Source: Halococcus hamelinensis 100A6 (lineage in GTDB: Archaea > Halobacteriota > Halobacteria > Halobacteriales > Halococcaceae). Taken from it: 50,296 nucleotides of DNA. Location: contig NZ_AOMB01000008.1 in the NCBI RefSeq assembly GCF_000336675.1, positions 1-50,296 on the forward strand, in the 5' to 3' direction. Both the position numbers and the translations under genes were made by a program. Positions 1 to 50,296 of the stretch are shown piece by piece; the first letter of the stretch is position 1, and each line of letters opens with the position of its first letter. The notes under the pieces were generated by a model that had not been told where the DNA came from, did no database searches, and saw only the letters and a list, made by a program, of their open reading frames with translations.

Positions 1-6
1 CATCAG

Positions 7-25
7 AGATGTGTATAAGAGACAG
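7..25. other. Nextera transposon mosaic-end sequence (artefact)
   Basis: The sequence AGATGTGTATAAGAGACAG is the Tn5/Nextera mosaic end used in library preparation. Its complement occurs at the other end of the window. Bases 1-25 are therefore not genomic, and peptides read through them (ending SYTHL on the minus strand, beginning MCIRDR on the plus strand) are artefacts. Confidence 0.97.
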
Positions 26-104
26 GGTCGCGGGCGATCGCTCGACCGTTCCCCCGGCCCGCGCCGGTCACGAGCGCCGTCCGTCCGCTGAGGTCGGTAT
101 CCAT
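26..104 (-). CDS. Short-chain dehydrogenase/reductase, N-terminal fragment
   Basis: Only the first 26 or so residues are present before the contig end. They begin MDTDLSGRTALVTGAG and contain the TGxxxGxG NAD(P)-binding turn of the SDR Rossmann fold. The start is the ATG complementary to 102-104. The gene is divergent from a second SDR at 202, about 97 bp away, so the two probably share a promoter region. Substrate cannot be predicted. Everything downstream of the first glycine-rich loop is lost, and the apparent stop lies in adapter sequence. Confidence 0.75.
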
Positions 105-201
105 GTTCCTCTCGGGATGGCATCCCGTCGCCATTGGTCCTTTCGAACCCACGATCCCGAACGGTCGATGGCTATTTGCGATGGGCCATCGAACCGCAAC
201 T

Positions 202-978
202 ATGTCAGTGCTGGACGAGTTCTCGCTGGAGGGACAGCGCGCGGTCGTCACGGGTGCCGGTCGCGGGCTCGGCAACGTCATGGCGACCGCCTACGCCGAG
301 GCGGGTGCCGACGTCGCCATCGTCGACGTGGATGCTGAAACCGCCGAGCAGGCCGCCGACGAGATCGCCGAGCTGGGCGTCGAAACCACGTCGGTCACGG
401 CCGACGTCAGTGACGAGGCCGAGGTCGAAGCGATGACCGAGACCGTCGTCGACCGGCTGGGCGGGATCGATATCCTGCTCAACAACGCCGGCATCGTCTC
501 GAACACCCCCGCCGAGGAGATGCCGGTCGACGAGTGGCAGGCGACGATGGACGTCAACCTCACCGGGGTGTTCCTCTGTTCGAAACACGTCGGTCGACAC
601 ATGCTGGAGCGAGGGTCGGGGACCATCGTCAACATCTCCTCGATGTCGGGGCTCGTCGCGAATCACCCCCAGCCCCAGATCGCCTACAACGCCTCGAAGG
701 CCGGCGTGATAATGGTGACCCGCTCGCTCGCCTCCGAGTGGGGGGATCGCGGGGTTCGAGTCAACTCCATCGCGCCGGGCTACATGAGAACCGACCTCGT
801 CGAGGACGTCCTCGAAGAGGACCCGGAGATGGCCGAGACCTGGCGGGAGTACACCCCGATGGGACGGCTCGGCAAGCCAACGGAGCTCGGTCCGGTCGCG
901 GTGTTCCTCGCGAGCGAGGCGTCCTCGTTCATGAACGGGGAGATAGTCTCGTTCGACGGCGGCTACACCGTCCGCTGA
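202..978 (+). CDS. Short-chain dehydrogenase/reductase (SDR family)
   Basis: A 258-residue classical SDR oxidoreductase. The cofactor loop TGAGRGLG is at residues 17-24, NNAG at 94-97, and the catalytic triad is Ser149, Tyr162 and Lys166 (YNASK). A VNSIAPGYMRT segment follows, as in 3-oxoacyl-ACP reductase or sugar dehydrogenase types. An in-frame start exists at 103, but the conserved N-terminus (MSVLDEFSLEGQ) begins at the ATG at 202. The gene sits between a divergent partial SDR and an IclR regulator in the same direction 103 bp downstream. That context suggests a small catabolic locus for a sugar, sugar acid or other hydroxy compound (inference). The family does not fix the substrate. Confidence 0.9.
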   Translation: MSVLDEFSLEGQRAVVTGAGRGLGNVMATAYAEAGADVAIVDVDAETAEQAADEIAELGVETTSVTADVSDEAEVEAMTETVVDRLGGIDILLNNAGIVSNTPAEEMPVDEWQATMDVNLTGVFLCSKHVGRHMLERGSGTIVNISSMSGLVANHPQPQIAYNASKAGVIMVTRSLASEWGDRGVRVNSIAPGYMRTDLVEDVLEEDPEMAETWREYTPMGRLGKPTELGPVAVFLASEASSFMNGEIVSFDGGYTVR

Positions 979-1081
979 ACGAGTTCGGTCGTCGGGAAGC
1001 ACGCCGACATTCACCGACGGGACTCGACGGTCCACGTAGCCGAGCGAGGGATTCATCTCTGCAGAATACGGTACCAGTAGT

Positions 1082-1846
1082 ATGGGAAAGCAAGCCCGAT
1101 ACGCGGTGAAGTCGGTCGAGACCGCGTTCAGGATCGTCGACGCCCTCAAGACGCTGAACGGGGCCGGCGTCTCCGAACTGGCGGCCCACCTCGATATCCC
1201 GAAGAGCACGGTTCACAACTACCTGAGCACGCTGGTCCAAGAGGAGTTCGTGGTGAAGGAGGGGTCGTCCTATCGAGTCGGTATCCAGTTCCTCGAATAC
1301 GGGGCCTACGCCCGCTCTGAGCTCGATATCTACGAGATCGCGAAGCCCGAAACCGACCGACTCGCCGAATCGACGGGCGAGCTGGCGAACCTGATGGTCG
1401 AAGAGCACGGCCGCGGGTCCTACCTCTATCGGGCGCGCGGGGAGGACGCGGTCCAAGTCGAAGCCCACGTCGGAACGCGGGTACCGCTCCACACCACGGC
1501 GCTCGGTAAGGCGATCCTGGCCTACCTTCCGCCCGAACGCGTCGATGCGATCGTCGACCAGCACGGCCTGGCACCGGCGACCTCGCGGACGGTCACCGAC
1601 CGCGACGAGCTCGACGACGAACTGGCGGAGATACGCGAGGCGGGCGTCGCGTTCGACGACGAGGAACGCCTCGCGGGGCTCCACTGTGTCGCCGCCCCGA
1701 TCCTGAGCACGGACGACCGGATCCTGGGTGCGCTGAGCGTCTCCGGCCCCTCGAACCGGATCCAGGACGAGCGCTTCACCGAGGAGCTCCCGCGGAAGGT
1801 GCTGGAGACGGTCAACGTCATCGAGCTCAACGTCACGTACTCGTAG
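1082..1846 (+). CDS. IclR family transcriptional regulator
   Basis: A 254-residue IclR-type regulator. The winged helix-turn-helix spans roughly residues 12-68 (SVETAFRIVDAL, then the recognition helix around IPKSTVHNYLSTL). A GAF-like effector-binding domain fills residues 75-254, with the family segment HTTALGKAILAYLP and a C-terminal SVSGP. In haloarchaea IclR proteins often control sugar or aromatic catabolic genes. The SDR genes just upstream are the obvious candidate targets (inference). The start follows a leader with no Shine-Dalgarno sequence, consistent with leaderless or re-initiated translation. Confidence 0.93.
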   Translation: MGKQARYAVKSVETAFRIVDALKTLNGAGVSELAAHLDIPKSTVHNYLSTLVQEEFVVKEGSSYRVGIQFLEYGAYARSELDIYEIAKPETDRLAESTGELANLMVEEHGRGSYLYRARGEDAVQVEAHVGTRVPLHTTALGKAILAYLPPERVDAIVDQHGLAPATSRTVTDRDELDDELAEIREAGVAFDDEERLAGLHCVAAPILSTDDRILGALSVSGPSNRIQDERFTEELPRKVLETVNVIELNVTYS

Positions 1847-2062
1847 GCCGGGTCGAGGAGTGTGGAGAGTCGATTCGCCTCCAACGAGTTTTACCCTGCG
1901 AGCTGCGCTGTGTGCTTTTCGAGCGGGATTCGAGGAGTAGCTTCCGAGAGCCGGAGCTCCCGTCGATCCGTCGTCGGGATCGTTCGATACCTGATTTCGT
2001 ATCGCGATATGGGGTTTATAGGAGTGGTCTGAATGCGGTCTATTCGTCCAGATCGCCGAACT

Positions 2063-2434
2063 TCAGCGCTCGCGCCGGCCCCGGAGTCGCTTGGGGTCGG
2101 TGGTCGGTCGGGAGACGAAGCCGAGCGCGTCGTAGAAGGGCCGAACCCGGCGGTCGAACTCGACGACGAGCGGTCCGTCGACGGCGTCCGCTGCGGCGTT
2201 GACCAGCCGAGTGCCGACACCCTGGCCGCGACGGGACCGCCGAACCGCGATGGCGTCTATCTCGCCATCGGCGAGGACGCACGCCCCGAGGACCCGACTC
2301 TCGACCGTCGCGACCAGCACCCGCCCGTCCTCGATCCGCTCGCCGACCCGGTCGGCGTCCGCCGCAAGCAACGCGCCGTCGAGCACGCCCATCACGTCGG
2401 GGAGTTCCGCGGGGCGGGCGGGGCGAACCTCCAT
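2063..2434 (-). CDS. GNAT family N-acetyltransferase
   Basis: A 123-residue acetyl-CoA-dependent acyltransferase domain. The pyrophosphate-binding motif A is RRSRRGQGVGTRLV (Q/R-x-x-G-x-G), preceded by the beta-4 strand IDAIAV, and a FYDALGF segment lies near the C-terminus. It begins 3 nt after the samp2 stop, so the two are almost certainly co-transcribed. I recall the same pair next to rfcA in Haloferax. The acceptor is unknown. A link to SAMP modification or lysine acetylation is only a contextual guess. Confidence 0.9.
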   Translation of the reverse strand: MEVRPARPAELPDVMGVLDGALLAADADRVGERIEDGRVLVATVESRVLGACVLADGEIDAIAVRRSRRGQGVGTRLVNAAADAVDGPLVVEFDRRVRPFYDALGFVSRPTTDPKRLRGRRER

Positions 2435-2437
2435 CCC

Positions 2438-2635
2438 TCACCCACCCTTGACGAGCCGAAGCACCCGGACCGAGTCGGCCTCGACGGTGCCGTCGTCGGG
2501 CACCGGTCGGTCGTCGACCAGCACCGTGGCCTCGTGGCGATTCAGTCCGACGGCGGCGAGCAGGTCGGCGTAGGTATCCCGGTCGTCGAGGGTTATCTCG
2601 TGGGTGTCACCGCCGACGACGTCGACCCGAACCAT
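2438..2635 (-). CDS. samp2: Ubiquitin-like small archaeal modifier protein SAMP2
   Basis: A 65-residue beta-grasp protein ending in the diglycine tail RLVKGG. The sequence (TYADLLAAVGL, HEATVLVDDRPVP, VRVLRLVKGG) closely matches my memory of Haloferax SAMP2. Family knowledge: after adenylation by the E1-like UbaA it forms isopeptide bonds to lysines of target proteins. It also supplies thiocarboxylate sulfur for tRNA 2-thiouridine. No E1 gene lies in this window. The gene is divergent from rfcA with an 88-bp shared upstream region. Confidence 0.95.
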   Translation of the reverse strand: MVRVDVVGGDTHEITLDDRDTYADLLAAVGLNRHEATVLVDDRPVPDDGTVEADSVRVLRLVKGG

Positions 2636-2694
2636 ACCCGTGTCTGAGGACGGGCGGGCTTGAGGCTGTCGAGCGGCGGTGACGTCTCGGGTGG

Positions 2695-2700
2695 CTTAAG
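2695..2700 (+). promoter_or_regulatory. TATA-like box of rfcA
   Basis: CTTAAG lies 24-29 nt upstream of the rfcA ATG, the spacing expected for a leaderless haloarchaeal transcript. It is the only AT-rich hexamer in the 88-bp divergent region. Confidence 0.5.
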
Positions 2701-2723
2701 GGTGGCCCGGCCGTCCCCCTCGC

Positions 2724-3695
2724 ATGAGCGAGGCCGAAGCCCGTGGCCGGGGCGAGATCTGGATCGAGAAGTACCGCCCGCAGCGGCTCTCGGCGGTCGC
2801 CGGCCACGCGGACATCGTGGGTCGGCTCGAAAGCTACGTCGCCCAGGACGACCTCCCACACCTCCTGTTCACCGGACCGGCGGGGGTTGGAAAGACCACC
2901 TCCGCGATGGCGATCGCCCGCGAGGTCTACGGCGACGACTGGCGCGAGAACTTCCTCGAACTCAACGCGAGCGACGAGCGCGGGATCGACGTGGTGCGCG
3001 ACCGGATCAAGAACTTCGCGCGCGCGAGCTTCGGCGGCTACGACTACCGGATCATCTTCCTCGACGAGGCCGACGCGCTCACGAGCGACGCGCAGTCGGC
3101 GCTCCGCCGGACGATGGAGCAGTTCGCGAACAACACCCGCTTCATCCTCTCGTGTAACTACTCGAATCAGATCATCGACCCGATCCAGTCGCGGTGTGCG
3201 GTGTTCCGGTTCGGGCCGCTCGACGGGGACTCGGTTGCGGAGTACGTCCGCCGGATCGCCGAGGAGGAGGGTATCGAAATCACCGAGGACGGCATCGACG
3301 CGCTGGTCTACGCCGCCGACGGCGACATGCGAAAGGCGATCAACGGATTGCAGGCCGCCGCGACCACGGGCGAGACGGTCGACGAGGAGGCCGTCTACGC
3401 GATCACGGCCGCGGTCCGCCCCGAGCAGATAGAGACGATGGTGACGACAGCGCTCGACGGCGACTTCACGGCGGCGCGCGCCAAGCTCGACGACCTCCTC
3501 ACCGAGGCGGGGCTGGGCGGGGGCGACGTCATCGACCAGCTCCACCGCTCGGCGTGGTCGTTCGACCTCGACGACCGCGCCACCGTCCGATTGCTCGAAC
3601 GCGTTGGCGAGACTGACTACCGTATTAGCCAGGGCGCGAACGAGCGCCTCCAGCTCGAAGCCCTGCTCGCGGCGCTCGCGCTCGAAGCCGAGTAG
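2724..3695 (+). CDS. rfcA: Replication factor C small subunit (clamp loader)
   Basis: A 323-residue AAA+ ATPase, the small subunit of the archaeal clamp loader that opens PCNA and loads it on primed DNA. Walker A is GPAGVGKTT at residues 51-59, Walker B IIFLDEAD at 110-117, sensor-1 [10 protein letters not shown] near 141-150, and the SRC arginine-finger motif at 156-158. An alpha-helical collar follows. Length is typical for an intein-free RfcS. Inteins are common in haloarchaeal rfc genes and none is present here. It is one of several replication genes in this window. Confidence 0.97.
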
Positions 3696-3707
3696 GTCAG
3701 TAGTAGT

Positions 3708-4283
3708 TCACTCGCCGTTTTCGGCCGCGGTCTCGACGCCCTCGTCGCTCACTGCGACCCCGGCCGCACAGACCCGGTGTTCGAAGTCGACCTCGTAGGC
3801 CGTCCGTGCCGCCCCCTCGGCGGTGTCGGCAGCGAAATCGAACGATTCCGGACTGTCCTTCTCGTAGGTCGCCACGAGCGTCGGCTCGGTGACGCGTTCG
3901 ACGACGAGCGCGTCGCGGCGGACGGTCCCGATGTAGCTCTCCTCAGCGCCGACGACGCCGGCCACGCGGGGAGTGTCGTAGTCGTCCTTCTCGAAGTCGA
4001 GCGCGAGCAGCGAGAGCGCGAGCGCGTCACGCGCGGGGTAGCCGAGCGCGAGCTTTTCGGCGATGGGGTCCGTGTGCGAGCCGTTGCCGACGACGACCCC
4101 CGACTCGGTGGGTCGCACGCAGTTGTAGGAGACGTAGGGGTTGTCGGTTTCTTCGGCCTCGCTGGTGGGGACGACGGTGAGGTCCCTCTCGCGCTCGATG
4201 ACCTTTCGGTTGGGGAACGACCGCGAGGAGACCCGGTAGGCCCCGATTCCAGGACCGACGACGACGAAGCGCCCGATGTACAT
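3708..4283 (-). CDS. purO: IMP cyclohydrolase, archaeal PurO type
   Basis: A 191-residue protein beginning [10 protein letters not shown] with the family features [21 protein letters not shown] and [10 protein letters not shown]. PurO closes FAICAR to IMP, the last step of de novo purine synthesis. It replaces the cyclohydrolase half of bacterial PurH. Length and start are typical. It converges on rfcA, with 12 bp between the stop codons. No other purine gene is nearby. Confidence 0.95.
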
Positions 4284-4332
4284 GGTCGCGTTCGGGGGGT
4301 CGGGTGCAAGTAGCCATCGAAGTAAGAGGAGG

Positions 4333-4539
4333 CTACCGGCTGCGTCGGGCGAGCGCGACGATGACGAGGGTCGAAGCCGGAAGGGCGGCGTTCAGGACGA
4401 CCACCGGTTCGGTCGCGTTCGCCACGGCGAACGAGGCGAGGTCGTCGAGCCTGCTCGGCAGTACGGTGGCCGTACCGAGGAGGAAGACGAACCCGAGATA
4501 CGCGACGACCGCCCCGCCGACGAGTCGAAGCGTGTCCAT
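4333..4539 (-). CDS. Small two-helix membrane protein of unknown function
   Basis: A 68-residue protein starting [17 protein letters not shown] hydrophobic helix spans about residues 5-27 and a second about 45-63, and it ends ARRSR. An upstream in-frame start at 4674 would add 45 residues that look non-coding and would overlap the tRNA gene, so 4539 is chosen. I do not recognise a family. The gene follows the same strand direction as purO, 49 bp upstream of the purO start, so they could share a transcript. Confidence 0.65.
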
Positions 4540-4666
4540 CGTCCGTTCTCGCGCTGCCGGACGGACGATTCTACGGCGTTTCGACGGTGATTTCGTCGGG
4601 GGTTGAGCGTGGGTTCTCGGTCGCTTCCAACAAGGATAAGTAGCGACTCGCACAAGTGGCGGGTAC

Positions 4667-4739
4667 AGTCCCATGGGGTAGTGGCCAATCCTGAAGCCTT
4701 CTGGGGGCTTCGACCCAGGTTCGAATCCTGGTGGGACTA
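4667..4739 (+). tRNA. tRNA-Gln (anticodon CTG)
   Basis: A 73-nt cloverleaf. The acceptor stem AGTCCCA/TGGGACT is at 4667-4673 and 4732-4738, with discriminator A at 4739. The anticodon stem AAGCC/GGCTT encloses loop TTCTGGG, putting anticodon CTG at 4701-4703. The T arm is CCAGG-TTCGAAT-CCTGG. No CCA is encoded and no intron interrupts the anticodon arm. In archaea this tRNA is normally charged with glutamate and then amidated by GatDE. The anticodon decodes CAG, the favoured Gln codon in a GC-rich genome. Confidence 0.95.
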
Positions 4740-4745
4740 TTCAGA

Positions 4746-4750
4746 TTTTT
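4746..4750 (+). terminator. T-run terminator after tRNA-Gln
   Basis: A run of five T lies 6 nt beyond the tRNA 3' end. Short oligo-T tracts are the usual archaeal intrinsic termination signal for tRNA genes. Confidence 0.5.
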
Positions 4751-4842
4751 CGCGTAGTTTAGACGGATAACAGCGGCATTCGATGAAATTTCGTACGGAT
4801 AGCAGTGCTCGGGTGTGGATCCGATATAGGGGAGCGTCGGTC

Positions 4843-5205
4843 TCAGCTGACGGAGCCGCCGATCGCGCCACCGACCGCGCTCGGGATCGCGGTGAGGAAC
4901 GCGATCAGGACGCCGACGGCCAGGACACCGCCGCCGAACAGCGCCCCGAGTCCCGAGGAGCCGAAGGCGAAGCCGAGCAGTGAGACCGCGATACCCGCGA
5001 GGACCGCGACGATGATCCCGCCGAGAGCGCCGGAGAGCAGCGAGTGCCACGCGCCGTCCCTGGCACCGTCGTTGGTGAGATACGCCGAGATGAGACCCGC
5101 GAGGAACCCGGCGATGATGGTCCCGAGCCCGGGGAGCGCGAACGCGACGACCCCGAACACGACCTGGAAACCGAACCCGATACCGACGGAGCGCCAATCA
5201 GTCAT
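4843..5205 (-). CDS. DUF5518-type membrane protein
   Basis: A 120-residue protein starting MTDWRSVGIGFGFQ. It has about four glycine- and alanine-rich hydrophobic segments (near residues 7-30, 50-72, 75-90 and 95-115) and ends GGAIGGSVS. The pattern resembles the haloarchaeal DUF5518 family, whose function is unknown. The longer reading from 5301 adds 32 residues of polar, low-quality sequence, so the ATG at 5203-5205 is chosen. It runs on the minus strand, as does the NRAMP-like gene upstream, but 110 bp separates them. Confidence 0.8.
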   Translation of the reverse strand: MTDWRSVGIGFGFQVVFGVVAFALPGLGTIIAGFLAGLISAYLTNDGARDGAWHSLLSGALGGIIVAVLAGIAVSLLGFAFGSSGLGALFGGGVLAVGVLIAFLTAIPSAVGGAIGGSVS

Positions 5206-5315
5206 GAACACTCGATACACACGGCCGGGCACTGAAACCGGTACGGCTTGCGAGATCCGCACCCATCGCGGTTGAGTGCCTTCCCGCGCGAGGTTCAGCA
5301 TTGAGAGGGCCGGTT

Positions 5316-6569
5316 CTACAGGAGAAGGCTACCCAGTTCGTTCACCAGCAGCGCGATGAACAGCAGGGCACTGACGACCAGCAGCGAGTTGAACACCGGG
5401 CCGTTCCTGTCGGCCGGGTTGACCCGGTCCGAGTTGAGGAGGACCAGCAGCGAGATGGCGAGGAACGGCATGAAGACCGCCCCGAGCGCGCCGTAGACGA
5501 TGATGATGAAGACCGGCTGGCCGAGGAAGTAGAGCAGCATCGGCGGGAACGTCAGCCAGAGCACGTAGAACTTGTACGCGGGGGTGCGCCGGAGTTCCGA
5601 TTCGATCTCCGCGTGGTCGTCGATATCGCCGGTGAACCGACCGACGAAGTCGGCGAAGAGGTACGAGACGCCGTGCCAGGTCCCGAGCACGGAGGTGAAC
5701 GAGGCGGCCCAGAAGCCGATCAGGAAGGCGTACCGGAGGGCGGGGTGGAGCTGGTTGCCGAGGTTGGCGGCGAGCGTCAGGAGGCCGTCCTCGCCGGAGA
5801 CCGAGGCCCCGGTGCCGTAGAGCAGCGCCGCGCTCATGATTATCAGCGCGATCACGAAGATCCCGGTGATGATGTAGGCGGAAGCCGCGTCGCGGCGCAT
5901 GACGGGGATGTAGCGCGAGCCCGTCCACTCCTTCTCGCTGAGCCAGTAGCCGTAGGAGGCCATGGTGATCGTACCGCCGGTGCCGCCGATCAGCCCGAGG
6001 GCGTAGATCGTCGAACCCTCGGGGAGGGCGGGGAGCCCGGTCGCGATGATGTCGCCGAGCTGCGGGAGGACGAAGACCGCAGCGCCGACGACGGTGACCA
6101 CCATCAGCGAGATGAAGACGGTGATGATGTCCTCGAAGACCTCGTAGCGGTTGGCGAGCACGAGAACCGCGCCCGCGATGGGATGGACGACGACGTAGAC
6201 CCAGAAGGGGACGGCCGGGAAGAGGGCGTTCGCGGCCAGCGCACAGGACGAGCTCGCGGCGGCCCCGTAGACGAACCCCCAGAGGAGGGAGTAGCCGCCG
6301 AAGAAGCCGCTCGCCCACCGCCCCAACGAGTGGATCCCCTCGATGATCGTCCGGTCGGTCGCGAGGTGGTAGCGCCCGACCCCCTCGTTGAGTGCGAACT
6401 TGAGGACGATCCCGATGAGGACGGCCCAGACGAAGTTCAGTCCGTACCGGCTCCCGGCGACGAGTCCGGCGGCGAGGTCTCCGGCACCCACGCCGGTGGC
6501 GGCCACGAGCAGCCCGGGACCGAGCAGTGACCACTCCGGGTCGTCGCTCGGGTCGTCGTGTGCGGTCAT
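5316..6569 (-). CDS. NRAMP-family transporter lacking the canonical metal motifs
   Basis: A 417-residue integral membrane protein with about 11 hydrophobic helices and the NRAMP framework (GPGLLVAATGVGAGD in helix 1, GIVLKFALNEGVGRY in helix 2). In classical NRAMP proteins helix 1 carries DPGN and helix 6 carries MPH, which bind Mn2+ or Fe2+. Here the helix-1 motif reads VGAGD and helix 6 reads TITMASYGYW. The metal site is therefore not standard and the substrate is open: another cation such as Mg2+, or not a metal. A TATA-like box lies 24-30 nt upstream. The ATG complementary to 6567-6569 is chosen over the upstream start at 6707. Confidence 0.85.
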   Translation of the reverse strand: MTAHDDPSDDPEWSLLGPGLLVAATGVGAGDLAAGLVAGSRYGLNFVWAVLIGIVLKFALNEGVGRYHLATDRTIIEGIHSLGRWASGFFGGYSLLWGFVYGAAASSSCALAANALFPAVPFWVYVVVHPIAGAVLVLANRYEVFEDIITVFISLMVVTVVGAAVFVLPQLGDIIATGLPALPEGSTIYALGLIGGTGGTITMASYGYWLSEKEWTGSRYIPVMRRDAASAYIITGIFVIALIIMSAALLYGTGASVSGEDGLLTLAANLGNQLHPALRYAFLIGFWAASFTSVLGTWHGVSYLFADFVGRFTGDIDDHAEIESELRRTPAYKFYVLWLTFPPMLLYFLGQPVFIIIVYGALGAVFMPFLAISLLVLLNSDRVNPADRNGPVFNSLLVVSALLFIALLVNELGSLLL

Positions 6570-6592
6570 TCGAGGGGATATTCGGGCGGGGT

Positions 6593-6599
6593 GTATAAG
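6593..6599 (-). promoter_or_regulatory. TATA-like box of the NRAMP-family gene
   Basis: On the minus strand CCTTATA lies 24-30 nt before the ATG, fitting a leaderless haloarchaeal promoter. Confidence 0.5.
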
Positions 6600-6715
6600 G
6601 TATCCTGTGGCTACCCGGAAAGTGTCGCGGTCGTCGAGGTCGAACGGCGGGCCGAGCGCCGTCCGTCGGCGACCGTTCCGGTGGGAAGCCACGGTCCGTC
6701 GCCACACGGATCGGT

Positions 6716-6732
6716 CATGTTTATTTTACATG
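6716..6732 (+). promoter_or_regulatory. Dyad enclosing the TATA box of the first zinc microprotein
   Basis: CATGTTTATTTTACATG is an inverted repeat (CATGT/ACATG) whose 7-nt centre is the TATA-like element. The AT-rich core is 22-30 nt upstream of the ATG at 6750. A protein bound to this dyad would block TBP access, so it is a plausible operator. Confidence 0.55.
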
Positions 6733-6749
6733 ACGACGCACGCCGGGAT

Positions 6750-6917
6750 ATGGACTGTCCGCTGTGTGGGACCGGGCTTCCGGCGGCCCGTCCCGGGTAT
6801 CGTATCGCGCTCAGGGTGAGCGACGGGACGCGTTCGGCGGCATCCGACGACGGAACGGTCGGCCCCGTCCCCCTCTGTGAGGACTGCTGGAGGGGGATCG
6901 AGGCGGACCTCTCGTGA
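6750..6917 (+). CDS. Zinc-finger microprotein (CPLCG/CEDCW), copy 1 of 3
   Basis: A 55-residue protein starting MDCPLCGTGL, with a first CxxC knuckle at residues 3-6 and a second (CEDC) near 43-46. The two pairs could bind one Zn2+. The middle is polar (RVSDGTRSAASDDG). Longer in-frame readings cross the promoter region and are rejected. Small proteins with two CPxCG-type knuckles are a known abundant class in haloarchaea, with roles in regulation, motility and biofilm in a few cases. The target of this one is unknown. It resembles the next gene in both knuckles. Confidence 0.8.
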   Translation: MDCPLCGTGLPAARPGYRIALRVSDGTRSAASDDGTVGPVPLCEDCWRGIEADLS

Positions 6918-6950
6918 GGACGAACGGAAACGGGCTTCGAATACTGAGAC

Positions 6951-6958
6951 TTTATTAA
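6951..6958 (+). promoter_or_regulatory. TATA-like box of the second zinc microprotein
   Basis: TTTATTAA lies 23-30 nt upstream of the ATG at 6981, consistent with a leaderless transcript separate from the first microprotein gene. Confidence 0.55.
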
Positions 6959-6980
6959 GGGGGCTCTCCCCAGGCGAGGC

Positions 6981-7127
6981 ATGGATTGCCCGCTCTGTGG
7001 CACGGTCCTCTCTGAAGAACAACCGCACTATTATATCACGCTCAGCGACGGCGAGAGTACGGCGGACGAACAGGACGTCCGGGTCTGCGAGGAGTGCTGG
7101 GAGCGGTATCGAACGGCGCTGTTCTGA
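6981..7127 (+). CDS. Zinc-finger microprotein (CPLCG/CEECW), copy 2 of 3
   Basis: A 48-residue protein starting MDCPLCGTVL and containing YYITLSDGES and VRVCEECWERY. Both CxxC pairs and the tryptophan after the second pair match the gene at 6750 (MDCPLCGTGL and CEDCW), so the two are tandem paralogues. It has its own TATA-like box. No Shine-Dalgarno sequence precedes the start. Function is unknown; a single zinc site is expected from the four cysteines. Confidence 0.8.
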   Translation: MDCPLCGTVLSEEQPHYYITLSDGESTADEQDVRVCEECWERYRTALF

Positions 7128-7216
7128 CGAACGATCGAGTCGGCGGAGTCGATGTGCGGTGGGTCGCCCGATGAGACCCGGTCGGTGGAACCGTCGCTGG
7201 TGTTGCAAGCAGAAGG

Positions 7217-7223
7217 CTATACC
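7217..7223 (+). promoter_or_regulatory. TATA-like box of the third zinc microprotein
   Basis: CTATACC lies 24-30 nt upstream of the ATG at 7247, the same geometry as for the two preceding microprotein genes. Confidence 0.45.
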
Positions 7224-7246
7224 GGGTGTGAGGCGTACACACGCCG

Positions 7247-7417
7247 ATGAGATCGCTCGATGGCTCCGGGACGGACGACCGTCGGTCCGTTCGGGAGTGG
7301 ATCACGTGCCCCTACTGTGAGAACCGCGACGTGGACATCGAGATATGGAACGCGGAGCAGGTGGTCTTCGACTGCGAACAGTGCAACAGCACGGCCACGT
7401 TCTCCGTCGGGGAGTGA
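7247..7417 (+). CDS. Zinc-ribbon microprotein (CPYC/CEQC), copy 3 of 3
   Basis: A 56-residue protein with a charged N-terminus (MRSLDGSGTDDRRSVREW). It then has a compact zinc ribbon: CPYC near residues 21-24, a strand DVDIEIWNAEQVVFD, and CEQC near 43-46. Spacing between the knuckles is shorter than in the two upstream microproteins, so it is related by architecture rather than close paralogy. It converges on the aldo/keto reductase with 12 bp between stop codons. Function unknown. Confidence 0.75.
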   Translation: MRSLDGSGTDDRRSVREWITCPYCENRDVDIEIWNAEQVVFDCEQCNSTATFSVGE

Positions 7418-7429
7418 GCGGTCCGCAGG

Positions 7430-8236
7430 TCAGTTCCAGGGCGCGTGGTCGGGGTCGACGACCCGGTACTCGCCCTCGACCGAGTCGATCAGGTCGACGT
7501 CCTCCTCGTCGAGGTCGATGTCGCGCGCCGCGAGGTTGTCACGGAGGTGGTCCTCGCTGCTGGCTTTCGGGATCACGGCGACGTTGTCCTTCGCGAGCAG
7601 CCACGCGATGGTTGTCTGGGCGGGCGTCGCGTCGTGTTTCTCCGCGACCTCCTCGATCTCGGGGCGGTCGAACACCTCGCCGCGGGCGAGCGGCGAGTAC
7701 GCCACCAGCCAGTGGTCGTGTTCCTGGGCGTAGGCCACGAGCTCCTCCTGCTGGCAGAGGGGATGCATCTCGACCTGGTGAGCGGCGAGCGGCGCGTCGA
7801 GGACCTCGCGAGCCTCGTCGAGCAGCTCCGGCGTGAAGTTCGAGAGCCCGAGGTTGCGGGCCTTGCCGGCCTCGTAGGCCTCGTCGAAGGCGGGGAGTAC
7901 GTCCTCGTGGTCGTAGACCCCCGACGGCCAGTGGACGTAGAGCAGGTCGACGTAGTCGACCCCGAGCCGGTCGAGACAGCCGTCGATGGCCTCGGGGACT
8001 TCTTCGGGTTCGGGCGGCACGTCGACGTGGACCGTCTTGGTCGCGAGGAACACGTCGTCGCGGTCGACCGACGAGGACCGGATGCCCTCGCCGACGGCCG
8101 CCTCGTTGCCGTAGACCTGTGCGGTGTCGACGGCGCGATAGCCCGTATCGAGCGCCGTGGAGACGGTGTCGGCCCAGTCGTCGCCGTCGTCGCTCGAATA
8201 GGTCCCGAGTCCGAGCCGGGGAAGGTCGATCGGCAT
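7430..8236 (-). CDS. Aldo/keto reductase
   Basis: A 268-residue (beta/alpha)8 NAD(P)H-dependent carbonyl reductase. It shows the AKR signature: GLGTYSSDD at the N-terminus, the catalytic Asp and Tyr in YRAVDTAQVYGNE, the catalytic Lys in LATKTVHVD, and the His in VDLLYVHWP. NADPH-site elements are LGLSNFTPE and the C-terminal IPKASSEDHLRDN. Length is typical. Substrate is not predictable. It stands alone, between a convergent zinc microprotein and the divergent dodecin gene. Confidence 0.95.
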   Translation of the reverse strand: MPIDLPRLGLGTYSSDDGDDWADTVSTALDTGYRAVDTAQVYGNEAAVGEGIRSSSVDRDDVFLATKTVHVDVPPEPEEVPEAIDGCLDRLGVDYVDLLYVHWPSGVYDHEDVLPAFDEAYEAGKARNLGLSNFTPELLDEAREVLDAPLAAHQVEMHPLCQQEELVAYAQEHDHWLVAYSPLARGEVFDRPEIEEVAEKHDATPAQTTIAWLLAKDNVAVIPKASSEDHLRDNLAARDIDLDEEDVDLIDSVEGEYRVVDPDHAPWN

Positions 8237-8363
8237 GGCTCCCGTTCGGCGGTCGAGCGGTTTGACTCTGGTGTTCGTGGCAGCCCACTAAAAGGGGTGA
8301 GTGGCGGCGGTCGTCACCGAGATCCGACGGTTCATTCGGCCGCCCTCCCCACGGGGGACTGCA

Positions 8364-8564
8364 ATGGTCTACAAGAAAGTCACGCTGATCGGAACGAGCC
8401 CCGAGAGCTTCGAGGATGCCGTCGACGACGCCGCCCAGGAGGCCACGGACAGCCTCGAGAACGTCTACTGGATCGAGGTCGAGGGGCTGAGCGTCGAGGT
8501 CGCCTCGGCGGACGGCCACGAGTACCAGGCCGAGGTCGAGGTCTCGTTCGAAGTCGAGGGGTAG
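8364..8564 (+). CDS. Dodecin (flavin-binding dodecamer)
   Basis: A 66-residue protein starting MVYKKVTLIGTSPESFEDAVDDA, the hallmark of dodecin, with the beta-alpha-beta-beta fold. NVYWIEVEG carries the tryptophan that stacks on the flavin, and EYQAEVEVSFEVEG carries the glutamine that hydrogen-bonds it. In Halobacterium dodecin stores riboflavin or lumichrome as stacked pairs in a 12-subunit shell. An upstream in-frame start (8301) adds 21 unrelated residues, and the conserved N-terminus begins at 8364. Confidence 0.95.
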   Translation: MVYKKVTLIGTSPESFEDAVDDAAQEATDSLENVYWIEVEGLSVEVASADGHEYQAEVEVSFEVEG

Positions 8565-8597
8565 GCCGACAGGAGAAACACTCGGTTCGAGCGCTCC

Positions 8598-9062
8598 TCA
8601 GACGACCTCGATCCCGGCGACCCGCGCGGTGGCGATGTTCTTCGGGTCGTTGTTCGGGTAGTTGACGACGAACCGCCACACCTCCCCGGGCCCGAGCGTG
8701 TCGCTGCCGACCCAGCCACCGGCGAGGGACTCACCGGCGTCGTCGAGGAATCGGATGTCGAGGCGGACCTGTTCGATGGTCGTTCCCGAGACGTTTCGGA
8801 GCCGGCCGACGACCGCCGGCACCCCCGTGTACTGGCTCGCGAGCGACGCGCCGAACAGCGCGACCCGACCGTCAGCGTAGAGCGACGCCCGCCGACCGTT
8901 GTCGAGCGTCGTCGACCCGCTCGGCTCGGGGACGGGGATCGACCCGTAGGCGGGCCCGTTCTCCGGTCCGTCGCCCAGGAGTGCGTCCGCACCGAGCATC
9001 CCCCCGGTACTGAGGAGCACCGCTCCGCCGGCACCGGTCGCGACGAACGTACGGCGGTCCAT
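8598..9062 (-). CDS. FxLYD-domain secreted protein with Tat-like signal
   Basis: A 154-residue protein starting MDRRTFVATGAGGAVLL. The twin arginine, Phe and following hydrophobic stretch suggest Tat export. The mature part has a beta-sandwich pattern (VVGRLRNVSGTTIEQVRLDIRFLDDAG, then GEVWRFVVNYP), as in FxLYD domains. No lipobox cysteine follows the signal, so it is either released or held by the signal helix. The upstream in-frame start (9197) reads through repeat DNA and is rejected. Partners are unknown. Confidence 0.8.
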   Translation of the reverse strand: MDRRTFVATGAGGAVLLSTGGMLGADALLGDGPENGPAYGSIPVPEPSGSTTLDNGRRASLYADGRVALFGASLASQYTGVPAVVGRLRNVSGTTIEQVRLDIRFLDDAGESLAGGWVGSDTLGPGEVWRFVVNYPNNDPKNIATARVAGIEVV

Positions 9063-9149
9063 GTGGCGCGTGGGTCGGCCAGCGTGGAAAACCGTTCGAA
9101 TCCATCGTGAGGCGATTCGGCTGCGGAGCGGTGGCGGTTCGGTCGCAGT

Positions 9150-9270
9150 GGCGCGCGGGAGCACGCGGAGCGTGCGACTCGTGCGAGGGATGAGCACCGG
9201 AGTGAGCGAGCAACGCGAGCGAACGAGGAGCGCAATCGGCTGGGGAGGGTGTGGCTGACGCGGGGCGGTG
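9150..9270 (+). repeat. Intergenic repeat element, copy A
   Basis: This segment of the 392-bp gap between the FxLYD gene and alaS matches 35454-35571. Shared blocks are GCGCGCGGGA, a hairpin, GYGCGAGGGATGAGC and AATCGRCTGGGG followed by a TGTGG block. The hairpin is GCACGC-GGA-GCGTGC here and GGGCC-GTA-GGCCC in the other copy, so pairing is kept while sequence changes. I see no open reading frame in it worth reporting. Confidence 0.75.
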
Positions 9271-9310
9271 GCGGTGAGGAGGAAGTGGTTGTCCCGCGAA
9301 CGAGGCTGCA

Positions 9311-9331
9311 GGCCGAGTGAGCGGCCTTTTT
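9311..9331 (+). terminator. Hairpin plus T-run, terminator-like
   Basis: GGCCG-AGTGAG-CGGCC forms a short GC stem followed directly by five T (9327-9331). This looks like an intrinsic terminator for a transcript running rightwards out of the repeat element at 9150-9270. No annotated plus-strand gene ends here, which raises the possibility that the element itself is transcribed. Confidence 0.45.
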
Positions 9332-9339
9332 AGTCCGCC

Positions 9340-9442
9340 GGAAGACGCTTCGCGTCTTCCGAGCCTTGCTTCGCGATGCTCAGCAAGACAGGTTCTTGGA
9401 CGGGGGCATCGGGCCGCTTCGCGGCCCTCAACCCCCGTCCAA
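9340..9442. other. Cluster of strong hairpins downstream of alaS
   Basis: Three inverted repeats follow one another: GGAAGACGC-TTC-GCGTCTTCC (9340-9360), TTGCT/AGCAA (9366-9386), and an 11-bp outer stem TTGGACGGGGG/CCCCCGTCCAA (9396-9406 with 9432-9442). The last encloses GGGCCGC-TTC-GCGGCCC (9411-9427). Read on the minus strand, a T6 run precedes the large hairpin just after the alaS stop. It may end or stabilise the alaS mRNA, or be a non-coding RNA. Confidence 0.6.
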
Positions 9443-9454
9443 AAAAGTGGAGGG

Positions 9455-12235
9455 TTAGGCGTTCAGGACGCGCCGGAGCACGTCGGGTGCGTCGTCGAGC
9501 GCGTCGTCGAGGTCCTCGGTGTTGGGACCGCCGCCCTGGGCGAAGTCCGCGGGTCCGCCGCCGCCGCCGCCGACCCTCGCGGCGAGCTCGCCGACCACTT
9601 CGCCCGCGTCGATCCCGACCCCGTCGGGCACCGCGACCACGAACTGTGCGCCGTCCGCGCCGCTCCCGACCACCGCGACCTGGCCGCCGTCGGCCAACGC
9701 GTTCGCCGTCGCGCGGAGCTCGTCGACCTCGGCGTCGAGGCGCTGGATCACCGCCGTCGCGTCGCCGACGTCGACCTCCTCGCCCTCGACGCCGCCCGCG
9801 GCGCGCGCCTCCGCGAGTTCGGCTTCGAGGGTCTCGATGCGTTTGCCGCGCGCCTTCCACTCGCCGAAGAAGCGCTCGGCGGTCCCCGGAACCTCCGCCG
9901 GCGAGACGTCGAAGGCCTCGGCCGCCCCGTAGAGGGCGTCCTCGGTGTCCTGAGTCGCCGCGATGGCCGCCTCGCCCGCCGCGAAGGTCAGGCGCTCGAC
10001 GCCGTCCTGGACGCGTTCGGTGGAGCGGACCTTGATCGCGCCGATGTCGCCGGTACGCGAAACGTGGGTCCCGCCGCAGGCCTGGACGTCGTCGGAGACG
10101 TGGATCAGTCGGATGTGCTCGCCCGGCGGGATCCCGCCCTGATAGAGGTCGAAGCCGTACCGTTTCTCGGCGTCGTTGCGGTCGGGCCACTCCGCCGTGA
10201 CCTGCACGTTGTCGGTGACGAGGTCGTTGGCGCGGCGTTCGATCGCCTTCACCTCCTCTCTCGATATCCGGTCGTAGTGGTGGATGTCGAGCCGCGACCG
10301 GTCGAGTCCCTTCTGCGCGCCGGCCTGTCGGATGTGGTCGCCGAGCACCTCTCGCGCGGCGTGACCGACGATGTGGGTCGCGGTGTGGTTGCGCATCAGC
10401 TGGCGTCGTCGGCCGGCGTCGATGGTCCCGCGAACGAACTCGCCGGTGCCGGGGTCCTCGTCGGTGTGGTGGACCACGACGTCGCCCTCCCGCCGGACGT
10501 CCTCGACGTCGGCGGTGACGTCGTCGGTGTTCAGCGTGCCCGTATCGGCGGGCTGGCCGCCGCCCTCCGGGTAGAAGAGGGTCCGGTCGAGCACCACGTC
10601 GTAGCCGTCCTCGCGCTCGAAGACGTCGAGCACCATCGCCTCGAACTCCATGCGCTCCTGGTCGTCGTAGTAGCCGAGTTCGGTCTCGGGGAGGTCCGCG
10701 ATCCGTTCGTCGGTCGTCTCGTCGGCCGTCTCGTCGGCCTCGGGCTCGCCGTGACGCGCCGCGACCCGGCTGTAGAAGTCGTCGGGAACCGCGACGTCAG
10801 CGCCCTTCTCGCGGGCGATCTCGGCCACCATGTCGGGCTGAATGCCGTGTGAATCGTAGAGCTCGAGGAGTTCGTCGGTGGGGATCGGTTCGTCGCGGTC
10901 GGCGTACTCGTCGGCGAGCTGGCGGACCCGCCGGCCACCGCGTTCGAGGGTTTCGCGGTACTTCTCGAGCTCCGTCCGGACGATGTCCCTGATGGTGTCG
11001 CGGTTCTCGTAGCCGAGGCGCTCGGCCTGCATGTCGACCAGCTCGTCGAGCGGCGCGTCGATGTCCACGGTGTCACAGAGGCGTTTGGTGCGCCGGAGCA
11101 CCATCCGGGCGAGATACCCGGTAGAAACGTTCGAGGGCACGATCTCGTCGCCGAGCATGTAGGCCAGCGTTCGGCAGTGGTCCGCGATGGCGTAGATGGC
11201 TTCGAGGGGTTCGAGGAGTTCCCGCAACTCGCCGACCTCGACGCCGAGCTGGTCGGCGATCTCGCCGCGGGCCGCCTCCGCGTCCTCGGCCTCGTCGATG
11301 TCCATGTGGCCCGCGAGCGTCGCCGCCCGCGTGACGAGTTCTTCTTGGTCAGCCGTGTGGTCGATCCCCGCGTTCTCCTTCAGGAAGGCGATCATCTCGG
11401 GGTAGATCGCTTCATAAACTGTGGGCGTCCCCTGGGAGACCCACGTCCAGCGTTCGAGCCCGTAGCCCGTATCCACCACGTAGGTGTCCATCTTCGAGTA
11501 GCGGTTGCCGTCCTTCAGCTCGTAGTCGCCCTCGGGGTCCTGCTCCATCGACATGAAGACGAGCGTGGCGAGCTCCACCCCGCGGTAGATGACCTCGATG
11601 GCGGGGCCGGCGTTGCCGCCGCCGACCCACGGGTCCTCGATGTAGGTTATCTCCTCGATGTTCGCGCCCATCGCCTCGAAGAACGAATCGCAGTATCGCA
11701 CCGTCTGGTCCTTCCAGTAGACCTCGCCCTCGTAGGCGTACTTTCCGGGATTATCGAGGTCCTCGCGCGCGTTGAACGCGGTGTGGGACATCATCTCGAA
11801 GGCCATCGTGTGTCGCCCCGTCTTCCCCACGTTGTCGATGTCCTGCATCCGGATGCAGGGCTGGCTGATCGCGAGCGGGTTCGCGGGCGGCGGGCTCTTG
11901 CCGGCGGTGACGAGCGGCTGGAAGTCGTAGATCGACGCCTGGGTGAGCAAGACGTCGTCGCGCCAGCGGTTCGCCGCCACGGGATAGGGGTCGACCCGTT
12001 CGTGGTCGTGGTCTTCGAAGAAGGTGAGGAACGCCTCGCGCATCTCCTCCAAGCTCAGCTCCTCGTCGAGGCTCCGCTCGCCGATGAAGGCGTACTCGTC
12101 GCACGGCGGTTCGCCACAGGTCTCGCGTGACTCGTCGCGCGTCCAGAAGAACGACCCACAGCCCGGACACTCCTTCCGGACGAAGCCCTCCTCCTCGAAG
12201 TACGCTAATTGGTACTCGGCTTCGAGCGTGCTCAT
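9455..12235 (-). CDS. alaS: Alanine-tRNA ligase (archaeal type)
   Basis: A 926-residue class II synthetase charging tRNA-Ala. It begins [20 protein letters not shown] and then has an archaeal zinc-binding insert ([11 protein letters not shown], with Cys pairs near residues 22-45). The class II catalytic core follows, with [15 protein letters not shown]-type motif 2 and the GYGLERW motif 3. The editing domain has HTATH and QACGGTHVS zinc ligands, and a C-Ala domain ends [17 protein letters not shown]. An ATG 9 nt upstream (12244) is also possible; I prefer the one matching the family N-terminus. Confidence 0.97.
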
Positions 12236-12376
12236 GATATCCACTCAAACCCGGCGTTCGCCTAAAACAGTTGCGTACCCGCTCACCGAAGTGGATCCGC
12301 CGGGGAGTAGCCGGCCTCGACGGTAGTTTTTTCGCGGTATCGATCGGGAAAAACGCAATGGCAGTTCGTTCCCGGT

Positions 12377-13684
12377 TCAGAGCGAGTCCTCGATTTCGTG
12401 GAGTTCGTGTGCGATCGGTTCGCGTTCGAAGTAGAGGAGTTCGACCGCGACGACGCCGACCGCGAGCGCGACCACCACGACGAACGTGTCGAACTCGGCG
12501 CTGAAGAGGTGCGAGAGCAGCGAGACCACCGCCGCCACCGCACCGACCGCCCCGAACCCGGGGACGAGAGCTGTGACGAGCGAGTCGCGCTGGGTGAACG
12601 CCAGCGCGCTCATCCCGCCGAAGATCGTGATGAACGCGAGCGAGGCGAACGAGGTGATGGCGTCGAGGCTGCCGACGAGGACGAAGGCGGCGGTGAGGAG
12701 TCCGAGCACCACGAGGAGGCGTGTCGGTTCGTCGCCGGTCGAACCGCGGAGCCGGTTCGGGAGGAAGTCATCGGCGACCATCCGCTTCGAGAGCCGCGCG
12801 GAGCTGAACAGGGTGGCGTTGAGCGCGCTCGCGGTCGAGAACAGCGCCGCGACGGCGACCAGCACGAAGCCCGTCTCGCCGAAGAAGGGCCGGGCGGCGA
12901 CCGCGAGCGCGGTGTCGGCGTTTCGCCGGATCACCGGGAGGGGAACGAGGTCGGTGGTGACCACGGCGGCCAGCACGTAGAGCCCCGTGGCGGCGGCGAT
13001 GGCGATGTAGACCGCGTTTCTGACGGTTCGCCCGGGGTTCCGGATGGAATCCTGGTCGAAAAAGAGGAGCTCCCAGCCCTCGAACGCGACGAACGCGAGG
13101 CCGCCGGCGACGACCGGCCCGACCCCGAAGTGTTCGAACCCAGTGACGAGTTCCCCGTGCGTGAAGCCGTAGTAGACCCCGGCGACGCCGAACACGAGGA
13201 GGATCAGGACCTTGACGCCGACGAGGAGCTCCTCCGACCGGCCGGAGGCGTGGGCACCGGCAGTGTTGAGACCGACGAAGATCGCGACCACGAGAACCGA
13301 GACGAGGGGGCGAAGCGGCACCCCGGAAAGGCTCGCGACGCCGACGAGTTCGGTGAAGTAGCCGCCGAAGGCGAAGGCGTAGAGCGACATCGTGCCGACG
13401 TAGCCGATGACGAACGTCCAGCCGACCATCCCCGCGAGCGTGGTGCTGCCGGTGAACCGCTCGACGTAGGTCATCGGGCCGGCGTTGCCACCGACGAGCC
13501 GGTTGAGGCGGACGAACGAGTAGCCCGCGCACGCCGCGATCAGCCCCGCGACCACGAACGCGAACCACGCGAGGGTGTCGGCGGCGACCGCGACGACGCC
13601 GAGCGCCGCGAAGATCCCGCCGCCGACCATCCCGCCGATCGCCATCGATACCGTCTCCGTGAGGGTCAATCCGCCGTCGGCCAT
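12377..13684 (-). CDS. APC-superfamily amino acid permease
   Basis: A 435-residue membrane protein with about 12 helices. The first helix carries the substrate-binding glycine motif (SMAIGGMVGGGIFAALG) of APC transporters. Further features are GNAGPMTYVERF in helix 3 and FVAFEGWELLFFDQDSIRNPGRTV in the middle, the latter typical of the family's helix 6 and following loop. It ends in a short cytoplasmic tail (REPIAHELHEIEDSL). Probable role is amino acid uptake coupled to Na+ or H+. Substrate cannot be named. It is divergent from the metallophosphoesterase gene. Confidence 0.92.
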   Translation of the reverse strand: MADGGLTLTETVSMAIGGMVGGGIFAALGVVAVAADTLAWFAFVVAGLIAACAGYSFVRLNRLVGGNAGPMTYVERFTGSTTLAGMVGWTFVIGYVGTMSLYAFAFGGYFTELVGVASLSGVPLRPLVSVLVVAIFVGLNTAGAHASGRSEELLVGVKVLILLVFGVAGVYYGFTHGELVTGFEHFGVGPVVAGGLAFVAFEGWELLFFDQDSIRNPGRTVRNAVYIAIAAATGLYVLAAVVTTDLVPLPVIRRNADTALAVAARPFFGETGFVLVAVAALFSTASALNATLFSSARLSKRMVADDFLPNRLRGSTGDEPTRLLVVLGLLTAAFVLVGSLDAITSFASLAFITIFGGMSALAFTQRDSLVTALVPGFGAVGAVAAVVSLLSHLFSAEFDTFVVVVALAVGVVAVELLYFEREPIAHELHEIEDSL

Positions 13685-13791
13685 GTCGGATGCAGGCCCG
13701 GCCCGGATTTATACGCCCTGACCTTCCGGTCGGCACGAACCGTCCCGCCCCCACACCCCGCGTTGAAGGCCGTGGAGGGCCGAGGGCGGGC

Positions 13792-14448
13792 ATGGAGATC
13801 GGCCTCATCTCGGATATCCACGGGAATCGGCCCGCGCTCGACGCGGTCTGGGACGACATGCCGGCCGTCGATGGCCTGGTGTGTGCGGGCGACGTCGTGG
13901 GCTACAACCCCTGGCCCGGCGCGTGTGTCGAGCAGGTGCGCGAGCGCGCGATCCCGACCGTGATGGGCAACCACGACCGGGCGACCACGACCGGCACCGC
14001 CTTCGGCTTCAACAGCATGGCGGGTGCAGGGGTCGAGTACGCCCGCGAGCAGCTCGACGAGGATCAGAGAAAGTGGCTCGGGGACCTCCCGGACGAGCGC
14101 ACCGAGTTCGACCGGGTGACGGTCGTCCACGGCCACCCCGACGACCCCGACCGCTACACCTACCCGGACCTGTTCGAGCCAGGGATGCTCGGTGAAGAAG
14201 ACGTACTCGTGCTCGGGCACACCCACGTCCAGCACCACGAGACCTACGACAAGGGGATCGTCGTGAACCCCGGCAGCGTCGGCCAGCCCCGCGACGGCGA
14301 CCCGCGGGCGGCGTACGCGATCCTGGACCTCGACGCGATGACGGTCGAGGAGCGGCGCGTCGACTACGACATCGACGCGGTCGAACGCGCGGTGGCCGAG
14401 GCGGGGCTGCCGGATGCCATCGGCAACCGACTCAGGAAGGGCCGATGA
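13792..14448 (+). CDS. Metallophosphoesterase, YfcE/MJ0936 type
   Basis: A 218-residue calcineurin-like phosphodiesterase. Metal-binding motifs appear in order: SDIHGN (residues 7-12), CAGDVVGYNPWPG, MGNHDRA, VHGHP and LGHTHVQ, then NPGSVGQPRDGD. Members cleave phosphodiesters such as cyclic nucleotides in vitro. The in vivo substrate is usually unknown. The in-frame extension from 13690 lies in the permease promoter region and is discarded. Confidence 0.93.
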   Translation: MEIGLISDIHGNRPALDAVWDDMPAVDGLVCAGDVVGYNPWPGACVEQVRERAIPTVMGNHDRATTTGTAFGFNSMAGAGVEYAREQLDEDQRKWLGDLPDERTEFDRVTVVHGHPDDPDRYTYPDLFEPGMLGEEDVLVLGHTHVQHHETYDKGIVVNPGSVGQPRDGDPRAAYAILDLDAMTVEERRVDYDIDAVERAVAEAGLPDAIGNRLRKGR

Positions 14449-14466
14449 ACGGGTAACCGGGTCGTA

Positions 14467-14496
14467 GATGAGCGGGTGTGCGGATGAGCGGGTGTG
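14467..14496. repeat. Two-unit 16-bp-period direct repeat
   Basis: GATGAGCGGGTGTG occurs at 14467-14480 and again at 14483-14496, separated by CG, just after the phosphoesterase stop codon. It looks like a slippage duplication in a non-coding spacer. No function is evident. Confidence 0.6.
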
Positions 14497-14529
14497 GGTA
14501 GCTGAATCGGATCGGCGGTCGAGGGAGAG

Positions 14530-14754
14530 TCACGCCTCGGACCGAGAACTGAACGCGACCCCGAACGCCGTGCCGATGCCGGCACCGATCGCGGTCCCGA
14601 TGCCGATGTCGTTGGTGGCGACGCCGAACGCCGCGCCCATCCCGATGCCGAGCGCGAGCCCGACCCCCATCCCCCTCGGGTTCAGCGCGTTCCCGTCGTC
14701 CCCACGGTTTCCTACGGCATCCTCGTCGGTCTCGTCGCTCGGAGCGGTCCCCAT
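14530..14754 (-). CDS. Small glycine-rich membrane protein
   Basis: A 74-residue protein. The first 26 residues are acidic and polar (TAPSDETDEDAVGNRGDDGN). Residues 29-68 form a Gly/Ala-rich hydrophobic hairpin with near-repeats (GVGLALGIGMGAAFGVA, then GIGTAIGAGIGTAFGVA). The internal duplication resembles glycine-zipper membrane proteins. I do not recognise a characterised family. It lies upstream of lysC on the plus-strand map but is transcribed leftwards like it. Confidence 0.65.
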   Translation of the reverse strand: MGTAPSDETDEDAVGNRGDDGNALNPRGMGVGLALGIGMGAAFGVATNDIGIGTAIGAGIGTAFGVAFSSRSEA

Positions 14755-14809
14755 ACGGGAACTGTCGTCCTTGGTGTGATAAAGCTACGCTCGCGTCAGA
14801 CCAGTCCGG

Positions 14810-15991
14810 TCAGTGGAAGGTATCCTGGATGACCGAGAGCGCCTGTTCGCGGTCGTCCCAGTCGACGAAGACCGCGACCGAGGTGGCGCTGGTGATCACG
14901 TCGTGGACCGCGATGCGTTCGTCCGCGAGGGTCTCGATCATGCCCTGGACGACCCCCGACTGGGTCGGGAGCTCGCCGCCGGTGACCCGGAGCGCCGCGA
15001 CCTCCTCGTCGACGGTGACGCTCGACAGCGCGTCCTCGTTGATCACCCGCTCGTGGAGGACGGTCTCGGCTTCGGTGCTCTCGCGCGAATAGACGTAGAA
15101 CGTCACCGAGTCCAGCCCGCTCGCCGCCGCGTCGATGTTGATGTCCGCCTCCGAGAGTGCGCCCGAGAGCGCCGCGAGGATGCCCGGTCGATTCCGGATC
15201 GCCCGGCCCGCGACGGTGAGACAGGCTAGCGGCTCCTCCTGGAGGTCGATCAAGGTCTCGAAGGTACCCTCGATGTGGGTGCCGCCCTGGAGGAGGTCGC
15301 CGTGCTGGTAGTGGACGACCCGCACGGAGAGGTCGGTCGTCTTGTAGTTGAGCGCGCTCGGCGCGATCACCTCCGCGCCGCGGAAGGAGAGGTTCCGGAG
15401 TTCGTCGACGCTTATCTTCGCGACGTTGCGCGCGCCCTCGACCACACGGGGGTCGCCGGTCATCACGCCCTCGACGTCGGTGACGATCACGACCTCGTCG
15501 GCCGACATGTAGTTGCCGAGCATGACCGCGGTCGTGTCCGAACCCCCCCGACCGAGCGTGGTGACCGCTCCGGCGTGGTCCTCGGCGAGAAAGCCCGTGA
15601 CGATCGGGACCATGCCGTCGAGCTGGTCGGCGAGCGCCTGGGCGCGGCGGGTGGTCTCCTCGACGTCGACCTCGCCCCGCGAGTCGGTGACGACCGGCCA
15701 GTGCTCCGAACCGGGTTCGAGGAAGGTCGCGTCGACCCCGCGGGCCGAGAGCGCGGCCTTCACCATCCGCGCCGAGGTCCGCTCGCCCATGCTCACGATC
15801 TCGGCGCGGTCGGCCTCGTCGGCCTCGAACTGGATCTCCCGGAGGAGGTAGTCGGTGGTCGAGCCCATCGCGCTGACGACCACCGCGATCTCGTGGCCCG
15901 CCTCGACCGCCGCGGCGACCGAGTCCGCCGCCCGGTTCACCCGCGAACCGCTGCCGAGGCTCGTGCCGCCGAACTTCGCTACGACCCGCAT
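14810..15991 (-). CDS. lysC: Aspartate kinase
   Basis: A 393-residue enzyme phosphorylating aspartate, the first step to threonine, methionine, isoleucine and (by the DAP route) lysine. The amino acid kinase domain opens with MRVVAKFGGTSLG, includes SAMGSTTDYLL and SMGERTSARMV, and carries FLAEDHAGAVTTLGRGGSDTTAV and VVIVTDVEGVMTGDPRVV. Two ACT domains follow from about residue 250, implying end-product feedback control. The ATG 21 nt upstream (16012) adds only MRAREPT and is less likely. Neighbouring genes are not in the pathway. Confidence 0.96.
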   Translation of the reverse strand: MRVVAKFGGTSLGSGSRVNRAADSVAAAVEAGHEIAVVVSAMGSTTDYLLREIQFEADEADRAEIVSMGERTSARMVKAALSARGVDATFLEPGSEHWPVVTDSRGEVDVEETTRRAQALADQLDGMVPIVTGFLAEDHAGAVTTLGRGGSDTTAVMLGNYMSADEVVIVTDVEGVMTGDPRVVEGARNVAKISVDELRNLSFRGAEVIAPSALNYKTTDLSVRVVHYQHGDLLQGGTHIEGTFETLIDLQEEPLACLTVAGRAIRNRPGILAALSGALSEADINIDAAASGLDSVTFYVYSRESTEAETVLHERVINEDALSSVTVDEEVAALRVTGGELPTQSGVVQGMIETLADERIAVHDVITSATSVAVFVDWDDREQALSVIQDTFH

Positions 15992-16101
15992 CGTCGGCTC
16001 CCTCGCCCGCAAACCCTCGCTGGCGTGTGAATGTAGGACATGGTTGCCGGTTGGACGGGCCGGGGATAACTGCTTCCATCCGTTCTCCGGTCGGCTGAGG
16101 G

Positions 16102-16107
16102 TTTAAG
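16102..16107 (+). promoter_or_regulatory. TATA-like box of the GNAT-like gene
   Basis: TTTAAG lies 24-29 nt before the ATG at 16131, the usual leaderless spacing. A G-rich CCGGGGGGC sits directly before the start. Confidence 0.5.
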
Positions 16108-16130
16108 CGCGCGCCCCACCTCCGGGGGGC

Positions 16131-16514
16131 ATGGAGGTTCGCGATGCCGTCGAGGCCGACGCGGAGCCCCTGGCCGCGCTCGCGGACGCGCCCACCGAGA
16201 CCATGCGCAACCTCGTCCACGACAGGACCGTGCGGGTGGCCGACGACGGCGGGAGAGCGGTCGGGTTCGTGAGCTTCGACGCCCGGCGCGACGCGGTGCA
16301 CGTCACGCAGTTCGAGGGGGATCGCGAGGTCGCCGAACGCCTCCTCCGCGAACCCGGCCGGTTCGCCGATGGCGAGGGAATGTCGGTCGAACTCCTCGTC
16401 GAGGCCGACCGTGAAGACCTCAGAGCCGCCGCCCTCGATGCGGGCTTCGAGGAGCGCGGTTCCGGGCCGCGGTTCGACGGCGCGGAGACCGTCGCGTTTC
16501 GACGCGACCCGTAG
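16131..16514 (+). CDS. GNAT-like acetyltransferase domain protein
   Basis: A 127-residue protein beginning MEVRDAVEADAEPLAALADAP, the usual beta1-alpha1 start of GNAT proteins. A FVSFDARRDAVHVTQFEG strand pair and the ending AALDAGFEERGSGPRFDG, like the last GNAT strand region, follow. A clear R/Q-x-x-G-x-G/A acetyl-CoA loop is missing, so it may be inactive or bind CoA atypically. It is divergent from lysC. Function is unassigned. Confidence 0.7.
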   Translation: MEVRDAVEADAEPLAALADAPTETMRNLVHDRTVRVADDGGRAVGFVSFDARRDAVHVTQFEGDREVAERLLREPGRFADGEGMSVELLVEADREDLRAAALDAGFEERGSGPRFDGAETVAFRRDP

Positions 16515-16604
16515 CGAGCGCGGCTCGCGACAGGAGCGACCGGCGGACGAACGCGCCCTCGTCATCGGTGGATTCAAACCCGCGATCGATGGAGTGTCAC
16601 ACCA

Positions 16605-17636
16605 ATGGTGCTCGGCGGGCTCCTCCCGGATTCGCCCCTGGCGAACGTCGCCGTCATCCTCGTCGCGACCGGTCTGATCTGGTTCGGCAGCGGCTGGCTG
16701 GAGGCGTCCGCCGGACGGCTCGGGAGCTACTACGGCCTGCCGGCGGTGGTACAGGGGTCGGTTGTGGTCGCGGTGGGGTCGAGCTTTCCCGAACTGTCGA
16801 GCGTGGTGCTCACCGCGCTCGCGGGCTCGTTCGATATGGGTGTGGGGGCCATCGTGGGCTCGGCGGTGTTCAACGTCCTCGTGATCCCCGCGCTCGCGGG
16901 CCTCACCACCGACGACGACCTCGAAGCCAGCCGGACGATCGTCTACAAGGAGGCCCAGTTCTACATGGTCGCCGTCGCGACCGTCGTGGTGACGTTCGCG
17001 CTCGCGGTGATCTACAGCCCGGCTCCGGGGACCGAACTCGTGGGGCGGATCACCCGCCCGCTCGCGATGATCCCCCTCCTGCTCTACGGGCTCTACCTCT
17101 TCATCCAGTACCAGGACGTCAGCGACTACGACGCCGGGGTTTCGGACGTGACGAACGTCGCTCGCGCGTGGGGAAAACTCGTCGTCGGGCTGGTCGTGAT
17201 CCTCGTCGCGGTCGAGGCGCTGGTGAACGGGGTCGAGTCGCTGAGCGCGACCTTCTCGATCCCCGAATTCCTCGCGGGCGTGACGATCATCGCGGCGGCC
17301 ACGAGTTTGCCCGACACCCTCGTGAGCGTGCGTTCGGCCCGCAACGGCGAGGGCGTCACCAGCCTCGGGAACGTCCTCGGCTCGAACACGTTCGACCTCC
17401 TCGTGGCGATCCCGGTCGGGGTGTTGATCGTCGGGAGCGCGCCCGTCGACTTCGCGGTGGCGGTGCCGATGCTGGGGGTGTTGACCCTCGCCACGGTGCT
17501 CCTGTTCACCACCATGCGAACCGAACTCTCGCTCACCACGGTGGAGTCCTACGCCCTGCTCGCCGCCTACGTGCTGTTCGTGGGGTGGGTCGTGGCCGAG
17601 ACCATCGGCCTCACGCACGTGATCAAGACCGTCTGA
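16605..17636 (+). CDS. Sodium/calcium exchanger family membrane protein
   Basis: A 343-residue CaCA-superfamily antiporter with ten predicted helices in two homologous halves. The alpha-1 repeat contains GSSFPELSSVV and GSAVFNVLVIPALAG. The alpha-2 repeat contains AAATSLPDTLVSV and LGSNTFDLLVAIPVG. The acidic residues in these repeats (Glu in alpha-1, Asp in alpha-2) coordinate the cation in relatives. It probably extrudes Ca2+ in exchange for Na+. It converges on polD1 with 53 bp between stops. Confidence 0.93.
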   Translation: MVLGGLLPDSPLANVAVILVATGLIWFGSGWLEASAGRLGSYYGLPAVVQGSVVVAVGSSFPELSSVVLTALAGSFDMGVGAIVGSAVFNVLVIPALAGLTTDDDLEASRTIVYKEAQFYMVAVATVVVTFALAVIYSPAPGTELVGRITRPLAMIPLLLYGLYLFIQYQDVSDYDAGVSDVTNVARAWGKLVVGLVVILVAVEALVNGVESLSATFSIPEFLAGVTIIAAATSLPDTLVSVRSARNGEGVTSLGNVLGSNTFDLLVAIPVGVLIVGSAPVDFAVAVPMLGVLTLATVLLFTTMRTELSLTTVESYALLAAYVLFVGWVVAETIGLTHVIKTV

Positions 17637-17689
17637 GCCGTCGGGGTGACCGCTGAATCTCGGGGTGAGTCGGGGAGTCGAGCGGCGGC

Positions 17690-19273
17690 TCAGAACTTCT
17701 GGATCGTGAGGTCGAGGGTGTCGAGGTCGACGACCGGCGCGTAGCCCACGTCGGGGTCGATGTTGACGCTGCGCTGGAAACTGGTCTGTTCCTGCCAGCA
17801 ACCCGAGTTGAGCGCGAGCACGTCGTGGTACTTGCCGTAGCCGAGCTTGTGGACGTGGCCGGTGTGGAAGACGTCGGGGATCTCGTCCATCACGAGGTAG
17901 TCCCGCTCCTCGGGCGAGATCCGGATGTGGCCGCCGTACTGGGGCGCGACGTGGCGTTTCTTCAGGAGCTGGTACATCGGCTTGTGGGGTTCCTCGTAGC
18001 TGGCTTTCGCCTCGGGGAGTTCGGCGATCACCTCATCGAGGCTCACGCCGTGGTACATCAGGATCTTCACGCCCTCGACGGTGACCATCGAGGGGTTCCC
18101 CGAGATCCGGGCGTCGTGGGCGGTCATGATCGAGCGGAGCTCCTCGGTGAATCCCGGTTGGGGTTCGGCCAGCCGGACGGCGTCGTGGTTGCCCGGGATC
18201 ATCAGGACCTCCATGTCACCGGGGACCTCCTTGAGGTACTCCGAGAAGCGCTCGTACTGGTCGTAGATGTCGACGATGTCGAGTTCCTCGTCCTGGTTGG
18301 GGTAGACCCCGACGCCTTCGACCATGTCGCCGGCGATCAGGAGGTACTCGATCTCGGCGGCCGCCTCTGTGTGGAGCCAGTCGGCGAAGGCCGACCAGCG
18401 GTCGCGGGCGAACTCCTGGCTGCCGACGTGGACGTCCGAGATGAGGGCGGCGCGGACGTGGCGGTCGGCGGTCGAGGGGCGGTGGTTTCGAGGGACGTCG
18501 GGAAAGTGGAGGTCGTCGACGAACAGGATGCCGCCGTCGCCCGCGAGGGTGCCCTCCACGGCGACGACCTCATCGAGGAGGAGTTCGTCGACGACGGAAG
18601 CCAGGTCGCGGTCCTTCATGATGAGACAGGGGAAGGTCCCGGTGGTGTCCTCGAGTTCGACCAGCCAGTGGCCGTTCGCGGTCGAGCGGATGTCCGAGAT
18701 CATCCCGACGATCGCGGCGTCGCTCCCGCCCGCCATCGCGTCGACGGCGTCGGTGGGGCGGTGGTTGACCCGCGAGCGGAGCATCCCCGAGAGCTGTTCG
18801 TAGCGGTCGCGAAAGGTCCGCACGAAGTCCTCGTAGGTTCCGGTTCCGGTGGAACGCCCGGTGATGTCGCCGGTCACCGCGAGCGAGCGGCGTTCGGGGT
18901 CGTTCGACCGTCCAGCGGCCGTCTCGGCTCCGATCCCGTCGGTCGACCCCTTCGTTTCAACTGGAGAAGGGGTTTCGGCTTCGTCGGGTGAGTCCCGGGT
19001 TCCAGTCGAAACGGAGGGGTTGTCGGGATCGATTGTCGAGGTTTCCGGCGGGCTGGACTCGTCGAAGACGGGGGCGCGGTCGGTCGCATCGATGGCCGTC
19101 CGGGCGTGGTCGGCGGTGAGCGTGAGCGCGTCGTCCGGGGCGGCGTCGACGGCACGTTCGATCGCGGTTTCGGGGTCGCTCGCACCTGCGATGAGGGTGA
19201 CGGCCTCGCGCTCGGCGTTGTAGCCGTGGCTGGCGAGCGCGGTGACCACCCGAACCGAGGACGAGCGCGGCAC
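17690..19273 (-). CDS. polD1: DNA polymerase D small subunit (DP1, 3'-5' exonuclease)
   Basis: A 527-residue proofreading subunit of the euryarchaeal replicative polymerase. The N-terminal domain starts MPRSSSVRVVTALASHGYN from a GTG codon. Residues about 55-125 form a disordered acidic linker, followed by an OB fold (AIVGMISDIRSTANGHWLVELED). The Mre11-like phosphoesterase domain has LISDVHVGSQEF, LIAGDMVEGVG, MIPGNHDAVR, YHGVSLD and HTGHVHKLGYGKY. Its partner, DP2, is at 44953-48459. Two origin-box-like sequences lie inside the linker coding DNA. It is divergent from the signal peptidase gene, as I recall in the Haloferax oriC1 locus. Confidence 0.96.
   Translation of the reverse strand: MPRSSSVRVVTALASHGYNAEREAVTLIAGASDPETAIERAVDAAPDDALTLTADHARTAIDATDRAPVFDESSPPETSTIDPDNPSVSTGTRDSPDEAETPSPVETKGSTDGIGAETAAGRSNDPERRSLAVTGDITGRSTGTGTYEDFVRTFRDRYEQLSGMLRSRVNHRPTDAVDAMAGGSDAAIVGMISDIRSTANGHWLVELEDTTGTFPCLIMKDRDLASVVDELLLDEVVAVEGTLAGDGGILFVDDLHFPDVPRNHRPSTADRHVRAALISDVHVGSQEFARDRWSAFADWLHTEAAAEIEYLLIAGDMVEGVGVYPNQDEELDIVDIYDQYERFSEYLKEVPGDMEVLMIPGNHDAVRLAEPQPGFTEELRSIMTAHDARISGNPSMVTVEGVKILMYHGVSLDEVIAELPEAKASYEEPHKPMYQLLKKRHVAPQYGGHIRISPEERDYLVMDEIPDVFHTGHVHKLGYGKYHDVLALNSGCWQEQTSFQRSVNIDPDVGYAPVVDLDTLDLTIQKF
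18945..18967 (-). other. ORB-like box inside polD1
   Basis: Read on the minus strand it contains TCCA, then GAAACGAAGGGGT. It matches 17 of 23 positions of the origin box at 22994-23016, including the whole G-rich end. It is inverted relative to the box at 18999. Confidence 0.45.
18999..19021 (+). other. ORB-like box inside polD1
   Basis: It begins GTTCCAGTCGAAAC and ends GGAGGGGTT, matching 19 of 23 positions of the origin box at 22994-23016. With the inverted box at 18945-18967 it forms a back-to-back pair with starts 54 bp apart, in the codons for the DP1 linker (residues 84-109). Confidence 0.5.
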
Positions 19274-19362
19274 ACACGACCTTCCGCGGCGTGGAGCAAA
19301 AGCATAGCGGACCCGGCCGTCGGAAGGAAACGTTGAAACGACCGTGAGCGGAAGGGGTGGTA

Positions 19363-20274
19363 ATGGCTTCCGGAGACGGTGGGGATTCGTGGCAGTGGAA
19401 CGACCGGGAGACCGGCTCCGGGGGCGACGGGGACGACGGCGACGACGGGAACGAGGCGAGCGGCGGCGGGCCGCTCTCGCGTGTGCGGTGGTTCTTCGAC
19501 ACCGACGAGGAGTGGGTGGTGTTCGTTCGAGAGGTGCTTTCGAGCCTCGGGATCGTGGTGGTGATCGGGCTGGTGCTGTTCGGGGTGAGCGGGCTCTGGC
19601 CGCCGCTGGTCGCGATCGAGAGCGAGAGCATGACCCCCCACATGCAGAAGGGCGACCTCGTCTTCGTCATGGAGGAACACCGGTTCGCGGGCGGGGCGGC
19701 CCAGGACGGAACCGGCGTGGTGACCTACCGGTCGGGGGCCGCCGCGGACTACACCCAGTTCGACGAGCCCGGCGACGTCATCGTCTATCAGCCGGACGGC
19801 GACCCACAGGCGACGCCGATCATCCACCGCGCGCGCTTCTGGGTGAACGAGAGCGAGAACTGGTACGAGAAGGCGAACGAGTCCTACCTCGGGACCGCCG
19901 AGAACTGCGAGGAGCTGGCGAACTGTCCCGCCCCGCACGCCGGGTTCGTCACGAAGGGCGACGCCAACGACGCCTACGACCAGATCAGTACGGGACTGGA
20001 CCCGATCAGCGGTCCGGTCGAACCGTCGTGGGTCGTCGGCACCGCCGAACTCCGGATCCCGTGGCTCGGGAAGATCCGGCTGTTCTTCGGCCAGGTGAGC
20101 GCGACGCCGAGCGGCTCCGTGGGGAACGAGACCGTTGGAACGGCTGGGACGACGACTCCGACCGTCTCGACGGTGGCTTCGGCCCCGAGCACTGCAATTA
20201 CCGCACCGACCGCACCTACCGCAACGACCCCAATTACCGGGAACGGACCCGCACCGGCCGCGCCAGCGCCCTGA
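19363..20274 (+). CDS. S26 signal peptidase (Sec11-like)
   Basis: A 303-residue membrane protease that removes Sec signal peptides. A charged Gly/Asp-rich N-terminus (about 45 residues) precedes a single helix (SLGIVVVIGLVLFGVSGLW). The catalytic serine is in VAIESESMTPHMQKGDLVFV, and later S26 blocks are GDVIVYQPDGD, TPIIHRARFWV (catalytic His) and FVTKGDANDAYDQ. The C-terminus is a Thr/Ala/Pro low-complexity tail of about 50 residues. A GTG 6 nt upstream is an alternative start. Position beside orc1 and polD1 fits the sec11-type gene of the Haloferax origin locus. Confidence 0.92.
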   Translation: MASGDGGDSWQWNDRETGSGGDGDDGDDGNEASGGGPLSRVRWFFDTDEEWVVFVREVLSSLGIVVVIGLVLFGVSGLWPPLVAIESESMTPHMQKGDLVFVMEEHRFAGGAAQDGTGVVTYRSGAAADYTQFDEPGDVIVYQPDGDPQATPIIHRARFWVNESENWYEKANESYLGTAENCEELANCPAPHAGFVTKGDANDAYDQISTGLDPISGPVEPSWVVGTAELRIPWLGKIRLFFGQVSATPSGSVGNETVGTAGTTTPTVSTVASAPSTAITAPTAPTATTPITGNGPAPAAPAP

Positions 20275-20349
20275 CCATCGACGCGTGTGGGATGGAACTG
20301 GGCCTTGGCTCCGCTGATGGGTTCTGGTTCGGCCGGCGTGGACGAGGAT

Positions 20350-22176
20350 TCAGTTGTCGAAGCGCGCCTGGACGAACGGTTTGACGTCCTCGATGTCGCC
20401 GAGCCGTGAGTCGCTGGTGAGGACGGCTTCGGTGTCCTCGATGGGTACCGAGAGGTTCATCTCCTTGGTTCGGCCGTAGCGACCCTTCGAGACCACGACC
20501 GCGTTGACGATCCCGAGCATGTCGAGTTCGGAGATGAGGTCGGTGACGCGGCGCTGGGTCAGGACGTCGGCGTCGATCTCGTCGCAGAGCCGACGGTAGA
20601 TGTTGTAGACCTCGCCGGTGTTGATGTTCTTCGCGCCCTTGCGTTCGAGGAGGATGACCGCGAACAGCACGACCTTCGACTGGGTGGGGAGGGTGCGGAC
20701 CACCTCGACCACCCGGTCGATCTCGATCTTCTCCTGGGCCTCGCGAACGTGGTCCTCGTCGACCCGGTCGGTCTGGCTCCGTTCGGCGAGTTCGCCGGCG
20801 GTCCGCAGGAGGTCGAGCGCGCGCCGGGCGTCGCCGTGTTCCTGGGCGGCGAAGGCCGCACAGAGCGGGATGACGTCCTCCGAGAGCGCGTCGTCGACGA
20901 ACGCGAGCGTCGCGCGCGCGGCGAGGATGTCCCGGAGTTGGGTCGCGTCGTAGGGCGGGAAGACGATCTCCTCCTCGCCCAGGGAGGACTTCACCCGGGG
21001 GTCGAGGAACTCGGTGAACTTGAGGTCGTTCGAGATCCCCATGATCGAGACCCGCGAGTTGTCGAGCTCGGAGTTCATCCGCGAGAGATTGTAGAGGGTG
21101 TCGTCGCCCGACTTCTCGACGAGTTTGTCGATCTCGTCGAGCATGATCACGACGACGCGTTCGCGGTAGTCCACCGCGTCGAAGAAGGTGGCGTAGACCC
21201 GGTCGGTGGGCCAGCCGGTCATCGGCACCGGCTCGAACTCGGCGAGGTCGGCTTCCAGCTCCTCGACCCGGTCCCCGACGTCGTCGACGGTGTCGAACTC
21301 GGTTCCGTCGAGCGCCGCCGGGTCCGTCTCGGCACGGTCGGCGAGCTCGCGAACCTCGTCGAGGCGGGTCTCGACGTGTCGCTGGTTGGCCTCGATGAAG
21401 GTGTTCGCGAGCTGGGCGAGCACTCGGTACTGGGTGTCGGTGACCTCGCAGTTGATGTACTCGACCTCACAGGGGACGTCGTACTTCTGGGAGGTGGTTT
21501 CGAGCTCGTTGCTCACGAACTTCGCGCTCGCGGTCTTTCCCGTCCCCGTCTTGCCGTAGATCAGGATGTTCGAGGGGGTCTCCCCACGGAGCGCGCCGAC
21601 GAGGATGGTCGCCATGTTGTTGATCTGCTCGTTGCGGTGCGGGAGGCGCTCGGGGGTGTAGGAGGGCCGCAGTACGTCCTTGTTCTCGAAGATCGGGTCG
21701 CCGCTCAGGAGGTCGTCGAACAACCCCTGGGAGGAACTCCCCCCACTCCCCCCGCCCTCCGGGGAGGGGGTCGGGTCCGTGACCGGAGCCATCCCGTCGT
21801 CGGCGCTCGGGTCGGACGGCGATCCGGGCTCGTCCGTGGAGTGAACCGCGAACGGGTCGGAGTCGGTGGAGTCGGCCTCCGTCGCAGGCCGGCGGCCCGG
21901 TCGGTCGGCCTCGCTTGTGGCCTCCTCGACGGCGGGGTCGTCCGGGATATCGAGGTCGTCCCCGATATCAGAGTCATTCGAGAGGTCGGAGTCGTCCGGG
22001 AAGTCGGACTCATCCGGGCGAGACTCTTTCGGGATATCGGGGTCGTCGGCGATGTCGGAATCCTCCGTGTCGTCGGGGTCGTTCGCGTCGGCTCCCCCGT
22101 TGTCGGCATCGCGCTCTACCTCCGGAGAGGTCTCCTCGCCGTCGTGGTCGTCGGGTGTCGGGTCGTCTCGTGTCAT
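20350..22176 (-). CDS. orc1: Orc1/Cdc6 replication initiator with long acidic N-terminus
   Basis: A 608-residue AAA+ origin-binding protein. The conserved part starts near residue 155 (FDDLLSGDPIFENKDVLRPS). Walker A is IYGKTGTGKTAS at about 206-217, Walker B VVVIMLDEID at 341-350, sensor-1 SIMGISNDLKF, and the C-terminal winged helix has TQRRVTDLISELDML and SKGRYGRTKE. It ends VQARFDN, like the oriC1-linked Orc1 of Haloferax as I remember it. The first 150 residues are an Asp/Pro/Ser-rich region with irregular repeats such as DSDIADDPDIP, which I do not expect in homologues. The origin lies directly upstream, so it probably binds and autoregulates there. Confidence 0.96.
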   Translation of the reverse strand: MTRDDPTPDDHDGEETSPEVERDADNGGADANDPDDTEDSDIADDPDIPKESRPDESDFPDDSDLSNDSDIGDDLDIPDDPAVEEATSEADRPGRRPATEADSTDSDPFAVHSTDEPGSPSDPSADDGMAPVTDPTPSPEGGGSGGSSSQGLFDDLLSGDPIFENKDVLRPSYTPERLPHRNEQINNMATILVGALRGETPSNILIYGKTGTGKTASAKFVSNELETTSQKYDVPCEVEYINCEVTDTQYRVLAQLANTFIEANQRHVETRLDEVRELADRAETDPAALDGTEFDTVDDVGDRVEELEADLAEFEPVPMTGWPTDRVYATFFDAVDYRERVVVIMLDEIDKLVEKSGDDTLYNLSRMNSELDNSRVSIMGISNDLKFTEFLDPRVKSSLGEEEIVFPPYDATQLRDILAARATLAFVDDALSEDVIPLCAAFAAQEHGDARRALDLLRTAGELAERSQTDRVDEDHVREAQEKIEIDRVVEVVRTLPTQSKVVLFAVILLERKGAKNINTGEVYNIYRRLCDEIDADVLTQRRVTDLISELDMLGIVNAVVVSKGRYGRTKEMNLSVPIEDTEAVLTSDSRLGDIEDVKPFVQARFDN

Positions 22177-22450
22177 GGCAGTTCGGTGTTCGGAACCCCT
22201 TGCTTTCGGATGGAGGACGCACCACGCATACCCGGAAGAGAGCGAATATCATGTGCAGAAGACGGCTACGGGGGTATGAGACGAACGGTGGTACGTGCGT
22301 CCGTCGTGAATCGTCCAGCGGAACCAGAGGTGGGGAGTATATTAATCTTGTCGATCGAACGATCGAAGGAATCCGCCGACCCCGGTCGGTCCGATTTCAC
22401 CGGGTCCGACACTGGCTGGTTCCTCCCTATCCGACCTCTTCCGGTCCCTT

Positions 22451-22486
22451 CCGATCCTACCGATCCTACCGACCCTACCGACCCTT
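22451..22486. repeat. Four-unit 9-bp tandem repeat in the origin region
   Basis: Units CCGATCCTA, CCGATCCTA, CCGACCCTA and CCGACCCTT follow each other without gaps. Strand composition is strongly pyrimidine-biased over about 22420-22500. This may be a polymorphic spacer or part of the origin's non-B DNA. Confidence 0.75.
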
Positions 22487-22703
22487 CCGATCTCGGCGTC
22501 GTGGCGCAGAACCCGTTCCGGACGATCCGACTCGACGGACGACGACCACGATTTCGGACCGAACCCCGTGGGAACGGTCCCACTTTCGTTTGCAGGGGGA
22601 GTGCACCGTCGTCCGAAGCGAGTTCATCGACGGAAGCGAGCTCCATCAGCGGTCGAACGGATTGGGAGTGTCGCATATCCAATACTTGATGACGGTAGCC
22701 CCC

Positions 22704-22726
22704 CACCCCTTTGTTTCGAGTGGAAC
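22704..22726 (-). other. Origin recognition box (ORB), left
   Basis: On the minus strand the box begins GTTCCACTCGAAAC and ends AAAGGGGTG. It matches the right box at 21 of 23 positions in the opposite orientation, 290 bp apart. Haloarchaeal ORBs bound by Orc1 have this dyad-like core plus a G-string. Confidence 0.75.
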
Positions 22727-22845
22727 GGGGAGAGAGGGGGATGGGGTTCGGAGAGGGAGTTTACCGAGGAAAGAACTAAGTGATAGCCATGAGAACAGCA
22801 ACCGAAGAAGAGAAAGAGAAATCGTTCTCACTAGTTGTGGTTGTT

Positions 22846-22907
22846 TCTAGATTCCGTCTAGATCGTCTCTAGATCGTTTCCGTTTACCGTTCTTGATGAT
22901 CTCTAGA
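22846..22907. repeat. TCTAGA array with 11-bp phasing in the origin AT-rich region
   Basis: TCTAGA occurs at 22846, 22857, 22868 and 22902. The first three are exactly 11 bp apart and the fourth is 34 bp further on. A fifth CTAG is at 22831. CTAG is normally rare in haloarchaeal DNA, so five copies in 76 bp are striking. The array lies between the two ORB boxes. Confidence 0.8.
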
Positions 22908-22993
22908 CCAGTTCGGACGGGATACCATCGATTCGGTCGAGACCACGCCGAACCACCGTCCCGATCCCATCCACACCGACGGGGCCGATCCGG

Positions 22994-23016
22994 GTTCCAC
23001 CCGAAACGAAGGGGTG
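22994..23016 (+). other. Origin recognition box (ORB), right
   Basis: It begins GTTCCACCCGAAAC and ends GAAGGGGTG, followed by a longer G-run to about 23020. With the left box it forms an inverted pair flanking the AT-rich element. Confidence 0.75.
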
Positions 23017-23160
23017 GGGGTGTCGGCGGGGGATATGCGTGATAGGAATATCTTCGTAGCCACCAGCCTCGCGATACCGGCGGACGTACTACCCAGCGGG
23101 TGGAGCGGCTATCCGGACGAGGGGGACGGTATCCAAAGCCTGATACGTGTCTGACGTGGG

Positions 23161-23220
23161 TTTAAGTGCATGCACCGACGTTCTCCGTCCAGATCCGCCC
23201 GGCGGTCGGGCGGGGGGAGA
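23161..23220 (+). promoter_or_regulatory. Promoter and Shine-Dalgarno region of arvA
   Basis: TTTAAG at 23161-23166 is a TATA-like box 58-63 nt upstream of ATG, too far for a leaderless start. A purine-rich GGGGGGAGA at 23212-23220 lies 3 nt before the ATG at 23224 and resembles a Shine-Dalgarno sequence. A short leader mRNA is therefore likely. Confidence 0.5.
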
Positions 23221-23223
23221 TAA

Positions 23224-23856
23224 ATGGGACTGCTCACTGGACTCCGGAACAGCATTTCGAACTTCTTCACGGGCGGGCAGAAACAGCGCCGTATCGGTAT
23301 CTACGGACCGCCGAACGCCGGCAAGACCACGCTCGCGAACCGGATCGCGCGCGATTGGACCGGCGACGCGGTGGGGCCCGAAAGCCAGGTTCCACACGAG
23401 ACCCGCCGAGCCCGTCGGAAGGAGGACATCGAGATCGAACGCAACGGCAAATCCGTCACCATCGACATCGTCGATACGCCCGGTGTCGCCACCAAGGTCG
23501 ACTACACCGAGTTCCTCGACCACGACATGGAAAAGGACGACGCGGTCCGGCGCTCGCGCGAGGCCACCGAGGGCGTCGCGGAGGCGATGCACTGGCTCCG
23601 CGAGGACGTCGACGGCGTTATCTACGTGCTCGACTCGGCGGAGGACCCGTTCACGCAGGTCAACACCATGCTGGTGGGGATCATCGAGAGTCAGGATCTC
23701 CCGGTTCTGATCTTCGCCAACAAGATCGACCTCGAGGAATCGAGCATCCAGCGGATCAAGAACGCCTTCCCGCAGCACGAAACGGTGCCGCTCTCGGCGC
23801 TCGAAGGGGAGAACATGGACGAAGTGTACGAAAAGATAGCGGAGTACTTCGGCTGA
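23224..23856 (+). CDS. arvA: Era-like small GTPase ArvA/OapA
   Basis: A 210-residue GTPase with G1 GPPNAGKTT (residues about 28-36), G3 DTPG, G4 FANKID and G5 SALEG. It has a basic N-terminus (LLTGLRNSISNFF) that could be amphipathic. Homologues are the origin-associated GTPase genes (oapA) next to haloarchaeal oriC1. In Haloferax the same GTPase has been reported to drive extracellular vesicle formation (ArvA). The stop codon overlaps the arvB start (TGATG), implying coupled translation. Its conserved place by the origin is unexplained. Confidence 0.92.
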   Translation: MGLLTGLRNSISNFFTGGQKQRRIGIYGPPNAGKTTLANRIARDWTGDAVGPESQVPHETRRARRKEDIEIERNGKSVTIDIVDTPGVATKVDYTEFLDHDMEKDDAVRRSREATEGVAEAMHWLREDVDGVIYVLDSAEDPFTQVNTMLVGIIESQDLPVLIFANKIDLEESSIQRIKNAFPQHETVPLSALEGENMDEVYEKIAEYFG

Positions 23857-24293
23857 TGGCCGACGCAGACGACGACCCGAGCATCGGTGCCGGCGACGAT
23901 GGCAACGGCGAGGACGAGAGCCCCGCCCCGTCCGACAGCGTCCAACTCGACATGATCAGCGGCGAGCGGATGGACCAGCTCACGAGCATGGAGAAGATCC
24001 GGCTGATCCTCGATGGGGTCCACGACGGCAACATCGTGATCCTGGAAGAGGGGCTCGACCCCGACGAGGAGTCGAAGCTCATCGAGGTCACCATGACCGA
24101 GATCAGCCCCGACGGGTTCACCGGGATCGAGATCGAGACCTACCCCGGGGCCGGCCAATCGAGCGGCGGCATCTTCGACCGCCTGATGGGGCGAAACTCC
24201 GACACCAAGCTCACCGTGATCGGGCCGGCCAACCGGCTCGAAACCCTCCACAAGGACGAGACGCTGATCAGCACGCTCGTCACGCGTCGGTAA
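23856..24293 (+). CDS. arvB: OapB/ArvB family protein (DUF2073)
   Basis: A 145-residue protein with an acidic N-terminal 30 residues. A compact conserved domain follows (VQLDMISGERMDQLTSMEKIR, then HDGNIVILEEGLDP, TEISPDGFTGIEIETYPG and TKLTVIGPANRLETLHKD). The family always accompanies the GTPase ArvA/OapA and is proposed to act with it. I recall from the literature that OapB affects origin use in Haloarcula and ArvB affects vesicle biogenesis in Haloferax. The ATG overlaps the arvA stop by one base. Confidence 0.9.
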   Translation: MADADDDPSIGAGDDGNGEDESPAPSDSVQLDMISGERMDQLTSMEKIRLILDGVHDGNIVILEEGLDPDEESKLIEVTMTEISPDGFTGIEIETYPGAGQSSGGIFDRLMGRNSDTKLTVIGPANRLETLHKDETLISTLVTRR

Positions 24294-24332
24294 ACCCCAA
24301 ACCTAGTTCCGACCACCACCCGTACGCCGCCC

Positions 24333-24914
24333 ATGCCGCATCAATGCACCCAGTGTGGTCACACGTTCCCCGACGGCTCGAAGGAGATGCTCTCGGGCTG
24401 TCCGGAGTGCGGGGGCAACAAGTTCAAGTTCGAACCCGCCGCCGACGCACGCGCGAGCAGCGCGACTCCCCCTGATTCGGGACCATCCCCATCGGCCGAG
24501 AACCCGGCACAGGCCGACGCACGACGCGAGGTCGCTTCCGGGGACGACCACCCTCCTGACACCGCCGACCCGGTCGGTGGCCCCGGCTCGACCGGAAACG
24601 AGGGGGTGTCGAACGACGGGCTATCGGAACCACCTACGAACGGGACTGCCGACCCGCCTCCCGAAACCGAGCCGACGGCGGACACGCCCGACCCCGCGAG
24701 CGACACGCCCGATCCCGCGGGCGAGTCCGACATGGCGGCGCTCCGGCGCGAACTCGACGACCAGTTCGAGAGCATCAAGATCCTCGAACCCGGCCAGTAC
24801 GAACTCAACCTGATGGAGCTCTACAATCGGGAAGAGTACATCATCGCGCTCCAGGAGGACGGCCAGTACGTCATCGAAGTCCCCGAGACGTGGCTCGGCG
24901 ATGACGAAGCCTGA
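24333..24914 (+). CDS. arvC: OapC/ArvC family zinc-ribbon protein
   Basis: A 193-residue protein. The N-terminal zinc ribbon is CTQCGH (residues 5-10) with CPECGG near 23-28. Residues 35-130 are a disordered Pro/Asp/Ser linker with DPASDTPDPAG-type repeats. The C-terminal domain (ALRRELDDQFESIKI, then EPGQYELNLMELYNREEYIIALQEDG) is the conserved block of the family. It lies 39 bp after arvB and completes the arvABC/oapABC set, probably one operon. Confidence 0.9.
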   Translation: MPHQCTQCGHTFPDGSKEMLSGCPECGGNKFKFEPAADARASSATPPDSGPSPSAENPAQADARREVASGDDHPPDTADPVGGPGSTGNEGVSNDGLSEPPTNGTADPPPETEPTADTPDPASDTPDPAGESDMAALRRELDDQFESIKILEPGQYELNLMELYNREEYIIALQEDGQYVIEVPETWLGDDEA

Positions 24915-24975
24915 TCGGGGCAGCGGGCGACCACCAAAATAAGCACTTAACACACCGCCACGCGAACCCGATCCC

Positions 24976-25065
24976 ATGAGTCAACCAACCAAGATCGTCC
25001 TCGGGACGGTCGTCACCGCCGTCGTGGTCGCGCTGGTCGTCATGGTCGCTCTGGGATTCGCCTGA
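24976..25065 (+). CDS. Single-helix microprotein
   Basis: A 29-codon reading frame: MSQPTKIV, then a hydrophobic Val/Leu/Ala-rich helix to the end (LVVMVALGFA). An AT-rich CAAAATAAGCACTTAA lies about 30-40 nt upstream and could be its promoter. Third positions are all G/C, as in real genes here. It is convergent with the glpK-linked membrane gene. Existence is plausible but unproven, and no function is apparent. Confidence 0.5.
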   Translation: MSQPTKIVLGTVVTAVVVALVVMVALGFA

Positions 25066-25083
25066 GAGCGGGTTTCGGGCCGG

Positions 25084-26151
25084 TCAGAGCCCGAGGTACG
25101 ACGAGGTCGGGAAGAGTCCCACGAGGTAGCCGATGCCCACGATGAACATCGCGACCATGATCGCCATCGCGGGCGGGTCGACGTGTGTGCCCGAATGCGA
25201 GTAGAGGAGCCGCTGCATGCCCTCGCCGATGATCCCGGTGAGGCCACCGAAGACGCCCGCGAGGAGGATCGTGAGCACCGGGCTGCCGAACCACGCCGCG
25301 CCGACCACCGCACCGACGGACCCGAGCAGGGTGATGTGGTGGGTGACGGGGATCCGCTCGACGCCGAGGTTCAAAAAGAGCAGACTCATCGCGGAGAACG
25401 CGTAGCCGAGGAACACGCTGCCGGTCTCGATCCAGATGAACCCGCCGAGCACGCCGCCCACGATACCGATCGCGGTGACGCCGGACCACTTGTACTGGTG
25501 GCCGAGCCACGGCTGGACCGTGAGCTGTTCGCGTTCGACACCGCCGTCGGTCATCGGTTTCGTCTCGCCGCGCTCGAACGGCGACATGTCGAGGAGCGAC
25601 GACCCGGCCGCCGACCCGACGAGCGGGTAGCCGAAGGCCGCCCGCGCGACCAGCGCCGACACCACGACCGCCAGCGCGATGCCGTCGGTGGGAACGCCGA
25701 GCCCGCCCGCGACCTGTGTGATCAGCATGCCGAGGAGCCCGAAGACCGCGCCGACCGCGAGGATGTCGGGTTTGGTGCCGTAGGCTTCGGTGATGACCTT
25801 CCCCGGGTGGTAGTCCCAGCCCTCGGGCGTCATCTCGGGGTACTTCTTCCCGACGTAGGCCGAGGCCGCCACGCCGGCGGCGAAGGAGACGTGCGGGCCG
25901 AACACCATCCCGAACCCGATCGAATCCGTGATGCCGGCGGTAGCGGCACGCTGGATGCCCGAGATACCGCCGACGTCGCCACCCAGCACTTCGAGACCCT
26001 CACCGAGGAAGACCGCGAAGCCCGTGAAGACGAACGCGGGGAGCGCGCCGAGCGCCGCCGCGAGCGCGCCGCCGGCGAGGGCGGCGATCGCCATCAGGAG
26101 GAACTCTTCGACGCCGAGGCCGATAACGGGGATCTGGAGGAGTGTCTGCAT
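25084..26151 (-). CDS. Multi-pass membrane protein linked to glycerol kinase
   Basis: A 355-residue hydrophobic protein with roughly nine or ten helices. Glycine-rich turns include GGALAAALGALPAFVFTGF, SIGFGMVFGPHVSFAAG, and GVFGGLTGIIGEGMQRLLYSHSGTHVDPPA near the C-terminus. It starts 3 nt after the glpK stop, so the two are one operon. As I recall, a homologous membrane gene accompanies glpK in Haloferax. A role in glycerol entry is the simplest inference, but the sequence is not an aquaporin (no NPA motifs) or a GlpT. Confidence 0.85.
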   Translation of the reverse strand: MQTLLQIPVIGLGVEEFLLMAIAALAGGALAAALGALPAFVFTGFAVFLGEGLEVLGGDVGGISGIQRAATAGITDSIGFGMVFGPHVSFAAGVAASAYVGKKYPEMTPEGWDYHPGKVITEAYGTKPDILAVGAVFGLLGMLITQVAGGLGVPTDGIALAVVVSALVARAAFGYPLVGSAAGSSLLDMSPFERGETKPMTDGGVEREQLTVQPWLGHQYKWSGVTAIGIVGGVLGGFIWIETGSVFLGYAFSAMSLLFLNLGVERIPVTHHITLLGSVGAVVGAAWFGSPVLTILLAGVFGGLTGIIGEGMQRLLYSHSGTHVDPPAMAIMVAMFIVGIGYLVGLFPTSSYLGL

Positions 26152-26154
26152 CGG

Positions 26155-27687
26155 TCAGTCTTCCCGTGCCCAGTCGAGCGAGCGATCGACCGCGTCGTGC
26201 CAGCGCTCGTACATCGCGTCGCCCTCGCTGGTCCGCTTCGGGGTGAACTCGCTGTCGACCTGCCAGTTCTTCCGGAGCTCGTCGGCGGTCCCCCAGTAGC
26301 CCACCGCGAGCCCCGCCGCGTACGCGGAGCCGAGCGCGGTGGTCTCGTCGACCTCCGGTCGCACGATATCCACACCGAGCACGTCGGCCTGGAGCTGACA
26401 GAGGAAGTTGTTCTTGACCGCGCCGCCGTCCACTCGGAGCTCCTCGACCTCGATACCGGAGTCGTGCTCCATCGCCTCGGCGACGTCGCGGGTCTGGTAG
26501 GCGATCGATTCGAGCGTCGCGCGGACGATGTGCTCGCGGCGCGTCCCACGGGTCATCCCGACGATGGTCCCGCGTGCGCGCTGGTCCCAGTGGGGCGCGC
26601 CCAGCCCGGTGAAGGCCGGCACGAGGTAGACGCCGTCCGTCGAATCCACGCTCCGCGCGAGGTCCTCGGTCTCGCCGGCGTCGTCGATCAGACCGACGTC
26701 GCCGAGCCACTCGACCGCCGCGCCGGTGACGAAGATCGAACCTTCGAGCGCGTACTGGACGGGTTCGCCCGAGCGCTGGAAGCCCACCGTCGTAAGCAGG
26801 CCGTTGTCGCTCTCGACGGCCTCCTCGCCGGTGTTGAGCAGGAAGAAGGAGCCCGTTCCGTAGGTGTTCTTCGCGTCGCCTTCGTCGAAACACGTCTGGC
26901 CGAACAGCGCGGCCTGCTGGTCGCCGAGCGCGCCCGCGACGGGCACCTCGGCCCCCAAAAAGCCGTCCGGGTCCGTGGTGCCGTAGTAGTCCTCGTCGCT
27001 GGAGGGCCGAACCTCGGGCAGGGTCGCGCGCGGAACCCGGAACTCCTCCAAGAGCTCGTCGTCCCACGCCATCTCGTGGATGTCGAACAGCATGGTTCGC
27101 GAGGCGTTGGTCACGTCAGTGACGTGATTGCCCGTGAGCTTCTCGATAAGCCACGAGTCGATGGTGCCGAAGTGGAGGTCGCCGGCCTCGGCCCGTTCGC
27201 GGGTGTCGGCGGGCCGTGCGCGCTGGAGCTTGATCGGGTCGGCGTTGTCGAGGAGCCACTCGGCCTTGGTGGCCGAGAAGTAGGCGTCGGGCTGGAGTCC
27301 GGTCTTCGCCTGGATGGTCTCGGCCTTCCCGTTCGCTTCGAGCTCCTCGACCCGGTCGGTGGTCCGGCGGTCCTGCCAGACGATCGCGCGGTGGATCGGC
27401 TGGCCGGACTCGGCGTCCCAGAACAGCGTGGTCTCGCGCTGGTTGGTGACCCCGATGGCTTCGAGCTGGGTGGCCTCGATCCCCGCGCTGTCGAGGGCTT
27501 CGCGTACCACCGACTGGGTCTTCTCCCAGATCTCGACCGGGTCGTGCTCGACCCAGCCGGGTTCGGGATAGAACTGTTCGTGTCGTTCGTAGGCGTTGGC
27601 GACGACTCGGCCCTCGTGGTCGAAGACCATGAATCGGGTGCCCGTCGTTCCCTGGTCGACCGCGCCGACGTAGGTGTCTGGTGTCAT
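26155..27687 (-). CDS. glpK: Glycerol kinase
   Basis: A 510-residue FGGY-family kinase converting glycerol to sn-glycerol-3-phosphate. The phosphate-1 loop is VGAVDQGTTGTRFMVFD, GWVEHDP is the glycerol-binding signature, and NQRETTLFWD, FGTIDSWLIEKLTG and VDGGAVKNNFLCQLQADVLG are conserved family blocks. Glycerol from Dunaliella is a key carbon source for haloarchaea. The usual gpdABC dehydrogenase genes are not adjacent here. A palindrome upstream may be its operator. Confidence 0.97.
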   Translation of the reverse strand: MTPDTYVGAVDQGTTGTRFMVFDHEGRVVANAYERHEQFYPEPGWVEHDPVEIWEKTQSVVREALDSAGIEATQLEAIGVTNQRETTLFWDAESGQPIHRAIVWQDRRTTDRVEELEANGKAETIQAKTGLQPDAYFSATKAEWLLDNADPIKLQRARPADTRERAEAGDLHFGTIDSWLIEKLTGNHVTDVTNASRTMLFDIHEMAWDDELLEEFRVPRATLPEVRPSSDEDYYGTTDPDGFLGAEVPVAGALGDQQAALFGQTCFDEGDAKNTYGTGSFFLLNTGEEAVESDNGLLTTVGFQRSGEPVQYALEGSIFVTGAAVEWLGDVGLIDDAGETEDLARSVDSTDGVYLVPAFTGLGAPHWDQRARGTIVGMTRGTRREHIVRATLESIAYQTRDVAEAMEHDSGIEVEELRVDGGAVKNNFLCQLQADVLGVDIVRPEVDETTALGSAYAAGLAVGYWGTADELRKNWQVDSEFTPKRTSEGDAMYERWHDAVDRSLDWARED

Positions 27688-27709
27688 GAGTGGGTGCCCG
27701 GCTTCGGGC

Positions 27710-27723
27710 GAACGACACCGTTC
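27710..27723. promoter_or_regulatory. Palindrome at the glpK promoter
   Basis: GAACG-ACAC-CGTTC is a perfect inverted repeat 23-36 nt upstream of the glpK ATG, overlapping the expected TATA position on the minus strand. It is a candidate repressor site, for example for a sugar- or glycerol-responsive regulator. It does not match a site I know. Confidence 0.4.
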
Positions 27724-27784
27724 TTTACTGGCGGTGCCGTATTACCCGTAACGAATACTGTCGTTCATGATAAAACTTTCCACG

Positions 27785-28963
27785 TCACGGCGTCGACGAC
27801 GCGAGGTCGTAGAGCCGGCGGAAGACCAGCGCCGGAAAACACGGTTCGAGCCCGCTTGGTGGGCGTCCCAGCCCGTCGGTTCGGTCGGTTGAGACCCGTC
27901 GGACGACACCCGAATCGGCGAGTTCGTAGAGGATTCGTTCGACCGTCGTCGCCGACAGCCCCACCGTGTCGGCGGCCGCCACCCCGGCCGCCGCCGCGCG
28001 AACCGACTCCCGGTCGGTGGCTCCGAGGTCGAGGAGTTCCCGGAGGACGCGCTGGCGGTTCGCCGGGAGCGAGCGAACCCGACCGATCGCGGCACACGGC
28101 CGGGGAACCCCCTCGATACCGGCGTCGAGCGCGTCGGACCGGACCCTGTCCTCGCCGGCGTCGTCGGCGACCACCGCGGCCCCGAACACCGCGGCGAGCG
28201 CGTCGTGGGCGTCCCCGTCGGCCCACTCGGCGACTCGACGGGTCGCTTCGTGGTCGAGCGTGCCGCGCGCGAGCCCCGCCGACGCCCGGTCCGACAGGAT
28301 GTCAGCGAGGAGGTACGACGGGGCGGAGTCGATCCCGATCGTTTCGCTCGGGGACGGGTCGAGCTCCTCGGGCGGCGGCCGCCCCACGCCGACCCACGCC
28401 ACCGACCCCGAGACACCGTCGAGGAACTCGGCGACGGCCCGTAGCGACGGGGTCTCGGGGTCGCCGAGATGGTCGACCGCCACCACGGCCCGCCGACCCG
28501 ATGAGGCGACGTGGTCGGCGAGCAGCGACCGGAACCGGCTCGTGCTGACGCCGTTTTTCGGCACCGATTCGTCGACCAGTTCGTCGAGGATGGCGTGCCG
28601 GAGCGCGAACTCGGTCGTGGCGTGGCGGGCGTCGACGTAGCCGAAGGTGACGGTCGCGGCGTCGTCGACCCGGGTGGTGGTGTGGATGCTCGCGCGGGAC
28701 CCGCCCTCCAGCCTCCGGAGTTCGCCGAACAGCGCGGTGACGAGCGCCGACTTCCCGGCCCCCTTCGGCCCCCAGACGTAGGTGTTCGGTGGGATCGTCC
28801 CCTCGAACGCGGGGTCGAGCCGGTCGAGCAACCGTTCGAGGACCGGCCCCCGTCCAACCGGGTCCCGGACGTGGGCGGCGGGATTCACTGCTTCGGGGTC
28901 GCGGATCACCTGCGGGCCGTTTTCGGCGTGATAGCGGCGGGCGATGCGGTCTCTGATGTCCAT
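27785..28963 (-). CDS. Orc1/Cdc6-related ATPase with degenerate Walker B
   Basis: A 392-residue protein. The N-terminal arrangement resembles Orc1/Cdc6: RDRIARRYHAENGPQVIRDPE, then VGRGPVLERLLDRLDPA, and Walker A WGPKGAGKSAL. The Walker B position reads AVVAVDHLGD, lacking the DE pair needed for hydrolysis. A C-terminal winged helix is visible (VGLSATTVERILYELADSGVVRRV). It may bind ATP and DNA without turnover, acting as a regulator rather than a loader. It is 97 bp upstream of glpK on the same strand, and no ORB-type origin is adjacent. Confidence 0.8.
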   Translation of the reverse strand: MDIRDRIARRYHAENGPQVIRDPEAVNPAAHVRDPVGRGPVLERLLDRLDPAFEGTIPPNTYVWGPKGAGKSALVTALFGELRRLEGGSRASIHTTTRVDDAATVTFGYVDARHATTEFALRHAILDELVDESVPKNGVSTSRFRSLLADHVASSGRRAVVAVDHLGDPETPSLRAVAEFLDGVSGSVAWVGVGRPPPEELDPSPSETIGIDSAPSYLLADILSDRASAGLARGTLDHEATRRVAEWADGDAHDALAAVFGAAVVADDAGEDRVRSDALDAGIEGVPRPCAAIGRVRSLPANRQRVLRELLDLGATDRESVRAAAAGVAAADTVGLSATTVERILYELADSGVVRRVSTDRTDGLGRPPSGLEPCFPALVFRRLYDLASSTP

Positions 28964-29166
28964 TGCTGGGTTCGGACGACCGTCGGGCGTCCACCCGCGA
29001 GCCGTCGTCTATCCACGACTCACGTCCGGATTCAATAAGCATTATTATACGGGAACAGAGGTCGAACGCTCCGGATCGTCGTTCGTCGGTCGTCTCTCGT
29101 TCGCCAGCGCCCGGTTCGTACTTTACTGCCGGCTCGACACGTGGGGCTCGACGGAGGAGGATGAAC

Positions 29167-29712
29167 TCACGCGGGCGTTATCGGGAGGTCGTGGTCGTCG
29201 AGCAGGAGGGCTTTCGCGGTCTCGAACTCGTCCGCCGCGAGCGGGGTCCGCGTACAGACCCCGATACGGCGCTTCTTCGCGTCGCCGTACTCGCGGTAGC
29301 GAACCACGATGTGCGGGGCCCTGAGCGGCCGTTTCTGACGCGGCTCGACCGACGCTACCGCCCGAAGCGGGATCGTCCGGTCGTCGGTGTAGCCGCGGAA
29401 CCGCCGTCGGACGAATCGACGAAGGACGTGGACGGCGTACGCCATCCCGAAGACGACCACGACGATGCCGACCCCGAGGAGGAGCAATCGCCAGTCACCG
29501 AACAGCGCGCGATAGACGAGTTGACCGACCGAGAGCGCTCCGAGTAGAACCACGCCCACGAATCGGAGGACACCCCGTTCGTATCGTCGCTCGTGGGAGC
29601 GCTTGGCGTTCTTCAACCCGCGCCCGACCCGTTCTCGAACCCCGAGCGATTCGAGGCGGATCTCGCCGTGCTCGACGACGCACCAGCCCTCCCTCGTCCG
29701 GAACCGTCCCAT
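29167..29712 (-). CDS. PH-like domain membrane protein
   Basis: A 181-residue protein. It opens with a beta-rich segment (GWCVVEHGEIRLESLGVRERV), then a basic stretch, two helices (VLRFVGVVLLGALSVGQLVY and WRLLLLGVGIVVVVFGMAYAV), and a C-terminal PH-like half (IPLRAVASVEPRQ, PHIVVRYREYG, then DEFETAKALLLD). The start is the ATG complementary to 29710-29712, since the longer frame is a shadow of the next gene. No characterised homologue comes to mind. Confidence 0.75.
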   Translation of the reverse strand: MGRFRTREGWCVVEHGEIRLESLGVRERVGRGLKNAKRSHERRYERGVLRFVGVVLLGALSVGQLVYRALFGDWRLLLLGVGIVVVVFGMAYAVHVLRRFVRRRFRGYTDDRTIPLRAVASVEPRQKRPLRAPHIVVRYREYGDAKKRRIGVCTRTPLAADEFETAKALLLDDHDLPITPA

Positions 29713-29770
29713 CGTTTCGATCCGGTCGGGGGCCGAACAAATCCTTTGTGTCGACGGGGGAGCGAGAAAC

Positions 29771-30349
29771 TCAGAACTCGCCCCGGACCTCGCCATCGGG
29801 GTCGAGCGAGACCACCCCGTCGAACAGGTCGCGGTAGCCCTCGACGACGCTGTCCTCGTGGACCTCGCGCGCGAGGTGGAAGACGCCGACGGCGTCGTAC
29901 TCGCCCAGGAGGTCGAGCAGGGCTTCGACGGCCTCGCGGGCGCGTTCCTCGTCGGCGTAGTAGACCATCTCGGTGATCGAATCGACGCTGATCCGGAGTT
30001 TGCCGTCGTGCGAATCGAGGAACTCGCGGGCGGTCTCGACGATCCCGTCGAGGTCGTCGGGGGCGGCGACGTACCGGACGCCCTCGCCCGACCGTCGCGA
30101 GTAGCCACGCTCGATGCTGAGGGTGTCGAGGATGGTGGCCTTCTCGCGGTCGACCTCGTAGTGTTCGAGCTTCTGTTCGACCTCGCGGGCGGTGGTTCGG
30201 GTCGAGATGACCAGGAAACGGTCGGTGTCGGTGTTCAGGAAGTCGGTGTCGATGCGGTCGGTCTCGCCGGTGCTCGGGTGGACCAGGAGCACGCCGGTCC
30301 CGCCGGGAATCGTCTCGGGGGTGTCCTCGACCGCGAGCGTATAATCCAT
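29771..30349 (-). CDS. RecA/KaiC-superfamily-like protein without Walker A
   Basis: A 192-residue protein with the layout of haloarchaeal KaiC-like or HTR-like regulators: GGTGVLLVHPSTGETDRIDT, strands FLVISTRTT and LRISVDSITEMVYY, and VGVFHLAREVHED. The glycine-rich phosphate loop is replaced (no GxxxxGK[S/T]), so ATP binding is unlikely. A signalling or scaffold role is possible. Function unassigned. It precedes the PH-like gene on the same strand by 58 bp. Confidence 0.75.
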   Translation of the reverse strand: MDYTLAVEDTPETIPGGTGVLLVHPSTGETDRIDTDFLNTDTDRFLVISTRTTAREVEQKLEHYEVDREKATILDTLSIERGYSRRSGEGVRYVAAPDDLDGIVETAREFLDSHDGKLRISVDSITEMVYYADEERAREAVEALLDLLGEYDAVGVFHLAREVHEDSVVEGYRDLFDGVVSLDPDGEVRGEF

Positions 30350-30388
30350 GCGCGAACCGGGATGGCGACCCCCTTAATCCCACCGACG

Positions 30389-30823
30389 TCAGAACACGCT
30401 GTCGGCGGTGGCCGCCCCGACCACGCTGAACACCGACGCGATGGCGATCGCGTGGAGGGTGACCATGGGCCACCGGGACCGGGGGACGTCGAGGCCCGCG
30501 AGGAACGTCCACGGCGCGCCGAAGACCGCCATCAGGATGGCGACCGAACCGAACGAGACGCACATCAGCGAGACGAACCGGATCGGGACCCCGCCGACCT
30601 CCGCCTCGGCGTCGGGGTCGCGGTCGGCGTCGGCCTGATAGAGCGCGCCGTAGCCGATCGCGAACACCATCCCGACCGCGACGAGCCACTGAACCGTCGA
30701 GGTCTCGGCTGCCGCCACCCAGACCTCCTCGGTGATCACGAACGGGCCGGCGAGCAGGAACCCGCCGACGATCTGCTGGGCGAAGTCCGCGACCTTGAAC
30801 CGGGATATCCGTCTCCGCGCCAT
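30389..30823 (-). CDS. DUF2391-type membrane protein
   Basis: A 144-residue protein beginning MARRRISRFKVADFAQQIVGG with four predicted helices. These are near residues 17-37 (GGFLLAGPFVITEEVW), 44-60, 82-103 and 118-140. It resembles the DUF2391/TIGR02587 family of unknown function. It is divergent from the methyltransferase gene. Confidence 0.8.
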   Translation of the reverse strand: MARRRISRFKVADFAQQIVGGFLLAGPFVITEEVWVAAAETSTVQWLVAVGMVFAIGYGALYQADADRDPDAEAEVGGVPIRFVSLMCVSFGSVAILMAVFGAPWTFLAGLDVPRSRWPMVTLHAIAIASVFSVVGAATADSVF

Positions 30824-30915
30824 GCCCGTGGGTTATCCCCGGTCCTCAAGACGCCTCCGCTCTCGAAGCCGGCCCACGCCGAACGGGTTTTCACGGCGAC
30901 CCGCCTCGTCCGGCC

Positions 30916-31593
30916 ATGAGCGCTCGCGAGGAGTTCGACGCGTGGGCCGCCGACGGCCGCGACCGGGGGATGGAGGAACGCCACTGGCACACCGCGAAAC
31001 ACGTCCTCGGACGGATGCCGGTCGAGTCGGGCGAACGGATTCTCGACCTCGGAACGGGGAGCGGCTACGCCGCCCGGGCGCTCGCCGACGCCGCGGACGC
31101 TCGCGCCTGCGGGCTCGACGGCTCCCCCGAGATGGTCCGTAACGCGCGGTCGTACGCCGAGGACCCCCGAGTGGAGTTCCTCGTCGGCGACTTCGGTGCG
31201 CTGCCGTTCGCCGACAGCTCGTTCGACCACGCCTTCTCGATGGAGGCGTTCTACTACGCTGCGAGCCCCCACGAGACCCTCAAGGACCTCCGACGGGTGC
31301 TCCGCTCGGGGGCCACCTTCTCCTGTGCGGTGAACTACTACGAGGAGAACACCGCGAGCCACGAGTGGCAGGACTCGATCGAGATCCCGATGACCCGCTG
31401 GAGCATGGACGAGTACCGCGCGGCCTTCGACGAGGCGGGCTTTCACGTCGCGGCGCAGGACACGATCCCCGACCGCGAGATCGAGATACCACCCAGTGAC
31501 GAGTTCCCGACCGAGGGCTTCGAGAGTCGCGAGGCGATGGTCGAGCGCTACCGGACCCTCGGAACCCTGCTGACCGTGGGCGTCGTCCCCTGA
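30916..31593 (+). CDS. Class I SAM-dependent methyltransferase
   Basis: A 225-residue enzyme with motif I ILDLGTGSGYAARALA (residues about 42-57), motif II ACGLDGSPEMV, and VEFLVGDFGALPFADSSFDHAFSMEAF covering motifs III and IV. This is the Methyltransf_11 layout of small-molecule methylases. A short helical N-terminus (MSAREEFDAWAADGRDRGM) precedes the Rossmann core. Substrate unknown. No biosynthetic neighbours suggest one. Confidence 0.92.
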   Translation: MSAREEFDAWAADGRDRGMEERHWHTAKHVLGRMPVESGERILDLGTGSGYAARALADAADARACGLDGSPEMVRNARSYAEDPRVEFLVGDFGALPFADSSFDHAFSMEAFYYAASPHETLKDLRRVLRSGATFSCAVNYYEENTASHEWQDSIEIPMTRWSMDEYRAAFDEAGFHVAAQDTIPDREIEIPPSDEFPTEGFESREAMVERYRTLGTLLTVGVVP

Positions 31594-31632
31594 CCCGACC
31601 CGCGCGAAGTGTGAGTAACATGGTCCGGTTTC

Positions 31633-31678
31633 TTCGGTCCTTTTTCCCCTGCTACTTCGGTCCTTTTTCCCCTGCTAC
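31633..31678. repeat. Perfect 23-bp tandem duplication
   Basis: The 23-bp unit at 31633-31655 (beginning TTCGGTCCTTTTTCCCC) is repeated exactly at 31656-31678, downstream of the methyltransferase stop. Each unit carries a T5 run, so the pair may give two tandem oligo-T terminators. Confidence 0.85.
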
Positions 31679-31795
31679 CGGGACCACGCGGCTGCTCACG
31701 GTCGGTCGGCCCGTGGTTTCGACTGGAACCGTCCAGAAACCAGCAGAAGTTGCCGCTATACGTGGAGCACTGGCGGAACCTGCCGAATGTATCGG

Positions 31796-31804
31796 TAATA
31801 TATG
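31796..31804 (+). promoter_or_regulatory. TATA-like box of the rhodanese gene
   Basis: TAATATATG lies 27-35 nt upstream of the ATG at 31831, giving a leaderless or nearly leaderless transcript and supporting the choice of that start over 31750. Confidence 0.6.
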
Positions 31805-31830
31805 CCCCGGGCGTGAAAAGGGGAGTGGAC

Positions 31831-32718
31831 ATGAGTGACTACGCAAACGACGTACTGGTGTCGGCGGACTGGGTCGAGGAGCATCTCGACGAGTTCCAGG
31901 ACGAGGACTCGGGCTATCGACTGCTGGAAGTGAACAACCCCACCGTCACGGCGGACTCCGAGTACACCGCCTACGAGGAGGGCCACGCGCCGGGCGCGAT
32001 CTTCTTCGACTGGGAGGAGGACTTCACCGACCAGCAGACCCGCGACATCCTCTCGAAGGACGCCTTCGAGGAGACGATGGGCGAGGCGGGCATCACCGAG
32101 GACGACACGATCGTGTTCTACGGTGGCGGTCGGGTCCCCAACTGGTTCGCGCTCTTCGCCTACTGGCAGGCGAAGTACTACGGCCACGAGGACGCGAAGG
32201 TGCTCGACGGCGGGAAGGGCTACTGGGTCGCCAACGACTACCCGCTGACCGAGGAGGCACCCGACTTCAGTGCTCAGGAGTACACCGCCCGCGGTCCCTT
32301 CGAGTCGATCCGCGCCTACCGCGACGACGTCGACACGGCCATCGACCAGGGCCTGCCGATGGTCGACGTGCGCTCGCCCGAGGAGTTCTCCGGCGAGGTC
32401 ATCGCCCCCGAGGGGCTCAACGAGACCGCCCAGCGTGGCGGCCACATCCCCGGCGCGTCGAACGTCCCGATCGCGACCATCCTGAACGACGACGACACGT
32501 TCAAGAGTCCCGACGAACTCCGCGAACTCTACGCCGAGGCCGGCGTCGACGGCGAGGAGTCCACCATCGCCTACTGCCGCGTCGGCGAGCGCTCCTCGAT
32601 CGAGTGGTTCGCGCTGCGCGAACTCCTCGGCTTCGAGGACGTCCGCAACTACGACGGCTCCTGGACCGAGTGGGGCAGCATGATCCGCACCCCGATCGAG
32701 ACCGGCGACGGCAACTAA
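31831..32718 (+). CDS. Thiosulfate/3-mercaptopyruvate sulfurtransferase, two rhodanese domains
   Basis: A 295-residue protein of two tandem rhodanese folds. The N-terminal inactive domain contains VLVSADWVEEHLDEF, GHAPGAIFFDWEED and VFYGGG. The C-terminal catalytic domain contains MVDVRSPEEFSGE, GHIPGASNVP and the active-site loop AYCRVGERSS with the persulfide-forming Cys. It transfers sulfane sulfur from thiosulfate or mercaptopyruvate to acceptors such as cyanide or thiols. SAMP-dependent sulfur relay is one conceivable use. Confidence 0.95.
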   Translation: MSDYANDVLVSADWVEEHLDEFQDEDSGYRLLEVNNPTVTADSEYTAYEEGHAPGAIFFDWEEDFTDQQTRDILSKDAFEETMGEAGITEDDTIVFYGGGRVPNWFALFAYWQAKYYGHEDAKVLDGGKGYWVANDYPLTEEAPDFSAQEYTARGPFESIRAYRDDVDTAIDQGLPMVDVRSPEEFSGEVIAPEGLNETAQRGGHIPGASNVPIATILNDDDTFKSPDELRELYAEAGVDGEESTIAYCRVGERSSIEWFALRELLGFEDVRNYDGSWTEWGSMIRTPIETGDGN

Positions 32719-32798
32719 GACTCCCGAACCCGACTTTTATTTCGAGGCGTGCCCGGTCACCGACCACCCCGAGGACCACCCTCCGCCATCGCGCGTCG

Positions 32799-34022
32799 TC
32801 AGACGTTTCCCTTGATGATGTCGGCAACCCGCCCTCGGTCGAACAGCCGTTCGGATTCGGCGAACTTGGGATACGGGCCGCCGTCGTAGTCGGGCCACGT
32901 CCCGAACCGCTCGGGATAGAGCTGTTTCGCGACCATCTCCGTCTGGAAGAGGTTCATGATCGGGCCGCCGTACCGGGCGCTGAGCGGATAGACGCGGTCG
33001 TTTTTCACCGCCGCGATCTCGCTGGCGACCGGGTCGTTCCGGAGGTTCCGCTTTTGCGCCCGCCAATCGCCCGCCCGAGCGAACGCGTTCTCGACGAGGA
33101 CGACCTCCGGGTCGGCTTCGGCGAGCGCCTCCAAACCGATCGTCTTCGCCTCCGAGACGTCGTCGAACACGTCGTCGACGCCGAACGGACGCGTGTGAGA
33201 GCGAATGAACCCCGGCCCGTTCATGTGGAAGACCCAGATCTGGCTCAGGTCCGGTGACGTCATGACCCGTGCCGTCCGCGGCCGGTCACCGCTCGTCGGG
33301 AGCGTGGAGGCGACCGTCTCGTCCAGATCGGCCTTGACGTCCGAGAGCGCGTTGTAGCGTGCTTGCTCCTTGAAGACCTGTGCGACCCTCTCGAAGACCT
33401 CCCAGAGGGAGTAGTACTGATACCGGTCCGCCCAGTCCGCCGGCGGGTCGGCGTGGTTCCGACTCAGCGCGTTCCCGAACCACGGTGCGACCGCCGTCCG
33501 GACTTCCTCGACGTCCGCGGTATCCCACGCGTCCATCGTCGAGACGTACGCCGGGTCGGCCAGGTGGAGGTCGCTATCGAGCTCGTAGAGCGCTTCCTTG
33601 TCGGGGTTCCACGAGTCGTAGAGACCCGACCAATCCACCGAGACACCGTCGAGCCGTTCGAGGACTTTGTCGTAGTTCCCCTCGAAATTGGCGGGGCTGT
33701 ACATCGCGTTGAGCGCGTCGCCGTGCCCGAGCGCGACCACCATGTCCGTGTGATGCACGAGAACGGTGAAGACGCTCTCCGGGGGCGTTTCGAACTCGAC
33801 GGTGCCCGCGGGGGCCATCGTCACCGAGTACGACCCGTCCGACGCGTCCGTCTCGGTTCTCGAAGCGGACTCCGTTCCGGCTCCGTCCGTCGTCCGAGCT
33901 GGCGTCGTCCCCGATCCATCGCCGGAACAGCCGGCGAACAATCCGCCGCCGACGACCGCTCCGCCGTACTTCACGTACTCCCGCCGGGTCGGTGCCTCAC
34001 GACCGCCGTCTTCGCTCGCCAT
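32799..34022 (-). CDS. ABC transporter substrate-binding lipoprotein, iron/siderophore type
   Basis: A 407-residue exported protein. The N-terminus has a twin-arginine motif (TRREYVKYGG) and a lipobox (GGGLFAGC), so it is a Tat lipoprotein. A Ser/Thr-rich spacer precedes a class III periplasmic-binding fold (VLVHHTDMVVALGHGD, VEEVRTAVAPWFG, EALAEADPEVVLVENAF, NDRVYPLSARYGGPIMN). Two DtxR-like boxes just upstream point to iron-dependent repression and hence an iron or ferric-chelate ligand. The permease and ATPase genes are not in this window. Confidence 0.9.
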   Translation of the reverse strand: MASEDGGREAPTRREYVKYGGAVVGGGLFAGCSGDGSGTTPARTTDGAGTESASRTETDASDGSYSVTMAPAGTVEFETPPESVFTVLVHHTDMVVALGHGDALNAMYSPANFEGNYDKVLERLDGVSVDWSGLYDSWNPDKEALYELDSDLHLADPAYVSTMDAWDTADVEEVRTAVAPWFGNALSRNHADPPADWADRYQYYSLWEVFERVAQVFKEQARYNALSDVKADLDETVASTLPTSGDRPRTARVMTSPDLSQIWVFHMNGPGFIRSHTRPFGVDDVFDDVSEAKTIGLEALAEADPEVVLVENAFARAGDWRAQKRNLRNDPVASEIAAVKNDRVYPLSARYGGPIMNLFQTEMVAKQLYPERFGTWPDYDGGPYPKFAESERLFDRGRVADIIKGNV

Positions 34023-34025
34023 GCG

Positions 34026-34043
34026 TTTTAGGCTCGGCTAAAA
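34026..34043. promoter_or_regulatory. DtxR/IdeR-like iron box 1
   Basis: TTTTAGGCTCGGCTAAAA, an interrupted palindrome (TTTTAG/CTAAAA) starting 4 nt upstream of the binding-protein ATG. A bound repressor would cover the transcription or translation start. Confidence 0.65.
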
Positions 34044-34062
34044 CGTGATAACGGCTTCGATC

Positions 34063-34078
34063 TTTAGGCGAACCTAAT
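34063..34078. promoter_or_regulatory. DtxR/IdeR-like iron box 2
   Basis: TTTAGGCGAACCTAAT contains the dyad TTAGG-CGAA-CCTAA, close to the classical DtxR core TTAGGTTNGCCTAA on the opposite strand. It lies 41-56 nt upstream of the lipoprotein gene, near the expected upstream promoter elements. Confidence 0.7.
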
Positions 34079-34082
34079 CCGA

Positions 34083-34226
34083 GTGGCCGGCGAGCGGTCG
34101 TTGCTCGAACTCGCCGATATCCTCTCCGACGAGGAAGCCGAGGAACTCGAAGCGGCGATCGAAGGGAGTCGAAGACGGTCGCGGGAACGGTCCGACGAAA
34201 TCGTCCGTCGATTCGAGGCGTCCTGA
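34083..34226 (+). pseudogene. VapB-type antitoxin remnant (C-terminal tail only)
   Basis: A 47-codon frame opening with GTG encodes SLLELADILSDEEAEELEAA, then a basic helix (SRRRSRERSDEIVRRFEAS). This resembles the C-terminal, toxin-binding half of haloarchaeal VapB antitoxins. The N-terminal DNA-binding half is missing, and an in-frame TAG lies at 34065-34067 inside the second iron box. No PIN-domain toxin follows. It is best read as a decayed antitoxin, though a short functional peptide is not excluded. Confidence 0.55.
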
Positions 34227-35327
34227 TCAGCCCTCGAAGCCGTCCTCGAACCGGAAGGTCCCGTCGCGCTGGACGACCTCGCCGTCGACCTCGATCCGGG
34301 AGTCCTCGCCCATGTCGACGATCATGTCTACGTGCTGGGCGCTCTGGTTCTGCTCGTTGCCCTCGCCGACGTTGTCGTCGTAGGCCCGTCCGACGGCCAT
34401 GTGGACCGTATCGCCCATCTTCTCGTCGAAGAGCATGTTGTAGGTGAAGCGGTCGATGTCGCGGTTCATCCCGATGCCGAGTTCCCCGAGTCGGCGCGCG
34501 CCCGCGTCGGTGTCGAGGATCGTTTCGAGGAGGTCCTCGTTCTTCTCGGCGCTGTGTTCGACCACCTCGCCGCCCTCGAAGCTGAGCTGGACGTCCGTAA
34601 TCTCGCGCCCACGGCGGTAGACCGGCTTGTCGAAGTGGACCGCGCCCTCGACGGAGTCGGGAACGGGGGCGGTGAACACCTCGCCGCCGGGCAGGTTGTG
34701 GGTGTCGGTGTCGTTGATCGCGAGGTTGCCCGCGATCGACATCCGAACGTCGGTGCCCTCACCGGAGACGATCCGGACCTCCTCGCCGGGGTCCAGGACC
34801 TCGACCAAGTTCTCCTGGAACTCGGCCTGGGCGTCCCAGTCCTTCAGGACCGCGTCGTAGACGAAGTTCTCGTAGGCCTCCGTACTCATCTCGGCGAGCT
34901 GGGCGTTCGCCGGGGTGGGGTACTGGGTCAGGGTCCAGCGGTCCGAGAGCCGTTCGTTCAGGATCGGGCCGTGGGCCTTCTCGTAGGCCGCGTTCACGTC
35001 GGGGTCGACGTCGCCGAGCTCGGTGACGTTCCCGTGGCCGCGGACGATGGCGTGGCAGTCGGCCGCCTCGATCAGCGCCTGCTGGTGGGCGGGGGTCTCG
35101 AACTCGACGCCCGCCTCGTCGGCGGCCCGGAGGTAGGCCCGGATCGCCCGCCCGCTCCGGTTGGTCCGGATCGCGAGCGGGTGGGCGTCGCGCTCGCCCG
35201 CGATCTCGTAGAGCGCGGTCACGAGTTCGTCGGCCGCGGGTTCGGCCTTGATCACGAAGTCGTCGCCCGCCGAGAGGTCGAGCGCGTCGGCGATCAGGAG
35301 GGCGTGTTCGCGGATACGTGGGTCCAT
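34227..35327 (-). CDS. M29-family aminopeptidase, copy 1
   Basis: A 366-residue metallopeptidase of the AmpS/AmpT type that removes N-terminal residues from peptides. Family blocks are RIVSGEGTDVRMSIAGN, LPGGEVFTAPVPDSVEGAVHF, AEKNEDLLETILDTDAGARRLGELGIGMN, and the metal-ligand end VHMAVGRAYDD with HVDMIVDM. The start is the conserved MDPRIREHALLIADA; the upstream in-frame ATG at 35399 adds 24 unrelated residues. A paralogue follows at 35685-36779, separated by 357 bp. Confidence 0.94.
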   Translation of the reverse strand: MDPRIREHALLIADALDLSAGDDFVIKAEPAADELVTALYEIAGERDAHPLAIRTNRSGRAIRAYLRAADEAGVEFETPAHQQALIEAADCHAIVRGHGNVTELGDVDPDVNAAYEKAHGPILNERLSDRWTLTQYPTPANAQLAEMSTEAYENFVYDAVLKDWDAQAEFQENLVEVLDPGEEVRIVSGEGTDVRMSIAGNLAINDTDTHNLPGGEVFTAPVPDSVEGAVHFDKPVYRRGREITDVQLSFEGGEVVEHSAEKNEDLLETILDTDAGARRLGELGIGMNRDIDRFTYNMLFDEKMGDTVHMAVGRAYDDNVGEGNEQNQSAQHVDMIVDMGEDSRIEVDGEVVQRDGTFRFEDGFEG

Positions 35328-35453
35328 AGCCGAGGATCGCCTCGATTCCGCAAACCAGTTTCGGAAGCCGGATCGCGGTTGCCGGTCGCCGAAGACCACC
35401 CCATCCGAAACAGTTCGGCCAAACGGGAATCCCCAGCCCGACGCGGGGCGGTT
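35328..35453. other. Intergenic stretch before repeat copy B
   Basis: Part of the 357-bp spacer between the two aminopeptidase genes. It must hold the promoter of the 34227-35327 gene, but I see no clear TATA box or gene in it. The rest of the spacer, from 35454, contains repeat copy B and then about 110 bp with no recognisable feature. Confidence 0.5.
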
Positions 35454-35571
35454 GGCGCGCGGGAGGGCCGTAGGCCCGATCGCGCGAGGGATGAGCGACG
35501 TAAGTGAACGAAGTGAACGAGCGGAGCGAATCGACTGGGGAAGTGTGTGGCCGTCGCGGGTGGTGTAGTGC
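35454..35571 (+). repeat. Intergenic repeat element, copy B
   Basis: Second copy of the element at 9150-9270: GGCGCGCGGGA, hairpin GGGCC-GTA-GGCCC, GCGCGAGGGATGAGC, a GAACGA-rich middle, then AATCGACTGGGG and a TGTGTGG block. Orientation is the same in both. The GCGCG before and CGCGC after the hairpin can extend the stem. It lacks the terminator-like hairpins that follow copy A. Confidence 0.75.
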
Positions 35572-35684
35572 GGTAGCGTGTGGTGCGGCAGCGGAGCGGT
35601 CCCTCGTTCGAGTCGTGTGAGTTGTGGTCCTCGCTACCGAATCCTATCACAGATCCGTCCCGAGAGAACGATCAATTGCCTGAA

Positions 35685-36779
35685 CTACTCCTCGAAGCCG
35701 TCCTCGAACCGGAAGGTACCGTTTCGCTGGACGACCTCCCCATCCACCTCGATCCGCGACTCCCGGCTCATGTCGACGATCATGTCCATGTGGAGCGCGC
35801 TGTCGTTTCGCTCCCGGTCCTCGCCGACGGTCTCCTCGTAGGCCATCCCGAGCGCGAGGTGGATCGTATCGCCCATCTTCTCGTCGAAGAGCATGTTGTA
35901 CGTAAACTCGTCAATATCGCGGTTCATCCCGATGCCCAGCTCGCCGAGTCGGCGCGCGCCCGCGTCGGTGTCGAGCGCCGCCCTCAGAACGTCCTCGTTC
36001 TTCTCGGCGCTGTGCTCGACCACCTCGCCCCCTTCGAACGAGAGCGAGACGTCGGTGACCTCCCGACCCTGCGCCATCACGGGTTTGTCGAAGTGGACCT
36101 CGCCCTCGACGGAGTCGGGGACCGGAGCGGTGAACACCTCGCCGCCGGGCAGGTTGTTCTCGCCGTGGTCGTTCTCCGTCACCATGCCATCGACGCGCAT
36201 CGTGAGGTCGGTGCCCTCGCCCGAGACGATCCGAACCTCGCTGGCGGGGTCGAGGACCTCGACCATTCGTTCCTGGTGTTCGCGCTGGGCCTCCCAGTCC
36301 TTGTTGACGGCCCGGTAGACGAACTCCTCGTAGGCCTCCGTACTCATCTCGGCGTCCTGGGCGTTGCCAGCGGCGGGGAACTGGGTGCCACACCACCGCT
36401 TTTCGCTCATGACCGTCTCGCCGATCGGCTTGACGGCCCGCCGGTAGGCGGCGTTGGTCTCGGGCTCGACGTCGCTCCCCTCGTTGGTGTTCGCCGCCGC
36501 CTTGACCGAGACGAACACGTCCGTCTCCTCGATCGACGCCATCCGGTGGCTCGGGAGTTCGAAGTCCGCGGGGTCGCTCGCACGCTTGAACGCGCGGAGG
36601 GCTCGGTCGCTTCCGAGCGAGACGGCGGGGTTCGCGCCGCGCTCGCCGAGCTTCTCGTAGAGTGCGACCACCAGGTCCTCGGCTTCGGGCGGGGCGACGA
36701 TCTGGACGTTGTCGCCCGCTTCGACGTTCGTGGAGTGCTCGACGACGATCTCGGCGTGCTCGCGAACGCGTGGGTCCAT
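35685..36779 (-). CDS. M29-family aminopeptidase, copy 2
   Basis: A 364-residue paralogue of the neighbouring enzyme, with the same blocks (RIVSGEGTDLTMRVDG, LPGGEVFTAPVPDSVEGEVHF, AEKNEDVLRAALDTDAGARRLGELGIGMN, IHLALGMAYEE, HMDMIVDM). The N-terminus MDPRVREHAEIVVEH aligns with MDPRIREHALLIADA of copy 1. The C-terminal ends are nearly identical at DNA level (RIEVDGEVVQR, FRFEDGFE), suggesting a tandem duplication or gene conversion. The N-terminal halves have diverged, so specificities may differ. Confidence 0.94.
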   Translation of the reverse strand: MDPRVREHAEIVVEHSTNVEAGDNVQIVAPPEAEDLVVALYEKLGERGANPAVSLGSDRALRAFKRASDPADFELPSHRMASIEETDVFVSVKAAANTNEGSDVEPETNAAYRRAVKPIGETVMSEKRWCGTQFPAAGNAQDAEMSTEAYEEFVYRAVNKDWEAQREHQERMVEVLDPASEVRIVSGEGTDLTMRVDGMVTENDHGENNLPGGEVFTAPVPDSVEGEVHFDKPVMAQGREVTDVSLSFEGGEVVEHSAEKNEDVLRAALDTDAGARRLGELGIGMNRDIDEFTYNMLFDEKMGDTIHLALGMAYEETVGEDRERNDSALHMDMIVDMSRESRIEVDGEVVQRNGTFRFEDGFEE

Positions 36780-36892
36780 CCGTTTCCTCCACACGTCTCC
36801 CGCAAACCGATTGCGGAATCAGCGATGCACACCGGATCCCCCACCCACGCGACGACCGGCCGGCTTTAGTTCCCGCCGCTCCTTCGCTCGCC

Positions 36893-37228
36893 ATGACCGA
36901 GTTCAGTCCCGAGAAGTTCGAGGACAAGTACACGCACTACTTCCCCGAACTCCAGACCGCCTACAAGAACGCCTTCGGGACCATGAACGACGCGTACGAC
37001 TCCCAACTGATCCACGCCATCGACCAGCAGGTGCTGAACGAGTCCGAACCGTTCTACGACGAGGAGAGCGGGTTTCGGGTCGACCTCCCCGAGAACCCGA
37101 CCGAGCGCGTGACGGCGGTGGTGGTCGAGGACGAGAAGCTCGACGCCATCCTCGACGAGTACGTCGAGCGGATCGAGGCGGAGCTGGCGCGGGTGTTCGG
37201 GGTCGATCGTGACAGTCCAAAGGCCTAA
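36893..37228 (+). CDS. DUF5783-type conserved protein
   Basis: A 111-residue acidic soluble protein: MTEFSPEKFEDKYTHYFPEL, then QTAYKNAFGTMNDAYDSQLI, HAIDQQVLNESEPFYDEESG and a C-terminal helix ILDEYVERIEAELARVFGVD. The look is that of a haloarchaeal family of unknown function (I believe DUF5783). It is followed 30 bp downstream by the NifU-domain gene on the same strand, so they may form an operon. Confidence 0.8.
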   Translation: MTEFSPEKFEDKYTHYFPELQTAYKNAFGTMNDAYDSQLIHAIDQQVLNESEPFYDEESGFRVDLPENPTERVTAVVVEDEKLDAILDEYVERIEAELARVFGVDRDSPKA

Positions 37229-37258
37229 GACGCCGGACACCCTCGGATCAGGTACATC

Positions 37259-37630
37259 ATGAGCGTCGAAACCGAACGGAGCGAGGACGAACTTCGCGAG
37301 GCGATCTCGAACTTCCTCCGCCGGAACTTCCCCCAGATCCAGATGCACGGCGGGAGCGCGGCGATCCAGGGTCTCGACCGCGAGAGCGGCGAGGTCACCG
37401 TCGCGCTCGGCGGCGCGTGCTCGGGCTGTGGGATCTCGCCGATGACGATCCAGGCGATCAAGAGCCGGATGGTCAAGGAGATCCCCGAGATCAACAAGGT
37501 CCACGCCGAGACGGGCATGGGCGGCATGGACGCCGACATGGGCGAGGGCGGCTTCGGCGGCGGCGGAATGAGCCCCTCGTTCCCCGGCGAGACCACCGAG
37601 GACGACGAAGGCCCCCAGGCCCCCTTCTAA
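37259..37630 (+). CDS. NifU C-terminal domain Fe-S scaffold protein
   Basis: A 123-residue protein. The NifU/Nfu domain covers about residues 10-85 (AISNFLRRNFPQIQMHGGSA, then VTVALGGACSGCGISPMTIQ). The CSGC motif holds the two cysteines that bridge a [4Fe-4S] cluster between two monomers. The tail is Gly/Met-rich (GMGGMDADMGEGGFGGGGM). It probably carries or delivers clusters to apo-proteins. No SUF genes are nearby. Confidence 0.93.
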   Translation: MSVETERSEDELREAISNFLRRNFPQIQMHGGSAAIQGLDRESGEVTVALGGACSGCGISPMTIQAIKSRMVKEIPEINKVHAETGMGGMDADMGEGGFGGGGMSPSFPGETTEDDEGPQAPF

Positions 37631-37683
37631 CGCCGTACCTCACCTCTCGTTTCGTTCTTTATCCCTCGAAGCGCCAGCGCCGG

Positions 37684-39396
37684 TCAGTCGCTGGTGCCCT
37701 CACCGGGGGGGTCGATATCGAGGCCGAACTCGGCGGCCTGGGTTCGCCAGAACTCCTCGTAGGCCTCCTCCTGTTCGTCGACGGTGCTCTCGCCGTCGTT
37801 GACCCGGTTGAGCTTGAGGTCGACCTCTTCGAGGAGGCGGTCGCCGACGTCGCCGCCGATGACCCCGTTCTGGACGGCCTCGCGGATCGCGTTCTTCTCG
37901 CGCTGGAGGAGGCGGCGCTCGCCGATCAGAAGCTCCTCGCGCCGGAGGTCGGGGTTCTCCTGCATCAGCTGTGAGATCGCCTCCCGGAGGTCCTCGCGTT
38001 CCTCCTCGTACTCCTCGGTGAAGTCGTCGTAGACGTCGCTCGGGATGTCGCCGCGCTTGCGGAGGCGCTCGGCGGCGTCGAGCGCGGCGTCGGTGGCGCG
38101 CGCCCGGCCGTTGAGCAGTTCGTAGAGACGTTGGTCGTCCGTCCGGGTGGCGATCCCCAGCCTGTCGAGGAGTCGCGACATCGTGAGCCCTTGGACGACG
38201 AGGCTGAACGCGACGACGCCGAACACCATCGCGCGGAGCTCGTTGCCCGGCGGGAAGCCCGAGGGGAGCCCGAGCACCAGCGCGACCGGGATCGAGCCGT
38301 GGAGCCCGCCCCACACCATGACGTGCTGGTAGTCCCGGGGCACGCCGTTCGGCGAGAACTGGTTGGTGATCGCGGTGAGCGGATAGACCGCGACGACGCG
38401 CGCGAGGAGCACGAGCGGGATCGCGACCACGATCGGCACCGCGAACTCGGCGAGCTGTCGGACGGGCGTGGTCGCGCCGATCGCGACGAAGATGAAGGTG
38501 TTGACGATGAACGCAGCGGTCTCGAGCGTGTTGAAGATCGAGAGCTTGGTCTGGGGGCTCATCGCGTACTCGACGCCGCGGTTGCCGATGAACAGCCCCG
38601 CGACGACCGTCGCGATCACGCCCGAGACGTGGAGGTAGTGTTCGGCGAGCAGGAAGCTCCCGTAGGTGAGGATGAGGGTGAGGACGATCTCGGTCATGTG
38701 TTCGTCGAGGTTGACCATCACCCGGTAGACCGCGTAGCCCGCGACCAGCCCGACCACCACGCCGCCGACGCTCGACAACGCGATCTCGAAGGCCGTGCTG
38801 GCGAGCCGCGAGAGGCTGAGGAGCTCCGAGGCGGGCGTGTTCGTTCGTATCGACTCCTCGGTGAGCGCGAGCAGCGCCGAGAAGATCACGACGCCGACGC
38901 CGTCGTTGAGCAGGCTCTCGCCCTCCACCAGCGTCGAGAGGCGTTCGGGCGCGCCGAGTTCGTCGAACAGCGCCAGCACGCTCACCGGGTCCGTCGGGAG
39001 GATCATCGCGGCGAACAGCAGCGAGACCAGGAGGGGGAAGCCGAAGGCGTACTGGCCCACGAACCCCAGCACGACGACCGAGAGGATCACCCCGGGGACC
39101 GCGAGCGCGAGGATCGGCCCGAGGTTCGCCCGGAAGGATTCGAGGTCGGTCGTGGCCGCGCCCTCGAACAGGAGGGGTGGGAGCAACACGAGGAGGATCA
39201 GGTCGTGTGAGAGTTCGATGGCGAAGAGTTGGACCCCGAATATCGCCTGGATCCCGGAGACCGCAAAGCCCGCGATCAACAGCGCGATAGTGTAGGGAAA
39301 CCGTCCGACCTTCGCGACGAACACCCCGACGCCCGCTGCGAGCAGGAACACCACGAGGAGGTCGATCTCGGTCGCCGCGACCGTCTGTGCCAGCAT
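37684..39396 (-). CDS. Na+/H+ antiporter, CPA1 (NhaP-like)
   Basis: A 570-residue membrane antiporter with about 12 helices over residues 10-420. The ion-binding and signature region is MILPTDPVSVLALFDELG with EGESLLNDGVGVVIFSALL. A VMVWGGLHGSIPVALVLGLP segment and an arginine-bearing helix follow. The C-terminal 140 residues are a charged cytoplasmic coiled domain (YDDFTEEYEEEREDLREAIS). It exports Na+ and helps pH control in a salt-loving cell. The start MLAQTVAATEIDLL is preferred over 39501. Confidence 0.94.
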   Translation of the reverse strand: MLAQTVAATEIDLLVVFLLAAGVGVFVAKVGRFPYTIALLIAGFAVSGIQAIFGVQLFAIELSHDLILLVLLPPLLFEGAATTDLESFRANLGPILALAVPGVILSVVVLGFVGQYAFGFPLLVSLLFAAMILPTDPVSVLALFDELGAPERLSTLVEGESLLNDGVGVVIFSALLALTEESIRTNTPASELLSLSRLASTAFEIALSSVGGVVVGLVAGYAVYRVMVNLDEHMTEIVLTLILTYGSFLLAEHYLHVSGVIATVVAGLFIGNRGVEYAMSPQTKLSIFNTLETAAFIVNTFIFVAIGATTPVRQLAEFAVPIVVAIPLVLLARVVAVYPLTAITNQFSPNGVPRDYQHVMVWGGLHGSIPVALVLGLPSGFPPGNELRAMVFGVVAFSLVVQGLTMSRLLDRLGIATRTDDQRLYELLNGRARATDAALDAAERLRKRGDIPSDVYDDFTEEYEEEREDLREAISQLMQENPDLRREELLIGERRLLQREKNAIREAVQNGVIGGDVGDRLLEEVDLKLNRVNDGESTVDEQEEAYEEFWRTQAAEFGLDIDPPGEGTSD

Positions 39397-39510
39397 TACC
39401 CGGCCTACACCACACCGCCTGTTAAACACCGCGCCTGCATCCGCTACTCGACCGACGTCGGCGGTCGAAACCGGGTGAGACCGTGTGGCTCCGCGACCCA
39501 AACGGCGTTA

Positions 39511-39520
39511 CTTATTTGCG
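39511..39520 (+). promoter_or_regulatory. TATA-like box of the sulfatase gene
   Basis: CTTATTTGCG places TTATTT 23-28 nt before the ATG at 39540, supporting that start and a leaderless mRNA for the sulfatase-dehydrogenase pair. Confidence 0.55.
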
Positions 39521-39539
39521 GTGGTCTCCACGGTGGGGT

Positions 39540-41015
39540 ATGGACACCGCGCCAGACAGGAACGTCCTGTTCGTCGTCATGGACACGGTGCGGAAGGACC
39601 ACCTGTCGTGTTACGGCTACGACCGCGACACCACCCCCGGACTCGACGGCTTCGCCGACGAAGCCGCCGTGTACGAGGAGGCGGTCGCCGCCGCGCCCTG
39701 GACACTTCCCTCCCACGCCTCGATGTTCACTGGATTGTACCCCGGCGACCACGGCGCAACCCAGGAGAACCCGTATCTCGAAGGACACGCCACCCCCGCG
39801 CAGTCCCTCGACGACCACGCGAGCTCGTGTTACTCCTCGAACGCGTGGATCACGCCCTACACCCGACTGACCGACGGGTTCGACGACCAGGACAACTTCT
39901 TCGAGGTGATGCCAGGCGACTTCCTCTCGGGCCCGCTCGCGCGCGCCTGGAAGACGATGAACGACAACGAACGCCTCCGGAAGCTCGCCGACCGGATCGT
40001 CGAGATCGGCAACGTCTTCCACGAACGCCTCGCGGGCGGCGGCGGTGCGGACTCGAAGACACCCGCCGTCATCGACCGGACCATCGAGTTCATCGACGAG
40101 AGCGAGGAGCCCTTCTTCTCGTTCGTGAACCTGATGGACGCCCACCTGCCGTATCATCCGCCCGAAGAGCACAGAGAACAGTTCGCGCCGGGGGTCGACT
40201 CCACCCAGGTCTGCCAGAACTCGAAGGAGTACAACGCCGGCGCGCGCGACATTTCGGAAGCGGAGTGGGAGTCGATCCGGGGGCTCTACGACGCTGAGAT
40301 CCACCACGTCGACGCCCAGCTCCACCGGTTGTTCAAGTGGATGCGCGCCAACGACGAGTGGGAGGACACCCTCGTCATCGTCTGTGCCGACCACGGCGAG
40401 CTCCACGGCGAACACGACCTCTACGGCCACGAGTTCGGCGTCTACGACCCGATCGTGAACGTCCCGCTGATGGTGAAACACCCCGACCTCGAACCGGGGC
40501 GATACGACGAGCAGGTCGAACTCGTCGACCTCTATCACACGGTGCTCGACCACGCCGGGGCCGAGGGCAAGGGCGTCACGTTCGACCCGAACCGATCCCT
40601 GCTCTCCGAGTCCCATCGCACGTTCGACGGCGGCGAGAACGCGTTCGTGGAGTACTATCGACCCGTCGTCGAGCTGAATCAGCTCGAAAGCAAGGCCGCC
40701 GAGGCCGGGATCGACCTCCCGAAGGACTCACGATTCTATTCCCGGATGCGGGCGGCCCGGCGACCCGACGCGAAGTACGTCCACAACGAGCGGATCGCCG
40801 ACGAGGCCTACCGGCTCGACACCGACCCCGGCGAACACGACGACCTCGCGGGCGAGGACGACCCGGCCATCGCGGCCGTGGCCGACGCACTGCGGGAGTT
40901 CGAGGCGGACCGCGACCCGTGGGGCACCGTCGAGGGCGGCAGCGACGACGAGGTGCTCTCGGAGATGGGCGGCGACGCGAAACAGCGGCTCGAGGATTTG
41001 GGCTATATCGAATAG
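39540..41015 (+). CDS. Sulfatase-like alkaline phosphatase superfamily hydrolase
   Basis: A 491-residue enzyme with the superfamily metal sites: NVLFVVMDTVRKDHLSCYGY at the N-terminus and IVCADHGELHGEHD near the middle. The nucleophile loop reads APWTLPSHASMFTG, where sulfatases have C/S-x-P-x-R. Thr sits at the Cys position and His at the Arg position, so formylglycine formation is not expected. It may hydrolyse a phosphate ester or transfer phosphate groups, or use Thr directly. No signal peptide is visible, implying a cytoplasmic location. The stop abuts the next gene's ATG. Confidence 0.88.
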   Translation: MDTAPDRNVLFVVMDTVRKDHLSCYGYDRDTTPGLDGFADEAAVYEEAVAAAPWTLPSHASMFTGLYPGDHGATQENPYLEGHATPAQSLDDHASSCYSSNAWITPYTRLTDGFDDQDNFFEVMPGDFLSGPLARAWKTMNDNERLRKLADRIVEIGNVFHERLAGGGGADSKTPAVIDRTIEFIDESEEPFFSFVNLMDAHLPYHPPEEHREQFAPGVDSTQVCQNSKEYNAGARDISEAEWESIRGLYDAEIHHVDAQLHRLFKWMRANDEWEDTLVIVCADHGELHGEHDLYGHEFGVYDPIVNVPLMVKHPDLEPGRYDEQVELVDLYHTVLDHAGAEGKGVTFDPNRSLLSESHRTFDGGENAFVEYYRPVVELNQLESKAAEAGIDLPKDSRFYSRMRAARRPDAKYVHNERIADEAYRLDTDPGEHDDLAGEDDPAIAAVADALREFEADRDPWGTVEGGSDDEVLSEMGGDAKQRLEDLGYIE

Positions 41016-43139
41016 ATGGACACCAGCACCACACGACCCGACGGCGGCGTATCGCGCCGGCGATTCCTCCGGACGACCGCGGTTGCGGGCGGGGTCGTGG
41101 GGCTCGGCGGCACCGCGGGGGTGCGCGCCCAGACCCAGCAGCCGGAGACGATCGAACTCGGCGGCGACACCGCCGGCTGGGTCGGTCGGTCACCCGATTC
41201 GATCGAGGGCGACACCAACCCCACGATCGAGCTCGACGCCGGTACCAAGTACCGGATCACCTGGGAGAACGTCGACGGCAAGCCCCACAACATCGTGATC
41301 TCGAACCGCTCGGGCGGGACGATGAAACGAACCGAGGTCATCACGGAACGGGGCGCGACCCAGTCGGTGACGTTCACCGCGACCCCGAAGACCGGGAGCT
41401 ACGTCTGTGAGGTCCACCCGACCTCGATGCGTGGCGAGTTCGACCTCGGCGAGGACGCCGCCACCAGTTCGGAAGGATCGGTGAGCAACGAGGAGCTCTA
41501 CTTCCCGAAGGGTCCGTCGGTGCGGCTCGAAACCGTCGTCACCGAGGGTCCCGACTCGCCGCTGGATTTCGTCGTACCGCCGAACTCGAGCGATACCTAC
41601 TACATCGTCGACCGGTCGGGTGGGGTCTACCGCTACACCGAACGGCAGGGATTGCAGTCCGAACCGTTCATCGACGTCAGCGACAGGCTCGCGGAGATCA
41701 TCGGCGAGATGGGGCTCGTCGGGATGGCGTTCCACCCGGACTACCAACAGAACAGAAAGTTCTACCTGCGCTACAGCGCCCCGAGCCGGGAGGGGACGCC
41801 CGAGGACTACAACCACACCGAGGTGCTCGCCGAGTTCACGGCGAACGACGACGGTACCAGCGCCGACCCCGACTCCGAGCGCACGGTCATGGAGATCCCC
41901 CATCCCCAGGAGATACACAACTCCGGGTCGATGGCGTTCGGGCCCGACGACGGCTATCTCTACCTCGGGATGGGCGACGGCGGCGGCGGGAGCGACAACA
42001 ACCTCGGCCACGTCGAGGACTGGTACGAGCCCCTCGAAGGCGGCAACGGGCAGGACGTCACCGAGAACCTCCTCGGGAGCATCCTCCGGATCGACGTCGA
42101 CAGCCGGGACGGCGAGAAGGCCTACGGCATCCCCGAGGACAACCCGCTCGTCGGGCGGGACGGGCTCGGCGAGCACTACGCCTGGGGCCTGCGCAACCCC
42201 TGGCGGATCGGATTCTCGAACGGCGACCTCTACGCCGGCGACGTGGGGCAGAACTCCTACGAGGAGATCAACCTGATCGAGAAGGGCAACAACTACGGCT
42301 GGAACATCCGCGAGGGGCGTCACTGCTTCGACCCGCGGGCGCAGGAACCCTCGGAGGTGAGCACCGACGGCACCTGCCCGACGAAGACCCCCGACAACGT
42401 CCGTGGCGGCGAGCCGCTCGTCGACCCGATCATCGAGTACCCCCACGCCTACAGGGGTCGGGGCGTCGGCGCGTCGGTCATCGGCGGCTACGTCTACACC
42501 AACGACCGCGTGCCGGCACTCACGGACACCTACGTCTTCGGTGACTTCCGGAAGAACATCGACATCGAGGAGCCGAGCGGCTCGCTGTTCGCCGCGACGA
42601 AGGGGCGAAACGGGGAGTGGTCGACCGAGGAGGTCACGGTCGCGAACGGCGACGAGGGCCGGATCGGGAACTTCGTGCTCGCCATCGGCCGGGACAACGA
42701 CGGCGAACTCTACGCGCTGACCACGACCGACCACGACCCCGGCGAGGGGACGGGAACCGTCTCCCGGATCGTCCGTGACCCGTCGAACGCCGGGACGACC
42801 GGCAACGCGACCGCGGGGAACGAAACGGCCGGGAATGCAACTGCAGGGAACGCGACCGCTGGTAACGCCACCGTCGGAACCGACGCCGCGGCGAACGGAA
42901 CCGCGAACGCGACGGCCGACGCCAACGCGACCGCCGGCACGGCGGCGAACGACTCGACGGGTGCCGGGTCGGCTACCGGTTCCGCGGCGAGCGGTTCCAA
43001 CGGTTCGGACGGCTCGAACGGTTCGTCCGATGGAGCGAGCACCACACAGGGTTCGGGCCCCGGCTTCGGCGCGCTCGCGGCGGTCTCGGGGCTCGTCCTC
43101 GGAGCCGCACGCTTCCTGCGGCGGAACGACGAGGACTAG
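41016..43139 (+). CDS. Tat-exported cupredoxin-PQQ sugar dehydrogenase fusion with PGF-CTERM
   Basis: A 707-residue surface protein. The Tat signal is SRRRFLRTTAVAGGVVGLG. A cupredoxin domain (about residues 45-150) has type-1 copper ligands: His in GKPHNIVIS and Cys/His/Met in YVCEVHPTSMRG. A six-bladed PQQ glucose/sorbosone-dehydrogenase propeller follows (FHPDYQQNRKFYLRY, IHNSGSMAFGPDDGYLYLG, AWGLRNPWRIGF, GDVGQNSYEEINLIEKGNNYGW). A linker with repeated NAT sequons and a PGF-CTERM tail (GPGFGALAAVSG, helix, RRNDED) suggest glycosylation and archaeosortase processing. Copper could accept electrons from PQQ within one chain (inference). Confidence 0.93.
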   Translation: MDTSTTRPDGGVSRRRFLRTTAVAGGVVGLGGTAGVRAQTQQPETIELGGDTAGWVGRSPDSIEGDTNPTIELDAGTKYRITWENVDGKPHNIVISNRSGGTMKRTEVITERGATQSVTFTATPKTGSYVCEVHPTSMRGEFDLGEDAATSSEGSVSNEELYFPKGPSVRLETVVTEGPDSPLDFVVPPNSSDTYYIVDRSGGVYRYTERQGLQSEPFIDVSDRLAEIIGEMGLVGMAFHPDYQQNRKFYLRYSAPSREGTPEDYNHTEVLAEFTANDDGTSADPDSERTVMEIPHPQEIHNSGSMAFGPDDGYLYLGMGDGGGGSDNNLGHVEDWYEPLEGGNGQDVTENLLGSILRIDVDSRDGEKAYGIPEDNPLVGRDGLGEHYAWGLRNPWRIGFSNGDLYAGDVGQNSYEEINLIEKGNNYGWNIREGRHCFDPRAQEPSEVSTDGTCPTKTPDNVRGGEPLVDPIIEYPHAYRGRGVGASVIGGYVYTNDRVPALTDTYVFGDFRKNIDIEEPSGSLFAATKGRNGEWSTEEVTVANGDEGRIGNFVLAIGRDNDGELYALTTTDHDPGEGTGTVSRIVRDPSNAGTTGNATAGNETAGNATAGNATAGNATVGTDAAANGTANATADANATAGTAANDSTGAGSATGSAASGSNGSDGSNGSSDGASTTQGSGPGFGALAAVSGLVLGAARFLRRNDED

Positions 43140-44005
43140 GCCGTCAGCCCGCGAACCAGCCGGGCGAGCGTTCGGTTCACCGGCGCTGGTTCGTCCGTGC
43201 GCGCCACGACCGCGCCGTTGATCGCGTCGACCTCGGTTCGGTTGTCCGCTCGGACGTCCTGCAGCATCGAGGAGTGGTTCTCGGCGGTCGTCTCCACCAC
43301 CGACTCGAGCGTCGCGACCGCGTCACGCTCGTCGAGGTCGATATCGTTCTCGCGGGCGACCCGTGCGGTTTCGCGTGCAGCAGCGGTCGCGACCCCGTGC
43401 AGCGGGCCGTCGGCGAGCGCGCCGTTCGCCACCCCGGCGAGCGCGGTGACGGGGTTGATCCCGGCGTTGACCGCGAGTTTCTCCCACCGACGGCGGGCCA
43501 TTCGGGGCGAGACTTGTACGTCGATATTCGCCGCACGGAGCGCGCCTCCGACGCGCTCGGCGGCGGCCGAGGGGCCGCCGTCGGGGTCGCCGACGACGAC
43601 CTCGCCGATTCCGGTACACGCGACCCGACCGGGTCCGTCGAGCCGTGCGCCGTAGGTGCAGGTCCCCGCGAGGACGGTGTCGTGGGAGCGCGCGAGGCGC
43701 TCCTCGTTCCCGAGGCCGTTCTGGAGCGAACAGACCACCGCGGGCGCACAGTCGGTGAGCGCGCGGGCGGCGGTCGGGGTGTCGAACGATTTGACGGTCA
43801 CCAGCGCGAGGTCGGCGCGGTCGGGAACCGTCGTCCGGGCGTCGGGTTCGACGGTGAACTCGACCGCGCCGGTGACGCGCAATCCCGATTCGCGGACCGC
43901 CGAGATATGCGGGTCCCGTCCGACGAGGGTCACGTCGTGTTCGCGCGCGCACAACCCGCCGACGAGGCTGCCGAGGCTCCCCGCGCCGAAGACGACCACG
44001 TCCAT
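43136..44005 (-). CDS. panE: 2-dehydropantoate 2-reductase (ketopantoate reductase)
   Basis: A 289-residue NAD(P)H enzyme making pantoate for coenzyme A. The Rossmann start is MDVVVFGAGSLGSLVGGL. The domain includes ALVTVKSFDTPTAARAL and VCSLQNGLGNEERL, and the C-terminal helical domain has WEKLAVNAGINPVTAL with the catalytic Lys and Asn, plus HSSMLQDVRADNRTEVDAINGAVV. Its stop codon overlaps that of the convergent dehydrogenase at the tetranucleotide CTAG (43136-43139). It is 7 nt downstream of the rubredoxin-like gene, suggesting an operon. Confidence 0.94.
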   Translation of the reverse strand: MDVVVFGAGSLGSLVGGLCAREHDVTLVGRDPHISAVRESGLRVTGAVEFTVEPDARTTVPDRADLALVTVKSFDTPTAARALTDCAPAVVCSLQNGLGNEERLARSHDTVLAGTCTYGARLDGPGRVACTGIGEVVVGDPDGGPSAAAERVGGALRAANIDVQVSPRMARRRWEKLAVNAGINPVTALAGVANGALADGPLHGVATAAARETARVARENDIDLDERDAVATLESVVETTAENHSSMLQDVRADNRTEVDAINGAVVARTDEPAPVNRTLARLVRGLTA

Positions 44006-44012
44006 TCGAGGA

Positions 44013-44315
44013 CTAATCCTCGGTCCAGTAATAGAGGTCCTCCTTCGGCGCGCCACAGGACGGGCAGGCCTCCGGGAGGGAATCGATCCGACCGAGTTCG
44101 CCGCAGGCCCAGCACCGCCACATGAGGTCCATCTCGCCCGCCCCGTGCGGCCCGCTGGCTTCGACCTCGGTCGCGAGCTCCCCCGCGGCTCGCACGTAGA
44201 ACCCGCGCTCGTCGAATCCCCTGATGGTTCCCAGTTGCTCTCCCCGGTCGTCGTAGACCGTCTGGTCGAACCCGAGCTCCCGCCCGCCGGACAGCCGATA
44301 CTGTGCGTCTTCCAT
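44013..44315 (-). CDS. Rubredoxin-like zinc/iron protein (DUF7130-like)
   Basis: A 100-residue protein. An N-terminal beta-rich region (YRLSGGRELGFDQTVYDDRG, then QLGTIRGFDERGFYVRAAG) precedes a rubredoxin-like knuckle pair, CWACGELGRIDSLPEACPSCG, and it ends APKEDLYYWTED. The four cysteines could bind Fe or Zn. The GGAGG Shine-Dalgarno sequence 5 nt before this ATG decides the start over the upstream ones. It probably shares an mRNA with panE. Function unknown, possibly electron transfer. Confidence 0.85.
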   Translation of the reverse strand: MEDAQYRLSGGRELGFDQTVYDDRGEQLGTIRGFDERGFYVRAAGELATEVEASGPHGAGEMDLMWRCWACGELGRIDSLPEACPSCGAPKEDLYYWTED

Positions 44316-44320
44316 GATAT

Positions 44321-44325
44321 CCTCC
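44321..44325 (-). promoter_or_regulatory. Shine-Dalgarno sequence of the rubredoxin-like gene
   Basis: On the minus strand GGAGG is followed by ATATC and then ATG. Strong Shine-Dalgarno sites are unusual for first genes in this window and indicate a leadered transcript here. Confidence 0.7.
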
Positions 44326-44570
44326 ACACTCCATAGGACCGCCGAGAGCATAACGTTCGCTCCGGGGACGGGACGCCCCGTGGCTCTCTGTCCTCTTTCA
44401 GCAGCGGGTTCGCCGGTCACGAACCCAACCGTTCGCTCGACGACTCACGGTCACGACTGGACGACGGCCCGCTCGGCGACCGCTCTACCCACAAAACACA
44501 TTATCCTCGAACCCAATCATCTACCGTTCGAAATGAGTGGTCGTGACCGTCGCCGATACGGGTCGTGAGT

Positions 44571-44738
44571 ATGGACGTCGAAGAACTCAGAGCGGAAGTC
44601 GAGGAGCTACAACGCGAGGTCCGGGAGCTCCGGCGACGACAGCGGATGACGGCCCAGTGTCTCACCTGTGGGACGATGTTCGTGCCGACCCGCGAACTCG
44701 GCTGTCCGGTGTGTCGGTCCCAGGGTCGGGTTCGGTGA
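44571..44738 (+). CDS. Coiled-coil zinc-ribbon microprotein
   Basis: A 55-residue protein. An N-terminal heptad-like helix (MDVEELRAEVEELQREVREL) suggests dimerisation. It is followed by CLTCG at residues 30-34 and CPVC at 45-48, a four-cysteine zinc site. Third positions are nearly all G/C. The stop overlaps the start of the next small frame (TGATG). Function unknown; such proteins often act as transcription adaptors. Confidence 0.7.
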   Translation: MDVEELRAEVEELQREVRELRRRQRMTAQCLTCGTMFVPTRELGCPVCRSQGRVR

Positions 44739-44863
44739 TGCACCACCACTATCGCCTCCCTACGAGTGAACAGGAAGCCGAGGAAGAAAGCGAACTCGTG
44801 GACGGTATGGACGAACTGACCGGGGAACAACGACCGATCCTCGACCGACTGGCCGACGACTGA
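44738..44863 (+). CDS. Small acidic protein, coupled to the zinc microprotein
   Basis: A 41-residue frame starting MHHHYRLPTSEQEAEEESEL and ending LDRLADD. It begins on the last base of the preceding stop codon, the arrangement of coupled translation. The three histidines at the start could bind metal. I know no family. Existence rests on the overlap and the acidic haloarchaeal composition. Confidence 0.45.
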   Translation: MHHHYRLPTSEQEAEEESELVDGMDELTGEQRPILDRLADD

Positions 44864-44952
44864 GCACGTCGACCACCCTCAGCCGGATTGCAGGTATAGC
44901 TCCGCACCGGGACCGTCGCGTCCGGTGGGAACACTACCGTAGCGACCCGTCC

Positions 44953-47900
44953 TCACATGAAGTCCGCGATGCCCGATTGTTTGTTCTTGTCGTTCTCGAA
45001 GACGCTTTCGAGGGTCATCTCCAGGACTTCGAGGCGCTGTTTGGTGTAGTCCCGACAGTCGTACTCCTCGGCGACCCGGGTCGCGGTCCCGATGTACTTC
45101 TTCACCGACCCCTCGTGCACGGTCAGGTTGACCCGGCCGCCGCACTCCCGACACTCGCCCGAGAGCGGCATCCGGCGGTACTTCGTCCCGCAGTCGAGAC
45201 AGCGCGTCTTCTGGCGCGAGAAGGCCCGGAGGTTGCCGATGAGGTCGGGCAGGAAGTGGTATTCGATGATGCGCTCGGCGACGTCGGTCTCGTCCACGGC
45301 CCGGAGCTTCCGCGCGAGTTCGAGCTGGGCGTCCATCTTGTCGGTCATCGACCCCAGCGTCTTGTAGGCCGAGAGCGCCGGCCCGAGCGCGAGGTTCGAG
45401 GTCTCGGTGGTGTGACGAAAGCCCGTGTACTCCTCGTCGGTCCCGACGTTCGCCTCGGCGATCTCGATGTCCACCGCGCCGGGGTCGGCCATCTCCAGGG
45501 TGGCCTCGTAGAACTCCTTCGGGTAGGAGTCCACGACGTCCATGTTGTGCGCCTCGTCGTCGATCTCGGAGGGGTCGATCCGCGAGGACATCACTAACGG
45601 GGCGTCCATCCGCCCGCCGCGCTTGTCGGGGAGGTAGGCCTTCGAGAAGTTCAGGAGGCCATCCATCAGGAGCATGACGCAATCCTCGTCCCCATCGCAA
45701 TTACGGCGCTTTGATGCATGAAAATATGGGTGAGCATAACCAACGGCGGCGCTCGTAAAGCCTATCACGCGCCCCACTACCGCCGCCGAGGTGTGAGGAG
45801 CCATCCCGAAGACGAGCTCGCCCACCAGATCGTCCCGGTCGTCGAACCCGTAGAACGGGTCGAGACCGTAGTACTGGGTCAGGAGGTCGTCGACGAAGTC
45901 GGCGGTCTTGAGGAGGTGTTCGGCCGCGCCGTCGGAGAGCACCACGTCTTGGACCCGTAGCTCCACGAGCTGGTCGTCGTGGCGGAGCGGGTCGCCCTGC
46001 ATGTCCTCGTGATAGCCGAGCTCGCGGAACTGCTCGACCGAGACGTCGAGCTCGGCGGGTTTGACGCTCGTGACGGGCAGATCGGTCATGTCGTATCGGA
46101 TCGTGCCGTCCTTGAACGCCGAGACGCCGTGTTTCGCCCGGAGGACGCCCTTCTCCATCGGCTCCGGGGTCTTGAGCTCCGAGGTCAGCCCCTTGACGCC
46201 CTTCAGGATGTCGAAGGCGTTCTCGCGCTCGCCGACCTCCCGGAGCGCGCTCTCGTACTCGTCCCGAATATTGACAACTCGCCACTCCGTCGGCGTCGCC
46301 TCGCCCTCACACCGCGGGCACTCCGCCCGGCCGGATTCGTCGGGTTCGACCTCGATCTCGCAGTCGGGACACTCGTATCGGGGCTCGGTGAGGCTCCCGC
46401 AGTCGGGACACCGGGTCTCGTAGGTTCGGGTATCACAGTCGACGCACTCGCGGCGACCGACCTGGACGGGGACCGCGCCTCTGGTCCCCTCATGGTCGTG
46501 GTCGGCCGCCTCGCTCACGTCGCGCTGGCTGCCGCCGGCCTCGCCGATCGGGAACAGGGTGTGGACCGCGGGCGAGAGTTCGCGTTTCTCGGACTTCTCG
46601 GGTCGACCCATTCGTCCCCCGATCCGGGTCGGCGCGCGCTCGCGGAGCGAAAAGGGCGCGACCTCGCGGGCGGCCTTCATGGCGTTCGGCCACTCGTGGG
46701 CCGCCGTCGAGAGGGACTCCCAGGTGCGTTCGAGCCCCTCGTCGATACCCAGCGACCGCACCAGCGCCGCGGAGTTCGGGATCCGAAGCGCGTCGCCGGC
46801 CTGGGAGTGGGGGACCAGGAGGTCTTCGAGCGTTTCACGGACCTCGGGGAGCGGTTCGAGCGCCAGCATCCCCTCGACGTACTCGCCCGCGACGACCGCT
46901 TCGGCGAGGCTCTCGAACGCCTCGACCGAGATGTCGTGCCAGCAGTAGGTGTACTGGGGATGGAGCGGCGCGTCGTACTCGGTGGCCCACTCGATGGCCT
47001 CGCTCGGTGAGGGTTCTCCGAGGTCGACCCGGGGTGAATCCCGGAGCGCCCTGACGTCCGCCCCGGTCGCCTCGAACTCCTGGATCCACCACTCGTACGT
47101 GTACGACGCGGGCGCGAGCGGGTGGTTGTTCTCGACGAACTCCCCGTAGTTCACGAGGTACTCCCCGAGGTCGAGGATCGCCTCGACGCCGTTCCGGCAT
47201 TCGAGGGCGTCCTCGGGGTCGTCGATCCGCCGAACCTCGCCGTTCGCCAACCTGACCGTCGGGCCCTCGATCGAGTCCACCGGCACGACCCCGGCGGCCT
47301 TCCCCGGTCGCTCGGTCTTCAGCTGGGTGCCCGTCGCGAGGAAGTCGTCCACGAGGTGCATCGTCGCGGGGTGGACCCCGGCGGTCGCGAACCCGTTGTT
47401 CCGCGAGCGGCCGTACCGGAGCCGGAACCCGCCGGGCCGGCTCGGATGGCCGAACACCGGCCGGCCGGCGATCAGATCCCGGAGGTATTTGCCCGCGGCG
47501 TCGGGACGAACCGGCCCAGTGGGTTCGTCTTCGACCTCCTCGGCCTCACTCTCGTCCGTCCCGTCCCCGGCCGGCTCCGCCGACTCGCTCCCCGCCGGTT
47601 CGTCGTGACCCTCGTCCTCCCCGATGGTGCCCGCGATGAGGTCGTCGAGCCACGGCCAGTCGACCTCGTCGAGTTCGGCGGTGTAGCGCTCGATCTTCGG
47701 GGCCTTCTGGGCGATCCCCTCCGCGAGCACGAGACACATCCCGCCGCGGGGGTTGTTGGTGCCGACCCGTTCGAGGTCCCGGAAGCCCGAGACCTCCTCC
47801 TGGCCGGTCGCCTCGCCGTCGAGCATCACGGGGCAGTTCTCGGCGATGAACTTCGTCTCCTCGTCCTTCGGGGAGTACTGGAGACCCGTCTCCGAGTCGT

Positions 47901-48459
47901 AGAGGTCGATCTCCTCGGCGTAGCGTTCGACCTCCTCCTCGCGGGCCTCGTAGGCACCGAGCCCGAGCAGCGCCCGGGTGTAGTCGGCCACGAGCACCGA
48001 GAGCGCCTGTGCCGTCCCCCCGGCCGACCGGATCGGGCCCGCGTAGAACACCCGCACGAACTGCGTTCCGTCGGGGTTGTCGGCCAGCTCCACGCGGTCG
48101 ATACCCTCGATGGGTGCGGCGACCACACCTTCCGTGAGGAGCGCGACGGCGGTCCGAACCGCGCCCTCGATGGTTCCCGCCTGTGTCTCGTAGTCCCCAA
48201 CTCGACCCTCGGCGAAGTCCTCGGCGAGTTCGAGCGCGGCCTCCTCGCGGCTCATCTGGCCTTCGAGTTCACGTACCCGGTCGGCGACGCCCTCGATGCC
48301 GAGGATGTTCTCCACTCGGTCGGCCATGTCCTTCGCGACCGGGATCTCGACCTCCGGGGTCGGGTCGCCCCCCATCCCGCGCGCGGTCTCGGCGACCCCG
48401 AGCGCCTCGTCGAGACCGGACTCGAGCCGCTCGAAGTAGTGCTCGTCCTCCGGCCGCAT
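44953..48459 (-). CDS. polD2: DNA polymerase D large subunit (DP2)
   Basis: A 1,168-residue catalytic subunit of the replicative polymerase D, unique to archaea. Conserved blocks include RVFYAGPIRSAGGTAQALSVLVAD, RYGRSRNNGFATAGVHPAT, a cysteine-rich zinc region (CVDCDTRTYETRCPDCGS and two more knuckles), and the active-site segment KRRNCDGDEDCVMLLMDG with its catalytic Asp residues. A last zinc module (CLDCGTKYRR, CRECGG) precedes the C-terminal tail NKQSGIADFM. An acidic linker of about 35 residues interrupts the first third. No intein is present, but the usual insertion region has atypical codons. Confidence 0.96.
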   Translation of the reverse strand: MRPEDEHYFERLESGLDEALGVAETARGMGGDPTPEVEIPVAKDMADRVENILGIEGVADRVRELEGQMSREEAALELAEDFAEGRVGDYETQAGTIEGAVRTAVALLTEGVVAAPIEGIDRVELADNPDGTQFVRVFYAGPIRSAGGTAQALSVLVADYTRALLGLGAYEAREEEVERYAEEIDLYDSETGLQYSPKDEETKFIAENCPVMLDGEATGQEEVSGFRDLERVGTNNPRGGMCLVLAEGIAQKAPKIERYTAELDEVDWPWLDDLIAGTIGEDEGHDEPAGSESAEPAGDGTDESEAEEVEDEPTGPVRPDAAGKYLRDLIAGRPVFGHPSRPGGFRLRYGRSRNNGFATAGVHPATMHLVDDFLATGTQLKTERPGKAAGVVPVDSIEGPTVRLANGEVRRIDDPEDALECRNGVEAILDLGEYLVNYGEFVENNHPLAPASYTYEWWIQEFEATGADVRALRDSPRVDLGEPSPSEAIEWATEYDAPLHPQYTYCWHDISVEAFESLAEAVVAGEYVEGMLALEPLPEVRETLEDLLVPHSQAGDALRIPNSAALVRSLGIDEGLERTWESLSTAAHEWPNAMKAAREVAPFSLRERAPTRIGGRMGRPEKSEKRELSPAVHTLFPIGEAGGSQRDVSEAADHDHEGTRGAVPVQVGRRECVDCDTRTYETRCPDCGSLTEPRYECPDCEIEVEPDESGRAECPRCEGEATPTEWRVVNIRDEYESALREVGERENAFDILKGVKGLTSELKTPEPMEKGVLRAKHGVSAFKDGTIRYDMTDLPVTSVKPAELDVSVEQFRELGYHEDMQGDPLRHDDQLVELRVQDVVLSDGAAEHLLKTADFVDDLLTQYYGLDPFYGFDDRDDLVGELVFGMAPHTSAAVVGRVIGFTSAAVGYAHPYFHASKRRNCDGDEDCVMLLMDGLLNFSKAYLPDKRGGRMDAPLVMSSRIDPSEIDDEAHNMDVVDSYPKEFYEATLEMADPGAVDIEIAEANVGTDEEYTGFRHTTETSNLALGPALSAYKTLGSMTDKMDAQLELARKLRAVDETDVAERIIEYHFLPDLIGNLRAFSRQKTRCLDCGTKYRRMPLSGECRECGGRVNLTVHEGSVKKYIGTATRVAEEYDCRDYTKQRLEVLEMTLESVFENDKNKQSGIADFM
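45687..45762 (-). other. AT-rich codon tract at the PolD2 intein-insertion region
   Basis: The codons for GFTSAAVGYAHPYFHASKRR, plus the following NCDGDED, use many A/T endings (ATA, TTT, GTT, GGT, TAT, GCT, CCA, CAT, GCA, TCA, CGT, AAT, GAT). The rest of the gene is almost entirely G/C-ending. The tract centres on the site where archaeal DP2 inteins are known to insert, suggesting a trace of past homing or intein loss. Confidence 0.65.
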
Positions 48460-48649
48460 CAGCGCCGTCGACCCTCGTGCCGACGTTTCTCCACACCATC
48501 GGGACCCGCGCGAACCCAGCCGAGCGGCGAACCGTTCATAGCCACGAGTCGGCCGGCGGCGGCAAAAACCTTCACCTCCGTGCGAGCGCCGACACCGCGG
48601 GAACGATCCTTCGATAACGTAATATAATTTTACGGCGATCTTCGGGTAC

Positions 48650-49510
48650 ATGGTCGACCTGGCCCTCGTGGGTGTCGGTCTCGTCGTCGGCGTCGTCGGG
48701 CTCGTGTTCGCGTACACGGGCTGGCTGAACCGCAAGCAACGGCGGCTCGTCACCGAAACGGGGACCACCGAGGTCCGGGGGATCGACGAGGAGGGCCGCG
48801 TCGAAGTGAAAGGCGAGGTCGACGCCGACCAGGGGGTGTTCACCTCCCCCATCGGGCAGTCGGACGCGGTGCTCGCGGCGTGGGAGGTCGAGGAGTGGAA
48901 CGAGCGGGGCGACACCAGCAACTGGCGGACCCTCGCCTCGGGCGTCTACTCCGAGCCCTTCCACGTCGACGACGGCACCGGCACGGTCGAAGTTTCGCTC
49001 ACCGACCGGGTTTCGGGCGAAAGCGAGTCCCTGCTCTCGCTCGACAGTACCGTCGCCGGCGACGGCGTCGCGGTCGACAACGTGACCTGCGAGTTCGAGG
49101 CGTTCCCCGTCGTCGAGGAGGTCGGTGCCGAGTCCGAGCCGCCCGAACACGTCCGGTCGTTCGTCGCGGGCGAGCGCGGCGTCTCGGGACAGTTGGGGTC
49201 GATCACCAACCTCGTCGATATCGGCAACGCCCACGGCGACCGGCGCTACTCCGAACGCGCGCTCGGTCCCGGCGAGGCGGTCTACCTGCTGGGCCACGCC
49301 GAGGCCGACGCAGATGCGCCCCATCCACTCCACCCCGAGGACGTCGTCCTCACCGCCGGTAACGAGGAGCCGTTCATCCTCTCCGACCACGCCGAGGACG
49401 CCCTCGTCGACCAGTTCGGCTCCGGCTACCGACGAAGCCTCGCCATCGGTGTCGTGCTCGTCGTGGTCGGTATCGCGGCGGTCGTCGCCGGAACGACGCC
49501 GCTACTCTGA
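48650..49510 (+). CDS. GIDE-domain membrane protein
   Basis: A 286-residue protein with one helix at each end ([21 protein letters not shown] and RRSLAIGVVLVVVGIAAVVAG). Between them is a beta-rich domain (VEVKGEVDADQGVFTSPIG, AAWEVEEWNERGDTSNWRTL, VYSEPFHVDDGTGTVEVSL, ERALGPGEAVYLLGHAE). This matches the GIDE region found in mitochondrial MUL1-type E3 ligases, but no RING finger is present. Topology suggests the domain faces one side of the membrane. TATAATTT lies 20-27 nt upstream. Function unknown. Confidence 0.85.
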   Translation: MVDLALVGVGLVVGVVGLVFAYTGWLNRKQRRLVTETGTTEVRGIDEEGRVEVKGEVDADQGVFTSPIGQSDAVLAAWEVEEWNERGDTSNWRTLASGVYSEPFHVDDGTGTVEVSLTDRVSGESESLLSLDSTVAGDGVAVDNVTCEFEAFPVVEEVGAESEPPEHVRSFVAGERGVSGQLGSITNLVDIGNAHGDRRYSERALGPGEAVYLLGHAEADADAPHPLHPEDVVLTAGNEEPFILSDHAEDALVDQFGSGYRRSLAIGVVLVVVGIAAVVAGTTPLL

Positions 49511-49528
49511 AGCACAGCCACGGACCGA

Positions 49529-50281
49529 CTACGGCGTCGGCGGTGCGCCGTCGTAGGCGTCGAAATCGGTGTAGAAGTTGAGCATCGCGAACTTGAGCTT
49601 CTCGGGGTCGATGTCGATGATCTCCTCGCGCTCCTCGTCCGGGAAGCTCCCGCGGACGGCGTACTTGCCCATCTCCCGGCTCGCGCGCCCGGTGTAGCGC
49701 GCGTCGAGCAGCGCGCGGACCCCGATCTCCTCGGGCGAGCGGAGCACCCGTCCGAGCGCCTGGCGGGTCTTTCGGATGGTCGGGATCTCGACGGCGTACT
49801 CCCAGCCCGCGTCGAAGGCGGCGTCGTAGGCGTCCTCGACGGCCCGGAGGCGGTCGTCGAGGTGTGGGTACGGGACCCCCACGACCACCACCGTGTGGGC
49901 GTCGTCGCCGTCGAAGCTCACGCCCTCGGTGAGCGTCCCCCAGAGCGAGGTGAACAGCACGCCGTCGTCGTCGTCGACGAACGACTCTCGGATCCGCTCG
50001 ACGGATTTCCCGGGTTCGTCGAGGTAGCTCGTGGCCGACAGCGAGAGCGCGAGTCGGTCGTGATACCGTTCGGCCTCGGAATAACTCGGGAAGAAGAGGA
50101 GGGTGTTCCCGGGGGTGAACCGGACCGCGTCGCGGAGGGCGTCCGTCACCGCCTCCTGGACGTCGTGGTCGTCGCGGTCGCGCGCGAACAGCGCCGGGGT
50201 GTCCACCGCGAAGGTCCGGCGGCGTTCCTCGGGGAAGGTCAGGCCGTAAGCCATCGTCTCGGGGTCGTCGAGGCCCAGGAC
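49529..50281 (-). CDS. XPD/Rad3-type DNA helicase, C-terminal fragment
   Basis: About 250 residues of helicase domain 2 of a superfamily 2 XPD/Rad3 or DinG-like enzyme. Visible motifs are GNTLLFFPSYSEAERYHDRL (near motif IV), FTSLWGTLTEGVSFDGDDAHTVVVVGVPYPH (motif V region) and QALGRVLRSPEEIGVRALLD (motif VI). The N-terminal ATP-binding part and any Fe-S cysteines lie beyond the contig end. Likely role is DNA repair or unwinding of damaged templates. The apparent first residues (MYKRQ) are adapter-derived. Confidence 0.9.
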   Translation of the reverse strand, partial: VLGLDDPETMAYGLTFPEERRRTFAVDTPALFARDRDDHDVQEAVTDALRDAVRFTPGNTLLFFPSYSEAERYHDRLALSLSATSYLDEPGKSVERIRESFVDDDDGVLFTSLWGTLTEGVSFDGDDAHTVVVVGVPYPHLDDRLRAVEDAYDAAFDAGWEYAVEIPTIRKTRQALGRVLRSPEEIGVRALLDARYTGRASREMGKYAVRGSFPDEEREEIIDIDPEKLKFAMLNFYTDFDAYDGAPPTP

Positions 50282-50296
50282 CTGTCTCTTATACAC
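50282..50296. other. Nextera transposon mosaic-end sequence (artefact)
   Basis: CTGTCTCTTATACAC is the first 15 bases of the mosaic-end complement, mirroring the sequence at 7-25. The contig ends in adapter. Confidence 0.97.

Follow-up and report, generated by a model that had tools for sequence, protein, structure and literature searches.

Clusters of CTAG that flank haloarchaeal orc1/cdc6 genes have been described before, and they correlate with an orphan methyltransferase (Blow et al. 2016, PMC4752239, Fig. 6D). Densities in that study were calculated in 500-bp windows, its running text prints the motif as CATG, and the words 'spacing' and 'periodic' are absent from the text. A paper of 2019 still described both the role of CTAG methylation and the reason why haloarchaea keep the orphan enzyme and avoid its target as open questions (PMC6471742), and a role in replication has been doubted on the basis of work in Haloferax volcanii (PMC5867850). 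For the GATC motif, cooperative binding by SeqA is best when the sites lie on one helical face (PMC3749930).

The window that we analysed, a stretch of 50,296 nucleotides from Halococcus hamelinensis 100A6, contains a cluster of the kind described by Blow et al.: it is non-coding and upstream of orc1/cdc6, and it is accompanied in the genome by a methyltransferase orthologue and by no MjaI-family nuclease. The initial annotation of this DNA had missed that clustering of CTAG at haloarchaeal origins was already published. Five of the eight CTAGs in the window fall within 76 bp between the inverted ORBs of oriC1 (Table 1). The central three follow each other in steps of 11 bp, the outer two stand 16 and 34 bp off, and four of the five are part of TCTAGA (at 22846, 22857, 22868 and 22902); the initial annotation had these positions right, and it also placed the array correctly between two inverted ORBs. 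The ORBs bound the array on both sides, and the whole lies between the divergent orc1/cdc6 gene and an OapA-like GTPase gene. The stretch had been called AT-rich, which is true relative to its flanks (38–40% A+T): the inter-ORB DNA has 49% A+T and the array itself 58%. The position of the G-rich tract just inside the left ORB matches that of the enhancer of Haloarcula hispanica oriC1 (PMC3936714). Between orc1 and the left ORB, at about 22440–22495, there is also a pyrimidine-rich short tandem repeat (CCTACCGATCCTACCGACCCTACCGA).

Table 1. Features of oriC1 in the window. ORBs were scored with a position weight matrix (PWM) built from 201 ORB pairs of haloarchaeal oriC1.
Feature	Position	Strand	Evidence
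orc1/cdc6 initiator gene of oriC1, start codon uncertain	20350..22176	-	NF001625 ORC1-type DNA replication protein, E 2.7e-195
Left ORB with outward G-string	22699..22730	-	PWM 50 bits; 88% complementary to right ORB
G-rich tract just inside left ORB	22727..22746	+	read from sequence
Degenerate copy of AAACAGTATCCGYA origin element	22793..22806	+	2 mismatches to GAACAGTATCCGTA
CTAG site 1	22831..22834	.	sequence
CTAG site 2, within TCTAGA	22847..22850	.	sequence + alignment to relatives
CTAG site 3, 11 bp from site 2	22858..22861	.	sequence + alignment
CTAG site 4, 11 bp from site 3	22869..22872	.	sequence + alignment
CTAG site 5	22903..22906	.	sequence + alignment
Right ORB, inverted, outward G-string	22990..23021	+	PWM 49 bits
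Conserved GTPase gene on oriC1 side	23224..23856	+	in 387/392 genomes of the order; adjoins ORB pair in most stretches

The scarcity of CTAG, and the improbability of such a cluster by chance, are borne out by counts. The window has 8 copies against the 64 expected from dinucleotide shuffles of the 50 kb, and in a 189-kb sample of the genome coding DNA has 0.09 CTAG/kb and non-coding DNA 0.64/kb; the intergenic frequency of the motif is not an ordinary one. At the non-coding rate, the Poisson probability of five CTAGs in 76 bp is about 2e-9. The 3.4-Mb genome contains one other triple cluster of CTAG, on the low-GC contig C3 (L051:9799-9840, equivalent to G000:C3:116798-116839), which adjoins universal-stress-protein-like genes; no orc1 gene is present among the ORFs around it, and none of the three other orc1 paralogues of the genome has a CTAG cluster.

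We compared the array with 47 named contigs and the genomes of the order, which together gave 210 loci with an inverted ORB pair, representing 194 distinct origins. Across these 194 origins, CTAG reaches 11.7/kb in the inter-ORB DNA, and its density drops to 0.98/kb in flanks of 600 bp and to 0.23/kb farther out. Between the ORBs, CTAG reaches 3.1 times its dinucleotide expectation, the highest value of the 16 palindromic tetramers. The words ATAT and TATA are likewise over-represented there, as might be expected of a flexible or unwinding element in which the TpA steps of CTAG, further weakened by m4C, help melting and the phasing places strand opening. The location of the array in the middle of a relatively A+T-rich, ORB-bounded stretch would also suit such an element, but TTAA and AATT show no enrichment between the ORBs of the 194 origins.

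In pairwise alignments of same-family origins, CTAG ranks first of 255 tetramers for retention, at 46% against 8.4% for words of equal G+C count; the pairs are non-independent, and the retention figures given here therefore describe a pattern and are not significance tests. By family, retention is 75% in f7, 47% in f4, 44% in f17, 29% in f6, a modest 21% (against 9%) in f1, the family of the window itself, and 10% in f5, in which the methyltransferase has mostly been lost. Within f5, retention is 20% for pairs in which both genomes have the enzyme and 1% for pairs in which both lack it, RM-type enzymes being counted as present. In f7, which we call Natrialbaceae-type from comparison with named loci, CTAG columns are 87% conserved, compared with 58% for other inner columns. 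Origins of Haloarcula and of the Natrialbaceae type carry 5–9 CTAG sites, and in genus g51, presumably Haloferax, oriC1 has only 2–3.

The conserved unit is CTAG itself. In the nearest relative (G077), CTAG is kept at four of the five sites and the adjacent letters have changed (for example, to CTAGT and CCTAGA), and bases outside the motif show only a weak preference for A/T. The sites are thus conserved in relatives, as the initial annotation had proposed to check, and the TCTAGA hexamer that it took as the unit is ruled out as the recognition sequence.

Spacing is constrained too, most clearly in f7, where one fixed layout (61-110-130-152-162-193 from the left ORB, including steps of 10, 20, 22 and 31 bp) recurs across about 20 genera. 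Sites 2 and 6 stand 82–83 bp apart in 19 of 19 f7 genomes, and the stretch to the right ORB varies between 102 and 145 bp. Outside f7, neighbours 10–11 bp apart number 10.7 against 3.95 ± 1.33 expected, a 2.7-fold excess reached in 0 of 1,000 placements, and the 10.5-bp phase, when summed over longer distances, does not reach significance. A periodogram peaks at 10.25–10.5 bp with z of about 9–11 (about 9 with one origin per genus), but this peak mostly reflects the inherited layout of one family, and we dropped the idea of a universal 10.5-bp phasing. The suggested phasing on one DNA face is clear for the Natrialbaceae-type family and only partly supported elsewhere, where longer-range phase falls short of significance.

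These data bear on a neutral account, according to which A+T-rich non-coding DNA just tolerates a word that is avoided elsewhere, with the 11-bp spacing of the window left by local tandem duplication. The three 11-bp units of the window share TCTAGATCGT, so local duplication may have made them, and flanks at 10–11-bp spacing are slightly more alike than others (0.33–0.36 compared with 0.25). Given the three-fold excess over dinucleotide expectation, the rank of CTAG as the best-retained tetramer and a spacing fixed over about 20 genera, the neutral account is refuted as a general explanation and we consider it highly improbable, although the 11-bp units of Halococcus may have originated by duplication. 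The fixed spacings and the 10–11-bp neighbours could instead indicate cooperative contacts on one face by an origin protein, an activator or repressor of firing for which CTAG is the binding site; methylation would then be optional, and the methyltransferase would modulate or compete. Some repressors are known to kink CTAG (PMC6471742). We find such a protein rather unlikely as the main explanation, as conservation ends at the four bases of the methyltransferase, apart from the weak outer A/T preference, and the sites vanish where the orphan enzyme is missing.

A candidate for that enzyme is encoded in the genome of the window at C17:75214-76287. This protein of 358 amino acids is 51% identical to the methyltransferase of pFZ1, which adjoins a MjaI-family nuclease and which we take to be M.MthZI. 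The specificity of M.MthZI is CTAG (PMC5867850), and by homology the enzyme of the window's genome is predicted to be active and to have the same specificity. No MjaI-family nuclease (RE_MjaI, PF09568) was found in this genome, which is 96% complete. At a threshold of E 1e-20, 349 of the order's 392 genomes have the methyltransferase, and its losses are concentrated in f5. Most losses were re-checked with all candidates scored, and apparent weak matches, which are mostly full genes with a small insertion, were counted as present. In G215, G247, G286, G387 and the second copy of G351, the methyltransferase seems to have a short insertion near residue 215, with the frame continuous.

The nuclease occurs in only 15 of the 392 genomes, none of which belongs to the genus of the window. 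Complete CTAG RM pairs, with the nuclease beside the methyltransferase, were found in five f5 genomes of g8 and in G127, G115 and G351. Haloarchaea with such pairs are few (G177, G230, G235, G289, G360, G127, G115 and G351) and belong mostly to lineages without the orphan enzyme. In a tree that included two RM enzymes, those of G177 and G235, both branch outside the other haloarchaeal enzymes with modest support.

Origin CTAGs and the orphan enzyme are mostly kept or lost together. Where the orphan enzyme is present, origins have a mean of 4.25 CTAGs and 6% have none (n = 126); where it is absent or RM-only, the mean is 0.35 and 74% have none (n = 34), and RM-only genomes with a readable origin have 0–1. 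Phylogenetic regression of orphan versus absent or RM-only gives t = 3.3 (5.2 on square roots), with the split between orphan and RM enzymes made after a first, weaker analysis (t = 1.45). That first comparison, of presence and absence only, is weak after phylogenetic correction owing to the CTAG RM pairs of Halorubrum-type genomes. The orphan enzyme has been lost only a few times (6 changes on the tree, 4–6 independent pairs); of four well-supported independent pairs, at a threshold of two CTAGs, 2.9 run in the expected direction and none against, which is not significant. Exceptions include six genomes with an orphan enzyme and no origin CTAG (G143, G330, G250, G084, G041 and G102), and one genome, G116 (79% complete), that has four CTAGs and no detected enzyme.

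A pair of elements unrelated to CTAG serves as an internal control: TTTAW precedes AAACAGTATCCGYA by 18 bp, and the pair has the left ORB on one side and most CTAGs on the other. Counted from the left ORB, AAACAGTATCCGYA itself lies at +90 to +105 in most families. The whole two-part element, which in L127–L256 stands at about +70 to +105 on the same count, is found in most haloarchaeal oriC1. With and without the orphan enzyme, respectively, the AAACAGTATCCGYA element occurs in 71% and 59% of origins and TTTAW in 63% and 65%, whereas the share with at least two CTAGs is 85% and 3%. Genomes without the orphan enzyme also still keep their ORBs. As TTTAW/AAACAGTATCCG persists while CTAGs fall, the loss is specific to CTAG and is not a decay of the origin. 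In some Halorubrum-type genomes (L135, L137, L140, L142, L143, L153 and L154), oriC1 synteny is broken, with the GTPase gene and the nearest orc1 match about 9–11 kb apart.

The same comparison weighs against an unwinding element. Its deformability should be the same with or without a methyltransferase, whereas the CTAGs disappear together with the orphan enzyme, and genomes with CTAG RM pairs presumably methylate CTAG but have 0–1 origin CTAGs. Because the CTAGs disappear while the rest of the origin is kept, the purely mechanical element that had been suggested for this array fits poorly, and we regard it as unlikely. The two-part TTTAW/AAACAGTATCCGYA element may act as an intra-origin promoter or as a further site for an initiator. 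If it is a promoter, which could transcribe orc1, the GTPase gene or some non-coding RNA, the CTAGs could regulate its activity and not replication itself; the conserved TATA-like TTTAW, 18 bp before AAACAGTATCCG and upstream of most CTAGs, would agree with this, as does the enrichment of CTAG upstream of transcription starts in Haloferax lucertense (PMC11001535). Such a role is improbable in our view: the array, in non-coding DNA on the upstream side of orc1, is separated from the start of the GTPase gene by about 320 bp and from that of orc1 by 650 bp, the TATA-like element stays where CTAGs are gone, and the locus has no match in Rfam. Searches of the locus for a bacterial-type promoter or a terminator returned none.

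In the stretch that the ORBs of oriC1 enclose, CTAGs are retained selectively, as that tetramer and with constrained spacing, and almost only in lineages that have the orphan methyltransferase. Conservation and enrichment give good support to the initial proposal that the sites between the ORBs form a second class of origin site. The evidence from the array indicates that the origin retains a methyltransferase target for some function linked to the orphan enzyme, and suggests a role for DNA methylation in marking or controlling the origin, comparable to that of Dam methylation in E. coli. Our preferred reading, to which we assign a probability of about 0.5, is that the orphan CTAG m4C methyltransferase has its origin-bound targets in the array and that hemimethylation of the array is read after firing. 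Fully methylated CTAGs would mark a replication-competent origin, and firing of oriC1 would render all sites hemimethylated at once. The hemimethylated cluster, with sites one to three helical turns apart, might then be bound cooperatively by a putative reader; alternatively, hemimethylation could directly alter the loading of Orc1 or MCM. Restoration of full methylation by the methyltransferase would end the block and so provide a refractory period, a signalling role that we propose by analogy with Dam/SeqA. More tentatively, the system could amount to origin sequestration by m4C, in which the orphan enzyme and a putative reader act on helically spaced hemimethylated CTAGs and which would be independent in origin of Dam/SeqA. 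Where the initial annotation had suggested that an unknown protein might read the array, the first actor is probably the known family of orphan m4C methyltransferases. No reader protein was found: no gene is conserved beside the methyltransferase gene, hence its neighbours include no candidate, SeqA-like or other.

Two results from Haloferax volcanii count against an origin mark: a deletion strain without CTAG methylation grows without a defect, and CTAG enrichment was seen at oriC2 only (PMC5867850). Our alignments point to better test species than Haloferax, namely those with Haloarcula and Natrialbaceae-type origins, and they also provide the exact sites to alter and an internal control element. 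If the preferred reading is true, DNA methylation would time replication in organisms with a eukaryote-like initiator.

Several described systems resemble this locus. The CTAG RM systems of the M.MthZI/MjaI type have a related enzyme, as the identity to the pFZ1 protein indicates, but include a nuclease of the MjaI family that the genome of the window lacks. Haloarcula hispanica oriC1 shares the inverted ORBs with G-strings, the A+T-rich core and the location beside orc1/cdc6; however, mutations in that study hit the ORBs, the G-strings and a G-rich repeat, and its main text is without CTAG (PMC3936714). The clusters of Blow et al. (the HVO_0794 family) have the same motif, place and correlation with the methyltransferase, to which we add the spacing, the confinement by ORBs, the conservation of individual sites and the contrast between orphan and RM enzymes. 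ORB confinement, site-level selection, constrained spacing, the orphan-versus-RM contrast and the control element appear to be new among the open-access papers searched. A parallel in function would be Dam/SeqA at E. coli oriC, where the targets of an orphan enzyme (GATC) similarly cluster in the origin and the clusters track the enzyme; the GATC sites stand at multiples of one helical turn, a spacing that is clear for CTAG in the Natrialbaceae-type family and partial elsewhere. The haloarchaeal case differs in that the mark would be m4C instead of m6A, the origin is served by Orc1/MCM instead of DnaA, and CTAG is globally avoided, whereas GATC is common.
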